This document shows, piece by piece, positions 1-58,559 of a stretch of DNA of 58,559 nt. Source of the DNA: Desulfuromonadales bacterium (GTDB taxonomy: Bacteria; Desulfobacterota; Desulfuromonadia; Desulfuromonadales; Geopsychrobacteraceae); the NCBI GenBank assembly GCA_019429255.1, contig JAHYIY010000016.1:1-58559 (forward strand), given 5' to 3'. Both the position numbers and the translations under genes were made by a program. The stretch's first letter is position 1. Each line of letters starts with the position of its first letter. The notes beneath the pieces are model-generated. The model did not search any database. It worked only from the letters and a program-made list of their open reading frames with translations, and had not been told where the DNA came from.

Positions 1-2
1 AT

Positions 3-191
3 TATCCTGAGTCGGGACGGATTCCGGCGGAATTGGCAGGGCTGAAGTATCGCGAGGTTGTGGTTCCTCCTTGCCGCATCTTTTACCGGATCGAGGCAGA
101 GCAAGTGTTCATCCTCCATGTCATGCGCCAGGAGCGTGATCTGCGCAGGTTTATGATCGACCATGAAGTCATGAGTGACCTGAACAGTTGA
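3..191 (+). CDS. RelE/ParE-type toxin, C-terminal part (cut by window edge)
   Basis: The open frame enters from the left edge and ends at TGA 189-191, giving 63 residues. It contains the pattern [16 protein letters not shown] followed by [16 protein letters not shown], which is the typical beta-hairpin and C-terminal stretch of the RelE/ParE toxin superfamily. Such proteins usually act as mRNA interferases or gyrase poisons and are paired with a small antitoxin gene. The antitoxin is not visible here; it could lie upstream outside the window or be absent. hisF begins 37 bases downstream in the same direction. The family call is fairly safe, the subgroup is not. Confidence 0.75.
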
Positions 192-228
192 TGATTCAAG
201 AACTCTTAACCAAAAGGTAGAAAACCTG

Positions 229-996
229 ATGTTGGCCAAGCGAATTATTCCTTGTCTTGATGTGAAAGATGGTCGCGTTGTCAAAGGGGTCAACTTTGTT
301 GATCTGCGGGATGCCGGTGATCCGGTCGAGGCGGCCGAGGCCTACTGCGCCCAGGGAGCGGATGAGCTGACCTTTCTCGATATCACCGCCAGCAGCGATA
401 ATCGCGGGATTATTCTCGATGTTGTTGCCCGTACCGCCGAACGGGTATTCATGCCCCTGACCGTCGGTGGTGGGGTGCGCGAGATTGCCGACATCCGCAA
501 CCTGCTTAATGCCGGGGCTGACAAGGTCTCGATCAATACGGCGGCGGTGCAACGCCCTGAACTGGTGCGCGAAGCCGCACAGCGTTTTGGCAGTCAGTGT
601 ATTGTTGTAGCCATCGATGCGCGGCGCGTGCCCGGCAGCGATCCTGTGGCCTGGGAGGTTTACACCCACGGTGGGCGTCGGCCGACGGGAATCGATGCCG
701 TTGCCTGGGCCAGGCAGATGGAAGACTACGGTTGCGGCGAGATTCTGCTGACCTCGATGGATTGTGACGGTACCAAGCAGGGCTACGATATCGCCCTGAC
801 CCGGACGATCAGTGATGCGGTCACTATTCCGGTGATCGCCTCCGGCGGCGTCGGTAACCTTGAGCATATCCGTGCCGGTTTTGTTGAAGGGGGTGCCGGC
901 GCGGCTCTGGCTGCGTCGATTTTTCATTTTAAGGAATATACCATCGCCCAGTGCAAGGGCTATCTGCACGAGCATGGCGTTGTGGTTCGTCTCTGA
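229..996 (+). CDS. hisF: Imidazole glycerol phosphate synthase, cyclase subunit HisF
   Basis: This 255-residue protein is full length for HisF. With HisH it converts PRFAR and glutamine-derived ammonia to imidazole glycerol phosphate and AICAR in histidine biosynthesis. The N-terminus [20 protein letters not shown] carries the catalytic Asp11, and VVAIDARR supplies the second catalytic Asp at residue 130. The phosphate-binding glycine loops TVGGGVR and ASGGVG are present as expected in a (beta/alpha)8 barrel. An AAGG-like ribosome site precedes the ATG. hisE follows 16 bases later, so this is probably the 3' end of a his operon whose other genes lie to the left. Confidence 0.97.
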
Positions 997-1012
997 TGAA
1001 AGCAGGAAGCAC

Positions 1013-1375
1013 ATGAATTCAGAAAATACAGCTTCGCAACAACACATCCTGGATGCGATCTATCAGATCATCCTTGAGCGCAAGCAGCTTGGTGCCGGGG
1101 AAAAGTCCTACGTAAAATCCCTGTATGAGAAAGGGCTCGACAAGATCCTTGCTAAAATCGGCGAAGAGGCAACAGAAACCGCCGTTGCCGGTAAAGGGGG
1201 AGACCCTGATGAGGTGGTCTATGAAGCCGCTGATCTGATTTTTCATCTGCTGGTGCTGCTTGGCTATTACGAGCTGCCACCGGAAAAAATCTACACCGAA
1301 CTGCGCCGGCGTTTTGGTATTTCCGGTATCGACGAGAAGGCTTCGCGACAGCAGTCTGAGGGATCAGACAGCTGA
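1013..1375 (+). CDS. hisE: Phosphoribosyl-ATP pyrophosphatase HisE
   Basis: HisE hydrolyses phosphoribosyl-ATP to phosphoribosyl-AMP, the second step of histidine synthesis. The ATG at 1013 gives 120 residues, normal for a stand-alone HisE; a longer in-frame reading from 860 would run through hisF and is not credible. The all-alpha MazG-like core shows the metal and substrate motif EEATETAVAG followed by EVVYEAADLIFHLLVLL. HisI (cyclohydrolase) is not fused to it. The gene is 16 bases after hisF and is probably the last gene of the operon, since a long non-coding stretch follows. Confidence 0.95.
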   Translation: MNSENTASQQHILDAIYQIILERKQLGAGEKSYVKSLYEKGLDKILAKIGEEATETAVAGKGGDPDEVVYEAADLIFHLLVLLGYYELPPEKIYTELRRRFGISGIDEKASRQQSEGSDS

Positions 1376-1783
1376 TCTCAAATTTCAAATTTCAGATTTC
1401 AAATCCATTCATCTTGAACAGATACGATCTTTTTCTCTCCTGGTTTTCTTGGTGTCCTTGGTGCCTTGGTGGCTAAATTTCAGGATGAAGTAATTATTCA
1501 GCTTCCAGAAAAAACCACGGAAATGATAGCAGGGATTCTTCCACCTGAATACAATCATTTGGTATCACAGAATCGGTAGCCCCTGGGGTGGTCGGCTCCA
1601 GCAGCCTGCGACTGGTCTTGATTGCCAGGCGCCGTCCTCTTGTGCTAAAAACCGGTATCGTCAGGGATCTGCCCAATGTCAGTTTAGGGGTAGAATTGAT
1701 CGTCTCTTCCATGTAAGATGTGCGGTTAGAGGTTTCTATCGATTCCGCTATCTTTTGACCACACAACCATTGAGTTGTCATTT
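1376..1783. other. Intergenic region with dispersed-repeat-like sequence
   Basis: No convincing gene is present in this 408-base gap. It opens with a tandem AAATTTC/AGATTTC pattern (1377-1406) and continues with a C/T-rich stretch at 1434-1482 built from repeated CTTGGTG units (read on the plus strand). Both resemble low-complexity intergenic repeats that I recall from many environmental bacterial genomes, often mis-called as tiny ORFs. A 95-codon minus-strand frame (1494-1781) overlaps the start of the M23 gene and has no recognisable features. No clear promoter could be picked out. Confidence 0.5.
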
Positions 1784-3118
1784 ATGAATGCGAGCTGGAT
1801 TTTATCATCTCAGGAACGCAAGGCCTTACGCCGCAAGCGCGTGCTGCGAGTCGGTCTGGTTGCGCTGGTGTTGATTGGTCTGCTTGGCTATTTTGTATCC
1901 ATTCCCCGCCAGCGTCAAAACCTCCCGGCCGGTACTGATACGGCATTGGAGCCGGTCAGTGAAGAACGTCGTGATACCGGGGCTGCGCTGCTTGAAGAGC
2001 CCCCGGTTGAAGAGGCGGTTGACCCTGTCGTTGTCCACCAGATCACCAACGGTGACACCTTAAGTACCATCTTTAATCAACTCGGCATCCACAGCGTCAT
2101 GTATCAGGTTATTGCCGCTGACGAGTCGCTGCTGGCCCTTGATGTGCTGCGCCCGGGTCAAAAGTTGACCTTTACTTTTGATGACGACAAATCACGATTG
2201 CTGAGGATGGAGCTGTTTATCCATCCGGGCAAGCAGGTTCTATATTCACGCTTTGATGACAACAATTTCGGTTACGAAGAAATTATCCATCCGGGGACGT
2301 GGAAACAGCAGCTTATTGACGCAGAGATCAACGACAGCTTTTATCTGTCGGCCATGCGGGCCGGTTTAAGTGAAGTGGAAACCGCCAACATTACCAACCT
2401 GTTTCGCGATCATCTGAATTTCGCCCGGGATATCCAGGCCGGAGACCGTTTCCAGGTGGTGCGCAGTCAGCAGTTTGTCGGCGATGAGTTTACCGGCCAG
2501 AGCCGGATCAAAGGGGTGCGGATTGTGCGCCGCAATCGCCAGCACACGGCTTTTCTGTTTGAGGATGGCAGCTACTATGATGCCAAAGGGGAGAGCCTGG
2601 CACGTGCCTTCCGGCGCTATCCGACGGGTGGGCAGTACCGCATCAGTTCTTCCTTCAATCCCGCCCGTAAGCATCCAGTCACCGGGCAGGTCCGGCCCCA
2701 TAACGGGGTTGATTTTGCCATGCCGACCGGTACGCCGGTCCTGTCAACCGGTGACGGCGTTGTCACGCGGGTGATGAATCATCCCTATGCCGGTAAATAT
2801 GTTGAAATCCAGCATGGCAGTCAGTATTTGACCCGCTATCTGCATCTCCATCGGATTCTGGTAAAACGTGGCCAGACGGTAAAACGTGGCGATCGAATCG
2901 CCCTCTCCGGTAATACCGGATTATCTACCGGTCCTCACCTGCACTTTGAGTTGCATGTCCGCAGTCGGCCGGTCAATCCGCTCACGGCGAACATCCCGAT
3001 GTCGGCTTCTGTTCCTAAAGACAAGCGGAATGATTTTAACCAACTGGTCGAGCAACTGGTCGCGGTGATGGAAAACGGCAGTCACCGGATTGCGGCGCTG
3101 GAAACCAGCCGTCAATAA
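1784..3118 (+). CDS. M23 family murein endopeptidase, MepM-like, with LysM/OapA-like region
   Basis: This is a probable cell-wall hydrolase cleaving peptidoglycan cross-links. From the ATG at 1784 it has 444 residues; an in-frame TTG at 1775 would add three. A membrane anchor lies at about residues 20-42 (VGLVALVLIGLLGYFV). A LysM/OapA-like region follows (ITNGDTLSTIFNQLG to LRPGQKLTF), then a central linker and a C-terminal M23 domain. The zinc ligands are visible in HNGVDFAMPTGTPV and in HLHFELHV. The length and layout match the E. coli MepM (YebA) type. It stands alone between hisE and a convergent tautomerase gene, so its operon context says little. Confidence 0.88.
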   Translation: MNASWILSSQERKALRRKRVLRVGLVALVLIGLLGYFVSIPRQRQNLPAGTDTALEPVSEERRDTGAALLEEPPVEEAVDPVVVHQITNGDTLSTIFNQLGIHSVMYQVIAADESLLALDVLRPGQKLTFTFDDDKSRLLRMELFIHPGKQVLYSRFDDNNFGYEEIIHPGTWKQQLIDAEINDSFYLSAMRAGLSEVETANITNLFRDHLNFARDIQAGDRFQVVRSQQFVGDEFTGQSRIKGVRIVRRNRQHTAFLFEDGSYYDAKGESLARAFRRYPTGGQYRISSSFNPARKHPVTGQVRPHNGVDFAMPTGTPVLSTGDGVVTRVMNHPYAGKYVEIQHGSQYLTRYLHLHRILVKRGQTVKRGDRIALSGNTGLSTGPHLHFELHVRSRPVNPLTANIPMSASVPKDKRNDFNQLVEQLVAVMENGSHRIAALETSRQ

Positions 3119-3138
3119 AACGTATCCTGAGGTTACGA

Positions 3139-3537
3139 TCAATCGGCCAGCGGATCTTCCCCTTCCTGCCAACTTGCCAGGTAGCGCTCGAACAGGTGAA
3201 AATCCTCCCCCTTGTGTTCGGTGAGGGTAACGTACATGTGCTCTTTAGGGATGTCCCAGGTCTCATGAAGCAGTTGCATAAAACCCAGGGTCAGCTCGCG
3301 GCGTTTTTCCATGGTACGCCCCTCGCGGATATCGGCGTTGACCAGGGCCACTCCTTGTTCCGGCTGGTTGACCCGACCTACTGACAGGTTGTAGGTGCCG
3401 AATTCACGGATAGAGATACTGATGTGGTCGGTGCCGGTATCCATGATGGTAGAAAACAGTTGCCGGACTTTCTCGGCAAAGGTCATCTTGGCGGCATCTT
3501 CTAAGGGGCGATTGATTTCAAATTGCAGGTGCGGCAT
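3139..3537 (-). CDS. Tautomerase/CHMI-like small protein
   Basis: This 132-residue protein starts with MPHLQFEINRPL, so Pro2 becomes the N-terminal residue after Met removal, as in the tautomerase superfamily where Pro1 is the catalytic base. The length and the ITR-like pattern DHISISIREFGTYN resemble 5-carboxymethyl-2-hydroxymuconate isomerase and MIF-like members. The substrate cannot be deduced; no aromatic degradation genes are nearby. A GGAG ribosome site sits 7 bases before the ATG. The gene is convergent with the M23 gene, separated by 20 bases. Confidence 0.75.
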   Translation of the reverse strand: MPHLQFEINRPLEDAAKMTFAEKVRQLFSTIMDTGTDHISISIREFGTYNLSVGRVNQPEQGVALVNADIREGRTMEKRRELTLGFMQLLHETWDIPKEHMYVTLTEHKGEDFHLFERYLASWQEGEDPLAD

Positions 3538-3633
3538 AGAATTCTCCGTTTTGGTTAAAAGGGGGAGTGCTGTCGACTGCTAGATATAACATGGTTCCTA
3601 TTTATTTGAACACCAGCCAGAGGATTTGACAAA

Positions 3634-4545
3634 GTGACAACCCAACTGACACGCCCATCCAGCCCGGATCTTGATAAACTGCTTGGTCACGCTTTTCCCG
3701 TACTCGACGACGGCTTTGTGCGTGTTGTTGATTATATGGGGAATGATTCTTCCATCGTTCAGGCGGCGCGGGTTTCCTACGGCGACGGCACCCGCAAGGT
3801 GTCCGAAGATCGCGCTCTGATCCGCTATCTGCTCCGCCATCAGCACACCACCCCCTTTGAAATGTGCATCCTCAAGCTCCATGTGCGGGTGCCGATGGAT
3901 ACCTGGCGCCAGTGGATTCGCCATCGCACCGCCAGCGTCAATGAGTACAGTACCCGCTATTCCATTGCCATCGACCGCGCCCAGATGACTCCGGCGGACA
4001 GCTGGCGGCAGCAGGCGCAGGACAATAAGCAGGGGAGTAGTGGATTTTTCGACAATGTGCAGGGCGTACAGTTCAGTGCTGCCGAGCAGGAACTGCACCA
4101 GTTGAGCAAAGAAGTCTACCAGCAGCGTCTCGACGCCGGCGTTGCCCGCGAGCAGGCGCGTAAGGATTTGCCGTTAAGCACCTACACCGAAGCCTTCTGG
4201 CAGATTGATCTGCATAATCTGCTGCATTTTCTCGCCCTGCGCATGGACAGCCACGCCCAACTGGAAATCCGCCGCTATGCCGAGACCATCGGCGAAAAGA
4301 TTGTCAAGCCCTGGGTGCCGGCGACCTGGGAGGCCTTTCAGGATTATCGCTTCGGGCAGATGACCCTGTCGCGCCAGGAGCAGGAACTGCTGGCCCTGGT
4401 GGTGAATGGGCAGACGGAAATGGCGGTCAGCTGGTGTGCAAAAAGCGGCTGGGTTAAGCACAAAGAAGAGCGCCGGATCCTTTCACGGGAGGCCAAAGAA
4501 TTTGCCGTCAAGCTGGCAAGTTTTGGGCTGACACCGCCCTGGTAG
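3634..4545 (+). CDS. thyX: Flavin-dependent thymidylate synthase ThyX
   Basis: ThyX methylates dUMP to dTMP using methylene-tetrahydrofolate and reduced FAD, and replaces ThyA in many anaerobes. The signature RHRxxSxNExSxR is intact at residues 96-108 (RHRTASVNEYSTR). The protein has 303 residues, longer than the usual 220-260; the extra length is a C-terminal extension after WEAFQDYRF. The start is GTG at 3634, preceded by an AGAGGA-like site. It is transcribed divergently from the tautomerase and convergently toward the cbb3 oxidase locus. Confidence 0.95.
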   Translation: MTTQLTRPSSPDLDKLLGHAFPVLDDGFVRVVDYMGNDSSIVQAARVSYGDGTRKVSEDRALIRYLLRHQHTTPFEMCILKLHVRVPMDTWRQWIRHRTASVNEYSTRYSIAIDRAQMTPADSWRQQAQDNKQGSSGFFDNVQGVQFSAAEQELHQLSKEVYQQRLDAGVAREQARKDLPLSTYTEAFWQIDLHNLLHFLALRMDSHAQLEIRRYAETIGEKIVKPWVPATWEAFQDYRFGQMTLSRQEQELLALVVNGQTEMAVSWCAKSGWVKHKEERRILSREAKEFAVKLASFGLTPPW

Positions 4546-4569
4546 GAACAAAAAATCGTATGATGTTGC

Positions 4570-4593
4570 AGGGGCGCGGCGCGCCGTGCCCCT
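4570..4593. repeat. AGGGGC...GCCCCT palindrome between convergent genes
   Basis: The sequence is a near-perfect palindrome of 24 bases with an 11-bp stem (one G-T pair) and a GC core. It overlaps the stop codon of ccoS and lies 24 bases after thyX. It has no T-run on either side, so it is a weak candidate for a bidirectional terminator. A related TAGGGGC...CCCCTA structure occurs at 40958-41006, suggesting a small dispersed repeat family. Confidence 0.5.
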
Positions 4594-4774
4594 ACAGTTT
4601 ACCCACCTCATCATCCTTTGTCTTTTCCTCGACATCATCGTCATCCAGCATCCGGTATTTGGGACCTTCGATATCGTCAAACTCCCCCTTTTTAACCGCA
4701 TAGAGAAAAAACAACCAGACCCCGGTACCGATACAAAAGGACAGAAAAATCAGCAGGATGGTTGAAGTCATCAT
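4592..4774 (-). CDS. ccoS: cbb3 oxidase assembly protein CcoS
   Basis: CcoS is a small membrane protein needed for cofactor insertion into cbb3 oxidase. The 60 residues contain one N-terminal transmembrane helix (TSTILLIFLSFCIGTGVWLF) followed by the family-typical GPKYRMLDDD and an acidic tail. The ATG at 4774 overlaps the TGA of ccoI (ATGA), so the two genes are translationally coupled. It is the last gene of the cco locus. The GPKYRMLDDD tail is nearly repeated at the C-terminus of CcoQ in the same operon. Confidence 0.93.
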   Translation of the reverse strand: MMTSTILLIFLSFCIGTGVWLFFLYAVKKGEFDDIEGPKYRMLDDDDVEEKTKDDEVGKL

Positions 4775-7167
4775 GGCAGGTGTCCGTGGCGCTTGAGGCG
4801 CAGGGAATTAAGCAGTACGCAGATCGAACTGATCGCCATCGCCGCTGCCGCGTAAACCGGCGCCAGCAGGCCGCTGACGGCCAGGGGGATGGCAATCAGA
4901 TTATAACTGAAAGCCCAGGCGAGATTCTGCTTGATGTTGACCAGGGTCTTTTGTGCGAGGCACAGGGCAAAGGGAATGTTGGCCAGGTGCGGGCGGGTCA
5001 GAATCAGATCAGCGCTTTCAACCGCGATGTCGGTGCTGCCGGCAATGGCGCAGCCGATGGTAGCCTTCGACAGGGCCGGCGCGTCATTGATCCCGTCACC
5101 CACCATCATCACTGCTGCCGGTGCCAGCTGTTCAATCTGCAGCGCTTTTTGTTCCGGAGTCAGTTCCGCGTGCCAGGTATCAATGGCGAGGAGTGAACAG
5201 ATACGCCGGGCGACATCTTCCCGATCGCCGGTTAACAGCAGACTGGTGTAGCCGAGTCGCTGCAGGTCGTTGAACATCTGTTGCGCATCAGGGCGGATCT
5301 CATCGTCGAGGGTGACCAGGCCGATATAGCGGCCATCGCGGGCCAGATGCACCTCGCTGCGTCCGGCGGTTGCGGTCTCAGGCAGGTCGATTCCCTGCTC
5401 TTTCAGAAAGCGCCGGTTGCCGGCGATTAGATGGGTGTTGCCCTGCCAGGCTACAATGCCCAGGCCGGTATGGGTGGTGGACTTGTCAACCGCGGCGGGG
5501 ATGATGCCGCGCCGGGCCGCTTCCTTGAGAATGCCGCGCGCGAGGGGGTGCCGGCTGCCTGCTTCGACATCTGCCAGTCCTTGCAGTAACTGCTGTTCAT
5601 TGCCATGGCTGAGGGTGATCCCGACAACCTGGGGCCGCCCGATGGTGATGGTGCCGGTTTTATCGAAAGCCAGGATTTTAATGTGCGAAGCCGCCTCAAG
5701 AATATCGCCGCCACGAAACAGCACCCCGGCTTCGGCCGCGCGTCCGGTGGCGATCATCACCGCTGTGGGTGTTGCCAGCCCCAGGGCGCAGGGACAGGCG
5801 ACGACCAGCACCGAGACGGCATTGAGCAGGGCGGCGCCATCACGCAGGTGCCAGTAGATAAAGGTGGCGGCGGCAATCAGCAGCACGATCGGGATAAAAA
5901 CACCGGCCACCCGGTCGGCAAGGCGCTGAATCGGTGCCTGGTCGGTTTGCGCTCGTTCAACGATGGCGGTCATGCGCGCGAGGAAGGAGTCGGCGGCGGC
6001 CGAGGTGACCTTGACCTCGATGGTGCCGTTGAGATTGAGGGTGCCGGAGACGACCTGAGCGCCGTGTTCTTTCAGCACCGGCAGGGGTTCGCCGGTAACC
6101 GCAGCTTCGTCAATCTCACTGGTACCGCGGGCAACGATGCCGTCCACCGGCAGGCGATCACCGGCTTTGAGCTGGATGAGATCGCCAGGCTGCAACTGTT
6201 GGCTGTCAACCTCCTGCCAGCTGTCATTCTCGTAACGCAGGGCGCGCGTCGGCGCCAGTTTGAGCAGCCGGTCAATGCCGGCGGCGGCTTTGCGTCTGGC
6301 TCCCGCCTCGATCAGGCGCCCGGCAAGAATCAGAGTGATAATCATCGCTGCCGTTTCAAAGTAGACCTCAGCGTCAGTAGCCATGGCATAGAGGCTGTAA
6401 AAATAAGCACAGAGAGTACCCAGGGCGATCAGCAGATCCATGTTGGGCTGATAGTTGCGCAGGCTGATCCAGGCGCCGCGCAGGAAGGGATAGCCGGAGT
6501 AGAAAACCACCGGGGTGGTGACGATGGCGGCAAAATACTCCAGCATGCTTTTGGTCTGGGGGTCGATGCCCTGAAAATAACCGGCATACAGCGCCAGGGA
6601 AAACCCCATTAACTGCATGGTCAGAAAAACTGCCGTTCCAAAGCGCATGAGCAGGCTGCGCATTTCACGGTGGGCTGATTGCTGCAGCTCGTCAAAGGTA
6701 TAAGGGCGGGCCAGATAGCCGATGTCGGCAAGCTTGCGGCAGATCTGGGCAGCACTGATGTCAGCGCCGGTAAAGCGGATCAGTACCCGGTGGGTGGCAA
6801 AGTTGACCCGTACCGACAGGATGGCCGGATGTTTGAGCAGCAGCCGCTCAATCAGCCAGACACAACTGGCGCAACGAATGCCGTCAACAATCAGGCTGAT
6901 CTCCTCCCCTGCTTCATGATGACGGACAAAGCGTGCCAGATAGGCATCGTCAAAACGTAAGTTGAAGGCTTCCTTGAGGGTCCCGGCCTGGCGGTCGCGC
7001 CGCTGATAAAAGTGCTCGAGGCCGGCGCCACGGATAATCAGGTAGGCGCCGCGACAGCCGTAACAACAGAAGCTGTGAGTCGTGTCGTTGATCTTTGCGG
7101 TGACCAGATCAGCGGCGGGGAATTTTTCGGCGCAGTGGACGCATGTCAATTCAGCGGCGGGGGGCAT
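4771..7167 (-). CDS. ccoI: Copper-translocating P1B-type ATPase CcoI/FixI
   Basis: CcoI is a 798-residue P-type ATPase that exports copper for assembly of the CuB site of cbb3 oxidase. Near the N-terminus are extra Cys motifs (C9xxC12 and C34CxxC38), as in FixI proteins, followed by a heavy-metal domain with C99-A-S-C102. The transmembrane metal site CPC is in VVACPCALGLATP. The phosphorylation motif DKTGTIT and the hinge GDGINDAPAL are intact. It lies between ccoH and ccoS with almost no spacing, which makes the oxidase-assembly role much more likely than general copper detoxification. Confidence 0.95.
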   Translation of the reverse strand: MPPAAELTCVHCAEKFPAADLVTAKINDTTHSFCCYGCRGAYLIIRGAGLEHFYQRRDRQAGTLKEAFNLRFDDAYLARFVRHHEAGEEISLIVDGIRCASCVWLIERLLLKHPAILSVRVNFATHRVLIRFTGADISAAQICRKLADIGYLARPYTFDELQQSAHREMRSLLMRFGTAVFLTMQLMGFSLALYAGYFQGIDPQTKSMLEYFAAIVTTPVVFYSGYPFLRGAWISLRNYQPNMDLLIALGTLCAYFYSLYAMATDAEVYFETAAMIITLILAGRLIEAGARRKAAAGIDRLLKLAPTRALRYENDSWQEVDSQQLQPGDLIQLKAGDRLPVDGIVARGTSEIDEAAVTGEPLPVLKEHGAQVVSGTLNLNGTIEVKVTSAAADSFLARMTAIVERAQTDQAPIQRLADRVAGVFIPIVLLIAAATFIYWHLRDGAALLNAVSVLVVACPCALGLATPTAVMIATGRAAEAGVLFRGGDILEAASHIKILAFDKTGTITIGRPQVVGITLSHGNEQQLLQGLADVEAGSRHPLARGILKEAARRGIIPAAVDKSTTHTGLGIVAWQGNTHLIAGNRRFLKEQGIDLPETATAGRSEVHLARDGRYIGLVTLDDEIRPDAQQMFNDLQRLGYTSLLLTGDREDVARRICSLLAIDTWHAELTPEQKALQIEQLAPAAVMMVGDGINDAPALSKATIGCAIAGSTDIAVESADLILTRPHLANIPFALCLAQKTLVNIKQNLAWAFSYNLIAIPLAVSGLLAPVYAAAAMAISSICVLLNSLRLKRHGHLP

Positions 7168-7170
7168 TAC

Positions 7171-7608
7171 TTAGATGGTCAACAGCAGGTGCCGCAGAAT
7201 CCGCGCACCGTCGCGCTCAAACTCTGCTCTGATGAGGTGTTCACCCGCCCGTTGCGGTAGCAGGCCACGGTAGACACCGGCATCTATCTCCTCCAGGGGA
7301 ACCGTCAGCAGTGCCTCTCGATGCTGCAACTTCAGGATTCCCTTGGCGCCGCTTACCGGCTCACCGTTCTGGTCGGTTAAGTGCTGAATCAGCATCCCGT
7401 CAACCAGTTCGCTGCGCAATTCCCAGCCCAATACGGTGGCGGCTTTTTTTTCCAGAAGAGTGCTGTTGTACTTCAGCCCCTTGCTGTAGTAACCGCGATC
7501 ACTGACGTCGCTGACTCGAGTGGCTGCCTGATAGGCGGCCCAACTGGAAAAGGCCAGAAAAGAGCAGAGCAACAAAGGGATGAGCAATGCGGGGCTGGGT
7601 TTGGTCAT
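7171..7608 (-). CDS. ccoH: FixH/CcoH family oxidase assembly protein
   Basis: The chosen ATG at 7608 gives 145 residues and has a GAGAA ribosome site; an upstream frame would add 12 residues. A single N-terminal transmembrane helix (ALLIPLLLCSFLAFSSWAAY) is followed by a periplasmic domain with the family-typical SDRGYYSKGLKYN. CcoH/FixH helps to stabilise cbb3 oxidase assembly. It lies between ccoG and ccoI with 3 bases separating it from ccoI. Sequence divergence in this family is high, so part of the support is positional. Confidence 0.88.
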   Translation of the reverse strand: MTKPSPALLIPLLLCSFLAFSSWAAYQAATRVSDVSDRGYYSKGLKYNSTLLEKKAATVLGWELRSELVDGMLIQHLTDQNGEPVSGAKGILKLQHREALLTVPLEEIDAGVYRGLLPQRAGEHLIRAEFERDGARILRHLLLTI

Positions 7609-7678
7609 GGGTTTCTCATTTCGCTGAAAAAGGTCGGCAAGCAAGCTTACTCATTTTTAGTTTGTGATTACAGAGCCG

Positions 7679-8944
7679 CTATTTTATCTGCGGGTTGCTT
7701 GTCGACCTGACGTGGGCCTGAGCTGTGGCAACCTGCTGCAGATTGTTGTCGAGCAGCTGGAATTCTACCACGAATGCTTGCGTGCCAACAGGGGTGATAA
7801 CGATCAAGCGCAGTTGCTGGTTGCCACCGGCGGCGACGGAGATATCTTCAGTGTGGCCCCTGACCTCTAGTATCGCGCCGGCAGAAGATAGCGTTCGCAA
7901 GTGATATTTCTGTTGTTCATTACTGCGATTGTTGATCCATATAGTGAACAGCGTAGCCTGCTGTTCAGCAACAATCGTGCTGGCTGCTGTCGGTGCCAGT
8001 GAGACCTTCAGGGATGCTCTCGGCCGTGCCAGGGTGGCGTAGGTCAGGGCGCTGAACAGGGTGATCAGAAGCACAGCGAGCAGCAATACGCGCAGGTTCA
8101 ACAGGGCACCGGCACCGCGGTTGTCAACGCCAAAGGTATAATAGATCAGCCCGGGTTCGTTCTTTTTGGCCATGATCTGCCGACAGGCGTCGAGGCAACG
8201 GCCACAGTTGATACACTCGATCTGATAGCCGTTGCGGATGTCGATCCCCATCGGGCAGGTGCGCACGCAGGAATTACAGCGGATACAGCGTGGTTTTTCT
8301 TCCTCCGGCAAGTGCAGGGTCAGGGTGGCCGGATCAACAAAGGAGGACTGGATGCGCCCATAGGGGCAGAACTCGCGGCACATCAGCCGTCTGATCAGGG
8401 CCAGGTCCAGGTAGATGATGGCAGTAATCACCAGAAAGGTGATCAGGACCCCAGGGTGCAGGGTTCCGGAGACCAGGCCGGCAAGAAAACGCTGGGGTTC
8501 GATGAAATACCAGAGCAGGTTGGCGGCGACCAGCAGAGCCGGCAACAGATAGATAACCTGGGCCACGATCTGGTGAACCAGCGCACCCTGCAGGCGGTTG
8601 GCGAGGATGTTCAGTTTGCAGCGGCGAGCCAGCCATTCCGCCAGATCGGTCAGGGTGGTTTGCGGGCAAGCCCAGCCACACCAGACGCGGCCGAAAACCA
8701 GGGTGATGAACAAAAAAGCAGCACCTGTGGCGAGGATAAAAAGCAGCAGCAGGTAGAGCTCCTGAATGCGCAGTACCTGGCCAAACAGATGCAGGCTGAG
8801 GCTGGGGATATCGATGCGCACCAGGCTCACGCCCCCCGGCTGAATCCACGGCAACAGAATGATCGTCAGGGTGGTTAACCACTGGAAGGTTCTGCGCCAG
8901 GGGCCGAGAAGTAGCGGGCGCTTATGCTTGTGGCCGGTGGGCAT
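7679..8944 (-). CDS. ccoG: Cytochrome c oxidase accessory protein CcoG (FixG/RdxA), 4Fe-4S
   Basis: CcoG is a membrane protein proposed to reduce Cu(II) for delivery to cbb3 oxidase. The ATG at 8944 gives 421 residues; a GTG at 8974 is an alternative that would place the start inside a hairpin. There are several transmembrane helices, a NapH-like CGWACPQ motif, and two ferredoxin motifs CIRCNSCVRTCP and CINCGRCLDACR. The C-terminal periplasmic Ig-like domain typical of FixG follows the last helix. It follows ccoP after a short gap holding a strong hairpin. Confidence 0.95.
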   Translation of the reverse strand: MPTGHKHKRPLLLGPWRRTFQWLTTLTIILLPWIQPGGVSLVRIDIPSLSLHLFGQVLRIQELYLLLLFILATGAAFLFITLVFGRVWCGWACPQTTLTDLAEWLARRCKLNILANRLQGALVHQIVAQVIYLLPALLVAANLLWYFIEPQRFLAGLVSGTLHPGVLITFLVITAIIYLDLALIRRLMCREFCPYGRIQSSFVDPATLTLHLPEEEKPRCIRCNSCVRTCPMGIDIRNGYQIECINCGRCLDACRQIMAKKNEPGLIYYTFGVDNRGAGALLNLRVLLLAVLLITLFSALTYATLARPRASLKVSLAPTAASTIVAEQQATLFTIWINNRSNEQQKYHLRTLSSAGAILEVRGHTEDISVAAGGNQQLRLIVITPVGTQAFVVEFQLLDNNLQQVATAQAHVRSTSNPQIK

Positions 8945-8953
8945 GGTGAGCTG

Positions 8954-8977
8954 GCGGTGGCTGCACGCAGCCACCGC
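8954..8977 (-). promoter_or_regulatory. Perfect 10-bp-stem hairpin between ccoP and ccoG
   Basis: A perfect inverted repeat (10-bp arms GCGGTGGCTG and CAGCCACCGC, 4-base loop) lies 12 bases after the ccoP stop and 10 bases before the ccoG ATG. It is not followed by a T-run, so it is not a classical terminator. An mRNA-stability or processing hairpin separating the structural genes from the accessory genes is a reasonable inference. It might also hold the ccoG start in a structured leader. Confidence 0.55.
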
Positions 8978-8988
8978 TCAAGAGTTCC

Positions 8989-9474
8989 TTAAAGATTAAG
9001 CAGGTAGTTAGCCAGCGCATCTATTTCAGCAGCGCTGAGGGTGTCGGCAAATCCGGGCATCATCGAGCCACGCCCATTGGCAATGCTGGTGCGGATGCTG
9101 GTAGCGTCCTTGCCGTAGCTATAGTTACCGCTCAGGTCAGTAGCAAAGCCGCCGGAACCACCCGTGCCGTGGCAGGAGGCACAATTGGCATTGTAAATGT
9201 TGACGGCATGGATGCCGGTGGATGTTGCTGCAGGGGTTGCCGCTGCCGCCGAAGCCGGTGCCGCCTGGGTATAGGTTTGCTGATAGGCGGTCATTTTTTT
9301 ATCGAATTCTTTTTCCGAGCTCCAGCCACTGAGCAGATAGTAGGCGCTGAAGCCGATCGCCCAGATGATCAGTGCGTAAAAAAGAATCTTGAAATATAAA
9401 GGCGGCACCTGTTTGCGATCTTCAACGATACCGTCGGCATGTTCATCATGGTTGTCATGTTTTTTTGCACTCAT
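8989..9474 (-). CDS. ccoP: Short monohaem CcoP-like cytochrome c subunit
   Basis: From the ATG at 9474 (AAAGG site upstream) the protein has 161 residues. It has a short cytoplasmic N-terminus, one transmembrane helix (ILFYALIIWAIGFSAYYL, about residues 30-47), an Ala/Pro/Thr-rich linker and one C-terminal cytochrome c domain with C98-A-S-C101-H102 and a Met ligand candidate in SMMPGF. Its N-terminus and position identify it as CcoP, but canonical CcoP has about 300 residues and two haems. Here one haem domain is missing, while CcoO next to it has an extra one. Confidence 0.85.
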   Translation of the reverse strand: MSAKKHDNHDEHADGIVEDRKQVPPLYFKILFYALIIWAIGFSAYYLLSGWSSEKEFDKKMTAYQQTYTQAAPASAAAATPAATSTGIHAVNIYNANCASCHGTGGSGGFATDLSGNYSYGKDATSIRTSIANGRGSMMPGFADTLSAAEIDALANYLLNL

Positions 9475-9518
9475 ATTTTGCAACCTTTCTCTTGTTCTCA
9501 AGGCTTTTTACAAACGGA

Positions 9519-9659
9519 TCAATCATCATCCATCATGCGGTATTTCGGCGCTTCCTTTGCGTCTTTGTTCCTGCGCCGGTAGGTGTTGCGGACGATCAGT
9601 ACAAAGACGACAAAGAGGCCAAATGTCACCGCCAGATAAAGAATGGACGCCATATCCAT
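9519..9659 (-). CDS. ccoQ: CcoQ/FixQ-like small oxidase subunit
   Basis: This 46-residue frame is easily missed by ORF callers. It starts at ATG 9659, two bases after the TGA of ccoO, and ends at TGA 9519-9521. It has one transmembrane helix (ILYLAVTFGLFVVFVLIV) and a basic then acidic cytoplasmic tail ending APKYRMMDDD. Position between ccoO and ccoP, size and topology all match CcoQ, which stabilises the oxidase complex. The tail closely resembles that of CcoS in this locus. Confidence 0.88.
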   Translation of the reverse strand: MDMASILYLAVTFGLFVVFVLIVRNTYRRRNKDAKEAPKYRMMDDD

Positions 9660-9661
9660 GG

Positions 9662-10534
9662 TCAGTTGCCCGGCGACCGGTCATACTTGATCAGATTGAC
9701 CAACTGCCAGACCCGTTCGGTTCCAAGGTTGGCAAACGACGGCATGCCTTGCTCCGGAATGCCATCATAGATGAGGCGGAAGAGGATGTCCTCGTCGTAG
9801 TCGTCGCCCACCAGTGCCGGTCCGATGCCCCCCTGCATGGCGTTACCATGGCAGGCGGAGCAGTTGCTCTGAAACAGCGGTTGCCAGGCGGCCAGGGTGG
9901 CCTGATCCGCTCCGGCAAAGGGGTTACGCAACTCGCCGACGATTTCAGTGCGGGCAGTCTGGCGCCAGGGGATGTCATTGCCGAGTTTCTGCAGGTAGGC
10001 AATGATCGCATCCATCTCATTTTTGCTTGCCAGTTCAGCGATCTGTGTCTCGCTATGGGGGAATCCCAGCACCTGCATCTTGCGTCGTACTTTGTCAGGC
10101 TTGAGGGCGTTATTGCTCAACCAGCCGTAAGCCGGCATGTTGGTTTTCGGGAAGATCGAGCGCGGGGTTTCCATGTGCTGATAATGCCAGGCATCAGGGT
10201 ACTTGCCGCCGAGACGCGCCAGGTCAGGACCGGTGCGTTTGGAACCCCAAAGGAAGGGGCGGTCGTAGACGAACTCGCCTGATTTTGAGTAGTCGCCGTA
10301 GCGCAAAACCTCGGCCACCAGCGGGCGCACGGTCTGGGTGTGGCAGTTGTTGCACCCTTCGCGCATGTAGATATCACGACCTTCCTGTTCCAGCGGGGTG
10401 TAGGGAGTCACCCCTTCAATGCGGTCAGCCTCGGTGTTGACCCAGACAAAGGGCAGAATCATGGTGATGGTGGTGCCGACCAGAATGGCAGCGGTGGCCA
10501 TGAGCATCAGCAGAATCGGTTTCTTTTCCCACAT
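9662..10534 (-). CDS. ccoO: cbb3 oxidase subunit II CcoO fused to an additional cytochrome c domain
   Basis: The 290-residue protein begins with a transmembrane anchor (about residues 7-31) and a CcoO domain with haem motif C61NNCH65 and the family hallmark TQTVRPLVAEVLRYGDYS. A second cytochrome c domain follows, with C225SACH229 and a Met candidate in GMPSF. Canonical CcoO is about 200-240 residues and monohaem, so the C-terminal domain is extra. CcoO passes electrons to the CcoN active site. It is 3 bases after ccoN and directly before ccoQ. Confidence 0.92.
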   Translation of the reverse strand: MWEKKPILLMLMATAAILVGTTITMILPFVWVNTEADRIEGVTPYTPLEQEGRDIYMREGCNNCHTQTVRPLVAEVLRYGDYSKSGEFVYDRPFLWGSKRTGPDLARLGGKYPDAWHYQHMETPRSIFPKTNMPAYGWLSNNALKPDKVRRKMQVLGFPHSETQIAELASKNEMDAIIAYLQKLGNDIPWRQTARTEIVGELRNPFAGADQATLAAWQPLFQSNCSACHGNAMQGGIGPALVGDDYDEDILFRLIYDGIPEQGMPSFANLGTERVWQLVNLIKYDRSPGN

Positions 10535-10537
10535 GAT

Positions 10538-11953
10538 TTAAGCCCTCCCTTCGACTTCAAGCAGTTTCGGGGCTGGTTCTTTCCCTTTCTGCACGGTCAT
10601 GTAGACGTTGTAGATAAAGACCAGAATGCCGATCAGGTAAATGACGCCGCCAATCGCGCGTATCCACCAGTAGGGATACATCTCGACCATGGTTTCCGTG
10701 AAGGTGTAAGTGAGACTGCCATCAGCGTTCATGGCGTTCCACATGCCGGCCTGCAGCACTCCGGCGATCCACATGCTGGTTGACCAGATCAGCTGACCGA
10801 TAACCACCAGCCAGAAATGCAGGTTGGCCAGCGGAATACTGTAAACCTCGCGTCCGTAGATGCGCGGTAACAGGAAGTAGATGCCGGCGACACTGACCAG
10901 CGAGACCCACCCCATGGTCCCCATGTGAATGTGGCCGGGAACCCAGTCGGTATAGTGAATGAAGGCTGAAAAGCTCCGGATTGCCTGCATCGGCCCCTGC
11001 AGCGTTTGTAATCCGTAAAAAGTGATGCCGAGAATCAGGAACTTGACCAGATAGTTGTCGCGCATCTGATGCCACTGCCCCTTCATCGACATATAGCCGT
11101 TAATGACCGAACCCCAGGAAGGAGCGATCAGCATGATCGAAAAAGCCATGGCCAGGGTCTGGATCCAGTCGGGGATCGGTGTCCAGAGTAGATGGTGGGC
11201 ACCAGTCCACAGGTACATGAAGATCAGCGACCAGAAAGCGATAATCGATAACCGGTGGCTGTAGATGGGAACCCCGGTGGACTTGGGCAGAAAATAGTAG
11301 AACATGGCTAACGGTGGCGCGGTCAGGGCCATAGCCACGGCGTTGTGACCGAACCACCACTGGACATTGGCGCTGTTGGTGCCGGCAAAGATGGAATAGG
11401 ATTTAAAGGCCGAGACCGGAACGGCGAGGGCGTTGACCGTAAACAGGATGGCAACGCCGATAAGCGCTGCCATCATGTACCACAAAGAGATATACATCTG
11501 CTCTTCTTTGCGTTTGATGATGGTCATGATGATATTGATGGAAAAGGCGACCCACAGCACGACGATCATGAGGTCGATGGGCCATTCCATTTCATGGTAT
11601 TCGAGGGTGGTGTTGTAGCCGAGAAGCAGGGTGACGGCTGCCGCGATAATGGTGGCGTTGAACAACCACAGCTGGAAGCGTGCCAGGCCGAGACTCCACA
11701 GCGGCGTTTTGCATAGTCGTTGGACCATGTAAATAAACATGGCGAAAATGGTGCCCACCCCCCAGCCGTAGATGCCGGCATTGGTATGAATCGGGCGCAG
11801 GCGGCCAAAGGTGAGATAGGGTGGGTAGTTCAGATCGGGATTGATCATCTGAAACGAAACAATCACCCCGACCAGCACCGCGACGACACCCCAGACGAGG
11901 CTCCAGTTGACAAAGCTCTTGACGATGTCGGTATGATATTGCGGTTTTCCCAT
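10538..11953 (-). CDS. ccoN: cbb3-type cytochrome c oxidase catalytic subunit CcoN
   Basis: CcoN is the haem-copper catalytic subunit that reduces oxygen with high affinity and pumps protons. The protein has 471 residues and about 12 hydrophobic helices. The CuB/haem ligand regions are visible: HTNAGIYGWG, WWFGHNAVAM and TGAHHLLWTP, plus HIHMGTMGW near the C-terminal third. An AGGAGG ribosome site lies 5 bases before the ATG. It is the first gene of the cco operon and has a good sigma70-type promoter about 85 bases upstream. Confidence 0.97.
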   Translation of the reverse strand: MGKPQYHTDIVKSFVNWSLVWGVVAVLVGVIVSFQMINPDLNYPPYLTFGRLRPIHTNAGIYGWGVGTIFAMFIYMVQRLCKTPLWSLGLARFQLWLFNATIIAAAVTLLLGYNTTLEYHEMEWPIDLMIVVLWVAFSINIIMTIIKRKEEQMYISLWYMMAALIGVAILFTVNALAVPVSAFKSYSIFAGTNSANVQWWFGHNAVAMALTAPPLAMFYYFLPKSTGVPIYSHRLSIIAFWSLIFMYLWTGAHHLLWTPIPDWIQTLAMAFSIMLIAPSWGSVINGYMSMKGQWHQMRDNYLVKFLILGITFYGLQTLQGPMQAIRSFSAFIHYTDWVPGHIHMGTMGWVSLVSVAGIYFLLPRIYGREVYSIPLANLHFWLVVIGQLIWSTSMWIAGVLQAGMWNAMNADGSLTYTFTETMVEMYPYWWIRAIGGVIYLIGILVFIYNVYMTVQKGKEPAPKLLEVEGRA

Positions 11954-12037
11954 GTGGCCTCCTAGCGCAGATTGGCAGATGTATCCAATGGTCAGATAAA
12001 TGTGGCAGAGAAAAAATAATGAATGATAAACGTGACC

Positions 12038-12065
12038 ATTTTAGTGAAATACGAGGGAAAGTCAA
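12038..12065 (-). promoter_or_regulatory. Candidate sigma70 promoter for the cco operon
   Basis: On the minus strand the sequence reads TTGACT, 16 bases, TAAAAT, ending about 85 bases before the ccoN start. No clear FNR box (TTGATnnnnATCAA) was seen nearby, which is notable for an oxygen-regulated oxidase, though divergent sites could be missed. Confidence 0.5.
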
Positions 12066-12165
12066 TTACATTGAGGGTAAAATAGACCAAAGTGGTGACG
12101 GTCAGTGATCCAACAGGGTACGCTGCAAAAAAAACAGGATAATATATTTGTAAATCAAAAAAGGA

Positions 12166-12185
12166 GGTATCTGTTCAGCACCGGG
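12166..12185 (+). repeat. 20-bp dispersed repeat, copy 1
   Basis: These 20 bases, beginning GGTATCTGTT and ending AGCACCGGG, recur with one mismatch at 30081-30100, also in an intergenic region. A weaker relative of the GTTCAGCAC part abuts the palindromic element at 55321. It may be the tip of a REP-type element. A strong AAGGAGG motif precedes it but no credible gene follows. Confidence 0.45.
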
Positions 12186-12220
12186 CCTTTGAATCCTATG
12201 TCAAGGGCCGCGATTGTTTC

Positions 12221-12254
12221 CCTTGCCGCAGGATCCAACGACCCTGCGGCAAGG
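12221..12254 (-). terminator. Stem-loop after the slipin-NfeD operon
   Basis: Perfect 12-bp arms (CCTTGCCGCAGG / CCTGCGGCAAGG) enclose a 10-base loop, 25 bases after the slipin stop codon. The U-run on the minus strand is poor, so termination may be weak or Rho-assisted. It separates slipin-nfeD transcription from the cco promoter. Confidence 0.6.
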
Positions 12255-12278
12255 ACGGTAGCTGAATAATTACGTTTT

Positions 12279-13073
12279 TTAGTTCTGATCTTGCGATTTC
12301 TCCGGTGTTTTGAGTTGGGCCATGTCAAGAAATGGCTTGATCAGGTCAATCGGCATCGGGAAGAGGATTGTCGAGTTCTTCTCGGCGGCGATCTCGGTCA
12401 TGGTTTGGAGAAAGCGCAGCTGTAAAGCGCCGGGCTGCTTGTTGATCTGTTCAGCGGCGTTGGCCAGGGTTTTTGAGGCCTCAAACTCACCGGTGGCATG
12501 GATAACCTTGGAGCGGCGTTCGCGTTCCGCTTCGGCCTGACGGGCCATGGCGCGCTGCATCGAGGCCGGCAGATCAACGTGCTTGATTTCAACATTGGAG
12601 ATCTTGACCCCCCAGGGGTCAGTCTGGCGGTCGAGAATCTCCTGCAGGTCGTGGTTGATCTTATCCCTTTCCGCCAGCAGTTCGTCGAGCTCGACCTGGC
12701 CTAAGACACTACGCAATGAGGTTTGTGCCAGCTGACTGGTGGCGTACAGGTAGTTGTCGACTTCGATCAGCGCCTTGTCCGGCTGGACGACGCGGAAATA
12801 GAGCACCGCATTGACCTTGACCGAGACGTTGTCGCGGGTGATGATATCCTGCTCGGGAACATCCATGGCGACAGTACGCATGTTGATCTTGGTCATCTGA
12901 TCGACGACCGGGATGATAAATTTCAGCCCCGGCCCCTTGACGGAGGAAAAACGGCCGAGGCGAAAAACCACGCCCCGTTCGTATTCGAGCAGAATCCGCA
13001 CCGAGGCGCTGATAACGACCGCACCAATAGCAACCAGAACGATCCAGAAGAAACCTGCACCAAAATCAAACAT
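12279..13073 (-). CDS. Slipin (stomatin-like SPFH domain membrane protein)
   Basis: The 264-residue protein has one N-terminal hydrophobic segment ([16 protein letters not shown]), the SPFH/Band 7 domain ([33 protein letters not shown]) and a C-terminal coiled-coil region rich in Ala, Glu and Arg ([17 protein letters not shown]). Slipins form oligomeric rings that organise membrane domains. Prokaryotic slipins are typically encoded beside NfeD, whose protease domain can cut the slipin C-terminus. That partner is the gene just upstream, 2 bases away, so the pair is a textbook slipin-NfeD operon. Confidence 0.94.
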
Positions 13074-13075
13074 GA

Positions 13076-14464
13076 TTAACTCTCCTTGGTTTCGTGGTCA
13101 ATCGGTCGGGTGCCGGATGCAACCGCCGCAACCTTGATTTTCAGTCCGTCCAGAACCTCAACGACTTCAACCTGCTCCCCGGCCGCAATCGGCTCGGCGG
13201 CACAGGCCGACCAGTATTCGCCGTACACGAAGGCGCGGCCACGGTCGGCATCTATGGCCTCAACCGCCTCCCCATGCTTGCCGATCAGCCCTTCCTGACC
13301 AAAATGGCTGCGGCGTTTCTGGGTTTTAACCACCATGGTGGTGGCAAAGGTGGTAAAAGCCGCGCAGGAAAAGACGGTCGCAGCGATCACCGCGCGGGAA
13401 ATCTGCAGATAGGGTTCGCTGCTGTCGATGAGCATCAGCGAGCCCAGGCTCATGGCGATAACGCCGCCAATGGCGAGCATGCCATAGGAGGGGACATTGG
13501 CTTCCAGAACAAAAAGAATGAAGGCGACGATGATCAGCAGTACCCCGACAAAGTTGACCGGCAGAGCCGAAAAGGCGAACAGGGCCAGCAGGATGGCGAT
13601 GGCGCCGACCGCTCCGGGGAAAATCGCGCCCGGTTGTGAGATTTCGAAAAAGATCCCAAGGATGCCGAGCATCATCAGCAGATAGGCGAAGCTCGGGTTG
13701 CTCAGGGCATTGAGGATCTTCTGGCGCCAGTTCATTTCGACGGTGATCAGTTGGGCACCGTCACTGCTGAAGATCATGACCTCGCCATCGCGGAGGAATT
13801 TGTAGCCGTCAAGCTGCTGCAACAGATCATCGCGATTTTCAGCAATCAGATCAATGACCGCCAGATCCAGCGCTTCCTGAGCAGAAATGGAGACGCCGTC
13901 GCGCACCGCTTCCTCTGCCCATTCCTGGTTGCGGCCACGTTTTTGCGCCAGGCTGCGTGCATAGGCGGCAGCATCGTTGGCGACTTTCTTCATCATCGTT
14001 TCGTCGGCTTCACCGCCACCGCCGATACTGACCGGCGTTGCTGCGCCGATATTGGTGCCGGGAGCCATGGCGGCAAAATCGGCTGCCAGGGTGATCAGCG
14101 CGCCGGCCGAAGCTGCTCTGGCACCCTGTGGCGCGACATAAACAATGATCGGAATGCGTGAATTAAGTTGCGCCTGGATAATGTCGCGCATGGCGGTGTC
14201 GAGACCGCCGGGGGTGTCGAGCTCAATCAGCACCGCACGGTTGTTGTCACGATTAGCGGTGGTGATGGCGTCGGCAATAAAGGATGCAATGACCGGATTG
14301 ATGGGCGCCGCGATCTCGATCAGGAGGATATTGGTGTTTGTCGGCGTGGTCGCAAACAGCGGCAGCGACGGGGTCAGGGCGAGCAACGCAAAGCCCGCTA
14401 GAACGGCAAAAACGCTGATGGTGCGCAGGAAGGTTCTTTTTGTCTGCTGTCGCCTGGTTGTCAC
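13076..14464 (-). CDS. NfeD family membrane serine protease
   Basis: The 462-residue protein has an N-terminal signal or anchor, a ClpP-like serine protease domain, several transmembrane helices and a C-terminal OB-fold (NfeD) domain. The protease shows [15 protein letters not shown], the nucleophile Ser119 in [11 protein letters not shown] and a likely general-base Lys160, a 41-residue spacing equal to the Ser97/Lys138 pair known from the Pyrococcus homologue. It probably works with the slipin encoded directly downstream. The gene is divergent from yqeY. Confidence 0.93.
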
Positions 14465-14523
14465 TGTGTTAACGCCTCTTGTCGTTGCTATGTTGATTTT
14501 GTGGTGAATTAACCACTTCTTTG

Positions 14524-14552
14524 CTTGTGTTTCCGCAGCGAATCACTATAAT
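14524..14552 (+). promoter_or_regulatory. Candidate promoter for yqeY
   Basis: A perfect -10 box TATAAT at 14547-14552 lies 17 bases after a weak -35 (CTTGTG). Transcription would run into yqeY, whose start is about 90 bases downstream. The -10 is convincing, the -35 is not. Confidence 0.45.
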
Positions 14553-14641
14553 GATTAGTTTGTAAATACGGGTGCCAGATCCTTCTGCGCGCCCTCTTTG
14601 CATTCAAATCCTACCGAAACTTCTGCGATCAGGGTGTGTCA

Positions 14642-15088
14642 ATGAGTCTTAAAGAACAACTCAATCAGGATATGAAGGCGGCGATGAAGGGCAAACAGAC
14701 CGATCGCCTCAGTACGATTCGCCAGCTCCGTAGTGCCATCAAAAACAAGGAAATCGAGCTCAGACAAGAAATTGATGATACCGCTATTCTGGCTGTCATT
14801 GGTACCCTTGTCAAGCAACGTCGGGAATCTGCCGCGCTTTATCGCAGCAATGATCGTCCGGAACTGGCTGACAAGGAAGAAGCTGAATTGGCGGTGCTGC
14901 AACAGTATCTGCCGGCACAGTTAGGTGAGGATGAGCTGCGCACTCTGGTGGCGCAGGTGATCACCGAAACCGCGGCAGACTCCCTTAAAGACATCGGCAA
15001 GGTGATGCCGGTGGTCATGGCCCAAACCAGAGGCTGCGCTGACGGGCGACTGGTTAATCAGATTGTCAAGGAGTTGCTGGGCGGTTGA
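14642..15088 (+). CDS. GatB/YqeY domain protein
   Basis: The ATG at 14642 gives 148 residues starting MSLKEQLNQDMKAAMK, the typical start of YqeY proteins; a GTG two codons earlier is less likely. The YqeY fold is related to the tRNA-binding tail of the amidotransferase subunit GatB. Motifs such as DRLSTIRQLRSAIKNKEIE and the C-terminal DIGKVMPVVM are present. The cellular role is not settled, with links to tRNA charging suggested for the family. cvpA follows 55 bases downstream. Confidence 0.92.
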   Translation: MSLKEQLNQDMKAAMKGKQTDRLSTIRQLRSAIKNKEIELRQEIDDTAILAVIGTLVKQRRESAALYRSNDRPELADKEEAELAVLQQYLPAQLGEDELRTLVAQVITETAADSLKDIGKVMPVVMAQTRGCADGRLVNQIVKELLGG

Positions 15089-15143
15089 ACATCAGCGGGT
15101 ACTGGTTCCCTGCCGTTGTTTTGTCTTTTGATGGAGTGTTTTT

Positions 15144-15641
15144 TTGGGCCTCATTGATATCCTGATTCTGGTTGTTCTGGTTGTTTTTCTGATCAAGGGA
15201 TTACTGCGCGGACTGCTTAAAGAGATCTGTTCGCTGCTTGGTCTGGTGCTGGGAGGCGTTTTTGCCTTTACCTTCCATCTGCCTTTCGCCCAGTTTCTCC
15301 AGGACAGCGCCGGTCTGCCGGCGCAGGTTTCCGTGGGGGCGGCTTTTTTGGCAGTTTTTCTCATTGTCGTGATTGTTTTTGCCGTTCTCGGTTTTGTCCT
15401 GCACCGGTTTGTTAAAATTATTCTGCTCGGTGGCGTTAATCGTCTTGCCGGCGGGCTGTTCGGCGTGATCCAGGCGGTGGTCATTGTCGCCATGCTGGTG
15501 CTGGCCCTGGGCTCGCAACCGGCGCCGGCCGTGGCCCGGCAGATGGTTGAGGCGTCTCATCTGGCGCCACCTTTTGCTACCCTGGGTCAAACCCTGCTTG
15601 CAGAGGGGCGGGGGCTGATGGGCCGCTTGCCGGGCCGATGA
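15144..15641 (+). CDS. CvpA family membrane protein
   Basis: The TTG start at 15144 gives 165 residues beginning MGLIDILILVVLVVFLIKG and is supported by a TGGAG ribosome site about 9 bases upstream. Four hydrophobic segments and the GxxRGLLKE signature near residue 20-27 match the CvpA/colicin V production family. The molecular role is not well defined; homologues contribute to envelope homeostasis. It overlaps mutS2 by 4 bases (ATGA), as in other genomes where cvpA precedes mutS2. Confidence 0.88.
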   Translation: MGLIDILILVVLVVFLIKGLLRGLLKEICSLLGLVLGGVFAFTFHLPFAQFLQDSAGLPAQVSVGAAFLAVFLIVVIVFAVLGFVLHRFVKIILLGGVNRLAGGLFGVIQAVVIVAMLVLALGSQPAPAVARQMVEASHLAPPFATLGQTLLAEGRGLMGRLPGR

Positions 15642-18004
15642 GGATTGACTCGACCGTGCTGGAGCGCCTTGGTTTTCCGGAGCTGCGTGGCTGGCTTGCC
15701 GGCCAGACCCAGTCGCAACCGGGGCGGCTGCTGGCACAGCAGCTAACGTTGCTGGAAGATCAGGCGGCGGTTGAACTGGCGCTGACCGAGGTTGATGAGG
15801 CGCTGGCGCTGATTCAGGCTGACAAGTCTCCTGCCCTTGGCGGCTGCTGTGATTTGACCTCTGTGCTGGCGGATTGTCAGGCTCCTGGTAGCCTGGTGCC
15901 GGCGGCGGAGTTGCGGCCGGTGCTGCAGTCGCTGCAGGCGATAGAGTCGTGCCGCAGCTGGTTTAAGGGACGCCGGGAAGCACACCGTCTGACGCTGGTC
16001 GCCGCAGGGTTGGTGCCGCTGCCGGAGTTGCAGCGGCGCTTGCAGAACGCCATCGGTGAACGCGGCGAGTTGCTCGACAGTGCTTCGCCACAGCTTGCTG
16101 AACTGCGTTATGAGGGGCGCCGGACCCGTGACCGGGTCAAACAGCAGCTTGAGCGACTGTTGAGCGATGAGCGTCTGGCTGCCTGTTTTCAGGATCGTCT
16201 GGTGACCGTGCGTAACGGCCGCTACGTTGTTCCGATCAAGAGCGACTATCGCGGCCGGCTAAAAGGTTTTGTTCAGGATGAGTCAGCCAGCGGTCAGACC
16301 CTTTATGTCGAACCGGCGCAGGTTCTTGATGGCAACAATCGCCTGCAGCAACTGCTGCGCGAGGAGCAGCGCGAAGAACGGCGCATATTGCTCCAGCTTG
16401 CTGATCTGCTGCGCCGTGATCGCGCTCTGTTGCTCAGCAATCAGCAAGTGGTAGCCCAGATAGACGTACGTTTCGCCGCGGCGCGTCTGTCCCGCTCTTA
16501 CCAGGGGTGCCGTCCACAACTGGTGGCCTCGGCGCTGATCGAACTGCGCCAGGTGCGTCATCCGTTACTGATGATCCGCGCCGGGCAGTTCGACCTTAAC
16601 GCAGCGGTGCCGATTGATCTGTTGATTCCGGAGGATGCCCAGGTTCTGGTGGTCAGCGGGCCCAATACCGGCGGCAAGTCGGTTGCCTTAAAGACGCTGG
16701 GGCTGATGCTGTTGATGTTGCGGGCCGGGCTGCACCTGCCCTGTCGTTGTGACAGCCGCATCCACCTGTTTCAGCGCCTGTTTGTCGATATTGGCGATGA
16801 ACAGAGTATTGCCGACAGTTTATCGACCTTTTCCGGTCATCTGTTGCGGATCCGCACGATCCTTGAAGAGGCCGATGCCGATACTCTGGTGCTGCTTGAT
16901 GAAGCGGGGAGTGGCACCGACCCGGCTGAAGGGGCGGCACTGATCCAGGCGGTCATCGAATCCCTGTGTCGTAAAGGAGCAACGATTCTGCTGACTACCC
17001 ATTTGGGGCAGCTCAAGCAGTTTGCCCATGTCAGCGCCGGGATGACCAACGCGTCGGTGGAGTTTGATGCTGATACGCTGGAGCCGACCTATGGTCTGCA
17101 CTATGGTGTCCCCGGTGTCAGCAGCGCCCTGGCAACGGCACGCCGCCTCGGTCTGCCGCTGCAATTGATTGAGCGGGCCCAGGGGTTTCTGGGCAATCAG
17201 CATGATCAGAACCAGATTCTGATTGAGTTGGCACGTCAGCGCCAGGAATTAAACCGCGAACTGGCCACGGCGCGACAGTTGACCGTGGAAGCAGCGGCAT
17301 CACAGCAGTTGCGCAAGCGCCAACTGCAGGAACTCAAAGACAGTAAAAGCACGGTGCTGGCACGCGCCAGTCGCCAGGCTGAAGAATTGATCGGCGCCAC
17401 GGAAGAGCGCTTGAAGCAGCTGCGCCGGCGCCGAGCGGAAACGGCCTCGCCGCTTCAGGCGGCCGCTGAACGGCAAGAATTGACCGCTGTGCGCCAGCAC
17501 CTGGCCGCCTTTACGCCGCGAGCGCGGCAAAACACTGCGCTCCCTCAGGGTCTGGAGGTAGGCGAGCTGGTTCGTATCGTTCCCCTCGGCGCAGAAGCAC
17601 AGGTCAAGCGGATAACGGGTCAGCAGGTCGATCTGCAGGTCGGTGGGAAAAGAATGCGCCAGCCGTTGACGGCGCTGGAGCAGTTCTCCCCGCGGCGCTT
17701 TGCGGCGCGGCGCGCGGTCTCCAGTGCGCTGGTGCGTGCGGCCACAACAGAACAGCTGACACCCCGGTTAACATTGATCGGTGAGCGGGTTGAAGACGCC
17801 CTGGGGTTACTGGACCGCTATCTGAATGATGCCCTGCTGGCCCATCTGCAGCAGGTGGAGATTGTCCATGGTGCCGGTAGCGGTGTTCTGCGCCGGGCGC
17901 TGCGTGACTATCTGACGACGATGCCGGCGGTGACGGCATTTTATGCGGCGCCGCAGGAACAGGGTGGTGACAATGTGACGGTGGTTGAGTTGGGAGGACG
18001 ATGA
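15638..18004 (+). CDS. mutS2: Endonuclease MutS2
   Basis: MutS2 is a MutS-related ATPase that acts on branched DNA and, in some bacteria, on collided ribosomes. The protein has 788 residues. The ATPase core contains Walker A GPNTGGKS near residue 341 and Walker B LVLLDEAGSGTDP near 417. A coiled-coil stretch lies around residues 515-600. The C-terminal Smr nuclease domain (about 710-788) includes the HGAGSGVLRRALRDYL motif. The ATG overlaps the cvpA stop; dnaG overlaps its own stop by 4 bases, indicating one transcript. Confidence 0.97.
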   Translation: MRIDSTVLERLGFPELRGWLAGQTQSQPGRLLAQQLTLLEDQAAVELALTEVDEALALIQADKSPALGGCCDLTSVLADCQAPGSLVPAAELRPVLQSLQAIESCRSWFKGRREAHRLTLVAAGLVPLPELQRRLQNAIGERGELLDSASPQLAELRYEGRRTRDRVKQQLERLLSDERLAACFQDRLVTVRNGRYVVPIKSDYRGRLKGFVQDESASGQTLYVEPAQVLDGNNRLQQLLREEQREERRILLQLADLLRRDRALLLSNQQVVAQIDVRFAAARLSRSYQGCRPQLVASALIELRQVRHPLLMIRAGQFDLNAAVPIDLLIPEDAQVLVVSGPNTGGKSVALKTLGLMLLMLRAGLHLPCRCDSRIHLFQRLFVDIGDEQSIADSLSTFSGHLLRIRTILEEADADTLVLLDEAGSGTDPAEGAALIQAVIESLCRKGATILLTTHLGQLKQFAHVSAGMTNASVEFDADTLEPTYGLHYGVPGVSSALATARRLGLPLQLIERAQGFLGNQHDQNQILIELARQRQELNRELATARQLTVEAAASQQLRKRQLQELKDSKSTVLARASRQAEELIGATEERLKQLRRRRAETASPLQAAAERQELTAVRQHLAAFTPRARQNTALPQGLEVGELVRIVPLGAEAQVKRITGQQVDLQVGGKRMRQPLTALEQFSPRRFAARRAVSSALVRAATTEQLTPRLTLIGERVEDALGLLDRYLNDALLAHLQQVEIVHGAGSGVLRRALRDYLTTMPAVTAFYAAPQEQGGDNVTVVELGGR

Positions 18005-19863
18005 GCGGTCAGATTGGCGACGATAAAATTGAGCAGGTTCGTGATCGCACCGATATCGTCGAGCTGGTCTCGCAGTATGTTGATCTTAAAACGTCCGGTC
18101 GCAACCGCCTCGGTCTATGTCCGTTTCACGCTGAGAAATCACCCTCCTTCAGCGTGAATGCCGAGCGTCAGTTTTATCACTGTTTTGGCTGTGGTGCCGG
18201 CGGTGATGTGTTCAGTTTCCTCATGCACAGTGAGGGCTTGAGTTTCCCTGATGCGGTACGGCGGCTGGCGGGGCAGGCCGGCATCGATCTTGAAGAGCGC
18301 CCCTTGACGCCGCCGGAACGGGCGCAAGTCGAAGAGCGCGAGCGATTGTATCGGATCAACGCTCTGGCGGCCGATTATTTTCATGCCAACCTGATGGAGC
18401 ATCCGCAGGCGGTGATTGCGCGCGACTACATGAAAAAGCGCGGTTACGGTCAAAAGGCCGCAGGAGAATATCGCATCGGCTATGCTCTCGCTGGCTGGGG
18501 CGGGTTGAAGGGCCATCTCGAGCGCCATCAGGTAGCAACAGCAGATGCACGCCTGCTGGGGCTGTTGCGCGAAGGCACCTCAGGCCGCAGCGATTACGAC
18601 ATGTTCCGCTCCCGCTTGATGTTCCCGATCCTCGATCTGGCCGGGCGCGTTGTGGCCTTTGGTGGCCGTGTGCTTGATGACGGCAAGCCGAAATACATCA
18701 ATTCGCCGGAGTCACCGATTTACCACAAGGGTGGGGTGCTGTTTGGACTTTATCAGGCACGTCAGGCCATGCGTGTCAGTGGTGACGTGCTGGTGGTTGA
18801 GGGATATTTTGATCAGCTGGCACTACATCGTGCCGGTTTTGCCCAGTCGGTAGCCACTTGCGGTACCGCCCTGACCACAGATCATGTGCAACAATTGAAG
18901 CGTTATGCTCAGCGCGTGGTGCTGGTCTTTGATCAGGACAGCGCCGGCAAGCAGGCAACCTTCAAGGCGATGACGACCTTACAGCAGGAAGGGGTGGCCG
19001 CTGCCGCCATTTCCCTGCCGTCAGGGGATGATCCCGATTCGTTTTTGCAGCGGCAAGGGGCTGAGGCGTTTCAGGCGTGTCTTGAGGCCGCCCGTCCGGT
19101 GATGGAACTCTATATGGAGGAGACCCTCAAGGGGGCCGGCTACGGAGTGGAGCTGAAAGTTCGGGCGGTAGAGCAAATACTCGAAAAAATCGCCGCCTTA
19201 AAGAGCGAGCTGGAGCAGGATCTGTATCTTAAGGAGCTGGCGCAGCGCAGCGGTATTGAGGTTGCGCGGCTGCAGAAAAAGCTCACCACGATGGCACGTC
19301 AGCAAGAGCGTGGCCGGGCAAGGATTCAGGGTTCAGCGCCATCGGTGCCGCCACCGCATCCGCCGGGCGAACCCGCTGCGCAACCGGCTTCCGGCAGGGC
19401 GCAACGGCCATCTGCAGATACGCGCAGCGCCGTCAGTCGCACCGAGCGGACCCTGTTGCGGTTATTGCTGCAGAGTTCTGAGGTGCGTACCGAATTTGCA
19501 GAGCGCGGCGGCGTCAGCCTGATCCACCATCCTGATGTCGCTGCGGTGATGGGTGAAATCCTCAAGCAAGGGACAGCGACGGGGTGTGACAGCGAATCCC
19601 TGTTGCCGGGTCTAACAGCGCTTCAGCGCGACATTCTGGTCCAGGCGCGCGGTTGCGATCCGGAGGAATTTGCTGAAAACCTGCAACAGATGGCAACAGA
19701 TTGTTTGCGCGCCCTGGAGAAACAGTCATTAAAACGACGATCAGACCAGCTTTGGCAGGAGTTAATCCCGGCCGCCGAAGAGCGTGGCGATCTGGAGTCT
19801 GCTGACCGCCACCGGACGGAGCTCTCGCGCTTGCAGGCACAGATCAAGGGGCGGCCAGGTTGA
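18001..19863 (+). CDS. dnaG: DNA primase DnaG
   Basis: DnaG makes RNA primers for replication. The 620-residue protein has an N-terminal CHC2 zinc domain (CPFHAEKSPSFSV ... YHCFGCGAGGDVFSF), a catalytic TOPRIM region with EGYFDQLALHRAGF and VFDQDSAGKQA, and a C-terminal DnaB-interacting region after a Pro/Ala-rich linker at about residues 440-480. It overlaps mutS2 by 4 bases and is followed by rpoD, as in the conserved macromolecular synthesis arrangement. rpsU is not between them here. Confidence 0.98.
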   Translation: MSGQIGDDKIEQVRDRTDIVELVSQYVDLKTSGRNRLGLCPFHAEKSPSFSVNAERQFYHCFGCGAGGDVFSFLMHSEGLSFPDAVRRLAGQAGIDLEERPLTPPERAQVEERERLYRINALAADYFHANLMEHPQAVIARDYMKKRGYGQKAAGEYRIGYALAGWGGLKGHLERHQVATADARLLGLLREGTSGRSDYDMFRSRLMFPILDLAGRVVAFGGRVLDDGKPKYINSPESPIYHKGGVLFGLYQARQAMRVSGDVLVVEGYFDQLALHRAGFAQSVATCGTALTTDHVQQLKRYAQRVVLVFDQDSAGKQATFKAMTTLQQEGVAAAAISLPSGDDPDSFLQRQGAEAFQACLEAARPVMELYMEETLKGAGYGVELKVRAVEQILEKIAALKSELEQDLYLKELAQRSGIEVARLQKKLTTMARQQERGRARIQGSAPSVPPPHPPGEPAAQPASGRAQRPSADTRSAVSRTERTLLRLLLQSSEVRTEFAERGGVSLIHHPDVAAVMGEILKQGTATGCDSESLLPGLTALQRDILVQARGCDPEEFAENLQQMATDCLRALEKQSLKRRSDQLWQELIPAAEERGDLESADRHRTELSRLQAQIKGRPG

Positions 19864-19977
19864 TGAAAATAATAAAAAAAACAGGGCAGTGTTTCAATTT
19901 TGATAAAAACGGTTAAACTCAACAGTAGCGGTCAATATTTTTCTGCGCATGTAGCGACGTATGGAGATTTAGTTCTG

Positions 19978-21726
<1,749 letters not shown>

Positions 21727-21736
21727 GAGATGTCGC

Positions 21737-21789
21737 GGGTGCAAACACCAACACCCTTTGGTGTTTGCACCCGGGGAAGAAGTTTTTAA
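21737..21789 (+). terminator. Terminator after rpoD
   Basis: A perfect 15-bp stem (arms 21737-21751 and 21758-21772) with a 6-base loop lies 11 bases after the rpoD stop. A short T-run (TTTTT) occurs 13 bases past the stem. Confidence 0.85.
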
Positions 21790-21795
21790 AAAAGC

Positions 21796-21824
21796 TTGAC
21801 AGCTGATTGAATGTTTTTTATTGT
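21796..21824 (+). promoter_or_regulatory. Strong promoter for the CAU tRNA
   Basis: A consensus -35 box TTGACA (21796-21801), a 17-base spacer and TATTGT (21819-21824) precede the tRNA by 25 bases. The tRNA therefore has its own promoter directly after the rpoD terminator. Confidence 0.8.
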
Positions 21825-21849
21825 TTCCTCTTGCGCAAGCTTAAAAAGC

Positions 21850-21926
21850 GGGCCTATAGCTCAGTTGGTTAGAGCCGCCGGCTCATAACCGGCTGGTCCC
21901 AGGTTCGAGTCCTGGTGGGCCCACCA
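21850..21926 (+). tRNA. tRNA with CAU anticodon, probably tRNA-Ile2 (lysidine type)
   Basis: A complete cloverleaf of 77 bases with encoded CCA. The acceptor pairs GGGCCTA with TGGGCCC, the anticodon stem is GCCGG/CCGGC and the loop CTCATAA gives anticodon CAU. CAU can be initiator Met, elongator Met or Ile2. The acceptor has C4-G69 and C5-G68 pairs, reported as recognition elements for the lysidine synthetase TilS in E. coli, and G1-C72 pairing excludes a typical initiator. Ile2 is therefore favoured, but elongator Met is not excluded. Confidence 0.9.
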
Positions 21927-22103
21927 CTTTTTTTGATCGTCGTTCTGCAGCTTAGCCGTTTGTTTTTTTAAATAAAAAAGGCCATACATATTCATGCGCG
22001 AACAGCAGCTATACGACCCAACCTCCCGATTCGGCAATGGTGAGGTCGCTTGATGAGATCAGCCCAGTACAACATGTCGGAACGAGAAACCAGAATTCCA
22101 AAC

Positions 22104-22140
22104 GAGAGTGCACCGGTGAACCGGTGCACTCTTTCTTTTT
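22104..22140 (+). terminator. Strong intrinsic terminator just upstream of the Nif3-like gene
   Basis: A perfect 12-bp stem (AGAGTGCACCGG / CCGGTGCACTCT) with loop TGAA is followed by TTCTTTTT. It lies 178 bases after the tRNA and only 28 bases before the next gene's start. It may end the tRNA transcript, a small RNA, or act as an attenuator for the Nif3-like gene. Confidence 0.85.
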
Positions 22141-22167
22141 GCCCGGCAAGGGGTTCGGGAAGTGACA

Positions 22168-23301
22168 ATGGCTGAGAAAAATACCGCCCGCGTAGCCGAT
22201 ATTGTCGGCCTGGTTCATCGGATTGCGCCGCCACATCTGGCCGAGGTCTGGGACAATGTCGGTCTGCAGGTTGGTGACTCCAGGGCGTCCGTGCGCCGTA
22301 TTCTGGTGTGTCTTGATGTTGAACGGAGCGCTATCGATGAAGCCGCGCGTCTCGGCGCTGACGTGATTGTCTGCCACCATCCGCTGATTTTCCACCCCCT
22401 CAAACGCCTGACCCCCAGTGACCCGACCGGAGATATTATTTACCGGGCGATTCAACAGAACATTGCCATTGTCGCTGCTCATACCAATCTTGACCGTGCC
22501 GTTGATGGCCTCAATGACTGGCTGGCAGCGCAGCTTGGTCTGAATACTGTTGCCCCCCTGGAACGCCCACGCAGCGATGGTTATTACAAGCTTGTTGTCT
22601 ACGTTCCCAGCGGCCATGAACATGCCGTGATGGAGGCCATGTTCGCTGCCGGGGCCGGACATATCGGCGCTTATGACCGCTGTTCGTTCCGCACCAGCGG
22701 TACCGGCACCTTTCGCGGCGGTAGCGACACCGATCCCTTCATCGGCACACCCGGAGTCCATGAAGAGGCCGCAGAGTTGCGTCTTGAAACGATTATTCCG
22801 ATCCATCTGCATGAACGCATCATTACCCGCATGATCAAGGCTCACCCTTACGAAGAGGTTGCCTATGATCTGATTCCGCTGGCCAATCCGGTCACTGGGC
22901 CCGGTCTCGGGCGCATCGGTGTTCTTGCTGAAAAGCTGACCCTTGATGCCTTTGCCCGCCAGGTCAAAACAGCCCTTGATGTCACAGCGGTACGCCTGGT
23001 TGGTAACGCCGACCAGCTGATCGGCAAGGTTGCCGTTTGCGGTGGCGGCGGTATGGTTACCTATGCGGAGGCCTTGCGCCTGGGTGCCGACTGCCTGGTC
23101 AGCGGTGACATCAAATTTCATGATGCCCAGCGGGCGCGCAGCGATGGCATGGCGTTAATCGATGCCGGTCATTTTGGTACGGAAAAAATTATGCCGGCAA
23201 AAATGGCAGAGCGCCTGACTTCCCTGATGGCGGAAGAGCGCTATGGCCTTGAGATAATCGTTATGACCAAAGAACAGGATCCGTTTGTCACCATCACCTG
23301 A
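22168..23301 (+). CDS. Nif3-like dinuclear metal centre hexameric protein (long form)
   Basis: The ATG at 22168 gives 377 residues; a GTG two codons upstream is an alternative. Metal-binding motifs of the Nif3/YbgI/YqfO family are present: HHPLIFHPLKRL, AAHTNLDRAVDGLNDWLA and, near the C-terminus, DAGHFGTE. The central insert of about 110 residues (YKLVVYVPSGHEHAVMEAMF onward) is the PII-like domain found in the long YqfO form. The family is often annotated GTP cyclohydrolase I type 2, but its general role is unsettled. The zinc ribbon gene follows after 29 bases. Confidence 0.93.
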   Translation: MAEKNTARVADIVGLVHRIAPPHLAEVWDNVGLQVGDSRASVRRILVCLDVERSAIDEAARLGADVIVCHHPLIFHPLKRLTPSDPTGDIIYRAIQQNIAIVAAHTNLDRAVDGLNDWLAAQLGLNTVAPLERPRSDGYYKLVVYVPSGHEHAVMEAMFAAGAGHIGAYDRCSFRTSGTGTFRGGSDTDPFIGTPGVHEEAAELRLETIIPIHLHERIITRMIKAHPYEEVAYDLIPLANPVTGPGLGRIGVLAEKLTLDAFARQVKTALDVTAVRLVGNADQLIGKVAVCGGGGMVTYAEALRLGADCLVSGDIKFHDAQRARSDGMALIDAGHFGTEKIMPAKMAERLTSLMAEERYGLEIIVMTKEQDPFVTIT

Positions 23302-23330
23302 TGCGCAATACACAATAATGGAGGTACCGC

Positions 23331-24041
23331 GTGCAAGAAAAGATGAACCTGCTCAGGGATTTGCAGGAAATCGATCAGGAAATCAGCACTATTGAAGCGA
23401 CCCGCAACAGCTATGAAGCAGAACTGAGTACCTTTGCAGCGCAGGCTGCAGAGGTGCAATCGATGCTCGATCAACTGAATGTCGAGATTGATCAGCTGCG
23501 CCGCGATGAGGCGCAGATTGAGCAGGAACTGCACAAGCAACGCGACAATGTCACCCGGGTTGAGGCGCGTTTACCCGGCATTCAGACCCAGAAGGAGTAT
23601 GTGGCTGTCCTCAAAGAGATTGACGTGGCCAAAAAGGGGAACAAGGAGCTTGAGGAAAAACTGCAGGAAAAACGTAAGGAGATTGCCATCCTCGTCGAGG
23701 ACCAGCAGGAAAAGCAGGCCGGCCTGGATGCGATCAGCGGAAATGCCAAAGCGCGTGGCAGTGAGCTTGATCAGCTGTTGAGGGACTCGGGCAGCCAGCT
23801 CGATGAACATACCCGTAACCGGGAAAAAGTGGCAGGAGAAGTTCCCAAAAGTTTGCTGCGCAAATATCAGGGACTGTTCAAGCGCCGTAATGGTATGGCC
23901 CTGGCTGTTGCCAGAAACGGTGCATGCCTGGGTTGTAATATGCAGTTACCGCCCCAGTTGTTCAATCGGCTACTGCAGGGAGCCGACCTGCAGAGCTGCC
24001 CCCACTGTAATCGCATTCTTTACGTTGAGACAGAGGTGTGA
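23331..24041 (+). CDS. Coiled-coil protein with C-terminal C4 zinc ribbon (DUF164/CT398-like)
   Basis: The GTG start at 23331 has an ideal GGAGG site 7 bases upstream and gives 236 residues. About residues 5-170 are a long heptad-type coiled coil, and the C-terminus carries a zinc ribbon with CLGCNMQLPPQ and CPHCNRILY. The chlamydial member CT398 binds sigma54, but the general function is not established. The position between the Nif3-like gene and rnpB is one I recall from related bacteria. Only 6 bases separate its stop from the RNase P RNA. Confidence 0.9.
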   Translation: MQEKMNLLRDLQEIDQEISTIEATRNSYEAELSTFAAQAAEVQSMLDQLNVEIDQLRRDEAQIEQELHKQRDNVTRVEARLPGIQTQKEYVAVLKEIDVAKKGNKELEEKLQEKRKEIAILVEDQQEKQAGLDAISGNAKARGSELDQLLRDSGSQLDEHTRNREKVAGEVPKSLLRKYQGLFKRRNGMALAVARNGACLGCNMQLPPQLFNRLLQGADLQSCPHCNRILYVETEV

Positions 24042-24047
24042 TTTTTC

Positions 24048-24440
24048 GGCTGGAGAAGGACAGATGATCGCCGCCCGCCCTGGTTCGCCGGGGCGGGGGG
24101 AGGAAAGTCCGGGCTCCACAGGACGGGATGGTTCCTAACGGGAACCGGGGGTGACCCCAGGGAAAGTGCCACAGAGAGGAGACCGCCCGCAGTTTTTTTT
24201 CGGCGGGTAAGGGTGAAAGGGTGAGGTAAGAGCTCACCAGTTCCGGCGGCGACGGCGGAAGCTAGGTAAACCCCATCCGGAGCAAGGCCTAATAGGGGAA
24301 CGTTTGAGGGTGGTCCGCCCGAAGTTCCCGGGTTGGCCGCTTGAGGTTGTCGGCAACGGCAATCCTAGATGAATGATCATCACCCTGTTTTGCGGGTAAC
24401 TGCGCAGGGAACAGAACCCGGCTTACGGCCTTCTCCAGCC
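24048..24440 (+). ncRNA. rnpB: RNase P RNA, bacterial class A
   Basis: The catalytic RNA that matures tRNA 5' ends. The terminal P1 pairing GGCTGGAGAAGG / CCTTCTCCAGCC closes the molecule at both ends. The universal core GAGGAAAGTCCGGGCTCC (near 24101) and its partner ACAGAACCCGGCTTA (near 24410) are intact, as is AAGGCCTAATAGGGG-like J11/12 sequence in the middle. Length is about 393 bases. It is followed by a good terminator. Confidence 0.97.
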
Positions 24441-24451
24441 ACCATCACTGC

Positions 24452-24492
24452 AGCGGTAGTATGAATCAAGATCATGCTGCCGCTTTTTCTTT
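24452..24492 (+). terminator. Terminator of rnpB
   Basis: A 13-bp stem with two G-T pairs (AGCGGTAGTATGA / TCATGCTGCCGCT), a 7-base loop and TTTTTCTTTT lies 11 bases after the RNase P RNA. Confidence 0.88.
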
Positions 24493-24555
24493 TAAAGTTG
24501 CCGATGCAGCATCACCGCCACCAGCTGTGGGAGCAGATTGTCGCCGAGGTTCAGG

Positions 24556-24575
24556 ATCACTATCTGTGATATAAT
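24556..24575 (+). promoter_or_regulatory. Candidate -10 box overlapped by an inverted repeat, ahead of the LOG operon
   Basis: A perfect TATAAT lies at 24570-24575, about 190 bases before the LOG gene. It is abutted by ATCAC-TATCT-GTGAT (24556-24570), a perfect 5+5 inverted repeat that would occlude the promoter spacer if bound. No good -35 box is visible, suggesting an activator or a regulated promoter. The remaining sequence of the 24493-24767 gap shows no convincing gene. Confidence 0.4.
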
Positions 24576-24767
24576 CGAAAACGCCTTGGCGCCCCAGCAG
24601 TTGAACAAATTTTAACGGGTCGAAGGGGCGTTGCGTCAACTGTATCTGGCGGTAGCCCAGCGCTATTCAGGAGCGGCCATGACCGGCCTGCTGTTGCAGT
24701 ATCAACGCCGGCAGGGACGATCCGTGTTTCAATTAAAAGCCGGCGCAGATGCCGAGGGAAATAGACC

Positions 24768-25793
24768 ATGTTCTTGAGTTTTGATCGTAATAACGGGGAC
24801 ATTGATGAATATATCGATCTGATGATGAGTAAGGCCGAGGTGCATCACCCCCGCTTGATCCGTGAGATGATCCTGACCGCCCTCAAGTCCGGTCAGGAAA
24901 ACAACTATATGGCGGACCAGAAACTGATGCGCACCACCATGAAGGAGATGCGCTATACCAACAAGATCTTTGCCCCCTATCGCCACCGTAAAAAGGTGAC
25001 GGTATTCGGTAGCGCCAGAACAACTCCGGACGAACCGATCTATCAGACCTGTGTTCAGTTCTGCCGCCAGCTGGTTGAGCACAACTATATGGTTATCACT
25101 GGTGGCGGACCCGGCATCATGCTGGCAGGAAATGAAGGCGCCGGTGCAGAGAACTCCTTCGCCGTCAATATTCATCTGCCCTTTGAGCAGGAAACCAATC
25201 CGGTGATGAGTGAAGATGATAAAGTCATCACCTACCGCTACTTTTTCAATCGTAAAGTGGCCTTTTTAAAAGAGGCCCACGCCGTCGCCCTGTTTCCCGG
25301 TGGTTTTGGTACCCTGGATGAGTCAATGGAAATTATGACCTTGATGCAGACCGGGAAGAATCCCCCCATACCCCTGGTACTGATTGATGATGAGGGTGGC
25401 TATTGGGATGACTGGTTCAAGTTTTTGCGCGACAGTCTGTTCAAACGTGGCCTGATTTCCGGTCAGGATTTTGGTTTGTTTACCATTACCCGTGATTATC
25501 GTGAGGCAATTCAGGTCATTGACGAGTTTTATCGTAACTACCATTCCATGCGTTATGTCGGTAAAAAACTGGTTGTCCGCTTGAATAAGCAACTCAGCCA
25601 GGAGCAGTGTGATACTCTGATCAGTGAGTTTAGCGAAATTCTTGCACCGGATGGAGCGATGATCCTCACCGAGGCCCTGCCCGAAGAACACGACCAGCCC
25701 GATCTGCACAAGTTGCCGCGCTTGATCATTGACTTTAATCAGCGCAGTTTCGGCCTGCTCAGTGCGTTGATCCGTCGCATAAACGTTTTCTAA
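24768..25793 (+). CDS. LOG family protein (PpnN/YgdH-like nucleotide hydrolase fold)
   Basis: LOG proteins have a Rossmann fold that usually cleaves nucleoside monophosphates to base and ribose phosphate; many are mis-annotated as lysine decarboxylase. The 341-residue protein shows VFGSARTTPDEP, TGGGPGIMLAGNEGA and the family signature PGGFGTLDE. It is longer than plant LOG enzymes (about 200 residues), with an N-terminal helical extension of about 80 residues and a C-terminal extension after residue 270, and so is closer in size to larger members. A GAGGG site precedes the ATG. The next gene follows after 12 bases, so the three genes to 27779 form one operon. Confidence 0.88.
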   Translation: MFLSFDRNNGDIDEYIDLMMSKAEVHHPRLIREMILTALKSGQENNYMADQKLMRTTMKEMRYTNKIFAPYRHRKKVTVFGSARTTPDEPIYQTCVQFCRQLVEHNYMVITGGGPGIMLAGNEGAGAENSFAVNIHLPFEQETNPVMSEDDKVITYRYFFNRKVAFLKEAHAVALFPGGFGTLDESMEIMTLMQTGKNPPIPLVLIDDEGGYWDDWFKFLRDSLFKRGLISGQDFGLFTITRDYREAIQVIDEFYRNYHSMRYVGKKLVVRLNKQLSQEQCDTLISEFSEILAPDGAMILTEALPEEHDQPDLHKLPRLIIDFNQRSFGLLSALIRRINVF

Positions 25794-25805
25794 AAGTACA
25801 TCGAC

Positions 25806-26927
25806 ATGACTATTGAACACACCGGCATTCCCATCAGTCCCACGCGCGTTGACATCGGTCGCCATGATCTTAAGCGCATGCACAATTTGGCTCGCACCCT
25901 GTTTCGCTTGAGCCGACGTGATTCCTATCGCCAGAAAATTTACCCTGAAGTGCCTGAGATTGCCCGTTTTGACCCCGGCCATGCCGCCCTGATGATGGGG
26001 TACGACTTTCATCTGGGACCGGACGGGCCGCGACTGATCGAGGTTAACACCAATGCCGGCGGTGCTTTTGTCGCCTGGAAAAGCCAGATGCGCGATTTGC
26101 AGGGGGGTGACGGCATCCCCCTGTCAGAGCGCTTTCAGCAGCGGTTGCTGTTCAGTTTCAAGCGTGAATGGCAGGATTTTTCCAGATCGCCGCGAGCCCT
26201 TACGTGTCTGGTCATTGTCGATGAAGACCCCCCGAACCAACCCCTGTATCCGGAAATGGTCAGCTGTCGTGACTGGCTGGTCAGTCACGGCGTCGACGCG
26301 CGTATTGCCGATCCTGGCGAACTGCAGACCGGGGCCGATGGTGTTTATCATCAGGGGCACAAGGTTGACCTGATCTACAACCGTCACTGTGATTTTTATC
26401 TCGAAGAAGAAGCGTTGGCCACTTTGCGCAGCGCCTACCTGGCCGGCAGCGTCTGTCTGTCACCCAACCCCTTTGCCTATGGCCTGCTGGCGGACAAGCG
26501 GCGGATGATCCTCTGGTCGGATGAAGTAGTGCTCCGCCAACTTGGCCTGTCAGCGGCAAAGACGCGGCTGCTGGTCGAGATGGTCCCTTTAAGTCGTCTG
26601 ATGTGTGATATGGATGCGGCTCAATTGTGGGATGAACGTAAGGAGTTGATTTTCAAACCGGTGAACAAGTTTGGCGGTCGTGGCGTGCTGATGGGTAAAA
26701 GCATTACCCGCAAGCGCTTTGCTGAACTGGAACCCGATTCAACCCTGGTGCAGCAAATCGTACCGCCATCCCAGGTGACGAGTCAGGAAGGCGAATCGTT
26801 CAAAGTCGACCTGCGCCTCTTTGTTTACCGCGATCATCTGCTTGGAGTCGGCGCCCGCTTGTACCAGGGCCAGCTCACCAATCTGCGCACACCGGGCGGT
26901 GGATTTGCTCCGGTGCGGATTGTGTGA
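25806..26927 (+). CDS. Circularly permuted ATP-grasp ligase-like protein, unknown substrate
   Basis: No characterised family was recognised with certainty. The 373-residue protein carries ATP-grasp features in permuted order. The metal-binding RLIEVNTNAGGA motif, normally near the C-terminus, lies at residues 76-87. The nucleotide-binding lysine and glycine-rich loop (LIFKPVNKFGGRGVLMGK) lie at about 281-298, followed by VDLRLFVY and TNLRTPGGG. This suggests formation of an amide or peptide-like bond with acyl-phosphate chemistry. It lies between a LOG protein and a class II amidotransferase in a tight operon. The ligase substrate is unknown; a glutathione synthetase-like reaction is only one possibility. 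Confidence 0.7.
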   Translation: MTIEHTGIPISPTRVDIGRHDLKRMHNLARTLFRLSRRDSYRQKIYPEVPEIARFDPGHAALMMGYDFHLGPDGPRLIEVNTNAGGAFVAWKSQMRDLQGGDGIPLSERFQQRLLFSFKREWQDFSRSPRALTCLVIVDEDPPNQPLYPEMVSCRDWLVSHGVDARIADPGELQTGADGVYHQGHKVDLIYNRHCDFYLEEEALATLRSAYLAGSVCLSPNPFAYGLLADKRRMILWSDEVVLRQLGLSAAKTRLLVEMVPLSRLMCDMDAAQLWDERKELIFKPVNKFGGRGVLMGKSITRKRFAELEPDSTLVQQIVPPSQVTSQEGESFKVDLRLFVYRDHLLGVGARLYQGQLTNLRTPGGGFAPVRIV

Positions 26928-26951
26928 CAGGAAGTTGTTGCGGAGAAAATC

Positions 26952-27779
26952 ATGTGCCAATTGCTTGGAATGAACTGCAATGTGCCGACGGACATCTGTT
27001 TTTCGTTTGCCGGTTTCAGAAAAAGAGGCGGATTGACAGATATCCACAAAGACGGCTGGGGGATTGGTTTTTTTGAGGGGAAGGGCACCCGCCTTTTTCT
27101 TGATCCTGAGCCGTCGGCGCAATCGGTACTGGCCGATCTGGTGCGCAGTTACCCTATTCGTTCACTGAATGTTATTGCGCATATCAGAAAAGCGACGGCT
27201 GGTGATGTTTCTCTGGAAAATACTCACCCTTTTATGCGGGAACTCTGGGGGAAAAACTGGCTGTTCGCCCATAACGGCCATCTGCCTGATTTTTGGCCTG
27301 AACTTGAAGGCACCATGACGCCGGTGGGAAACACCGACAGCGAATGGGTTTTCTGCTGGTTGCTGGAACGTCTGCGCGATCGTTTCGGCATCGCCCCACC
27401 ATCGCGGCAGGATCTGTTTGATGCCCTGGAGACGTTGATTCTTACCTTTGCCGGGAAGGGGATCAGCAATTTTCTGCTGTCCAACGGCGATGTCCTTATT
27501 GCCCACTGTTCAACCCACCTGAGCTATATCGTGCGGCAGGCACCCTTTGGTGAAGCCCATTTATCCGACGAGGACATGTCCGTTGACTTCCGTCAACTGA
27601 CGACGCCTGACGACCGGGTCGCCGTGATCACGTCAATGCCGTTAACCGACAACGAAGCCTGGGTCGATATGCGTCCCGGCACCCTGTGGATGTTCCATGA
27701 TGGCGAGGTCTGCGCCCAGCGTGACACGCTTCCGAGTCCGTTCAAATCGATGCAAGAGATGAACGCCTATCAAGGGTGA
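26952..27779 (+). CDS. Class II glutamine amidotransferase, YafJ/Dug3-like
   Basis: The 275-residue protein is a stand-alone Ntn-hydrolase glutaminase domain. Met1 is followed by Cys2 (MCQLLGMNC), which becomes the N-terminal nucleophile. Further hallmarks are HKDGWGIGFFEG, IAHIRKAT and the oxyanion region FAHNGHL. No synthase domain is attached. Yeast Dug3, in the same family, takes part in glutathione breakdown, and E. coli YafJ has no assigned role. A CGGAG site is 7 bases before the ATG. It follows the ATP-grasp gene by 24 bases, so it may supply ammonia to, or deglutamylate the product of, that enzyme. Confidence 0.88.
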   Translation: MCQLLGMNCNVPTDICFSFAGFRKRGGLTDIHKDGWGIGFFEGKGTRLFLDPEPSAQSVLADLVRSYPIRSLNVIAHIRKATAGDVSLENTHPFMRELWGKNWLFAHNGHLPDFWPELEGTMTPVGNTDSEWVFCWLLERLRDRFGIAPPSRQDLFDALETLILTFAGKGISNFLLSNGDVLIAHCSTHLSYIVRQAPFGEAHLSDEDMSVDFRQLTTPDDRVAVITSMPLTDNEAWVDMRPGTLWMFHDGEVCAQRDTLPSPFKSMQEMNAYQG

Positions 27780-27901
27780 TGGCGTCGCAAAAACTCGCCA
27801 ACTGCGGTGTTGCTGCCATCGTTTCGCTGCTTCGACGTACGTAAGTACGCCTCATTGCTCAACAATGGCGCGCCTTGCATTTGGCGCTTTTTGCTTAGCC
27901 A
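27780..27901. repeat. MITE/REP-like intergenic element with imperfect terminal inverted repeats
   Basis: The ends (27780-27801 and 27881-27901) are imperfect inverted repeats of TGGCnnnGCAAAAA...GCGCCAA type. The centre has a CGTACGTAAGTACG palindrome near 27835-27850. The element begins directly after the amidotransferase stop codon. It resembles GCAAAAA-containing intergenic repeats I recall from Geobacter-type genomes, but no second copy was found in this window. Confidence 0.5.
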
Positions 27902-27909
27902 TTGAACCT

Positions 27910-27930
27910 GATGCTTTTTGCGAAAGCATC
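27910..27930. terminator. Hairpin between convergent genes
   Basis: An 8-bp perfect stem (GATGCTTT / AAAGCATC) with a 5-base loop lies between the convergent amidotransferase and YciH-like genes. It lacks a clear T-run but could work in both directions. Confidence 0.45.
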
Positions 27931-27949
27931 AAGGGTGGGCACAGGGTAA

Positions 27950-28300
27950 TTATCCCCCTGCTTTTTTTACCTTCCAGCCCCGTTGTTGCAACAGCTCGAG
28001 CAGCAGGTCGCGCTGATCGCCCTGGATTTCTATCAAGCCATCCTTGACGGTACCACCGGTGCCGCAGCGTTGTTTCAACTCTTTGGCCAGTTCCTTGAGT
28101 TGTTGAGATTCCAGATCCAGGCCGCTGATCAGGGTGACGCCCTTGCCCTTACGCCCTTTGGTTTCACGCTGGATGCGGACGACACCATCACCTTTGATAT
28201 TTATGGCTGTTTTGCGGCAACGACAATTTTTAAGCGGCTGGGCACAAGTGAGACAAAGCCTGCCGAGCTGATCGGAATAAACCGGTCTGCTGTTGTTCAT
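27950..28300 (-). CDS. SUI1/YciH family translation factor-like protein
   Basis: The ATG at 28300 gives 116 residues; a longer reading to 28351 adds an implausible N-terminus. The N-terminal part has a zinc-type pattern CLTCAQPLKNCRC. The C-terminal part is an eIF1/SUI1 domain with RETKGRKGKGVTLISGL and GTGGTVKDGLIEIQGDQR. E. coli YciH, in this family, affects start-codon fidelity in vitro; its cellular role is uncertain. It follows a small Cys/His-rich gene after 16 bases. Confidence 0.88.
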   Translation of the reverse strand: MNNSRPVYSDQLGRLCLTCAQPLKNCRCRKTAINIKGDGVVRIQRETKGRKGKGVTLISGLDLESQQLKELAKELKQRCGTGGTVKDGLIEIQGDQRDLLLELLQQRGWKVKKAGG

Positions 28301-28316
28301 GGCAATGAAAACCTCA

Positions 28317-28517
28317 TCATGACAGATGGCGCTTGAACTGACAGTGGGCACAGATCAGCACCAGCTGATAGAGTCCGTTATCCGGATCGCGGGTGGTTGC
28401 TGTGGTCATATGGTGGCGGCAGCAAAGGGTGTAGCATTCGCTGCAGGTGACGCCGTCGTTAGCGGTCGAGGTGCGTTCACAGATATGGCACAGCCAGGGG
28501 GATTGTTCTTCCGACAT
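28317..28517 (-). CDS. Small Cys/His-rich putative zinc-binding protein
   Basis: I do not recognise this 66-residue protein. It holds three Cys-pair knuckles, C10xxC13 in WLCHICERT, CSECY with CCRHH, and CAHC near the C-terminus, giving enough ligands for one or two zinc ions in a RING- or treble-clef-like arrangement. There is no signal peptide or membrane segment. It lies 25 bases after the flavodiiron gene and 16 bases before the YciH-like gene in the same direction, so the three may be co-transcribed. It is likely real because of the clean Cys spacing. Confidence 0.65.
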   Translation of the reverse strand: MSEEQSPWLCHICERTSTANDGVTCSECYTLCCRHHMTTATTRDPDNGLYQLVLICAHCQFKRHLS

Positions 28518-28542
28518 GTTAGGTTCTTTGCACTAAAAGTAA

Positions 28543-29766
28543 CTATTCTCCACAGAATTCCTTGACCTTGTCGGCCAGCAGACGGCTCTGTTTGAGTGCC
28601 AGATCCAGCTCGACATCGGTCGGTGCGCCTTTCCATTCAATCGGCTCGATGAATTCCCACTTGAGTTTTTCAGTCAGATGATCCAGTTCGCGCTGGGCAC
28701 CGCCGGACCAACCGGCCGAGCCGAAACGCAATACCTTTTTGTTCCAGATTTTTTTGCGCCGGAACATATCCAGCACCCAGGCCATGGGCGGGAACATCTC
28801 ATATTCGTAGGTCGGCATGCCGAGGATGATGCCGGAGGAGCGCCAGGCCGATGCCAGGATCAGACCGACATGATCGTCCGGCACGCGATGGACATGCACC
28901 GGCAGTCCGGCACTGCGCACCCCCTGGACGATGTTGTTGACCAGTTTTTCGGTGTTGCCGTACATGCTCGACCAGATGACTGTCACTTCAGCTTCGGCAG
29001 GACCATTCAGGTAGCCGGCAAAACGGGTATAGGAATCAATGATCGCCTGCGGATTTTCGCGCCAGATAATGCCGTGGGATGGGGCAATCACCTTGATGTC
29101 AAGGGCATTCAAGCGCTGGATTCCCTTGCTGACAAAGGTTGAAAAGCTGGAGACGATATTGGCGTAGTAGCGTAACGCTTCGTTGATGAAGAAGTCGTGT
29201 TGTGAGGTAGAAAGCTGGTCATCGAAATAGACATTATTCAGCGTGCCGTAGGAGCCGAAGGCGTCGCAGGCAAAGAGGGTACCGCTGCTGCTTTCATAGG
29301 TCATCATGGTTTCCGGCCAGTGGATATTGGGGGTTTCGTAGAAGGTCAGCACCTTCCCCCGGCCGAGATCAAGGGTGTCGCCATCCTTGATCACTTCGAC
29401 ATTGTCCTCGATACCACAAAAATCCTTGAGCAGTTGTTTGGCCTTGCCGGTCAAAAAGATTTTCATGTTGGGGTTGCGGGCGTGAAAAACCGGTAACCAG
29501 CTGGTATGGTCAGGTTCCATGTGATTGAGAATCAGATAGTCGATATCCCTGGCGTTGATGCCGATGGAGGCCATTTCCGCATCAAAATCAGCCGGCTTGT
29601 CACCGACATCTTCCAGCAGATCGATCAGGGCGGTTTTTTCTCCCTGGACAATATATGAATTAATGGAGATGCCGTTGGGCATCGGCCACATCCCTTCAAA
29701 CAGCTTGTAGCTTTCGAGGTTGACCGGCAGACAGTAAATTCCTTCGGTAATTTTGACAGCTTTCAT
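28543..29766 (-). CDS. FprA-type flavodiiron protein (O2/NO reductase)
   Basis: Flavodiiron proteins reduce oxygen to water, or NO to N2O, in the cytoplasm of anaerobes. The 407-residue protein has an N-terminal beta-lactamase-like domain with the diiron ligands H82, E84, D86 (in NHMEPDH), H149, D168 and H231. A flavodoxin-like FMN domain starts near residue 256 (VIWSSMYGNTEKL). No rubredoxin domain is fused, so electrons must come from a separate donor. A start-proximal AAGGTGAG precedes the ATG. A minus-strand terminator just upstream suggests attenuation. Confidence 0.95.
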   Translation of the reverse strand: MKAVKITEGIYCLPVNLESYKLFEGMWPMPNGISINSYIVQGEKTALIDLLEDVGDKPADFDAEMASIGINARDIDYLILNHMEPDHTSWLPVFHARNPNMKIFLTGKAKQLLKDFCGIEDNVEVIKDGDTLDLGRGKVLTFYETPNIHWPETMMTYESSSGTLFACDAFGSYGTLNNVYFDDQLSTSQHDFFINEALRYYANIVSSFSTFVSKGIQRLNALDIKVIAPSHGIIWRENPQAIIDSYTRFAGYLNGPAEAEVTVIWSSMYGNTEKLVNNIVQGVRSAGLPVHVHRVPDDHVGLILASAWRSSGIILGMPTYEYEMFPPMAWVLDMFRRKKIWNKKVLRFGSAGWSGGAQRELDHLTEKLKWEFIEPIEWKGAPTDVELDLALKQSRLLADKVKEFCGE

Positions 29767-29803
29767 TTCTCACCTTTGCGGCTATGGATTGGTTAGGTTG
29801 ATT

Positions 29804-29844
29804 AAAAAAAAAGAGCGCGGAACCTCATCACCCACCGTGCGCTC
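29804..29844 (-). terminator. Intrinsic terminator-like hairpin in the leader of the flavodiiron gene
   Basis: Read on the minus strand, GAGCGC...GCGCTC arms with further pairing inside (29813-29844) are followed directly by nine T residues (29804-29812). It ends 38 bases before the flavodiiron start codon. No promoter is evident between it and the gene. Confidence 0.6.
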
Positions 29845-30414
29845 CGCTCACCTATGGACACAGAGAAGCCAGCGAGCGCCTGAATTTTTCAGTGGCTCAA
29901 TGGCGCTGTTTTATCAGCTCGAATCAGTCCCTTGAGTGCAGGAAAAACGGCGGTTTGTTCTGTTTATATTTACCCAAAATGGTCACCCATTGCAAGTTTT
30001 TCAGGGTGGTATTCGGCGTCTTTCGGGGCACGGGGGCGTTCGGTTCTATGGGGAATCGATGGTTTTTTCTAATAAACCAGGGTATCTGTTGAGCACCGGG
30101 TCGGGGGTCCGCTGGCAACGATGGAACCGAATAGCACCGCATGCCGAGCGCCGCCGGCTTGTCATCGAGAAAACTTTAAGCTGATCAGAAGTTACAAACC
30201 AGGAAGGCGGTTGTTGAAGTGATAATTTTTTTGCTTCAGATGTCATTTTATAGTTTATTAAATTTTTATTATCTAGTATAAGAACAATAGCTTCTTATTT
30301 TTCTAAACTAATGAGAGCTTTTTGCGTGGCAACTGCGCGCCAAGGTTTATCTGACCACCTCCTGTTTATGGGGGAGGGGGGCCTGGAAAAACAGCTTATT
30401 GCGGGAGTAAAGAC
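29845..30414. other. Long divergent intergenic region without a credible gene
   Basis: This stretch separates the minus-strand flavodiiron gene from the plus-strand chemoreceptor. Short frames on both strands (for example 29936-30184) have no recognisable motifs. It has inverted-repeat sequence around TTCGGTTC (30038-30055 against 30119-30133), a copy of a dispersed 20-bp repeat (30081-30100), and an AT-rich part (30220-30310) likely to hold the chemoreceptor promoter. A CCTCC/GGAGG hairpin lies at about 30357-30378. Confidence 0.5.
30081..30100 (+). repeat. 20-bp dispersed repeat, copy 2
   Basis: This copy differs from the one at 12166-12185 by a single base (G for C at position 11). The sequence that follows (TCGGGGGTCC) is different from copy 1, so only the 20-base core is shared. 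Confidence 0.45.
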
Positions 30415-32313
30415 ATGGCGACAATGAAACAGGGCTTGAGGATTCGCACCAAGCTGATGATGATGGTTCTGTTACTGGTATTTATCTCTATCTTTATCGG
30501 TGGTGTTGCCTTTTACGGTGTTCAGCAGACCCTTGTGCAGTTCAGCAATCAGATTACCGATGAGATCTCTTTGATCCATTCCGCTGACACCACGACGGCC
30601 AAAGCCAGACGCTATGAAAAGGAATTTTTTCTGTTTTCCAGTATTCCTAAAAGCGCAGAGGTGGAAACCCGGCAGGTCTCATATCTCAAGCAGATGTACG
30701 CCACCTACGATGAGTTGACATCGATCTTCAAAAAATTGGGCAACAGCGGTCTGGATATGGTCGTTGATCAAGAGAGTCTGGCCGGTCGGGCAACGGCATA
30801 TGAGCTTATCGCGGCACTAAAGAATGACCTTGCCATCGTGCGAGTGACTGCCGAGCCGCTGGCAGCGCAGTTGCTGGCAGGAAAACCTTTCTATGATGCT
30901 GCTGAGGAATATACCCCTTACCGGGATGCAATACGCAACCTTGAAAGCAGAATCAAAGATACGATCAGCTTGCTGGAAGGGATGCTTACCGAACAGAAGG
31001 TTGCCTCCGCAGCATATCAACAAACCTTATTCCATACGCTCCTGCTTCTTGGCGGCGGCATGATTTTGGTTGGTATTTTCTTTGGATTGTTCATGTCCAA
31101 TGGAATCACCAGGCCGTTGCGACATCTGATGCAGGGGATTACCGCTATCGGTAAGGGTGAGATCGTTGAGGTTGAAATTACCACCAACGATGAATTGGCT
31201 GAAATTGCCCAGGTCTTCAATGAAACGACTAACCGGATCAGAGGCTATATCAAAACCGATGAACAGCGACTGGCGACCGAAGCCAACGTCATCAACTTTC
31301 TGGAAGTCGTCAGTGAAGCGGCCGATGGCGATTTTACCCTGCGCGCACCGGTTACCGAAGACGCTTTCGGCTCGATTGCCGACGCCTACAATGTCATGGT
31401 TGAGAGCCTGGCGGAATTATTGACAGAGACAACCGGCAAGGCTTCTGAAGTGGGTGATGAGTCGCGCCATCTGCTGGACATTTTCAACAAGATGAAAGAG
31501 GGGAGTAGCAATCAGTTGCATTATGTAGCAGAAGCTATTGAATCCGCTGACGAAACAATCAGCTCGGCAAACCAGATTGCTGAAAAAACCGATCTGGCTC
31601 GGCAATCAGCCAACCAGGTCGAGTCGGCGACCAGTCTTGGTAACGAGCGGGTCAATCTGAATATCGAAGGGATGCAGCTGATCCGGGTGACGGTCCAGGT
31701 CATCAATAAAAAGATGAAATCTCTTGCTGAGCGACTGCAGGAAATCGGCACGATTTCGCAGTTGATCTCTGATGTCGCGACCCGCACCACCATCCTTGCC
31801 ATGAATGCATCGATTGAGGCTTCACGTGCCGGCGAGCAGGGGCGCGGGTTTCTGGTGATTTCCGATGAAATCAAGCGCCTGGCTGACGAAGCGTCCGGCG
31901 CAACACGTCAGATTGGCGGTATCATCAAGGCCATCCAGTCCGAGGCCAACGATGTGACGGCAGCGCTGGAAGATGAAACCAGCACCGTTGAGGATCAGGC
32001 TCGGCTGATGATGGAAACGGGTGAGGCCCTTGCTGCTATTAAAAAAGCTACAGACCAGTCAAAGCAGATCGTTACCCAGATTACCAGTCTCTCTCAAGAG
32101 CAGTTGGCGGTTTCCGAGAAGATGGTTAACTCCATTCGCAAGATGGCAGATATCACCGACGGCAATACCGGTCTGATCAATGAATCTGCCTTGATCACTG
32201 AAGGGCTCAGTGGTGTCTCGAAAGGATTGCTGACATCCTTAACCCGCTTCCGCCTGGGAACCCAAGCCGACAATGATACTCCCGTGCTGCAACTGAAAGC
32301 TTCGAACGACTGA
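30415..32313 (+). CDS. Methyl-accepting chemotaxis protein, PilJ-like
   Basis: The 632-residue receptor has two transmembrane helices (about residues 15-36 and 203-226) bounding a periplasmic helical sensor domain. A HAMP domain follows (NGITRPLRHLMQGITAIGKG), then a second HAMP-like segment (EAADGDFTLRAPVTEDAFG), as in PilJ receptors. The signalling hairpin has the conserved tip ILAMNASIEASRAGEQGRGF. There is no C-terminal CheR-binding pentapeptide. A GGGAG site precedes the ATG. It converges on a hybrid CheA operon, its likely partner. Confidence 0.92.
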   Translation: MATMKQGLRIRTKLMMMVLLLVFISIFIGGVAFYGVQQTLVQFSNQITDEISLIHSADTTTAKARRYEKEFFLFSSIPKSAEVETRQVSYLKQMYATYDELTSIFKKLGNSGLDMVVDQESLAGRATAYELIAALKNDLAIVRVTAEPLAAQLLAGKPFYDAAEEYTPYRDAIRNLESRIKDTISLLEGMLTEQKVASAAYQQTLFHTLLLLGGGMILVGIFFGLFMSNGITRPLRHLMQGITAIGKGEIVEVEITTNDELAEIAQVFNETTNRIRGYIKTDEQRLATEANVINFLEVVSEAADGDFTLRAPVTEDAFGSIADAYNVMVESLAELLTETTGKASEVGDESRHLLDIFNKMKEGSSNQLHYVAEAIESADETISSANQIAEKTDLARQSANQVESATSLGNERVNLNIEGMQLIRVTVQVINKKMKSLAERLQEIGTISQLISDVATRTTILAMNASIEASRAGEQGRGFLVISDEIKRLADEASGATRQIGGIIKAIQSEANDVTAALEDETSTVEDQARLMMETGEALAAIKKATDQSKQIVTQITSLSQEQLAVSEKMVNSIRKMADITDGNTGLINESALITEGLSGVSKGLLTSLTRFRLGTQADNDTPVLQLKASND

Positions 32314-32334
32314 TCAGTTGCAGCAGGACAGCAG

Positions 32335-32382
32335 ACCAGGAAGGCCGCAACACCCAGCGCAGGGTGTTGCGGCCTTCCTGGT
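32335..32382. terminator. Perfect 21-bp hairpin between convergent MCP and cheA genes
   Basis: Arms 32335-32355 and 32362-32382 pair perfectly around a 6-base loop. There is no long T-run on either side. Its position between the two convergent stops suggests a bidirectional terminator. Confidence 0.75.
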
Positions 32383-32434
32383 TACAGCAGGTCAAACCAG
32401 CGAGCCGGTAAGATTGGGACCGATCCACTGAATA

Positions 32435-34705
32435 CTAAAGCTTTTTGTGTTTCCTGATAACGTCCAGCAGATCTTCCTCGTCAAAGGGTTTTACCAGATA
32501 GTCGGTAGCCCCCAGTTGAATGGCCTCTTTGCGATGCTGCTCGCCGGCTCGCGAGGTGAGGACCGCTACAGGTATGTTCAGCCCCCGGCGGCGTATTTCC
32601 CGCAACAAATCATAGCCGTGCATGAGCGGCATTTCCAGATCGGTGATGATGGAAAAAATATCTTCCGTGTCCAGCTTGTCGAGAGCGTCCTCACCGTTGA
32701 CTGCGGTCAACACCTGATAGCCATGGTTATTCAGGATCATCGATGCATATTTACGCACGCTCAGCGAGTCATCAACAATTAACACCTTCGGCACCACCGG
32801 AGTCGAGATGGTGGGGGCCAGGGATACGCCCGCGATGCGCAGGTCCGGATGTCTCATCCGCGCCGGGTTGACGACCAGCCGCATGCTTCCGTCACCAGCC
32901 AGACTGGTTCCCGAGAAATAGACCAGTTCTTCGAGAAAAGACCCGAAGGGCTTGATCACGGTATCTTCCTGGCCATGGATAGCGTCAACCAGAAGCATGA
33001 CCGGTGCCCCTTCGGATTGTGTCACTATGCCTAAGCCGGGTGGTGCTGCGGTATCCAGTTGCAGCTGCAACAGATTGGCCAGATCGATGCGTTGGCAGCG
33101 GTCGTGTGAGTCATCTTTCCCGGTCGGCCCGGCAAGATCGACAATTTCGTCGACCAGTGCCGTTGGTATCACCATGGTCTGCTGGCCACAATCAAAGCGA
33201 ACGACATTGACGATAACCAGCGACAAGGGCAGGCGCATCTGAAACCGTGTCCCTTTGCCGGCTTCGGTCCAGACATCAATGGTGCCATTGAGCCCTGCGA
33301 GTCGATCCATCACCACATTCATGCCGACACCGCGTCCCGATACCTTGTCTGTCACTGTCGCCGTACTGAAGCCGGGGCGGAAAATAAGCTGGACCAGTTG
33401 CTGATCAGAGAGCTTGTCGCCGGCCGAAATGATCCCCTTGTCAATGGCTCGGGCGCGAATCCCCGCAATGTTGATGCCGCGTCCATCATCTTCAACAGAA
33501 ATGTCTACCGTGTTACCGCGGCGTTCGGCCTTCATCCAGATCTGTGCCCGCTCCGGTTTCCCCTGGGCCAGGCGTTCCTTTACGGGCTCAATGCCGTGAG
33601 CAAAGGAATTTCGCACGATATGCAATACGGGGTCGAACAGGCGATCAAAAATCACCCGGTCGATCGGCGTCTCACCACCGGAGATGAACAGGTCGACCGG
33701 TTTTCCTACCTCTTCAGCGAGATCCCGGATCGTGCGATTGAAGCGCTGAAACAGCTCGCTTACAGCGATGGTGCGGGCAGCGGAGATCCTCTCCTTCATG
33801 TCTTCGTTGTTGCGGTGAAGGGATCCCACATCACGCGAAAAAACAGCAAAGAATGCGGTCATTTCACGTAATGCTTCTTCCATATCATTGGTGATCTCGC
33901 GCATTTTTCGGGAAAAGAGGTTAAGATCATCATAGCGGTCAAACTCGAGTTCGGTGAAGCCGGCGGCGGCAACAGTGTTTCCGGAGGTTGGCATGGTATA
34001 GTCATAGCGTTCGGAAAATTCAGTCACCTCCTTGATCAAGCGCTGTCCGGCGAGGCTGATTTCGTTATGCAACGCCTCCAGAACCGGAACGCGGTTCATC
34101 AGGTGATTCTTGGTAACGGTAAACTCACCGACCAGGTCAACCAGGGCATCAATCTTGTCCATGCCGACACGGACCACACCGTCTTTTTCACCCCGCCGTG
34201 GCCACTCGCGGCGCTCAATACCCCAATAACTTTCACCCTCCGCTCTCCTGTCAGCTGCCGGGATCGGCTCTTCCAGTTTGCTGTGGTGGTCAGGGCCGGT
34301 AGTGGGCGCTGGTGGTTCGGCGATGTCTGCTGCTGCCAACCGTGACAGGGTTGTTGATACCAGATCGGGGGGGAGATCAAGCTTGTCTTTGCGCCGATTG
34401 ATGATCTCTTGCATACTATCCAGTGCGAACAGCATGGCGTCGATATGCGGGCGGTTGAGTTCCAGGTTGCCGTCCCGCACTTTTTCCAGCAGATCTTCCA
34501 TGCAGTGGGCAATGCTGCCGACGTCCGTAACCTTGACCAGATTGGCAGACCCTTTGAGGCTGTGAGCCGCACGGAACATCTGATCAATCCAGGTCGACAC
34601 GACTGCCGGATCATTTTCCAGGGCCAGCAAGCCGGACTCCAGGATGCCGAGGTGATCTTGTGCTTCCTCAAGAAAAAAACCGAAGACCTGGTCAATCACA
34701 CTCAT
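32435..34705 (-). CDS. Hybrid CheA-type histidine kinase with C-terminal receiver
   Basis: The 756-residue kinase has an Hpt (P1) domain with phospho-acceptor His48 in RAAHSLKGSA, a dimerisation region near residue 180-230, an ATPase domain with HIVRNSFAHGIEP and VSGRGVGMNVV, a CheW-like P5 domain and a C-terminal receiver (LIVDDSLSVRKYA, ITDLEMPLMHG, VKPF). This ChpA/PilL-like layout usually controls type IV pili or other non-flagellar outputs. The ATG overlaps the stop of the Hpt-CheW gene by 4 bases. It is the last gene of the operon. Confidence 0.93.
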   Translation of the reverse strand: MSVIDQVFGFFLEEAQDHLGILESGLLALENDPAVVSTWIDQMFRAAHSLKGSANLVKVTDVGSIAHCMEDLLEKVRDGNLELNRPHIDAMLFALDSMQEIINRRKDKLDLPPDLVSTTLSRLAAADIAEPPAPTTGPDHHSKLEEPIPAADRRAEGESYWGIERREWPRRGEKDGVVRVGMDKIDALVDLVGEFTVTKNHLMNRVPVLEALHNEISLAGQRLIKEVTEFSERYDYTMPTSGNTVAAAGFTELEFDRYDDLNLFSRKMREITNDMEEALREMTAFFAVFSRDVGSLHRNNEDMKERISAARTIAVSELFQRFNRTIRDLAEEVGKPVDLFISGGETPIDRVIFDRLFDPVLHIVRNSFAHGIEPVKERLAQGKPERAQIWMKAERRGNTVDISVEDDGRGINIAGIRARAIDKGIISAGDKLSDQQLVQLIFRPGFSTATVTDKVSGRGVGMNVVMDRLAGLNGTIDVWTEAGKGTRFQMRLPLSLVIVNVVRFDCGQQTMVIPTALVDEIVDLAGPTGKDDSHDRCQRIDLANLLQLQLDTAAPPGLGIVTQSEGAPVMLLVDAIHGQEDTVIKPFGSFLEELVYFSGTSLAGDGSMRLVVNPARMRHPDLRIAGVSLAPTISTPVVPKVLIVDDSLSVRKYASMILNNHGYQVLTAVNGEDALDKLDTEDIFSIITDLEMPLMHGYDLLREIRRRGLNIPVAVLTSRAGEQHRKEAIQLGATDYLVKPFDEEDLLDVIRKHKKL

Positions 34706-35919
34706 GCACTTAGCCTTTTTAGACGATGTTGATCAACAAATGTTGCCAGATCGATTTCTTCGCCGATGCGTTCTTCCGACAGATAGGGGATCCCTTGCGC
34801 AAGAAAAGCAATTTTTTCATCACGGTTCCGCGCCACAACCAGACGCCGGGTCATGCCAACAGTTTCTTTGCCCGGGTGAAAGACGGACATATCGATGACC
34901 GGCATGACCTGCCCGCGCAGGTTGACCAGCCCCTTGACGTGAGCAGGAGCCAGGGGCAGGGGAAGTAACGGGCCGATGTTGGAAATTTCAACCATATAAC
35001 CAATGGGCAAGTGATATTTTCGTCCACACAACTCAAACGCGCAGCAGCTGTAATTCCGTCGTGGACCATCATCCGGCTCAGTTAAATTCAGTGCTTCCGG
35101 CAGTCCTGTAACCGGTGCGGACTCCGGCATGAAATCATCACCGTGGTCAAGGTCATCCTGGTACTTGGCTGCGGGCTGCGGCACCAGCTCCTGGTGTTGC
35201 TGAAGGGCAAGGAAACCCGGATCCTTGAAGGGTCCGGTAGTTTCAGTTGCATGGACAGGCTCCGCCGTCGGCAGCGGCTCGCTTAAGACAGCAAGATCAG
35301 GATCTTCGGCAAAAGGATCAGTGGCAATTGCATGGATTGAAGGTTGAACCCCCGGTCGATTGTCAGGGCGGCTATCCAGGCTTGCATTGCAGGGGAAGCC
35401 AAGGGGGAACATTGCGTCCTCAGCAAAGGGATCGTCGTGCGGGTCCTGTGCCGCCGCCCGTGCCTGCAATGCAACAAGGTCCGGATGATTTTCTGAATAG
35501 TTGTGCCGCCTTGCTTCCTGATGAGGGCGAGCAGTAACCGGTGCCATCTGATCCAGCAGGGTCAGGGCCGCGTCGACAAGTTGTTGCGGTTCCGGCCCGG
35601 ACTTTTTTGCCGCAGCAACAATATCGGCAAGCAGCTTTATCACCTGCTGCAGAATCTCGTGTTCGGAGCGGGTTACTTCCGAAATCAGCAGATAATGCTT
35701 TTCCAGAATACTTTCAATATGTTGCGCTATCCGGTTAATTCCTTTGAATTGTACAAGTTGAGCCGTTCCCTTGATGGTATGAGCAGCCCGATACGCAGCT
35801 TTTAATTCTTCTCTGGTCTGCGACGACTGTGCACAGCGGAAGAAATAATCGCTCAGAATGCCGAGGTTGACCTCGGCCTCTTGTAAAAATATCGGAATTA
35901 ATCGTGGGTTCACTTCCAT
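34702..35919 (-). CDS. Hpt-CheW fusion adaptor protein
   Basis: The 405-residue protein begins with an Hpt domain (phospho-acceptor His47 in AAYRAAHTIKGTAQ). A low-complexity acidic linker of about 150 residues with repeated DPFAED-type segments follows. The C-terminus (about 285-400) is a CheW-like domain (PLAPAHVKGLVNLRGQVMPV). It has no kinase core. It may couple the receptor to the hybrid CheA while acting as an extra phosphate carrier. The arrangement is uncommon compared with a plain CheW. The ATG has an AAAGGCAG site and lies 11 bases after the REC-PATAN gene. Confidence 0.85.
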   Translation of the reverse strand: MEVNPRLIPIFLQEAEVNLGILSDYFFRCAQSSQTREELKAAYRAAHTIKGTAQLVQFKGINRIAQHIESILEKHYLLISEVTRSEHEILQQVIKLLADIVAAAKKSGPEPQQLVDAALTLLDQMAPVTARPHQEARRHNYSENHPDLVALQARAAAQDPHDDPFAEDAMFPLGFPCNASLDSRPDNRPGVQPSIHAIATDPFAEDPDLAVLSEPLPTAEPVHATETTGPFKDPGFLALQQHQELVPQPAAKYQDDLDHGDDFMPESAPVTGLPEALNLTEPDDGPRRNYSCCAFELCGRKYHLPIGYMVEISNIGPLLPLPLAPAHVKGLVNLRGQVMPVIDMSVFHPGKETVGMTRRLVVARNRDEKIAFLAQGIPYLSEERIGEEIDLATFVDQHRLKRLSA

Positions 35920-35930
35920 GTGTCTGCCTT

Positions 35931-37223
35931 TCAGGCGTCCTTGATCCTGAGTAGTCCGACCCGGCGTAAAGCGTAGCAGATCCTTTTGGTTTCAAGGCGG
36001 TCGAGGTGACTCTCAGCGATGATGTCCCCGAGGGTCTTTTTGCCGTCGATCAGGGCAAAAATTTCAAGCTCCTGGCGTTTCAGATGGATCGTGTCAAAGG
36101 CATCTTCATTGCTGATCAGGCGCACCAGAACCATGGACTCATCCTGAAATTCTGTAGCGGCTAAACGGCGTTCATCCATGTGCCTGAGGCCTTCCATGAG
36201 AACGTTGATGAGGGGAACACGGCTTTTGATATCACGCAGATGGAACGGCAGGGGATCGTGCTCCAGGTAAAAGTTGCCCTCCTTGGCTTCCAGTATGGCG
36301 CTGACGGCACCCTGGGCGTGGACCTGCAAGGCGTCCATCAATTGATCCTCAGTGATCAATTTCATTTCAACCAGCATTCGGCCGATCGGTATCCGGCGCT
36401 CACGTGCCGCAACAACCACCGCATTGATGCTGGTGTCATCAATCACAAGCACCTTTTGCTTACGCAAAATCTCGGTCAAAAAAGGTTGTTTGCTCCATTT
36501 GTTGTTACAGATGGCAAAAACCAGCTGGCCGTTTTCAATGAAAATTTCTCCGAACATCCCCGGGAAAAAAACGGTCAGCCGTCCCGACAGTCGTGAGTTG
36601 TAGATAAAATTGATGACATCGGCCAGGGGGACCTCGGTGAGATTGCCGGATAAGACCAGGTTTCCGGTTTTGACCAGACCCGACTCGCATAAAATATCGT
36701 TCATTGTGCTGCGAATCATCAGCGGAATATCTTTTTTGAAATACTGTTGAAACAGCCGATCGACAATTTCTGATAAGGCTGCCAGGTCCGTTGTGCCGGC
36801 AGTTGCAGCGGATTGTAACGGCTCAGTTGCCGGGGCGTCAGCAACGACGTTGCCCAATACTTCGGTCAATTTATCGATCAATTCCTCGGGCTCAAAGGGT
36901 TTGGAGAAGTAGTGCAGGACACCATATTTCTGCTCAAAGGTTTTGCCGACAGCTTCCCCCTTGGAGGAAATGAGAATGATCGGAATGTTCCGTAACCTGT
37001 CGTCTTCCTGAATTTTCTGACAAAAAATGCGTCCATCCATCTTGGGCATGATGTAATCAACGAGGATGACAGCCGGATTGATCTGGCGCGCGAGCTCGAG
37101 GCCTGCCTCACCGTCTTCCGCAGTATAAACTTGATAGCCGCTCTGGGAAAGAATCAGCTCTCCCAGCCTGCGTACGGTGGGGGAGTCGTCGATCAACAAT
37201 ACGTTAACTGCGTCATTGCCCAT
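35931..37223 (-). CDS. Response regulator with REC and PATAN (DUF4388) domains
   Basis: The 430-residue protein has an N-terminal receiver (residues 1-125; LLIDDSPTVRRLG, ILVDYIMPKMDG, SKPFEPEEL). A helical linker leads to a C-terminal PATAN/DUF4388 region (LTEVPLADVINFIYNSRLSG, IGRMLVEMKLITEDQLMDAL). REC-PATAN regulators such as PatA and PixG/PilG are best known from cyanobacteria, beside CheW, PilJ and CheA-like proteins, as here. The output is probably protein-protein interaction, not DNA binding. A GGGGAG site precedes the ATG. Confidence 0.88.
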   Translation of the reverse strand: MGNDAVNVLLIDDSPTVRRLGELILSQSGYQVYTAEDGEAGLELARQINPAVILVDYIMPKMDGRIFCQKIQEDDRLRNIPIILISSKGEAVGKTFEQKYGVLHYFSKPFEPEELIDKLTEVLGNVVADAPATEPLQSAATAGTTDLAALSEIVDRLFQQYFKKDIPLMIRSTMNDILCESGLVKTGNLVLSGNLTEVPLADVINFIYNSRLSGRLTVFFPGMFGEIFIENGQLVFAICNNKWSKQPFLTEILRKQKVLVIDDTSINAVVVAARERRIPIGRMLVEMKLITEDQLMDALQVHAQGAVSAILEAKEGNFYLEHDPLPFHLRDIKSRVPLINVLMEGLRHMDERRLAATEFQDESMVLVRLISNEDAFDTIHLKRQELEIFALIDGKKTLGDIIAESHLDRLETKRICYALRRVGLLRIKDA

Positions 37224-37249
37224 GATAAAAAACTCCCCTTGCAGTTTTG

Positions 37250-37612
37250 CTAGTTGAACACTTTGTCTATCGCTGCCAGTAGCTGGGCCGCGCTGAAGGG
37301 TTTCGTGATATAGACATCGGCCCCCTGCTTCTCGCCCCAGAATTTATCGCTGTCTGCATCCTTGGATGTGGTCAGGATGACGGGAATCCCGGCTGTTTGC
37401 GGATCACGTTTCAGGGTGCGACAGACCTGAAAGCCATTTTTCCCCGGCATGATCACGTCCAGAATAAACAGATCAAATTTTTCACGCCGCGCATGAGCTT
37501 CTGCCTCTTCACCGTTACGGACACCTACGAACTGATGAGAAGCCGTGGTTAAAATGTCAGACAGGTAGGCATAATCTGTATCACTGTCTTCGGCGAATAA
37601 TATTTTTGCCAT
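37250..37612 (-). CDS. Single-domain response regulator, PilH/CheY-like
   Basis: The ATG at 37612 with a GGAGG site 7 bases upstream gives 120 residues, a stand-alone receiver. The acidic pocket (AEDSDTDYAYL), phospho-acceptor in LFILDVIMPGKNG, the TS switch (LTTSKDADSD) and ITKPF lysine are intact. It is the first gene of the operon with REC-PATAN, Hpt-CheW and hybrid CheA. It is likely to be the diffusible output or a phosphate sink, like PilH. Confidence 0.9.
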   Translation of the reverse strand: MAKILFAEDSDTDYAYLSDILTTASHQFVGVRNGEEAEAHARREKFDLFILDVIMPGKNGFQVCRTLKRDPQTAGIPVILTTSKDADSDKFWGEKQGADVYITKPFSAAQLLAAIDKVFN

Positions 37613-37810
37613 GTATAATCCTCCATCCGGATCAGATGAATACGACGTTTTCACCAGCAAAACAAGCAGGGCGGAATGGTGATCTGCTTTCTAGGTGAAT
37701 TTGTAGAATCTAATACATTGTTGCAGATAGATCAAACAAATAAACTCCGCAGTGCGAATATATATAAGCTGCGGCAGTAACCGGGGGGGCAAAGAAGCGC
37801 TTAAAACAGG

Positions 37811-37848
37811 AAAAGGGCTATGCACCGGGAGGTCGGCATAGCCCTTTT
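37811..37848. terminator. Terminator after nuoN
   Basis: Perfect 13-bp arms (AAAAGGGCTATGC / GCATAGCCCTTTT) with a 12-base loop provide a T-run on both strands. It lies 25 bases past the nuoN stop and upstream of the che operon promoter region, so it mainly ends the nuo transcript. The gap 37613-37810 probably holds the che promoter, but no clear boxes were found. Confidence 0.85.
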
Positions 37849-37872
37849 GAACAGTGCGCTGATCAGTATGTA

Positions 37873-39297
37873 TTACAGCAAAGCTACCGCTGCTTTGGCC
37901 AGGGCCAGCAGTCGTTGCGGCAGTACCCCGAGCAGAATAATCGCGAGAATCAGGCCAAGGCCGAGCAGTTTGCTGCTGAAGTTGATGGCAACCGGCGCGC
38001 TGTCGGCGGTGGTGCTGGTCAGGTAGGCAGCGCGGACGATCTTGAGGTAGAAGAAAATCGAGATGGCGGCGTTGATCAGTCCCAGCACCACCAGTCCGTA
38101 GAGTCCCTGCTGAAAAGCTGAGGTAAAGAGGACAAACTTGCCGGTAAAGCCGATGGTTGGCGGGATGCCGGCAAGGCTGAAGACCCCGGCACCGAGCACA
38201 AAAGCCAGTAAGGGAGCACGGCGATAGAGACCGTTCAGGTCAGCAAGATGAAGATTACGGTTGTCGGAGCTTAAGTGATAGAGCACGAAAAAGCAGGCCA
38301 GGTTCATCAGCAGATAACCGATGGCATAGTAGATCGCCGCCGCCTGCCCCAGCGTACTGCCGGCGATGACGCCGAGCATCAGGTAACCGGCATGGGCTAC
38401 GCTCGAGTAAGCCAGCAGGCGTTTGATGTCGTTCTGGACCAGGGCCGACAGATTACCGATGGTCATGGAAGCAACCGCCAGAATCCCCAGCGCCCAACTC
38501 AGCTGGCTGATGTCGACGCCGGCCAGGCTGACCAGCCGCAGCAGCAGAATGACCGCGCCGATCTTCGGCAGGGTGGCAATAAAGGTGGTGGTTTCATTCG
38601 CTGCGCCCTGGTAGACATCAGGGGTCCAGAAATGCATGGGAAACAGGGCGAGTTTGTAGAAAAATCCGCACAACAGCAGGATCATCCCGACCACCGCCAG
38701 GGGCTGTGAACCAATCAGTCCCGGCAACAGGGGGGACAATTCGGCCAGATAGGTGGTGCCGGAGAGGCCGAAAATATAGCTCATGCCGAACAGGCTCAGG
38801 CCTGACGCCGCTGCGCCAAAGAGCACGTATTTGATGCTGGCTTCATACTGCTGGCGACCACTCAAGGGTTGGCGGAAGGGGATGGCAACAAACAGGGCAT
38901 AGGACGAAATTTCCAGGGCCAGAAAGATGGTGAGCAATTCCACCGCACTGGAGAGCATGACCAACCCCAGGGTGCTGACCGACAAAAACAGGTAATATTC
39001 AGGGTGAAGTCGCTTTGCGATGCCGCGCAGGCCGGGTGTCGCCCAGGCGATCAGCGCCAGACCGGCAAAAAGAACCAGTTTGAACAACTGTGACAGTTGA
39101 TCGATCTGATAGGCACCAAGGAACAGGGTCCCTGACTGCCGGTAGTTCGCTGTCGTAGCAAAGAGGGCCAGAAGCGCGAAAATGATCACCGTCCCCTGCA
39201 AAAAACCGGTCCGGGGGTTGTTGCCCAGAGAGACAACAAAGCACACCAGGGCGAGCAGAATCAGCAGCAGTTCGGGTAAAAAAAGCATGGTTTCCAT
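37873..39297 (-). CDS. nuoN: Complex I subunit N
   Basis: NuoN is an antiporter-like proton-pumping subunit in the membrane arm of complex I. The 474-residue protein has about 14 transmembrane helices. Conserved features are the TM5 glutamate region (LFLALEISSYALFVAI), the broken-helix lysine region and PTIGFTGKFVLF. It is the last gene of the nuo operon, 28 bases after nuoM, and is followed by a terminator. Confidence 0.95.
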   Translation of the reverse strand: METMLFLPELLLILLALVCFVVSLGNNPRTGFLQGTVIIFALLALFATTANYRQSGTLFLGAYQIDQLSQLFKLVLFAGLALIAWATPGLRGIAKRLHPEYYLFLSVSTLGLVMLSSAVELLTIFLALEISSYALFVAIPFRQPLSGRQQYEASIKYVLFGAAASGLSLFGMSYIFGLSGTTYLAELSPLLPGLIGSQPLAVVGMILLLCGFFYKLALFPMHFWTPDVYQGAANETTTFIATLPKIGAVILLLRLVSLAGVDISQLSWALGILAVASMTIGNLSALVQNDIKRLLAYSSVAHAGYLMLGVIAGSTLGQAAAIYYAIGYLLMNLACFFVLYHLSSDNRNLHLADLNGLYRRAPLLAFVLGAGVFSLAGIPPTIGFTGKFVLFTSAFQQGLYGLVVLGLINAAISIFFYLKIVRAAYLTSTTADSAPVAINFSSKLLGLGLILAIILLGVLPQRLLALAKAAVALL

Positions 39298-39325
39298 AAA
39301 ACGTCCGCAATCAGGAGTTAACAGC

Positions 39326-40942
39326 TTAAGGTCTCAGGGGTGTAAACAGCCCGGTCATTTTATTGCCCCAGCCAGTGAGGGCCTGGTGTAGATTGTCATC
39401 TCCACCCGGGGGCAATCCGTTACCGATCTGGTCGATCAGTTGCGTCACACTGACATCCATGACCTCCAGCAAGGGCGCAGGGTAAAAGCCGATCCAGAAC
39501 ACGAAGATCGTCAAAAAACTCAAGGTGCCGATTTCCCGGGCATTCAGATCTTTGAGCAGGTGACCATGCCCGGCGCCATGACCATGGTCATCGCCATCGT
39601 CATGGTGACCGTGACCATCAGAATCGGCCCAGACCATGCTCTGCAGCAGGCGCAGCATGTAGGCCGCCGCGAGAATGGCCCCGACAATCGCCAGGGCACC
39701 CACCAACGGATATTTGGAGAAGGCCGCCAGCAGCACCAGGAATTCACTGACAAAGCTGTTGGTGCCGGGGAAGCCGAAGGATGACAGGCTGAAAATGCCG
39801 AGGAACAGCACGTATACCGGCATCATTGCCCCAAGAGCGCGGTTGACGCTCATCTCGCGGCTGTGGGTGCGCTCGTAGATGATCCCGATCAGAATAAACA
39901 GGGCGCCGGTGGTGACGCCGTGGTTGATCATCTGCAGCATCGCCCCCTTGAGCCCCTGATCGTTAAGCAGGAAGATTCCCAGGGTGACAAAACCCATGTG
40001 ACCGACACTGGAATAGGCGATCAGTTTTTTGATATCGCTCTGCCCCAGAGCCAGATAACCACCAACGATGATCGAGACCAGGGACAGGGCAATCAGCCAG
40101 GGCATGAAATACCAGGTGGCTTCCGGTGCCATCGGCAGGCAGAAGCGCAGGAAACCATAGCCGCCCAGTTTGAGCATGATACTGGCGAGGATGACGCTGC
40201 CTGCTGTCGGTGCTTCAACGTGGGCGGCCGGCAACCAGGTGTGCAGGGGAAACATCGGCACCTTGACGGCGAAGGCCAGGGCACAACCAAGGAAAATCCA
40301 GATCTGGAAGCTGAAACTGAAGCTGTGCGTCATCAATTCGGGGATAAAGAAGCTGCCGGTCTGGACATAGAGGGCAATGATCGCGACAAGAAAGAAGATA
40401 CTGCCGGCAAAGGTGTAAAGAAAATATTTGATCGAGGCGTAATCCTTGCGCGGTCCGCCCCAGATCGCGATCATCAGATACATGGGAATCAGCATCGCTT
40501 CCCAGAAGAGGAAGAACAGCAGGGTATTGAGGCTGACGAAAACACCGATCATGGCGGTTTCGATGACCAGCAGAACGAAGATGAACTCGCGCATCCGTTC
40601 CTTGATGTAGCTCCAGGAGCAGAGCACACACAGGGGCATGACCAGAGTGGTCAGCAGCACCAGCAGGACGCTGATACCATCGACTCCGACCGCATAATCC
40701 AGCCCCAGCGCCGGTAACCAGTGGCGCACTTCGACAAACTGGTACAGGGCCGTGGTGCGATCAAAGCGGGTATACAGGGGCAGGGATGCCAGGGCCGTTG
40801 CCACCGTAACACCCAGCCCCCACCATAGCTGTGCCTTGTCACTCTTAAACAGCAGACCCAGCACCGCCCCGATCAGCGGCAACAGCAGCACAACGGAGAT
40901 GATGGGGTAGTTCAGTTGATTGAAAATCAGATACTGTTCCAC
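39326..40942 (-). CDS. nuoM: Complex I subunit M
   Basis: The GTG at 40942 with an AAGGA site gives 538 residues beginning MEQYLIFNQLNYPIISVVLL; a longer frame to 40993 is unlikely. About 14 helices are present, with the pump glutamate in LFFLFWEAMLIPMYLMI and the FPLHTWLPAAHVEAPTAGSV signature of NuoM. A His-rich loop (DGHGHHDDGDDHGHGAGHGH) near residue 460-480 is unusual and might bind metal. It is separated from nuoL by a 91-base gap holding a palindromic repeat. Confidence 0.95.
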   Translation of the reverse strand: MEQYLIFNQLNYPIISVVLLLPLIGAVLGLLFKSDKAQLWWGLGVTVATALASLPLYTRFDRTTALYQFVEVRHWLPALGLDYAVGVDGISVLLVLLTTLVMPLCVLCSWSYIKERMREFIFVLLVIETAMIGVFVSLNTLLFFLFWEAMLIPMYLMIAIWGGPRKDYASIKYFLYTFAGSIFFLVAIIALYVQTGSFFIPELMTHSFSFSFQIWIFLGCALAFAVKVPMFPLHTWLPAAHVEAPTAGSVILASIMLKLGGYGFLRFCLPMAPEATWYFMPWLIALSLVSIIVGGYLALGQSDIKKLIAYSSVGHMGFVTLGIFLLNDQGLKGAMLQMINHGVTTGALFILIGIIYERTHSREMSVNRALGAMMPVYVLFLGIFSLSSFGFPGTNSFVSEFLVLLAAFSKYPLVGALAIVGAILAAAYMLRLLQSMVWADSDGHGHHDDGDDHGHGAGHGHLLKDLNAREIGTLSFLTIFVFWIGFYPAPLLEVMDVSVTQLIDQIGNGLPPGGDDNLHQALTGWGNKMTGLFTPLRP

Positions 40943-40957
40943 GATCGTTCCTTGGTT

Positions 40958-41006
40958 GTAGGGGCAAGGTGAGTCTTGCCCAGGGCGACACAAGTGTCAC
41001 CCCTAC
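40958..41006. repeat. Clover-like palindromic repeat in the nuoL-nuoM gap
   Basis: Outer arms GTAGGGG (40958-40964) and CCCCTAC (41000-41006) enclose two hairpins, GGGCAAG-loop-CTTGCCC and GACAC-AA-GTGTC. This layout resembles REP/MITE-type elements with GTAGGGGC ends that I recall from environmental genomes. A simpler related palindrome lies at 4570-4593. It sits inside the nuo operon and may affect mRNA stability. Confidence 0.55.
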
Positions 41007-41033
41007 GTTTTGTCTAAAGTCTACGTACTGGTC

Positions 41034-42797
41034 TTAAATAAGAATCACCACAACCAGCACCACCACCACGGCAATGACTCCGGCGGCAATATAATGCTGA
41101 ATCCGTCCGGTCTGAATCTGGCGGATGCTGTTGCCGCCGGCAACGATGTTGCGGGCCGAACCGTCGATGGTCCAGTCGATGCCCTCCTTATCGAACCAGG
41201 AGAAGGCGCGGGCCAACGCCATGGTCATGCTCAGGCCGATATTCTTGTAGACGTTGCTGACCCATTCATTAGCTGAGACAATCGGGCCCTTGGCGAAGTT
41301 AATAAAGCGCACTGAGCCTTTACGATAGAACCAGTCAAGATCAAGGTTCGATACATCGTGGGGCTTGAGATATTTCACCATCAGGTAGAAACCCAGGCCG
41401 GTAAAGCCGAACAGCTGGAAGGTCTCCGACAGATGATAGGCGTAGTAAGGCTGGTACGAGGCGGCATAGGGGAGCATGCTGTAGAGCGCCGCCGGGTAAA
41501 CGCCGAAGAGGATACAGACAAAAGCGGCCATGGCCATGGCCAGCTGCATATTCCAGGGTGCTTCCTTGGCGCGAATGCCGGAATCCTTGCCGAACCAGAT
41601 AAAATAAGGCAGCTTGATGCCGACCGACAGGAAGGTTCCGACCCCGGCCAGCAGCAGCATCACCAGCAGAATCGTTTGATGGTTATAGCCGGCGGCGGCA
41701 ACAATCATCGATTTACTGACAAAGCCACTGGTCAGCGGGAAGCCGGAGATGGCGATCCCGCCAATGATGGTAAAGATCATCGTCAGCGGCATGGTGCGAT
41801 AGAGGCCGCCAAGTTCGCTGAGTTTCGAGCGTCCGGTCATTTCCAGTACGGCACCGGCGCCCATGAACAGCAGCGCCTTGTAGATGATGTGGGCATAGGC
41901 GTGGGCCGCCACGCCGTTAAGCGCCATGGCGGTTCCAATGCCGACGCCGCAGACCATGTAGCCGACCTGACTGACCACGTGATAGGCCAGGATCCGCCGC
42001 GCATCATTTTCAATCACCGCGTAGCCAACCCCGTACAGCGCCATGCAGGCACCGATGATGGCCAGCACCTCAAAGCCGGGGAAGCCGCGCATCAGCACAT
42101 AGACAGCGGTTTTGGTAGTAAAAGCACACATGAACACCGCGCCGGTGACGGTCGCTTCCGGATAGGCATCGGGCAGCCAGGCATGAATCGGTGGTGCTGC
42201 CGCGTTGAGCAAGAAGCCGATCATGATCAGGTATTCGGCCCAGCCGGCACCCTCCTGCGAGAAGACGCCGAAGGACAGGTCATGGCCGCTTTGATAGAGC
42301 AGGAAGATTCCCGCCAGCAACACCAGGCCGCCGGCGGTATGTACCAGCAGGTAGCGGTAGCCCGCTTCGATCGAGCGCTGCTTTTTGCGGTACCAGATTA
42401 AAAAGGTCGAGGCAAAAGCCATCAGTTCCCAGAAGATGAACAGGGTCAGATAATCACCGGCGAGGGTCACCCCAAGGGAGCCGGCAACATAAAGAAACGC
42501 GGCAATGTGTTGCCCACTCTCCTTGACCTGCAACCCGAAGATGCAGCCGATCAGCGCCATCAGGGTAAAGACGTGGAGGAAGATGAAGGTCAGCTTGTCG
42601 ACCCGGCCGAACTGCAGCTCAAAGCCGAGATAGTTGACGATGCCGAAGCTGTCGGGTAACCGGTAGATGGTCGCCATGGCCATCAGGGGAATAATGATCA
42701 ACCAGATTTTCTGAACACCGAAGCGTTTGGCAAAGGGCATGAGCAGTGCCCCTAAAATAAACCAGCTGGTCGGATGGATAAAGAGATCAGTTATCAT
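41034..42797 (-). CDS. nuoL: Complex I NuoL-type subunit with MrpD-like core
   Basis: The 587-residue protein is an antiporter-like subunit. The core (AAAPPIHAWLPDAYPEATVT, LAYHVVSQVGYMVCGVG) is close to Mrp antiporter subunit D proteins. The C-terminus, however, has the lateral amphipathic helix and final helix typical of NuoL, with IDGSARNIVAGG and RQIQTGRIQHY. It is therefore the distal pump subunit of this complex I. An AAGGAGG site lies 6 bases before the ATG, and the gene overlaps the 82-aa membrane protein gene by 11 bases. Confidence 0.85.
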   Translation of the reverse strand: MITDLFIHPTSWFILGALLMPFAKRFGVQKIWLIIIPLMAMATIYRLPDSFGIVNYLGFELQFGRVDKLTFIFLHVFTLMALIGCIFGLQVKESGQHIAAFLYVAGSLGVTLAGDYLTLFIFWELMAFASTFLIWYRKKQRSIEAGYRYLLVHTAGGLVLLAGIFLLYQSGHDLSFGVFSQEGAGWAEYLIMIGFLLNAAAPPIHAWLPDAYPEATVTGAVFMCAFTTKTAVYVLMRGFPGFEVLAIIGACMALYGVGYAVIENDARRILAYHVVSQVGYMVCGVGIGTAMALNGVAAHAYAHIIYKALLFMGAGAVLEMTGRSKLSELGGLYRTMPLTMIFTIIGGIAISGFPLTSGFVSKSMIVAAAGYNHQTILLVMLLLAGVGTFLSVGIKLPYFIWFGKDSGIRAKEAPWNMQLAMAMAAFVCILFGVYPAALYSMLPYAASYQPYYAYHLSETFQLFGFTGLGFYLMVKYLKPHDVSNLDLDWFYRKGSVRFINFAKGPIVSANEWVSNVYKNIGLSMTMALARAFSWFDKEGIDWTIDGSARNIVAGGNSIRQIQTGRIQHYIAAGVIAVVVVLVVVILI

Positions 42798-43035
42798 AGG
42801 GGTCCTCCTTACGCTCCAGCCAGACGTGAGAAAGTCCCTTGCAGATAATGATCATCAGCAGGCAGCCGAGCAGGCCAAACAACGACCAGAAGCCGATGAT
42901 GGTATCACCGAAAAAGTGCGGTTTCGGTCGGTCGATGACAAAATCGAAGAGCACCGCAAACAGTAGAAAGGCGAAAAAACAGCCTCGGACAATATTGGCG
43001 CGTTCGCGCAGATAATCTATCCAACGTGCGATCAT
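42787..43035 (-). CDS. Small two-helix membrane protein of the nuo operon, unknown function
   Basis: The 82-residue protein has two predicted transmembrane helices (GCFFAFLLFAVLFDFVI and TIIGFWSLFGLLGCLLMII) joined by a short Pro-rich loop (DRPKPHFFGD), and charged ends. It is not one of the 14 standard complex I subunits. It overlaps both neighbours (4 bases with the MrpD-like gene and 11 with nuoL), so it is almost certainly co-translated. An accessory or linker subunit between the extra pump subunit and NuoL is a reasonable guess. Confidence 0.8.
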   Translation of the reverse strand: MIARWIDYLRERANIVRGCFFAFLLFAVLFDFVIDRPKPHFFGDTIIGFWSLFGLLGCLLMIIICKGLSHVWLERKEDPYDN

Positions 43036-44522
43036 GAGCCCACCATCAGTTTGATCGTGTTCAAGAAAAGATCAGGCCAGATACCGATCAGCACCGAGAT
43101 GATTCCGGTGATCAGCAAGGGCACAACCATTAGCAGCACCAGCGGTTGGCGTTCCAGACTGCCGCTTCCGGTATCTGTCGCCAGGGGCGTTCCGAAGAAT
43201 GCCTTGAAGGTTATCGGTACAAAGTAGCCGGCGTTGAGCAGACTGCTGATCAAGAGCACAGCCAGCAGGAAGATGCTGCCGATATCCATCGCGCCCAGGG
43301 CCAGATACCACTTACTGACAAAGCCACTGACCGGCGGCACCCCGATCATACTTAAAGAAGCCAGGGCAAAGGCGGCCATGGTAACCGGCATGCGCCAGCC
43401 CAAACCACCCATCTCGGAGATGTCTTTTTTGCCGGAGGCGACAAAGATACAACCGGCACAGAAGAACAGGGTGATCTTGGCAAAGGCATGATTGGCGATA
43501 TGGAGCAACCCACCGGTGACCGCATGGGGGGTCAGCATCGCAACCCCGAGGACAATATAGGAGAGCTGGCTGACGGTTGAATAGGCCAGCCGCGCCTTTA
43601 GGTTGGTCTGGGTCAGGGCGATGATCGATGCCGTTATGATCGTAAAAGAAACCACATAGGCGGTGAACATGCCCATGCCGGTGACATCCAGCAGATTAAT
43701 GCCGAACAGGGACAGCATCACCCGGCAGATGGAGAAGACCCCGACCTTGACCACGACCACCGCATGGAGCAGGGCACTGACCGGTGTCGGTGCGACCATG
43801 GCGTCGGGCAGCCAGTTGTGCAGCGGCATGATGCCGGCCTTGGCAAAGCCGAACAGGCACAGCAGATAGGCAATAATCACCATCATCCGGTCGGCTTCGG
43901 CCGGGAAGATCCCGCCGCTGATGCCGCTCATGTTGAAATCGAGGGTACCGGTTAGCACATAGATGATCGCCATCGCCGGCAACAGCATCGCCTTGGAGGT
44001 AAACATCAGATAGATGATGTATTTGCGCGCGCCCTCATAGCCTTCCTTGTCCTGATGGTGCATGACCAGCGGGTAGGTAAAGATCGAGACGATTTCGTAA
44101 AACAGATAGAGGGTAAAGAGGTTGGCGGAAAAAGCCGCGCCCATGGCCGCGCCGACGGAAACGGCATAACAGACGTAAAACCTTGTCTGGGCATGCTCAT
44201 TGAGGCCGCGCATGTAGCCGATACAGTAGATCGAGGCCAGAATCCACAAAAAGGAGGCGGTCCCGGCAAACACCAGACCCAGTGGATCAAGGTAAAAAGA
44301 GACGCTGATCCCGGGGTAGAGGGTGATCAGATTCAGAGCGTAAGCACCGCCGCTAAGGACGCCGGGTGCCAGGATCATGACGGCAATAAAGGTCAGCACC
44401 GCCCCGACAAACGAAATACTCTCGCGCAGGTTGGGGGTGCGCCCGGTAGCCATGACAAGCGCTGCGGTCACCATCGGGATGAGGGTCGCCAGCAGGACTT
44501 TGGAGGTGATCATTGGTTCCAT
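43032..44522 (-). CDS. Additional MrpD-like antiporter subunit of the nuo operon
   Basis: The 496-residue protein has about 14 helices and belongs to the proton-conducting NuoL/M/N-MrpA/D superfamily. The pump glutamate lies in LYLFYEIVSIFTYPLVMHH, the lysine-bearing helix in CLFGFAKAGIMPLHNWLPDAM, and a second conserved Lys in VSGFVSKWYLALG. It lacks the NuoL C-terminal lateral helix. Because nuoL, nuoM and nuoN are all present, this is a fourth pump-like subunit, unlike the usual three. It follows nuoK by 21 bases. Confidence 0.85.
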   Translation of the reverse strand: MEPMITSKVLLATLIPMVTAALVMATGRTPNLRESISFVGAVLTFIAVMILAPGVLSGGAYALNLITLYPGISVSFYLDPLGLVFAGTASFLWILASIYCIGYMRGLNEHAQTRFYVCYAVSVGAAMGAAFSANLFTLYLFYEIVSIFTYPLVMHHQDKEGYEGARKYIIYLMFTSKAMLLPAMAIIYVLTGTLDFNMSGISGGIFPAEADRMMVIIAYLLCLFGFAKAGIMPLHNWLPDAMVAPTPVSALLHAVVVVKVGVFSICRVMLSLFGINLLDVTGMGMFTAYVVSFTIITASIIALTQTNLKARLAYSTVSQLSYIVLGVAMLTPHAVTGGLLHIANHAFAKITLFFCAGCIFVASGKKDISEMGGLGWRMPVTMAAFALASLSMIGVPPVSGFVSKWYLALGAMDIGSIFLLAVLLISSLLNAGYFVPITFKAFFGTPLATDTGSGSLERQPLVLLMVVPLLITGIISVLIGIWPDLFLNTIKLMVGS

Positions 44523-44543
44523 GTGTGTGCCTGGTCCTCGAAG

Positions 44544-44861
44544 TTAGCCGCGCAATTCGTTAATCGCCTGGGGATCCACGCTGTGGAAGCGTCGATGGAT
44601 GGCGATGACGAGACTGATAACGATAGCCGCTTCAGCAGCGGCAATCCCCAGAATAAACAGGGTAAACGCCTGCCCCACGGCAGGATCAGGCGCAACAAAG
44701 TAATTAAAGGCCATAAAATTGACGCCGGCGCCGGCGAGAATCAGCTCGACACAGATCAGCATACCGATCAGGGTGCGATGACGGATCATGCCGAACAGGC
44801 CGACAAAGAGCATGAAGGCGCCGATCATCAGGTAGGTTGTCAGATGGTCACTGGGCATCAT
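44544..44861 (-). CDS. nuoK: Complex I subunit K
   Basis: NuoK is a three-helix membrane subunit homologous to MrpC. The 105-residue protein has the two conserved buried glutamates in LIGMLICVELILAGAGVNF and in AAAEAAIVISLV. It overlaps the nuoJ stop by 4 bases. The ATG pair at 44861/44858 leaves a one-residue uncertainty in the start. Confidence 0.95.
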   Translation of the reverse strand: MMPSDHLTTYLMIGAFMLFVGLFGMIRHRTLIGMLICVELILAGAGVNFMAFNYFVAPDPAVGQAFTLFILGIAAAEAAIVISLVIAIHRRFHSVDPQAINELRG

Positions 44862-45382
44862 GAGGGATCAGTCTCCTGCGGCGGGCGGGCGATGATAATC
44901 GCGCCCAGAATAGCAATCAGCAGCACCACGGAAATCAGTTCAAAGGCCAGCACAAACTGATGCAGAAAAGCATGGCCGAGGTGCTGCATGGAATAATCGC
45001 CGACCCGCTCGGCTGCTGCTGTCCAGTGGGTGCGGATCAGGGTTGCGCTCAACAGAATAAAACCGGCGATACAGGTGCCCGAGGCGAGCAGGAAGTTGTT
45101 GCCCGACCAGCGCAACTGGTCGGTCTCGGTCGGTGAATGACCGACCATGATCCCGAACACCAGCATGACGCAGACCGCACCAACGTAGATCAGCACCTGC
45201 ATCATCGCCATAAAGGGGGAGCCAAGATGGAAAAACAGCCCGGCAACACCGATAAAGACGACGGCCAGACCGAGAACCGCGTGCATCAGCAGGCGCGACC
45301 AGACGGTCAACATGCCGCCAAAGACAATCAGGACGATAAAACCGAGGAACATCCCCTCGGCCAGAAAGCGGTACAAGGTCAT
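44858..45382 (-). CDS. nuoJ: Complex I subunit J
   Basis: The ATG at 45382 overlaps the nuoI stop and has a GAGGAGG site, giving 174 residues with five helices; a longer frame to 45517 lies inside nuoI. The family signature around MQVLIYVGAVCVMLVFGIMV includes the pi-bulge helix of TM3 used in complex I coupling. The C-terminal helix VVLLIAILGAIIIARP is typical. Confidence 0.94.
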   Translation of the reverse strand: MTLYRFLAEGMFLGFIVLIVFGGMLTVWSRLLMHAVLGLAVVFIGVAGLFFHLGSPFMAMMQVLIYVGAVCVMLVFGIMVGHSPTETDQLRWSGNNFLLASGTCIAGFILLSATLIRTHWTAAAERVGDYSMQHLGHAFLHQFVLAFELISVVLLIAILGAIIIARPPQETDPS

Positions 45383-45825
45383 TTTTCCTCCTCCTCCACC
45401 ATGGCCAGCAGGTCGTAATGGAAATCTTCGCGAGCAAAGCCGACATGCTGATACACCTTCGAAAAGTCGAGGGCAGCGGTTGGGCAGACTTCCACACAAG
45501 TGCCACACAGGCTGCATTTGGTGAAATCGAGACGGTATGTGATCAATACCATCCCCTTGACCCCTTCACGTTTTTCCCCGGCCAGCTCGATACAGTTCGA
45601 TGGGCACTCACGCTCACACATCTTGCAGGAGATACAGCGATGTTTCTCCGGTTTTTCGTTGTCACGGATGAGAATTGTATGACCGCGGAAATTGGGTGAG
45701 ATAGGGAGCTTCTCGCGCGGGTACTGGACGGTAACGACCGGACGGAAAGCCTCGCGCAGGGTGATCATCATGCCGACGATGAGGCTTTTGCCCCCGCTAA
45801 AGATCAGGGCGAAATAGTCTTTCAT
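45379..45825 (-). CDS. nuoI: Complex I 4Fe-4S subunit I
   Basis: NuoI carries clusters N6a and N6b, which hand electrons to NuoB. The 148-residue protein has two ferredoxin motifs, CISCKMCERECPSNCIEL and CSLCGTCVEVCPTAAL. An amphipathic N-terminal segment would attach it to the membrane arm. In a complex without NuoEFG, NuoI would be the most exposed cluster-bearing subunit and a possible docking point for ferredoxin. It overlaps nuoH and nuoJ by 4 bases each. Confidence 0.95.
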   Translation of the reverse strand: MKDYFALIFSGGKSLIVGMMITLREAFRPVVTVQYPREKLPISPNFRGHTILIRDNEKPEKHRCISCKMCERECPSNCIELAGEKREGVKGMVLITYRLDFTKCSLCGTCVEVCPTAALDFSKVYQHVGFAREDFHYDLLAMVEEEEK

Positions 45826-46817
45826 AATTTCACTACCACGGCGGTCACCAGCAGGTGAACCAGGGAAAATGGAACCAGATACTTCCAGCAGAAATTCAGC
45901 AGCTGATCAAAGCGTACCCGCGGGAAGGTCCAGCGGATCCAGATCATGACCAGCAACAGACTGTACACTTTGGCAAAAAACCAGAGCGCGGAGGTGTATT
46001 CGCCGTAGGGCAAGGGTGGTCCGCTCCAGCCACCCAAAAACAGAATCGTGGTCAGGGAGCAGGCGATGAACATGTAGGTGTATTCAGCCATGAAAAAGAG
46101 ACTGAACCCCATGCCGCTGAACTCGGTCATGAAACCGGCGGTCAATTCACTCTCGGCTTCCGGCAGGTCAAAGGGGGCCCGGTTGGTTTCGGCCAGGGTC
46201 GCAGCAAAGAAGATCAGAAAGGCGACCGGCATGAAGAAGATAAACCAGGCGCCGCCGCTCTGCGCCTCGACAATCCCGCGCAGACTGAAGGTATTGGTCA
46301 CCAGAATAACCGACAGCAGGGTCAGCAGCATGGGGATTTCATAGGCCACATTCTGGGCGACGGAACGCATGGCGCCTAACAGGGAATATTTGTTGTTGGA
46401 ACTCCAGCCGGCAATCAGGATCGCCAGAACGTTGATGGCGACCACGGCCAGAATGAAGATCAGACCGATATCAAAATCACGCCCCTGAAGGTTGGGAGCA
46501 AAGGGGATGACCACCATCGGCATGATCGCCGGGGCAAAAGAAATGATTGGCGCGAGACGATAAAGAACCTTGTCCGTCTGTTTGGGCACCATCAATTGCT
46601 TGCCGACCAGTTTGACGCCATCAACGGCCAGCTGCAGGATCCCGTGCCAGCCAACCTCCATCGGTCCGGGGCGGCGTTGAAAGCGCCCGGCAAGCTTACG
46701 CTCCAGGTAGCCCATGACGACGGCATTGCCGAAGACAATCACAATGGCGCAGATCACGGTGAACAGAATGCGTAATAATTCCGGTGGGAAAAATCCAGTA
46801 GGCATTTCAGGGCTCAT
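45822..46817 (-). CDS. nuoH: Complex I subunit H
   Basis: NuoH forms the quinone-site membrane base of complex I. The 331-residue protein has eight or more helices and the signatures GYLERKLAGRFQRRPGP, TNRAPFDLPEAESELTAGF and WIRWTFPRVRFDQL. It overlaps nuoD and nuoI by 4 bases. Length and motifs are normal for the family. Confidence 0.96.
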   Translation of the reverse strand: MSPEMPTGFFPPELLRILFTVICAIVIVFGNAVVMGYLERKLAGRFQRRPGPMEVGWHGILQLAVDGVKLVGKQLMVPKQTDKVLYRLAPIISFAPAIMPMVVIPFAPNLQGRDFDIGLIFILAVVAINVLAILIAGWSSNNKYSLLGAMRSVAQNVAYEIPMLLTLLSVILVTNTFSLRGIVEAQSGGAWFIFFMPVAFLIFFAATLAETNRAPFDLPEAESELTAGFMTEFSGMGFSLFFMAEYTYMFIACSLTTILFLGGWSGPPLPYGEYTSALWFFAKVYSLLLVMIWIRWTFPRVRFDQLLNFCWKYLVPFSLVHLLVTAVVVKL

Positions 46818-47926
46818 CGATCGATCTCCGGGATGACCAGATCCAGACTACCCATGCAGGCACAGAGATCGGACAGGAGCATTCCACGACAGAGTTCGGG
46901 CAGAAGGCTCAGATTGGAAAAGGACGGAACGCGGATTTTCATCCGGTACGGGGTGTCACTGCCATCGCCGGTCAGGTGATAGACCAGCTCGCCGCGGGGG
47001 GATTCGACCGCGTAACAGGCGTCCCCCGCAGGTAGTTTTAGCTTTTTCGGCACCTTGGCCATCGCGGGGCCGTCGGGAAGTTTGTCGAGGGCCTGCTCAA
47101 GGATGCGCAGGCTCTGCTCAATCTCGCGCACGCGGACCAGGTAGGCTGCCATGCAGTCGCCGGTGGTTTCGGTCGGGATCTCAAAATCAAATTCCGGATA
47201 GACGGAATAGGGCTCCGCCCGGCGGATATCGTAAGGGATACCGGTGCCGCGCAGCACCGGGCCGGTCAGCCCGTAACGACGGGCCAGGTCCGGGCTAAAT
47301 TCGCCGATTTGCTCAATCCGCTTGCGGAAGATAATGTTGCCGGTGACCAGTTTGTCGTACATCGGCATGCGCGAACGCTGCCACTTGATGAACTCACGGG
47401 TACCTTCGACAAATTTGTCATCAATGTCGCGTACCACCCCGCCAACGCGCATATAACAGTAGGTCAGTCGTGAGCCGGTGACATCCTCAAGGATATCAAG
47501 AATCTTCTCGCGATCTTCAAAGGTGTACATGATCGGGGTAAAGGCGCCGAGATCGAGAACCAGCACGCCGAGCCACAGCAGATGGCTCTGCAGGCGATTA
47601 AGTTCCGAGGTGATGACGCGGATGTACTCGGCCCGTGGGGTGGCCTCGATACCGGCCAGACGCTCGACGACGCCGACATAACCGTGGTTGTAGATCAGCG
47701 CGGAGAGGTAATCCATGCGCGCGGCATTGGGGAGGAAGTTGGGCCAGGGGCGGGATTCCGCCATTTTTTCATGCATCCGGTGGCCGTAGCCGAGGACCGG
47801 TTGCGGATCCATGACGTACTCGCCTTCCATCTCCAGGATCACCCGCAACACGCCGTGGGTACTGGGGTGCTGCGGCCCCATGTTGAGCACATAGCGGTGC
47901 TCACCCTGTTCAGCTATGGTGGTCAT
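46814..47926 (-). CDS. nuoD: Complex I subunit D
   Basis: NuoD, with NuoB, forms the quinone reduction site. The ATG at 47926, within a TGATG overlap with nuoC and with GGAGGAGG upstream, gives 370 residues; a GTG one codon earlier is possible. The conserved GPQHPSTHGVLR loop with its His residues and the C-terminal ELCRGMLLSDLCACMGSLD are intact. It is separate from NuoC, unlike the fused NuoCD of enterobacteria. Confidence 0.96.
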   Translation of the reverse strand: MTTIAEQGEHRYVLNMGPQHPSTHGVLRVILEMEGEYVMDPQPVLGYGHRMHEKMAESRPWPNFLPNAARMDYLSALIYNHGYVGVVERLAGIEATPRAEYIRVITSELNRLQSHLLWLGVLVLDLGAFTPIMYTFEDREKILDILEDVTGSRLTYCYMRVGGVVRDIDDKFVEGTREFIKWQRSRMPMYDKLVTGNIIFRKRIEQIGEFSPDLARRYGLTGPVLRGTGIPYDIRRAEPYSVYPEFDFEIPTETTGDCMAAYLVRVREIEQSLRILEQALDKLPDGPAMAKVPKKLKLPAGDACYAVESPRGELVYHLTGDGSDTPYRMKIRVPSFSNLSLLPELCRGMLLSDLCACMGSLDLVIPEIDR

Positions 47927-48441
47927 CACGCCTCCTCCTTTTTAACCGCAGGGGCAGGCTTGTCCTCAGCGATCTTCTCGACGCGGGTGATGGCAGCACG
48001 GTCTTTCAGGGCCGGTTCTTTTTTGAGCAGCGGTTTGAGATCTTCCATGTCTTCAGCCAGCAGCAACGGTTTGAGGTTGGGATGATCGCGAAAGATGACC
48101 CCGTAAAAATCCTTGGTTTCGCGCTCATGCCAGTTGGCGCCATGAAAAATGTCGGCGATGGTCGGCAGACTGTTGTCGGCGTCAACGCTGACGTGGGCGA
48201 GCAGGCGACAGGGGAAAGCGTAATTGGCAAACTGATAACTGACGTCGATCCCGGTCGCAAGATGCAGGCCGGAAATAAAGCTCAGGTAGAAATTGCCGGT
48301 GCGCAGCAGCTGCGCAAAGTCCCGCAGTTGCCCCGGCTCCAGCATGATCTCGAGATGATAGCCGCGCTGCGCAAAGTCAACTTCCTGAACCTTGATCGGG
48401 ACCTGTTTGAACGCAGCAATAACGGAATCTTTAGATTCCAT
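47926..48441 (-). CDS. nuoC: Complex I subunit C
   Basis: NuoC is a peripheral-arm subunit without cofactors. The 171-residue protein has the family motif REIKDFYGV-like region (NWHERETKDFYGVIFRDHP) and a Lys/Glu/Ala-rich C-terminal tail. A GAAGGAG site lies 9 bases before the ATG. It follows nuoB by 3 bases and overlaps nuoD. Confidence 0.94.
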   Translation of the reverse strand: MESKDSVIAAFKQVPIKVQEVDFAQRGYHLEIMLEPGQLRDFAQLLRTGNFYLSFISGLHLATGIDVSYQFANYAFPCRLLAHVSVDADNSLPTIADIFHGANWHERETKDFYGVIFRDHPNLKPLLLAEDMEDLKPLLKKEPALKDRAAITRVEKIAEDKPAPAVKKEEA

Positions 48442-48444
48442 GGG

Positions 48445-49026
48445 TCAGACTCCTTCGGGCATCTTGTTCATAGGAATCGGGAAGCGTTTGCCGGAAATTT
48501 TTTCCTGCAACTTGAAAATGGCCTCGAACAGTGCTTCCGGCCGTGGCGGGCAACCCGGCACATAGACATCAACCGGAATGATGCGATCAATCCCTTCGAT
48601 GACATTGTAGTTTTCTTCCACCGCGAACGGGCCGCCTGAGGTGGCGCAGTTACCCAGGGCAATGACATAGCGGGGTGCCGCCATCTGCTCGTAGAGGGTC
48701 AGCACACCGGGGGCCATTTTTTTATTAACCGTGCCGGCGACGATCATCAGGTCACAGTGGCGCGGTGAAGGACGAAACACTTCGGCACCAAAGCGCGCCA
48801 GGTCAAAGCGAGCCATCCCGGCGACCATCATTTCAATAGCGCAGCAGGACAGGCCGAAGGTCATCGGCCAGAGTGAATTGGCGCGGCAGAAATTAAGAAC
48901 CTTTTCCACCTGGGCCAGGTGCACAACGGAGTCGAGTTCCGCCGGCGGGTGACCGTCAAGCTCGCGCCGGCGTGCTTCTTCGGTCTGGGTGTGGACCCTC
49001 AGGAGACTTTTCTTCTCTTCGGCCAT
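48445..49026 (-). CDS. nuoB: Complex I subunit B
   Basis: NuoB carries cluster N2, the last electron carrier before quinone. The 193-residue protein has the tandem cysteines C61-C62 ([10 protein letters not shown]) and the other two ligands in GNCATSGG and [11 protein letters not shown]. It starts inside the end of nuoA (28-base overlap) with its own AAAGGAG site. Family membership is very clear. Confidence 0.96.
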
Positions 49027-49391
49027 GTAAAAACTCCTTTAGCCCACGGATAAACAACCGTCAGGGACAGAACAAACACGAAAATAAACAGCACGATCAG
49101 TCCGTGGGCAGCGGACACCAGATGGTACGCCGTTGCCACCGGGAACAGAAACAGGATGTCGACGGCAAAGGCGACAAATATCAACGCATAGAGATAGTAG
49201 CTGACATGAAAGCGGATATCCTGGGCAGCGCCGAAGATGTCCATGCCACATTCATAAGGATCAAGGGTGGTTTTAAGAATCGAGGTTGGATTGACCAGAT
49301 TGGCGGCGATCAAAGGACCAACAGCAATCGCAATTCCGCCAATCAGGAAAAAGAACACGTACATGTAGTCAAGCAGTTGACTTTCGGGCAT
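48999..49391 (-). CDS. nuoA: Complex I subunit A
   Basis: NuoA is a three-helix membrane subunit. The ATG at 49391 (AAGG nine bases upstream) gives 130 residues; the ATG at 49400 has its purine-rich site too close. The conserved TM1-2 loop YECGMD with the switching Cys and the following [22 protein letters not shown] are present. It is the first gene of the nuo operon; a non-coding region of over 800 bases lies upstream. Confidence 0.94.
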
Positions 49392-49442
49392 AGGGAACAT
49401 CCTTCGCCGACCAGGACGGGTTGAAGACTAAAAAAAAGAGAT

Positions 49443-49460
49443 GTCGAATTTTAATTCGAC
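49443..49460. promoter_or_regulatory. Perfect palindrome in the nuo leader
   Basis: GTCGAATT-TT-AATTCGAC is an 18-base perfect palindrome located between the proposed nuo transcription start and nuoA. It could be a repressor operator or form a small RNA hairpin in the leader. Confidence 0.45.
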
Positions 49461-49483
49461 TAAAGATCGATGCAGGCACCAAG

Positions 49484-49512
49484 TTTCTAGCGGAGCTTAA
49501 ATCAAAAGTCAA
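49484..49512 (-). promoter_or_regulatory. Candidate sigma70 promoter of the nuo operon
   Basis: On the minus strand TTGACT, 17 bases and TAGAAA lie about 95 bases before nuoA. The -35 is good and the -10 moderate. It is flanked by a GntR-type palindrome upstream and another palindrome downstream. Confidence 0.5.
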
Positions 49513-49524
49513 CCATAAAACAAC

Positions 49525-49543
49525 AAATTGGTCGGACCAATTT
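49525..49543. promoter_or_regulatory. GntR/FadR-type operator candidate upstream of nuo
   Basis: AAATTGGTCGGACCAATTT is a perfect 9+1+9 palindrome containing the TGGTnnnACCA core known for FadR-subfamily GntR regulators such as PdhR. It ends 12 bases upstream of the proposed -35 box. A degenerate second copy lies at 49703-49717. Confidence 0.6.
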
Positions 49544-49582
49544 ATATTGTCCTGAATGGCCGGCCGGCAGCTTTTTTTCGTC

Positions 49583-49619
49583 AAAAAACCCGCAGGGAAT
49601 TCGGCGGTTTCCCCTGCGG
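49583..49619 (-). terminator. Intrinsic terminator upstream of the nuo promoter
   Basis: Read on the minus strand, an approximately 10-bp stem (CCGCAGGGGAA / TTCCCTGCGG with one bulge) is followed by GTTTTTTG. No gene is seen upstream on this strand, so it either insulates nuo or attenuates a longer nuo transcript. Confidence 0.7.
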
Positions 49620-49702
49620 TCAGGCAACTCAAGTAGCAATCAGGATGGTCGTTGTAACAACGCCCCGGCTGCCCTTTTGAGGGCGTCGTTAAAACCCGGC
49701 CG

Positions 49703-49717
49703 ATTGGGCGGTCCAAT
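49703..49717. promoter_or_regulatory. Second, degenerate GntR-like palindrome
   Basis: ATTGGGCGGTCCAAT is a 15-base near-palindrome differing from the core of the 49525 site at two symmetric positions. It lies 160 bases further upstream of nuo. Confidence 0.35.
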
Positions 49718-49784
49718 GATTGCGGTTGTTGAAGTAATGGTATTATTGCTTCGGCGACAAAACAGGTCAACGTTGAACTCACAT

Positions 49785-49868
49785 CGTCATTCCCGCGAAA
49801 GCGGGAATCCATTTAAATTTCAGGCTGTTAAAGAATGGATTCCCGACTAAAGGATTCGCCGATGACAG
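49785..49868. repeat. dRS3-like/MITE-like inverted repeat pair
   Basis: The left arm contains ATTCCCGCGAAAGCGGGAAT (49789-49808), which fits the ATTCCC-N8-GGGAAT pattern of neisserial dRS3 repeats. The right arm (49834-49868) is an inverted and degenerate version (AATGGATTCCCG ... GATGACA). Such GATTCCCGC repeats are very common between genes in Proteobacteria. Confidence 0.65.
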
Positions 49869-50224
49869 GTTATTTACTCACCGGAGTATCAGCCGTGAGC
49901 TGGATAGCAGCGCTGACCTGTCGCACTGGATATTCAGTACCGGTCAGGGTCAACCGACCCGGCAACGACACGCACCAGCAGGGCGCCGCAAAGCCATAAG
50001 GCAGATAGAAGAATACGTCTGCTCGCGCGATGGTGTTGCGCCCTGTCCCCGTTGGAAGAGCAAAAAAGTTGTGCTAGGATGAACATGATACCGTTTCCCA
50101 ACCGGAAGCTTTAAGTCGATCAACATCATCGCCCCATGGTCAAGCTGTTGAACGGATTGCCGTCCGTCCGGGGCAGATTGGCCGGCCCGGGCAGACCCTG
50201 TCTTACCTTCGAAAAGGGGGCATC
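49869..50224. other. Intergenic region before the ferredoxin-like gene
   Basis: No gene is supported here. A short CGCAAAGCC string near 49987 resembles part of a c-di-GMP-I riboswitch, but the rest of the consensus is missing. The ferredoxin-like gene at 50225 has a good AAGGGGG site. No convincing promoter was found. Confidence 0.4.
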
Positions 50225-51520
50225 ATGGCTCATCGCACGCTGAAATCTTCCGCCTACGAAGGACTTGTCGAGCGACTCAATCGTTTTCCCCAGGGCGCGC
50301 CGCCCTCGAAAACTCTTTATGAAATTCTCAAAATACTGGTCACTGAAAAAGAAGCCGGGTTGATCGCCCAGCTCCCCATCAAGCCGTTCAGGGCAGCCGA
50401 GGCTGCCCGGCGCTGGAAGCTAAGCGCAGTGGACAGCCGCAACATCCTTGATGAGCTGGCTGATCGCGCCATCCTGGTGGATATTGAAGAAGGTGGGGAG
50501 CCGATTTACGTATTGCCGCCGCCGATGGCCGGTTTTTTTGAATTTTCCCTGATGCGGCTGCGCGGCGATGTCGATCAGCAGGTGCTGGCTGAGCTGTTTT
50601 ATCAGTACCTGAATGTCGAGGAAGATTTTATCAAAAATCTCTTTGTCGATGGTCAGACCCAGTTAGGCCGGGTTTTTGTCAATGAGGCGGTTATTGCTGA
50701 TGTCAGCGCTGATCATGCCCTGCAGGTGCTCGATTATGAGCGCGCTTCAGAGGTCATCAAATCGGCCCGTCATATCGGTGTCGGTCTGTGCTACTGCCGC
50801 CACAAGATGGAACACCTGGGGAAAAACTGCAGCGCGCCGTTAGATATCTGCATGACCTTCAACAGCAGTGCCGAATCCCTGACCCGCAGCGGACATGCCC
50901 GGGCGATTGATGTCGCCGAATGTCTGGACCTGCTCGATCAGGCCTATGAGCACAACCTGGTCCAGTTCGGAGAAAATGTCCAGAACCGGGTGAATTTTAT
51001 TTGCAATTGCTGCGGCTGCTGTTGTGAAGCGATGATTGCCGCGCGCAAATACGGTATACTCCAGCCGGTTCATACCTCCAACTTTGTCGCGCGGGTGACA
51101 ACGGAAAGCTGCACCGGCTGTGCCAAATGTATTCAGCTCTGTCCGGTCGAAGCCATCGGTCTGGTGTCGGCCAACGATCCCCACCAGCCCAAACGCAACA
51201 GCGCCCGGGTCACTGCCGATATCTGCCTGGGGTGCGGAGTCTGTGTGCGCGTCTGCGGGCCGCGCAGTTTGTCTTTGATGCCTCGAGCCAGGCGCGTGTT
51301 TACCCCGGTTGACAATGTGCATCGGATTGTGGTGATGGCTATCGAGCGGGGCAAGTTGCAACATTTGATTTTTGACAATCAGGTGCTTTTCAGTCATCGC
51401 GCCCTGGCCGCCCTTTTGGGTGCCGTTTTGAACCTCTCACCGGTCAAGCGGGCACTGGCGAGTGAGCAGATGAAGTCTCGCTATCTGGTCAAGCTGCTTC
51501 AGTGGCATAGCCGGCGCTGA
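50225..51520 (+). CDS. Multi-cluster 4Fe-4S protein with N-terminal winged-helix-like region
   Basis: The 431-residue soluble protein begins with about 110 residues resembling a helix-turn-helix (AAEAARRWKLSAVDSRNILDEL). The middle has a Cys-rich patch (CYCRHKMEHLGKNC near residue 188 and CNCCGCCC near 259-266). Two ferredoxin motifs follow, CTGCAKCIQLCP near 295 and CLGCGVCVRVCG near 334. This suggests at least two and probably three iron-sulfur clusters. The precise role is unknown; electron transfer or a redox-responsive regulator are both possible. It stands alone. Confidence 0.8.
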   Translation: MAHRTLKSSAYEGLVERLNRFPQGAPPSKTLYEILKILVTEKEAGLIAQLPIKPFRAAEAARRWKLSAVDSRNILDELADRAILVDIEEGGEPIYVLPPPMAGFFEFSLMRLRGDVDQQVLAELFYQYLNVEEDFIKNLFVDGQTQLGRVFVNEAVIADVSADHALQVLDYERASEVIKSARHIGVGLCYCRHKMEHLGKNCSAPLDICMTFNSSAESLTRSGHARAIDVAECLDLLDQAYEHNLVQFGENVQNRVNFICNCCGCCCEAMIAARKYGILQPVHTSNFVARVTTESCTGCAKCIQLCPVEAIGLVSANDPHQPKRNSARVTADICLGCGVCVRVCGPRSLSLMPRARRVFTPVDNVHRIVVMAIERGKLQHLIFDNQVLFSHRALAALLGAVLNLSPVKRALASEQMKSRYLVKLLQWHSRR

Positions 51521-51869
51521 GGGCGGGATTGTCTTGTCTGAAAAAATGAAACAGGCCTGAAGCCTTCCCCTCTTTTTAAGGATGTTTTTACATGAAGTTA
51601 ATCAGAATGAATGGGTCCACCAGATCGAAATCGCTATCGCTATCGAAATCGAAATCGAAAAGAGGTGACACTTGGGCATGATGAGCCTGATTTAGCTTGG
51701 CTACGTCGTCTGGTTGGCCGGAGCTACCAGATTCAAGAGAATCAGGCGGTCTTCGGCAACAGCAAGAACGATTTCGATCCCGATAGCGATTTCGATTTGG
51801 ATAAAGAACAGCCCTGTCCCGGCGTTACAAGCGACGCTTGATAGTTTACCACCCTGGAGGGCGTATAAC
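51521..51869. other. Intergenic region with simple-sequence inverted repeat
   Basis: This gap contains the repeat pair described at 51623-51800 and no supported gene. A 76-codon frame at 51611-51841 is only the translation of the repeat (Asn-Arg-Tyr-Arg and Asp-Phe-Asp runs) and is not considered real. Confidence 0.5.
51623..51800. repeat. ATCGAAATCG simple-sequence inverted repeat pair
   Basis: The left arm (51623-51660) repeats ATCGAAATCGCTATCG units, and the right arm (51770-51800) is its imperfect reverse complement (CGATTTCGAT, CGATAGCGATTTCG). About 110 bases of unique sequence lie between. I recall similar ATCGAAATCG tracts between genes of other environmental bacteria. Confidence 0.55.
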
Positions 51870-51903
51870 AAAAAGGGTTACAGCCATTAGACTGTAACCC
51901 TTT
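51870..51903 (-). terminator. Terminator of tRNA-Thr
   Basis: A perfect 12-bp stem (AAAGGGTTACAG / CTGTAACCCTTT) with an 8-base loop is followed on the minus strand by a T5 run. It starts 8 bases after the tRNA 3' end. Confidence 0.88.
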
Positions 51904-51911
51904 GTTTTTAT

Positions 51912-51987
51912 TGGAGCCACCAGGCGGAGTCGAACCGCCGACTTGCTGATTACGAATCAGCTACTCTACCAACTGAGTTATGGTGGC
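51912..51987 (-). tRNA. tRNA-Thr (CGU anticodon)
   Basis: A 76-base cloverleaf with encoded CCA on the minus strand. The acceptor GCCACCA pairs with TGGTGGC, the anticodon stem is GCTGA/TCAGC and the loop TTCGTAA gives anticodon CGU, reading ACG. The T arm CGGCGGTTCGACTCCGCC-like sequence is intact. Confidence 0.95.
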
Positions 51988-51999
51988 AAGCAGGTGAAC

Positions 52000-52029
52000 T
52001 TTCTACCCCAGTTGCAAAGGTTGAGTCAA
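52000..52029 (-). promoter_or_regulatory. Promoter of tRNA-Thr
   Basis: On the minus strand TTGACT, 18 bases, TAGAAA ends 12 bases before the tRNA. The boxes are the same hexamers as those of the proposed nuo promoter. Confidence 0.6.
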
Positions 52030-52132
52030 TACGGATAACGGCTGCGGCTGTTTGCGGGGAACGATGGTTGACTTTTGCCCGCACATTGAACGATTATCTA
52101 GGAACTTTTCTTAATAAGGTGGTAGTCAGAGA

Positions 52133-52567
52133 GTGAAGATAACAGTTAAAGAACAGATGGATATATTTCAGGCTTCCTGCCGCCGCCAGAATTTACGTCT
52201 GACGCCGCAACGCCTTGAAATATATAGAGAACTGGCGCAGGCCTCGGATCATCCGAGTGCCGAACAGTTGTATCTGCGTCTTCATGACAAAATGCCGACC
52301 CTGTCGCTGGATACCATCTATCGTACTCTCTCGACCCTTGTTCAGCATGGTCTGGTCAATCGGGTCGAAACCGTTGAAAGTCAGGCGCGTTTTGAAGTGG
52401 CCCACGTCCGCCACCATCATCTGATCTGTAGCTGTTGCAAGAAGATTATGGATTTTGACTGGGCACCCATTGATCAACTTGATCTGCCGGAAGAGGTGCG
52501 GCAGTGGGGAAAAGTTTACAGTAAGAATGTGGTGATTTACGGCGTTTGCAAGGACTGCCTGGCATAG
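52133..52567 (+). CDS. Fur family regulator, probably PerR-like
   Basis: The GTG start at 52133 (AAGGTGG site about 10 bases upstream) gives 144 residues. The N-terminal winged helix (LRLTPQRLEIYRELAQASDHPSAEQ) and the DNA-reading segment LDTIYRTLSTLVQHGLV are typical. The metal site region VRHHHLICSCCKK and the second Cys pair CKDC form the structural zinc site. Placement directly before rubrerythrin strongly suggests a peroxide-sensing PerR, but Fur or another subtype cannot be excluded from sequence alone. Confidence 0.88.
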   Translation: MKITVKEQMDIFQASCRRQNLRLTPQRLEIYRELAQASDHPSAEQLYLRLHDKMPTLSLDTIYRTLSTLVQHGLVNRVETVESQARFEVAHVRHHHLICSCCKKIMDFDWAPIDQLDLPEEVRQWGKVYSKNVVIYGVCKDCLA

Positions 52568-52687
52568 CTTTACCAATCACCAGTGTCAGGGGTTAATAAA
52601 CTGCCATCCCCGGGAGATTTCTCCCCATGTACTGCTGCTTGCCCTTTACCGTTGGGCATTTTTACAACACCAGGAGGAAAAAAAATC

Positions 52688-53266
52688 ATGGAAAAAAGTA
52701 TCAAAGGAACGGCAACCGAGAAAAATCTGCTCAAAGCCTTTGCCGGCGAAAGCCAGGCGCGTAATCGCTATACTTATCACGGAGCCATTGCCAAAAAAGA
52801 AGGATTCATGCAGATTGCCCAGGTCTTTGAGGAAACAGCCAACCATGAAAAAGAGCATGCCAAGCGCTTTTTCAAGTTTCTTGACGGGGGCGATCTGGAA
52901 ATTACCGCCATGTATCCAGCCGGCAAGATGGGCACCACTGCCGAGAATCTGCTTGCAGCCGCCATCGGCGAGCACGAAGAGCATCAAGACCTCTATCCGG
53001 CCTTTGCCGCTGTGGCCGACACGGAAGGTTTCCCCAAGGTAGCCGAGGCTTTTCGGGCCATCGCTATCTCGGAAAAGCAGCACGAAAAGCGTTTTCGTGG
53101 TTTGTTGGCCAACCTTGACGCCGGCAAAGTGTTTAAAAAAGACGAGAAAGTGGTCTGGCGCTGTCTGAATTGCGGCTATCTGCATGAGGGGGTTAGCGCC
53201 CCGAAGGAGTGCAAGGCCTGTATCCATCCCCAGGATCATTTTGAACTGTTGGCGGAAAACTGGTAG
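52688..53266 (+). CDS. rbr: Rubrerythrin
   Basis: Rubrerythrin reduces hydrogen peroxide in anaerobes. The ATG at 52688, with an AGGAGG site, gives 192 residues; a longer frame from 52583 is not supported. The four-helix diiron domain has E21, the E54-K-E-H57 motif and the later EHEEH and EKQH pairs. The C-terminal rubredoxin-like domain has CLNCGY and CKAC. It lies 120 bases after the Fur/PerR gene, with a small GCCC/GGGC hairpin followed by ATTTTT in between. Confidence 0.95.
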   Translation: MEKSIKGTATEKNLLKAFAGESQARNRYTYHGAIAKKEGFMQIAQVFEETANHEKEHAKRFFKFLDGGDLEITAMYPAGKMGTTAENLLAAAIGEHEEHQDLYPAFAAVADTEGFPKVAEAFRAIAISEKQHEKRFRGLLANLDAGKVFKKDEKVVWRCLNCGYLHEGVSAPKECKACIHPQDHFELLAENW

Positions 53267-53296
53267 GTTGTGGTCTTTTGATTTGGTTGAAATCTC

Positions 53297-53323
53297 CAGC
53301 CGCCCTGATAGCCCGGGCGGCTG
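53297..53323. terminator. Hairpin between convergent rbr and ftsH
   Basis: A perfect 9-bp stem (CAGCCGCCC / GGGCGGCTG) with a 9-base loop lies between the two convergent stops. There is no strong T-run; a bidirectional terminator is likely. Confidence 0.65.
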
Positions 53324-53353
53324 CAGAGAGGGTACCCGGTCAGCAAGCGCTGA

Positions 53354-55246
53354 TCAGTCCGCCTCGGCAGGCAGGCGTATCTTTTCGTTGCCTTCAAGAA
53401 ATCGCTCGAACCCCTCCTGGTCGATCGATTCCTCTGCCAGCAGGCGTTGGGCGAGGAGGTCGAGCAATTTACGGTTTGCGTTGAGGACTTCTTTCGCTGC
53501 CGTTTCAGCGGAGTTGACCAGCTGCCTGATCTCCTGATCAATGATCCACGCTGTGCGTTCGCTGAAGGTTTTTTCTGTGGTCAGTTTGCGCCCAAGAAAG
53601 GGGTGCTCTTCGCCACGCGGGTAACTTAAGGGGCCAAGACGCTCGCTCATCCCCCATTGGCAAACCATTTTCTCGGCCAGATCCATCACCTGTTTCAGAT
53701 CGTTCTGTGCTCCGGTAGAGGTTTCTTTAAAGACCACAGCCTCTGCCACCCGGCCGCCGAGCATCACACTCATCCGATTCAGCAAATAACTGCGGTTATA
53801 ATGATAACGATCGTCGGTTGGCAGCTGCTGGGTAATACCAAGCGCCTGGCCACGCGGTATGATAGTGATCTTGTGGATCGGATCGGTATGCGGCAGCGCC
53901 TTGGCGACCAGGGCGTGACCGGCTTCATGAACGGCGGTGATGTGGCGCTCAAGGTCGGACATGAAGAGTTTTCGTTCCATTCCCATCAACTGCCGATCCT
54001 TGGCCTGTTCCATGTGATTCATCCTGACCATGTCGTCATCTTCGCGCGCAGCAATAAGGGCCGCTTCGTTGACCAGGCCGCGCAAGTCAGCACCAACCAT
54101 GCCGGGGGTGCCTTTGGCGATCACTTCCAGATTAACATCGTCCGCCAGCGGCATGTTGCGCGTGTGAACCTTGAGGATTTCGACACGATCACGCCAGTCG
54201 GGGCGACCGATAACCACCAGACGGTCAAAGCGACCGGGACGCAACAGGGCGGTATCCAGCACATCGGGACGATTGGTCGCGGCCAGCACAATGACCTCAT
54301 CGTGAGGGTCGAAGCCGTCCAGTTCCGATAGCAGCTGGTTGAGGGTTTGCTCCCGTTCGTCATGACCACCGCCCAGGCCGGTTCCACGAGCCCGGCCAAC
54401 GGCATCCAGTTCGTCGACAAAAATGATGCTGGGCGCGTTTTTTTTCGCCGTGTTAAACAGATCACGCACGCGGCTGGCGCCGACGCCGACAAACATCTCG
54501 ATAAACTGGGAGGCCGAAATACTGTAAAAGGGCACTCCTGCTTCACCGGCAACGGCCTTGGCCATCAAGGTTTTACCGGTGCCTGGTGGTCCGGTAAGCA
54601 GCACCCCGCGCGGTACCTGTCCGCCCAGGCGGGAAAATTTTTCCGGATTGCGCAGATAGATGATAATTTCCTGCAGTTCCTGTTTTGCCTCCGCCTGGCC
54701 GGCAACCTCGGCGAAGGTGATCGGTGATTTCTCGCGCGTGTAGAGCTTGGCTCCGGATTCCCCCATCTTGTTGAGCAGACCTCCTGTTAGCCCCCCCTGT
54801 TTGCGGGCCCGGTTTAAAATCAACAGCCAGATGCCGATAATAATGAGCCAGGGCAGCAGGTTGATCAGCCAGTATGGGGGGTCTTCGGTTTTTTGAGCTT
54901 TAAAGGAAACATCGTGTTCTTCGAGCAGGGGCAGCAGCTCCGTATCGGCAACCGGGGGGAGAACTGTTTCGAAGCGCTCGAAGCTTTCAATGCTTTCACT
55001 GGTGGTAGCGATCCGCTGTTCCGGGGCCAGAGCAATCGGGGCAAAGAAGTGTCCTGACAATGTGTCTCCTTCCAGGGTCACTTCGGCTATCTGGTCGTCC
55101 TTGAGCAGTTGTTTGAACAGACTGTAGCCGATTTCTGCGGATCTCTCGGTGGCGGGAGGGGCAACCATCATGCTGTACAGGCCGTTGAGAAAGAGCAGCA
55201 GCACGATCAGTAGCAGAAGTCTGTTCCAGGGACTGTTCATATGCAT
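53354..55246 (-). CDS. ftsH: ATP-dependent zinc metalloprotease FtsH
   Basis: FtsH degrades membrane and regulatory proteins. The ATG at 55246 gives 630 residues; a longer frame to 55324 runs into a repeat element. Two transmembrane helices flank a periplasmic domain of about 110 residues. The AAA+ domain has GPPGTGKT, the aromatic pore [13 protein letters not shown], Walker [12 protein letters not shown] and the second region of homology RPGRFDR. The protease site [11 protein letters not shown] is intact. It stands apart from the usual hpf/folP neighbours, so it may be a second paralogue. Confidence 0.95.
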
Positions 55247-55320
55247 GTTCTTTCTTGGTCCATGGGGTGTAAAGAACGAATGGTGCGAGAATGTCTGTGC
55301 TGTTAATGAGTTCTTGTTCA

Positions 55321-55431
55321 GCACGGGGTCGGAGCTGCCACGCCAAGGGACACTTTGCGCCGTCCATGGCCGTTCGACTGTCGCCCTCCATGGCGACAGA
55401 CGCCCTTGTCATGGTAGCCCCGACCCCGTGC
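55321..55431. repeat. REP-like element with nested hairpins upstream of ftsH
   Basis: Outer arms of 29 bases (55321-55349 and 55403-55431) are inverted repeats matching at 25 positions and beginning GCACGGGGTCGG. Inside is a perfect CTGTCGCC-CTCCAT-GGCGACAG hairpin (55377-55398). A second possible pairing joins CACTTTGC (55351) to GCAAAGTG (55430). The element fills most of the 341-base gap between the divergent ftsH and U32 genes. It resembles REP sequences mobilised by RAYT-type transposases; none is seen here. Confidence 0.65.
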
Positions 55432-55587
55432 AAAGTGGCTGGCAAATAGTTACTTTAATTATAACGAAGAAAAAATAGAATGCGACCATCGCCAGGCCGT
55501 TGCTTTTGCCTGCGCTGTTTTCTCTGTGTATTTTTATGTTATGCTCCCGCGCTGCGATAGGAACATGCTGCGAGAAAGAGACTATTA

Positions 55588-56808
55588 ATGATGATCGATT
55601 CGTCTGCCCACCGACCGGAACTGCTGCTTCCCGCCGGTGACATGGAAAAACTTAAAACCGCCGTGCGTTTTGGTGCCGACGCTATTTATCTGGGAAGTGA
55701 GGCGTTCGGTCTACGTGCCCATGCCGGCAACTTCTCGCTGGATGATCTGCGTCAGGCGCGAACAATTACCGCCGCTGCCCATGTCGCCCTCTATCTGACC
55801 CTTAACGCCTCCCTGCGCCCGTCGGAATTTACTGCTTTAGAAGCATTGCTGGAAGAGCTCAAGCCGTTGAATCTGGATGCCTATATCGTCGCCGATCCGG
55901 GGGTGTTGACGACCATCCAGCGCGTTGATCCGCGGCGGGCGATCCATATGTCAACCCAGATTAACAGCTGCAACCCGCGGGCGGCAGAATTCTGGCGTCA
56001 AAGCGGTGCCTCCCGCATCAACCTGGCGCGGGAACTGACGTTGGGGGATATTCGTGCCTTTGCCGGGCAGACAGCGATAGAGCTTGAGTGTTTTGTCCAT
56101 GGTGCCATGTGTGTCGCCCATTCCGGACGCTGCCTGCTCTCCACCGCTCTGCTTGAGCGCAGTGCCAATCGCGGCGACTGCGCCCAGCCCTGTCGCTGGA
56201 ACTATGCCCTGGTGGAAGAGACCCGTCCGGATGAGCGCTTTGCCATCGAGGAGGATGAGCGCGGCACCTATATCATGAACAGCCGTGATCTGTGTCTGAT
56301 CGACCAACTGCCGCAACTCATGGCAGCAGGTATCAGCAGCTTCAAGGTGGAAGGGCGGATGAAGAGCCTCTATTACGTGGCGACGACAGCGCGCATTTAC
56401 CGCGCTGCGATCGATCGTTTGAGTGTTGATCCGACCGATGTCGATCCGCTCTGGCGCAGTGAGCTGGAAAAGGTCAGCCATCGCCCCTACACCACCGGAC
56501 TGTTGCTCGGTGATGAAGGAGCGGCGATTCACGCCGCTGATACCCATTATGTGCGCACTCACGATTTTGTCGGTTTCGTCCGCCGTGATGACAGCGGGGT
56601 GTGGGTCGCCGGCCGCAACCGTTTTTTCGCCGGCGATACGCTGGAACTGATCGGCCCGCAGATGCGGCAGCAAGCCTTTGTCGCTGAGCGGATCACTGAT
56701 CGTCACGGTCAACCCCTGGCCGCCGGTCAGCCCAATTCCGAGTTGCTGCTGGACTTGCCGCAGTGGGCCGAAGAGGGGGATCTGATCCGCCGGGAGCGTT
56801 CCCAATGA
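55588..56808 (+). CDS. U32 family protein (YegQ/TrhP-like)
   Basis: The U32 family is named for peptidases, but characterised bacterial members such as TrhP and RlhA carry out RNA hydroxylation. The 406-residue protein starts MMIDSS; either Met may be the start. The family core is seen in LLLPAGDMEKLKTAVRFGADAIYLG, and the iron-sulfur type cysteines lie in ECFVHGAMCVAHSGRCLLS and NRGDCAQPCRWNY. The length fits the TrhP type, which makes 5-hydroxyuridine at tRNA position 34. The next gene overlaps by 4 bases. Confidence 0.85.
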   Translation: MMIDSSAHRPELLLPAGDMEKLKTAVRFGADAIYLGSEAFGLRAHAGNFSLDDLRQARTITAAAHVALYLTLNASLRPSEFTALEALLEELKPLNLDAYIVADPGVLTTIQRVDPRRAIHMSTQINSCNPRAAEFWRQSGASRINLARELTLGDIRAFAGQTAIELECFVHGAMCVAHSGRCLLSTALLERSANRGDCAQPCRWNYALVEETRPDERFAIEEDERGTYIMNSRDLCLIDQLPQLMAAGISSFKVEGRMKSLYYVATTARIYRAAIDRLSVDPTDVDPLWRSELEKVSHRPYTTGLLLGDEGAAIHAADTHYVRTHDFVGFVRRDDSGVWVAGRNRFFAGDTLELIGPQMRQQAFVAERITDRHGQPLAAGQPNSELLLDLPQWAEEGDLIRRERSQ

Positions 56809-58088
56809 TCAAGCTGTTGTTATTGATCGGTTATCTGCTGATGGTCGCTGCGCAACTGCTGCTCGATTGGCTCAATGTGCGCCATCGACGTCTGGCAACC
56901 GGACAACTGCCACCACTCTTTGCCGAGCGTATCGATCAGGCGCGCCTCAAGCGCAGTGAGGAATATGCCCGCGCGCAGGATCGGGTCGGTCTGGTTGAAA
57001 CCCTGCTGGGGGTAATCCTGACCCTGATCTTCATCTTTGGCGGGCTGCTGCCCTGGTACGATCGGTTCATCGCCGGCTTGAGCGATCATTTCATCATCCA
57101 CGGGCTGCTCTTTTTTGCTGTGCTGGCCCTGGTGCAGTCCCTCGTCGGTATCCCTTTTTCTCTTTACCGCAACTTTGTGCTGGAGGAGCGTTTCGGTTTT
57201 AACCGCATGGGGATGAAGCTGTGGCTGACCGACCTGCTCAAATCCCTGTTGATTGGCACCCTGTTGTTTGTGGTGTTAGCCGGTGGTGCCCTGTGGCTGG
57301 TGCAGGCGGCGCCGCACAGCTGGTGGTTGTGGGTGTGGGGATTCTGGGCCGGTTTGTCGGTGTTTTTGTTGCTGCTGTCCCCCTATCTGATTGAACCCTT
57401 GTTTTTTACCTTCAAGCCCCTGGATAAACCGGAATTGGAGGAGCGGGTACGATCGCTGCTGGAGCGCGCCGGCGTCAAAGCAGGAAAAATTCTCCAGGTG
57501 GACGCATCGAGAAGAAGCGGGCACAGTAATGCCTATTTCACCGGGATCGGTAAGGTCAAGCGGGTGGTGCTCTTTGATACCCTGTTGGAACAGCTCAATG
57601 ATGAGGAATTGCTCGCGGTCCTCGCTCACGAGCTCGGGCACTGGCGCTGCGGTCACCTGCGGCAGCGGTTGATCAAGGGGCAGATTGTGGCGCTGGTGAG
57701 CTGCTTTGCCGCTTTTTATCTGCTCAATGCACAGTTTCTGTCGGGCTGGTTTGGTTTTGCCGGGATCTCGTTTGTTGGCGAGGTGGTACTACTTGGCTGG
57801 CTGGCGGCGCTGCTGGGTTTTTTCTGGACACCGGTGAGCAGCTGGTGGTCACGCCGTCAGGAGCGCCAGGCCGATCAGTTCGCCATCGACCTGGTCGGCA
57901 GCGGCATGCCGTTGGCAACAGGGTTGGTGACCCTGGCCAGGGAAAATTTAAGCTCCCTGTTTCCGCATCCCCTCTATGCCGCCTTTCATTATTCGCATCC
58001 ACCGATGATAGAGCGGGTTGAGTGGCTGCAACAAAGGACGCCGACCAATGCCGGTCTCAGCGTCGGGGATGGACCTGCTGAAGGCTGA
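56805..58088 (+). CDS. M48 family membrane metallopeptidase (Ste24-like)
   Basis: The ATG at 56805 overlaps the U32 stop (ATGA) and gives 427 residues. There are several N-terminal helices, as in the CaaX-type Ste24 family, then NSxAYFTGIGKVKRVV-like sequence and the zinc motif in LAVLAHELGHWRCGH. A further Glu ligand candidate lies in RRQERQADQFAIDL. Ste24-like enzymes act on membrane-associated substrates in the envelope. The bacterial substrate is unknown. Its 3' end overlaps the convergent DUF2835 gene by 32 bases. Confidence 0.92.
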   Translation: MIKLLLLIGYLLMVAAQLLLDWLNVRHRRLATGQLPPLFAERIDQARLKRSEEYARAQDRVGLVETLLGVILTLIFIFGGLLPWYDRFIAGLSDHFIIHGLLFFAVLALVQSLVGIPFSLYRNFVLEERFGFNRMGMKLWLTDLLKSLLIGTLLFVVLAGGALWLVQAAPHSWWLWVWGFWAGLSVFLLLLSPYLIEPLFFTFKPLDKPELEERVRSLLERAGVKAGKILQVDASRRSGHSNAYFTGIGKVKRVVLFDTLLEQLNDEELLAVLAHELGHWRCGHLRQRLIKGQIVALVSCFAAFYLLNAQFLSGWFGFAGISFVGEVVLLGWLAALLGFFWTPVSSWWSRRQERQADQFAIDLVGSGMPLATGLVTLARENLSSLFPHPLYAAFHYSHPPMIERVEWLQQRTPTNAGLSVGDGPAEG

Positions 58089-58302
58089 GAAAGCGATTGT
58101 CTTTGTCAACGGTGAGGACAAAGCGACCGTTGATTCCGTGATGAGAGAGAAAAGGGCGCAGGCGCAGGGCGGGAAAACGTAGCCTGCGCCCGCATTCTGA
58201 CGTCACCAGGGCGAATTCTGCGGCGCCCTGATAATATTTGAGAAATTCCTGCTGGCTGATGTGGACAGAGAAAAAAAACTGTCGTTGCCCTGCGTTGGTC
58301 AT
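58057..58302 (-). CDS. DUF2835 family protein
   Basis: The 81-residue protein matches the DUF2835 pattern I recall: FFFSVHISQQEFLKYYQG, then RRLRFPALRLRPFLSHHGI and GRFVLTVDKDNRFLSL. It is predicted to be soluble with mixed beta structure. No function is established. The stop lies inside the 3' end of the convergent M48 gene, so expression of the two could interfere. Confidence 0.82.
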   Translation of the reverse strand: MTNAGQRQFFFSVHISQQEFLKYYQGAAEFALVTSECGRRLRFPALRLRPFLSHHGINGRFVLTVDKDNRFLSLQQVHPRR

Positions 58303-58356
58303 TGGCCGTTAGCTTTCAACCGATCATGTGCACATAACGATCACAAGGATAAAGCG

Positions 58357-58545
58357 ATGCTGCGTTACAAAGTTGTCGAAACCAGCCAGGTGGATGACCA
58401 CAGCCTGGAACAGATACTGAACGACTGGACCGCACAAGGATGGCAGCTGGAAGGGATCCATTTTGCCATGCGCGAAGCCAGCCGTCGGCCGGGGATGGCT
58501 TTTGTCACCTTCACCCGCGAAGAGTCGGATCCGGTAACGGAGTAA
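58357..58545 (+). CDS. DUF4177 domain small protein
   Basis: The ATG at 58357, with an AAGGA site, gives 62 residues starting MLRYKVVETSQVDDHSLEQI. The pattern of an initial beta strand, a helix ending ILNDWTAQGWQLEGIHF, and a final strand is typical of DUF4177. The function is unknown. A longer frame from 58261 overlaps the divergent DUF2835 gene and is not favoured. The gene is complete, ending 14 bases before the window edge. Confidence 0.82.
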   Translation: MLRYKVVETSQVDDHSLEQILNDWTAQGWQLEGIHFAMREASRRPGMAFVTFTREESDPVTE

Positions 58546-58559
58546 GATTCTTTGTTTTT

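Follow-up and report, generated by a model that had tools for sequence, protein, structure and literature searches.

The window, by which we mean the whole stretch of DNA that was analyzed (58,559 nucleotides from a Desulfuromonadales bacterium), carries three closely packed open reading frames, which lie among the following features:

24052-24440, forward strand: class A RNase P RNA (RNA search, 326 bits), within a conserved block upstream of the LOG gene
24504-24771, forward strand: remnant of a cysteine-rich (CxxC...CC) gene, in tblastn pieces at about 24504-24563 and 24562-24771
24768-25793, forward strand: LOG-family open reading frame, 341 aa
25806-26927, forward strand: permuted ATP-grasp ligase open reading frame, 373 aa
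26952-27779, forward strand: YafJ-type class II glutamine amidotransferase (GATase) open reading frame, 275 aa
27780-27931, forward strand: copy of a 152-bp dispersed repeat, starting one base past the GATase stop codon
27950-28351, reverse strand: convergent YciH/SUI1-like gene, a frequent downstream neighbor of the ATP-grasp gene in its own family

The gaps of 12 nt (LOG to ATP-grasp) and 24 nt (ATP-grasp to GATase), and the motifs listed in a first-pass annotation of this DNA, are present as that annotation described them. Matches to the three frames in the genomes of relatives are intact in nearly all cases listed, and because of this conservation we regard the three as real genes and not chance frames. 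The cysteine-rich gene upstream has lost its middle and its frames are broken, as seen by tblastn, whereas it is intact between rnpB and LOG in genomes G001-G003. The 152-bp repeat has 42 matches across the window's genome, partial ones counted, and forms a strong hairpin (z -3.6). From the look of their sequences, some genes are taken to be dnaG, rpoD, nif3, YciH/SUI1 and that of a zinc-ribbon protein. Defence-system models gave no match at E up to 0.001.

The ATP-grasp protein carries EVNTN at residues 79-83 and GGRG at 290-293, and its residues E79, N81, N83, K284 and G293 do not vary among 23 aligned sequences; D67, E79 and N81 are the same in 30 of 30. None of the Pfam or NCBIfam models scores up to its cut-off: CP_ATPgrasp_1 scores 20.9 bits (cut-off 23.1) and CP_ATPgrasp_2 24.5 bits (cut-off 32), and these two models match 1 and 7, respectively, of 30 members of the ligase family at E<=0.01. 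Up to E 1, there was no match to the Pfam and NCBIfam models of eukaryotic glutathione synthetases, nor to any NCBIfam model, TIGR01380 included. Profile searches of the PDB with A1 and A2 reached 3n6x at E 0.14 and 0.056, the former giving three more weak matches. The AlphaFold2 model of the ligase (pLDDT 89.2, pTM 0.90) aligns with potato glutathione synthetase (5oes; Z 28.3, rmsd 3.4, 350 residues aligned), soybean homoglutathione synthetase (Z 27.4, rmsd 3.5, 361 aligned) and human glutathione synthetase (2hgs; Z 26.4, rmsd 3.5, 359 aligned), and with the non-permuted RimK only at Z 8.8 (rmsd 4.2, 210 aligned). The model and its comparison with the PDB support the permuted ATP-grasp that the motifs had suggested, on which the first-pass annotation was right; the predicted fold is the circularly permuted ATP-grasp of eukaryotic-type glutathione synthetases.

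In the model, the ligase shares this permuted fold over the entire chain with the human (2hgs), potato (5oes) and yeast (1m0w) enzymes (Z 26-28). The E-x-N motif, as matched by motif order, is also common to both, and the ligase genome encodes a GshA as well. The ligase differs from these enzymes in being bacterial, in showing 11-12% identity in structural alignments and no sequence-family match, and in having 75-106 fewer residues than the solved chains. Bacterial GshB (TIGR01380) catalyzes the same step that we propose for the ligase, but it is a non-permuted ATP-grasp coded by an unrelated gene, and E. coli GshB (1gsa) aligns with the ligase model at Z 7.7. The synthetase domain of GspS, YgiC and YjfC are permuted like the ligase (Z 24-25), but at 12-13% identity, and no Pfam GspS-family match was found up to E 1. 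The best Foldseek E-value against the ligase model (2.8e-14) is that of the pseudodipeptide ligase Cp1B (9cjn), a fungal natural-product enzyme that couples trans-epoxysuccinate to amino acids and whose residues R139, D141, E163 and N165 lie in a motif R-x-D ... E-x-N, the arginine being required (PMC12568646). Matched by motif order and not by superposed coordinates, D141, E163 and N165 of Cp1B correspond to the invariant D67, E79 and N81 of the ligase, and, by the same correspondence, the position of R139 is occupied by Gly65.

The distribution of the ligase was profiled in 167 genomes of the class with a minimum completeness of 95, using thresholds of E<=1e-15 for the ATP-grasp, E<=1e-35 for PF04107 (the GshA family; set post hoc, to leave out weaker second matches) and E<=1e-30 for GshB (TIGR01380). 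The ATP-grasp was found in 56 genomes, PF04107 in 58 and GshB in 14. PF04107 is present in 55 of the 56 ATP-grasp carriers, and in the remaining one (G017) the PF04107 gene is split over two contigs. Leaving out G476, which lacks the ATP-grasp and whose PF04107 gene is YbdK instead of GshA, all 57 PF04107 genomes have either the ATP-grasp or GshB; the two with GshA and no ATP-grasp (G043 and G044) both have GshB, which suggests that the ligase and GshB are equivalent. In 44 of the 56 carriers GshB is not matched at E<=1e-30. The other 12 do match GshB, 5 of them above the TIGR01380 cut-off, so the ligase is not a strict replacement of GshB. One family, f8, has a genome with the ATP-grasp and no GshB (G380) and another with GshB and no ATP-grasp (G043).

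Within its own order, Desulfuromonadales, 12 genomes of four families lack both PF04107 and the ATP-grasp, and 56 of the 70 genomes sampled give no match to GshB at E<=1e-30. A Fisher test for the order (table 55/1/2/12) gives p 1e-10, a value that ignores relatedness; its joint absences fall in four families, two of which are wholly negative, and that of G020 (420 contigs, 96% complete) could be an assembly gap. The GshA of the window's genome is a plant-type glutamate-cysteine ligase of 457 aa (2gwc, E 7e-90). GshA identity was examined with TIGR01436 in two genomes, the window's (G000; 393 bits) and G039 (372 bits), both below the cut-off of 463, and the remaining PF04107 matches, in frames of at least 433 aa, are assigned by PF04107 only. 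In the window's genome there is no TIGR01380 candidate, weak matches included; a search of 31 relatives gave weaker TIGR01380 matches in 14 genomes (best E 3e-21 to 3e-13), which we tentatively take for RimK-like proteins. Where the ATP-grasp and PF04107 genes share a contig they are always at least 13 kb apart, the closest pair being in G377. In a set of 60 relatives the ATP-grasp was found in 47, after a partial match in G028 (E 8e-4) had been set aside from an initial 48.

On balance we favor, by a modest margin of belief, the reading that the ligase is a non-orthologous glutathione synthetase, or else a closely similar enzyme that uses another amine, with LOG as a separate enzyme and GATase as a recent neighbor. 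The GshA of the genome would make gamma-glutamylcysteine; the ligase would then use ATP to phosphorylate its C-terminal carboxylate, and the activated intermediate would be joined to an amine, probably glycine. This would complete glutathione synthesis in an order where most sampled genomes show no GshB. Judged by the predicted fold, the motif residues, the co-occurrence with GshA and the absent GshB match, this reaction, with these substrates and this product, is the most likely one. Against it count the Gly in place of the Cp1B arginine, the lack of any sequence match to eukaryotic synthetase families, the 12 carriers that match GshB as well, and the distance between the ligase and PF04107 genes. 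The proposal agrees with the earlier guess of a gamma-glutamyl metabolite, the partner indicated by the data being GshA, encoded elsewhere in the genome.

A less likely but serious alternative is that the ligase acts on gamma-glutamylcysteine or glutathione to give another thiol: homoglutathione, with beta-alanine, some other gamma-Glu-Cys-X, or, in the manner of glutathionylspermidine synthetase, a polyamine conjugate. Enzymes of this kind have the same class of fold (Z of 27.4 for homoglutathione synthetase, 24.6 for GspS and 25.0 for YgiC), the change of Arg to Gly suggests that the site for the acid or the amine differs, GshB is also matched in the 12 carriers mentioned, and some members of the sister clade described below lie in metal-resistance islands. 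A glutathione-consuming ligase, however, would be without substrate in the 44 carriers that have no GshB match at the threshold used, and the presence of GshB in both GshA genomes without the ligase again speaks for equivalence with GshB. GshA without GshB can be taken to mean that an organism stops at gamma-glutamylcysteine; if the ligase performs the next step, glutathione or a variant of it would be made, in most of the sampled members of this order known for species that reduce metals and sulfur, by an enzyme for which there is no family model. Among the titles and abstract openings listed from open-licence papers (two of the lists giving 20 of 2,130 and 12 of 54), none dealt with this ligase family or with a bacterial glutathione synthetase of permuted fold.

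The LOG protein, similar to nucleotide 5'-monophosphate phosphoribohydrolases, matches PF03641 (84 bits, cut-off 27) and TIGR00730 (97.7 bits, cut-off 96.35), and has the motif PGGFGTLDE at 177-185, the PGGxGTxxE pattern being kept in 20 of 20 aligned sequences. Its residues 46-258 align with the type-II LOG 5wq3 at Z 24.1; the core is alike, and the window's protein has added parts at its N and C termini that the 20 aligned sequences conserve, apart from which it looks like an ordinary LOG. That LOG and the ligase form a single nucleotide-linked pathway, in which LOG would free a base or ribose phosphate and the ligase would couple the product, appears improbable to us. The two genes are adjacent on one strand, with 11-37 nt between match ends, in 29 of the 30 same-family genomes where both were located (G050, with no LOG match, was left out), and their presence is weakly associated over 60 relatives (Fisher p 0.03, without correction for relatedness). 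But they are adjacent in none of 16 genomes of other families, and LOG tracks the ligase much less closely than GshA does, being found without the ATP-grasp in 10 of the 56 LOG genomes, which weakens its case as a functional partner; in one of them, G020, the ligase is missing despite more than 4 kb of contig downstream, and in G035 the contig stops at the place expected for the ligase. Furthermore, LOG belongs to the conserved upstream block whether or not the ligase is present. LOG is probably a hydrolase of nucleotide 5'-monophosphates in its own right, transcribed together with the ligase in one family, an incidental association.

GATase (PF13230 GATase_4, 400.6 bits) starts with MCQ, with the nucleophile Cys at position 2; its nearest solved sequence is the YafJ-like 1te5 (E 8e-80), and it looks like an ordinary member of that group. 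It is present in 6 of the 60 relatives (a seventh, G055, was set aside as its YafJ match, at E 9e-4, is 35% over a short stretch) and adjoins the other two genes only in the window's genome, lying elsewhere in 5 of the 5 others. In 3 of 7 relatives inspected, the gene found beyond GATase in the window lies 2-38 nt after the ATP-grasp. Since it stands between genes that are neighbors in some relatives, with the dispersed repeat directly 3', GATase looks inserted, and it is probably a recent neighbor here. The first-pass annotation had treated the three genes as one unit and had proposed their conserved adjacency as a check: this holds for LOG and ATP-grasp in one family only, and GATase is away from both in relatives. 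Because the three are not neighbors in relatives, which that annotation had itself named as the finding to speak against it, the unit is wrong, and synteny rules out the trio as an operon. It is very improbable that the trio builds or recycles one amide-linked metabolite, with GATase supplying ammonia for, e.g., a glutathione-amide-like product: the tight packing in the window's genome and the presence of the ligase in all 6 GATase genomes fit this, but the rarity of GATase among relatives, its distant position in the others and its apparent insertion do not.

The ligase family also includes a longer sister clade, which in the sequences read has an extra N-terminal stretch with a CxC motif, and whose members lie in copper/mercury islands in some lineages. 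Gene calls in GC-rich loci were made by a homology-weighted choice. Of 40 named loci of the long clade, 18 have core metal markers; the scan took 44 as long form, of which the tree assigns 4, all marker-free, to the short clade. Markers also occur at 4 of 6 plasmid loci hand-chosen out of 33 records, and at 4 of 9 wider stretches of named-locus genomes, which for the most part repeat those loci and are not independent. Among controls, markers were found in none of 17 stretches taken from other parts of such genomes and in 1 of 16 LOG or YafJ loci. A class sample of Gammaproteobacteria had markers in only 2 of 12 loci, one being the query's own genome on a shorter stretch, and short-form loci in only 2 of 56. 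On these two counts we rejected metal resistance as a family-wide function. For some islands the link is real, but it is not general, and it was not used to assign the window's gene.

Other neighbors of the ligase in other families are a PatB-type C-S lyase (L038, L044), an MFS transporter (Magnetococcales), LUD/Fe-S proteins and rubrerythrins; they vary by lineage, and no common pathway was found among them. We tentatively suggest, as a possibility rather less secure than the role proposed for the window's gene, that the family is a third, hitherto unrecognized kind of glutathione synthetase, whose short clade would serve Desulfuromonadales (perhaps also Magnetococcales and Methylococcales) and whose longer sister clade would in some lineages have been recruited to mobile copper/mercury islands to provide thiols on demand. 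Among the matches listed, 29 of 30 plasmid records annotate the protein as hypothetical; if the role of the ligase is as proposed, a function would be given to a mostly "hypothetical" family, some members of which lie in metal-resistance islands.

Four features of the window are listed first, and the three protein-coding genes among them are complete open reading frames (ORFs):

24052-24440, RNase P RNA (rnpB), upstream of the LOG gene
24768-25793, + strand, LOG-family protein (TIGR00730: 97.7 bits, cut-off 96.35)
25806-26927, + strand, permuted ATP-grasp protein
26952-27779, + strand, YafJ-type class II glutamine amidotransferase (GATase; PF13230, 400.6 bits)

The ORF calls leave gaps of 12 nt between LOG and ATP-grasp and 24 nt between ATP-grasp and GATase, confirming the tight packing described in the first-pass annotation, and the ATP-grasp motifs it named are present where it placed them. 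Its reading of the trio as one joint unit did not hold. When relatives (n=60) were searched with each protein, LOG was matched in 56, ATP-grasp in 48 (47 once a marginal, partial match is set aside) and GATase in 7, of which 6 were counted; in all five other genomes with GATase this gene lies beside neither partner, on another contig (three) or more than 800 kb away (two). Within the window's family, LOG and ATP-grasp were both located in 30 genomes, and in 29 of these they are adjacent on the same strand, with 11-37 nt between match ends; the corresponding count for other families is 0/16. The pair is a family-level arrangement, and the tree and named loci indicate that the family is probably Geopsychrobacteraceae. 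A convergent gene, which we take to be YciH/SUI1-like, follows ATP-grasp by 2-38 nt in three of seven relatives inspected; in the window these two are separated by GATase and a 152-bp repeat, and GATase therefore looks inserted at this locus.

The ATP-grasp protein scores below cut-off with every Pfam and NCBIfam model, five relatives likewise fall short of every NCBIfam cut-off, and Pfam matches are few among 30 family members. Plasmid homologues are annotated as hypothetical in 29 of 30 cases among the matches listed (33 records matched), the remaining one having no feature. The AlphaFold2 model (pLDDT 89.2, pTM 0.90) gave its lowest Foldseek E-value, 2.8e-14, with Cp1B, a fungal pseudodipeptide ligase. 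VIA-align placed it close to the glutathione synthetases of potato (Z 28.3, rmsd 3.4, 350 aligned) and human (Z 26.4, rmsd 3.5, 359 aligned), soybean homoglutathione synthetase (Z 27.4, rmsd 3.5, 361 aligned), YgiC (Z 25.0, rmsd 3.6, 318 aligned) and GspS (Z 24.6, rmsd 3.7, 321 aligned), whereas non-permuted RimK reached only Z 8.8 (rmsd 4.2, 210 aligned). The predicted fold, common to this protein and the glutathione synthetases, does not establish function. The Cp1B report describes residues R139, D141, E163 and N165 as conserved with glutathione synthetases, and activity as lost or weakened when each is changed to Ala (PMC12568646). D67, E79 and N81 of the ATP-grasp protein are invariant in 30/30 sequences, whereas the position of the Cp1B Arg is occupied by Gly65.

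Of 31 relatives, 29 carry the GshA family PF04107, 6 have strong matches to the bacterial glutathione synthetase GshB (TIGR01380, E below 1e-60), and in a further 14 TIGR01380 is matched less strongly (best E between 3e-21 and 3e-13). A single sample of 167 genomes from the class (min_completeness 95) was then queried for ATP-grasp, PF04107 and GshB alike, with a PF04107 threshold of E<=1e-35, chosen after the 31-relative result to exclude weaker second matches. ATP-grasp was present in 56 genomes, all within the window's order (70 genomes by listed rows) and 0/97 outside it, PF04107 in 58, and GshB (E<=1e-30) in 14, of which 6 exceed the family cut-off. PF04107 reached threshold in 55 of the 56 ATP-grasp carriers, and in the 56th (G017) it is split over two contigs. 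Three genomes have PF04107 without ATP-grasp. The gene in one, G476, is YbdK and not GshA, the remaining 57 matches being frames of 433 aa or more; the other two have GshB, over the cut-offs of both PRK05246 and TIGR01380 in G044, and over that of PRK05246 and just under that of TIGR01380 in G043. Therefore, with G476 excluded, 57/57 PF04107 genomes have ATP-grasp or GshB. A GshB match is missing from 44 of the 56 carriers and present in 12, five of them over cut-off. Both PF04107 and ATP-grasp are absent from 12 genomes of the order, across four families, of which two (f18, f2) are wholly negative and two otherwise positive (f1, with G020 negative; f12, with G047 negative); family f8 has one genome with ATP-grasp (G380) and one with GshB (G043). 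A Fisher test within the order (table 55/1/2/12) gave p 1e-10, relatedness being ignored. In the window's genome PF04107 is present, and a profile search found no TIGR01380 candidate. The GshA of this genome, of 457 aa, is of plant type: it scores 393 bits with TIGR01436, for which the curated cut-off is 463, and matches glutamate-cysteine ligase 2gwc, a Brassica enzyme, at E 7e-90.

LOG provides a useful contrast to PF04107. It occurs without ATP-grasp in 10 of 56 LOG genomes, and the two are weakly associated (p 0.03); G020 lacks a PF04107 match and keeps LOG, and the downstream sequence of over 4 kb contains no ATP-grasp. Whether ATP-grasp is present or absent, LOG belongs to a conserved block that also holds rnpB and, before it, genes that we take to be dnaG, rpoD, nif3 and a zinc-ribbon gene.

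We consider the ATP-grasp protein a strong candidate for a glutathione synthetase of a new kind; no paper on it was located among the matches listed in searches of the open-licence literature. In the most likely mechanism, GshA would make gamma-glutamylcysteine, ATP would be bound between the domains of the ligase, the cysteinyl carboxylate would be phosphorylated with the aid of the motif's Asp, Glu and Asn, and the acyl group would pass to an amine, most simply glycine. The model and alignment show the predicted fold and the conserved residues; the substrate and product we infer. Gly65 in place of the Arg, together with the GshB matches seen in 12 carriers, leaves room for a variant thiol as the product. 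For an archaeon in which GshA is present without an apparent GshB, a published study proposes gamma-glutamylcysteine as the probable identity of the measured thiol (PMC7278568).

A scan of genome contigs from 84,980 species found at least 577 ATP-grasp relatives, and the 80 best were retained. Two clades emerge in a tree of 127 proteins: a short form (61 rows), including Desulfuromonadales, Magnetococcales, Methylococcales, Thiotrichaceae and the window protein, and a longer form (66 rows) spanning alpha-, beta- and gammaproteobacteria and plasmids. In some lineages the long form is found within copper or mercury resistance islands. Core metal markers accompany 18/40 named long-form loci but 2/12 loci from a Gammaproteobacteria class sample (where the long form occurs, at E<=1e-40, in 12/276 genomes), against 0/17 control stretches and 1/16 LOG or YafJ loci. 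This setting is suggestive of thiol chemistry and is not evidence on the window gene. Such islands were seen at L118, L121, L125, L129, L130 and L141 and at plasmid loci L151, L152, L155 and L156, with heavy-metal P-type ATPases, CopB, multicopper oxidase, CueR or mer genes among the neighbours.

Upstream of ATP-grasp at two homologue loci is a PatB-family C-S lyase, overlapping it by 4 nt (L038:5342-6514) or 178 nt away (L044:5065-6246), which would fit thiol metabolism. A 152-aa protein (L109:7208-7663, - strand, and cluster c2) recurs beside the long form in relatives from Alcanivorax, Marinobacter, Halomonadaceae and Pseudomonas; no Pfam or NCBIfam match to it was found, and by eye its sequence appears ferritin- or hemerythrin-like.

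The LOG structure model is moderate (pLDDT 78). Its residues 46-258 match type-II LOG 5wq3 (Z 24.1, rmsd 4.0, 203 aligned), and a C-terminal extension of ~80 residues (259-341), with predicted strands and helices, is conserved in 20 aligned sequences and barely covered by the comparison with LOG structures.

Between rnpB and LOG, positions 24504-24771 hold what is left of a broken cysteine-rich (CxxC...CC) gene. Three genomes of the same genus (G001, G002, G003) have it intact, and the intact G001 protein had no Pfam match at E<=0.01. The 152-bp dispersed repeat (27780-27931) starts directly after the GATase stop. It has 42 matches in the window's genome, partial ones counted; three genomes of the same genus have 16, 19 and 30, the five other members of the family that were tested have 0 to 8, and four genomes from other families have none. 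The repeat folds into a long imperfect hairpin (z -3.6).
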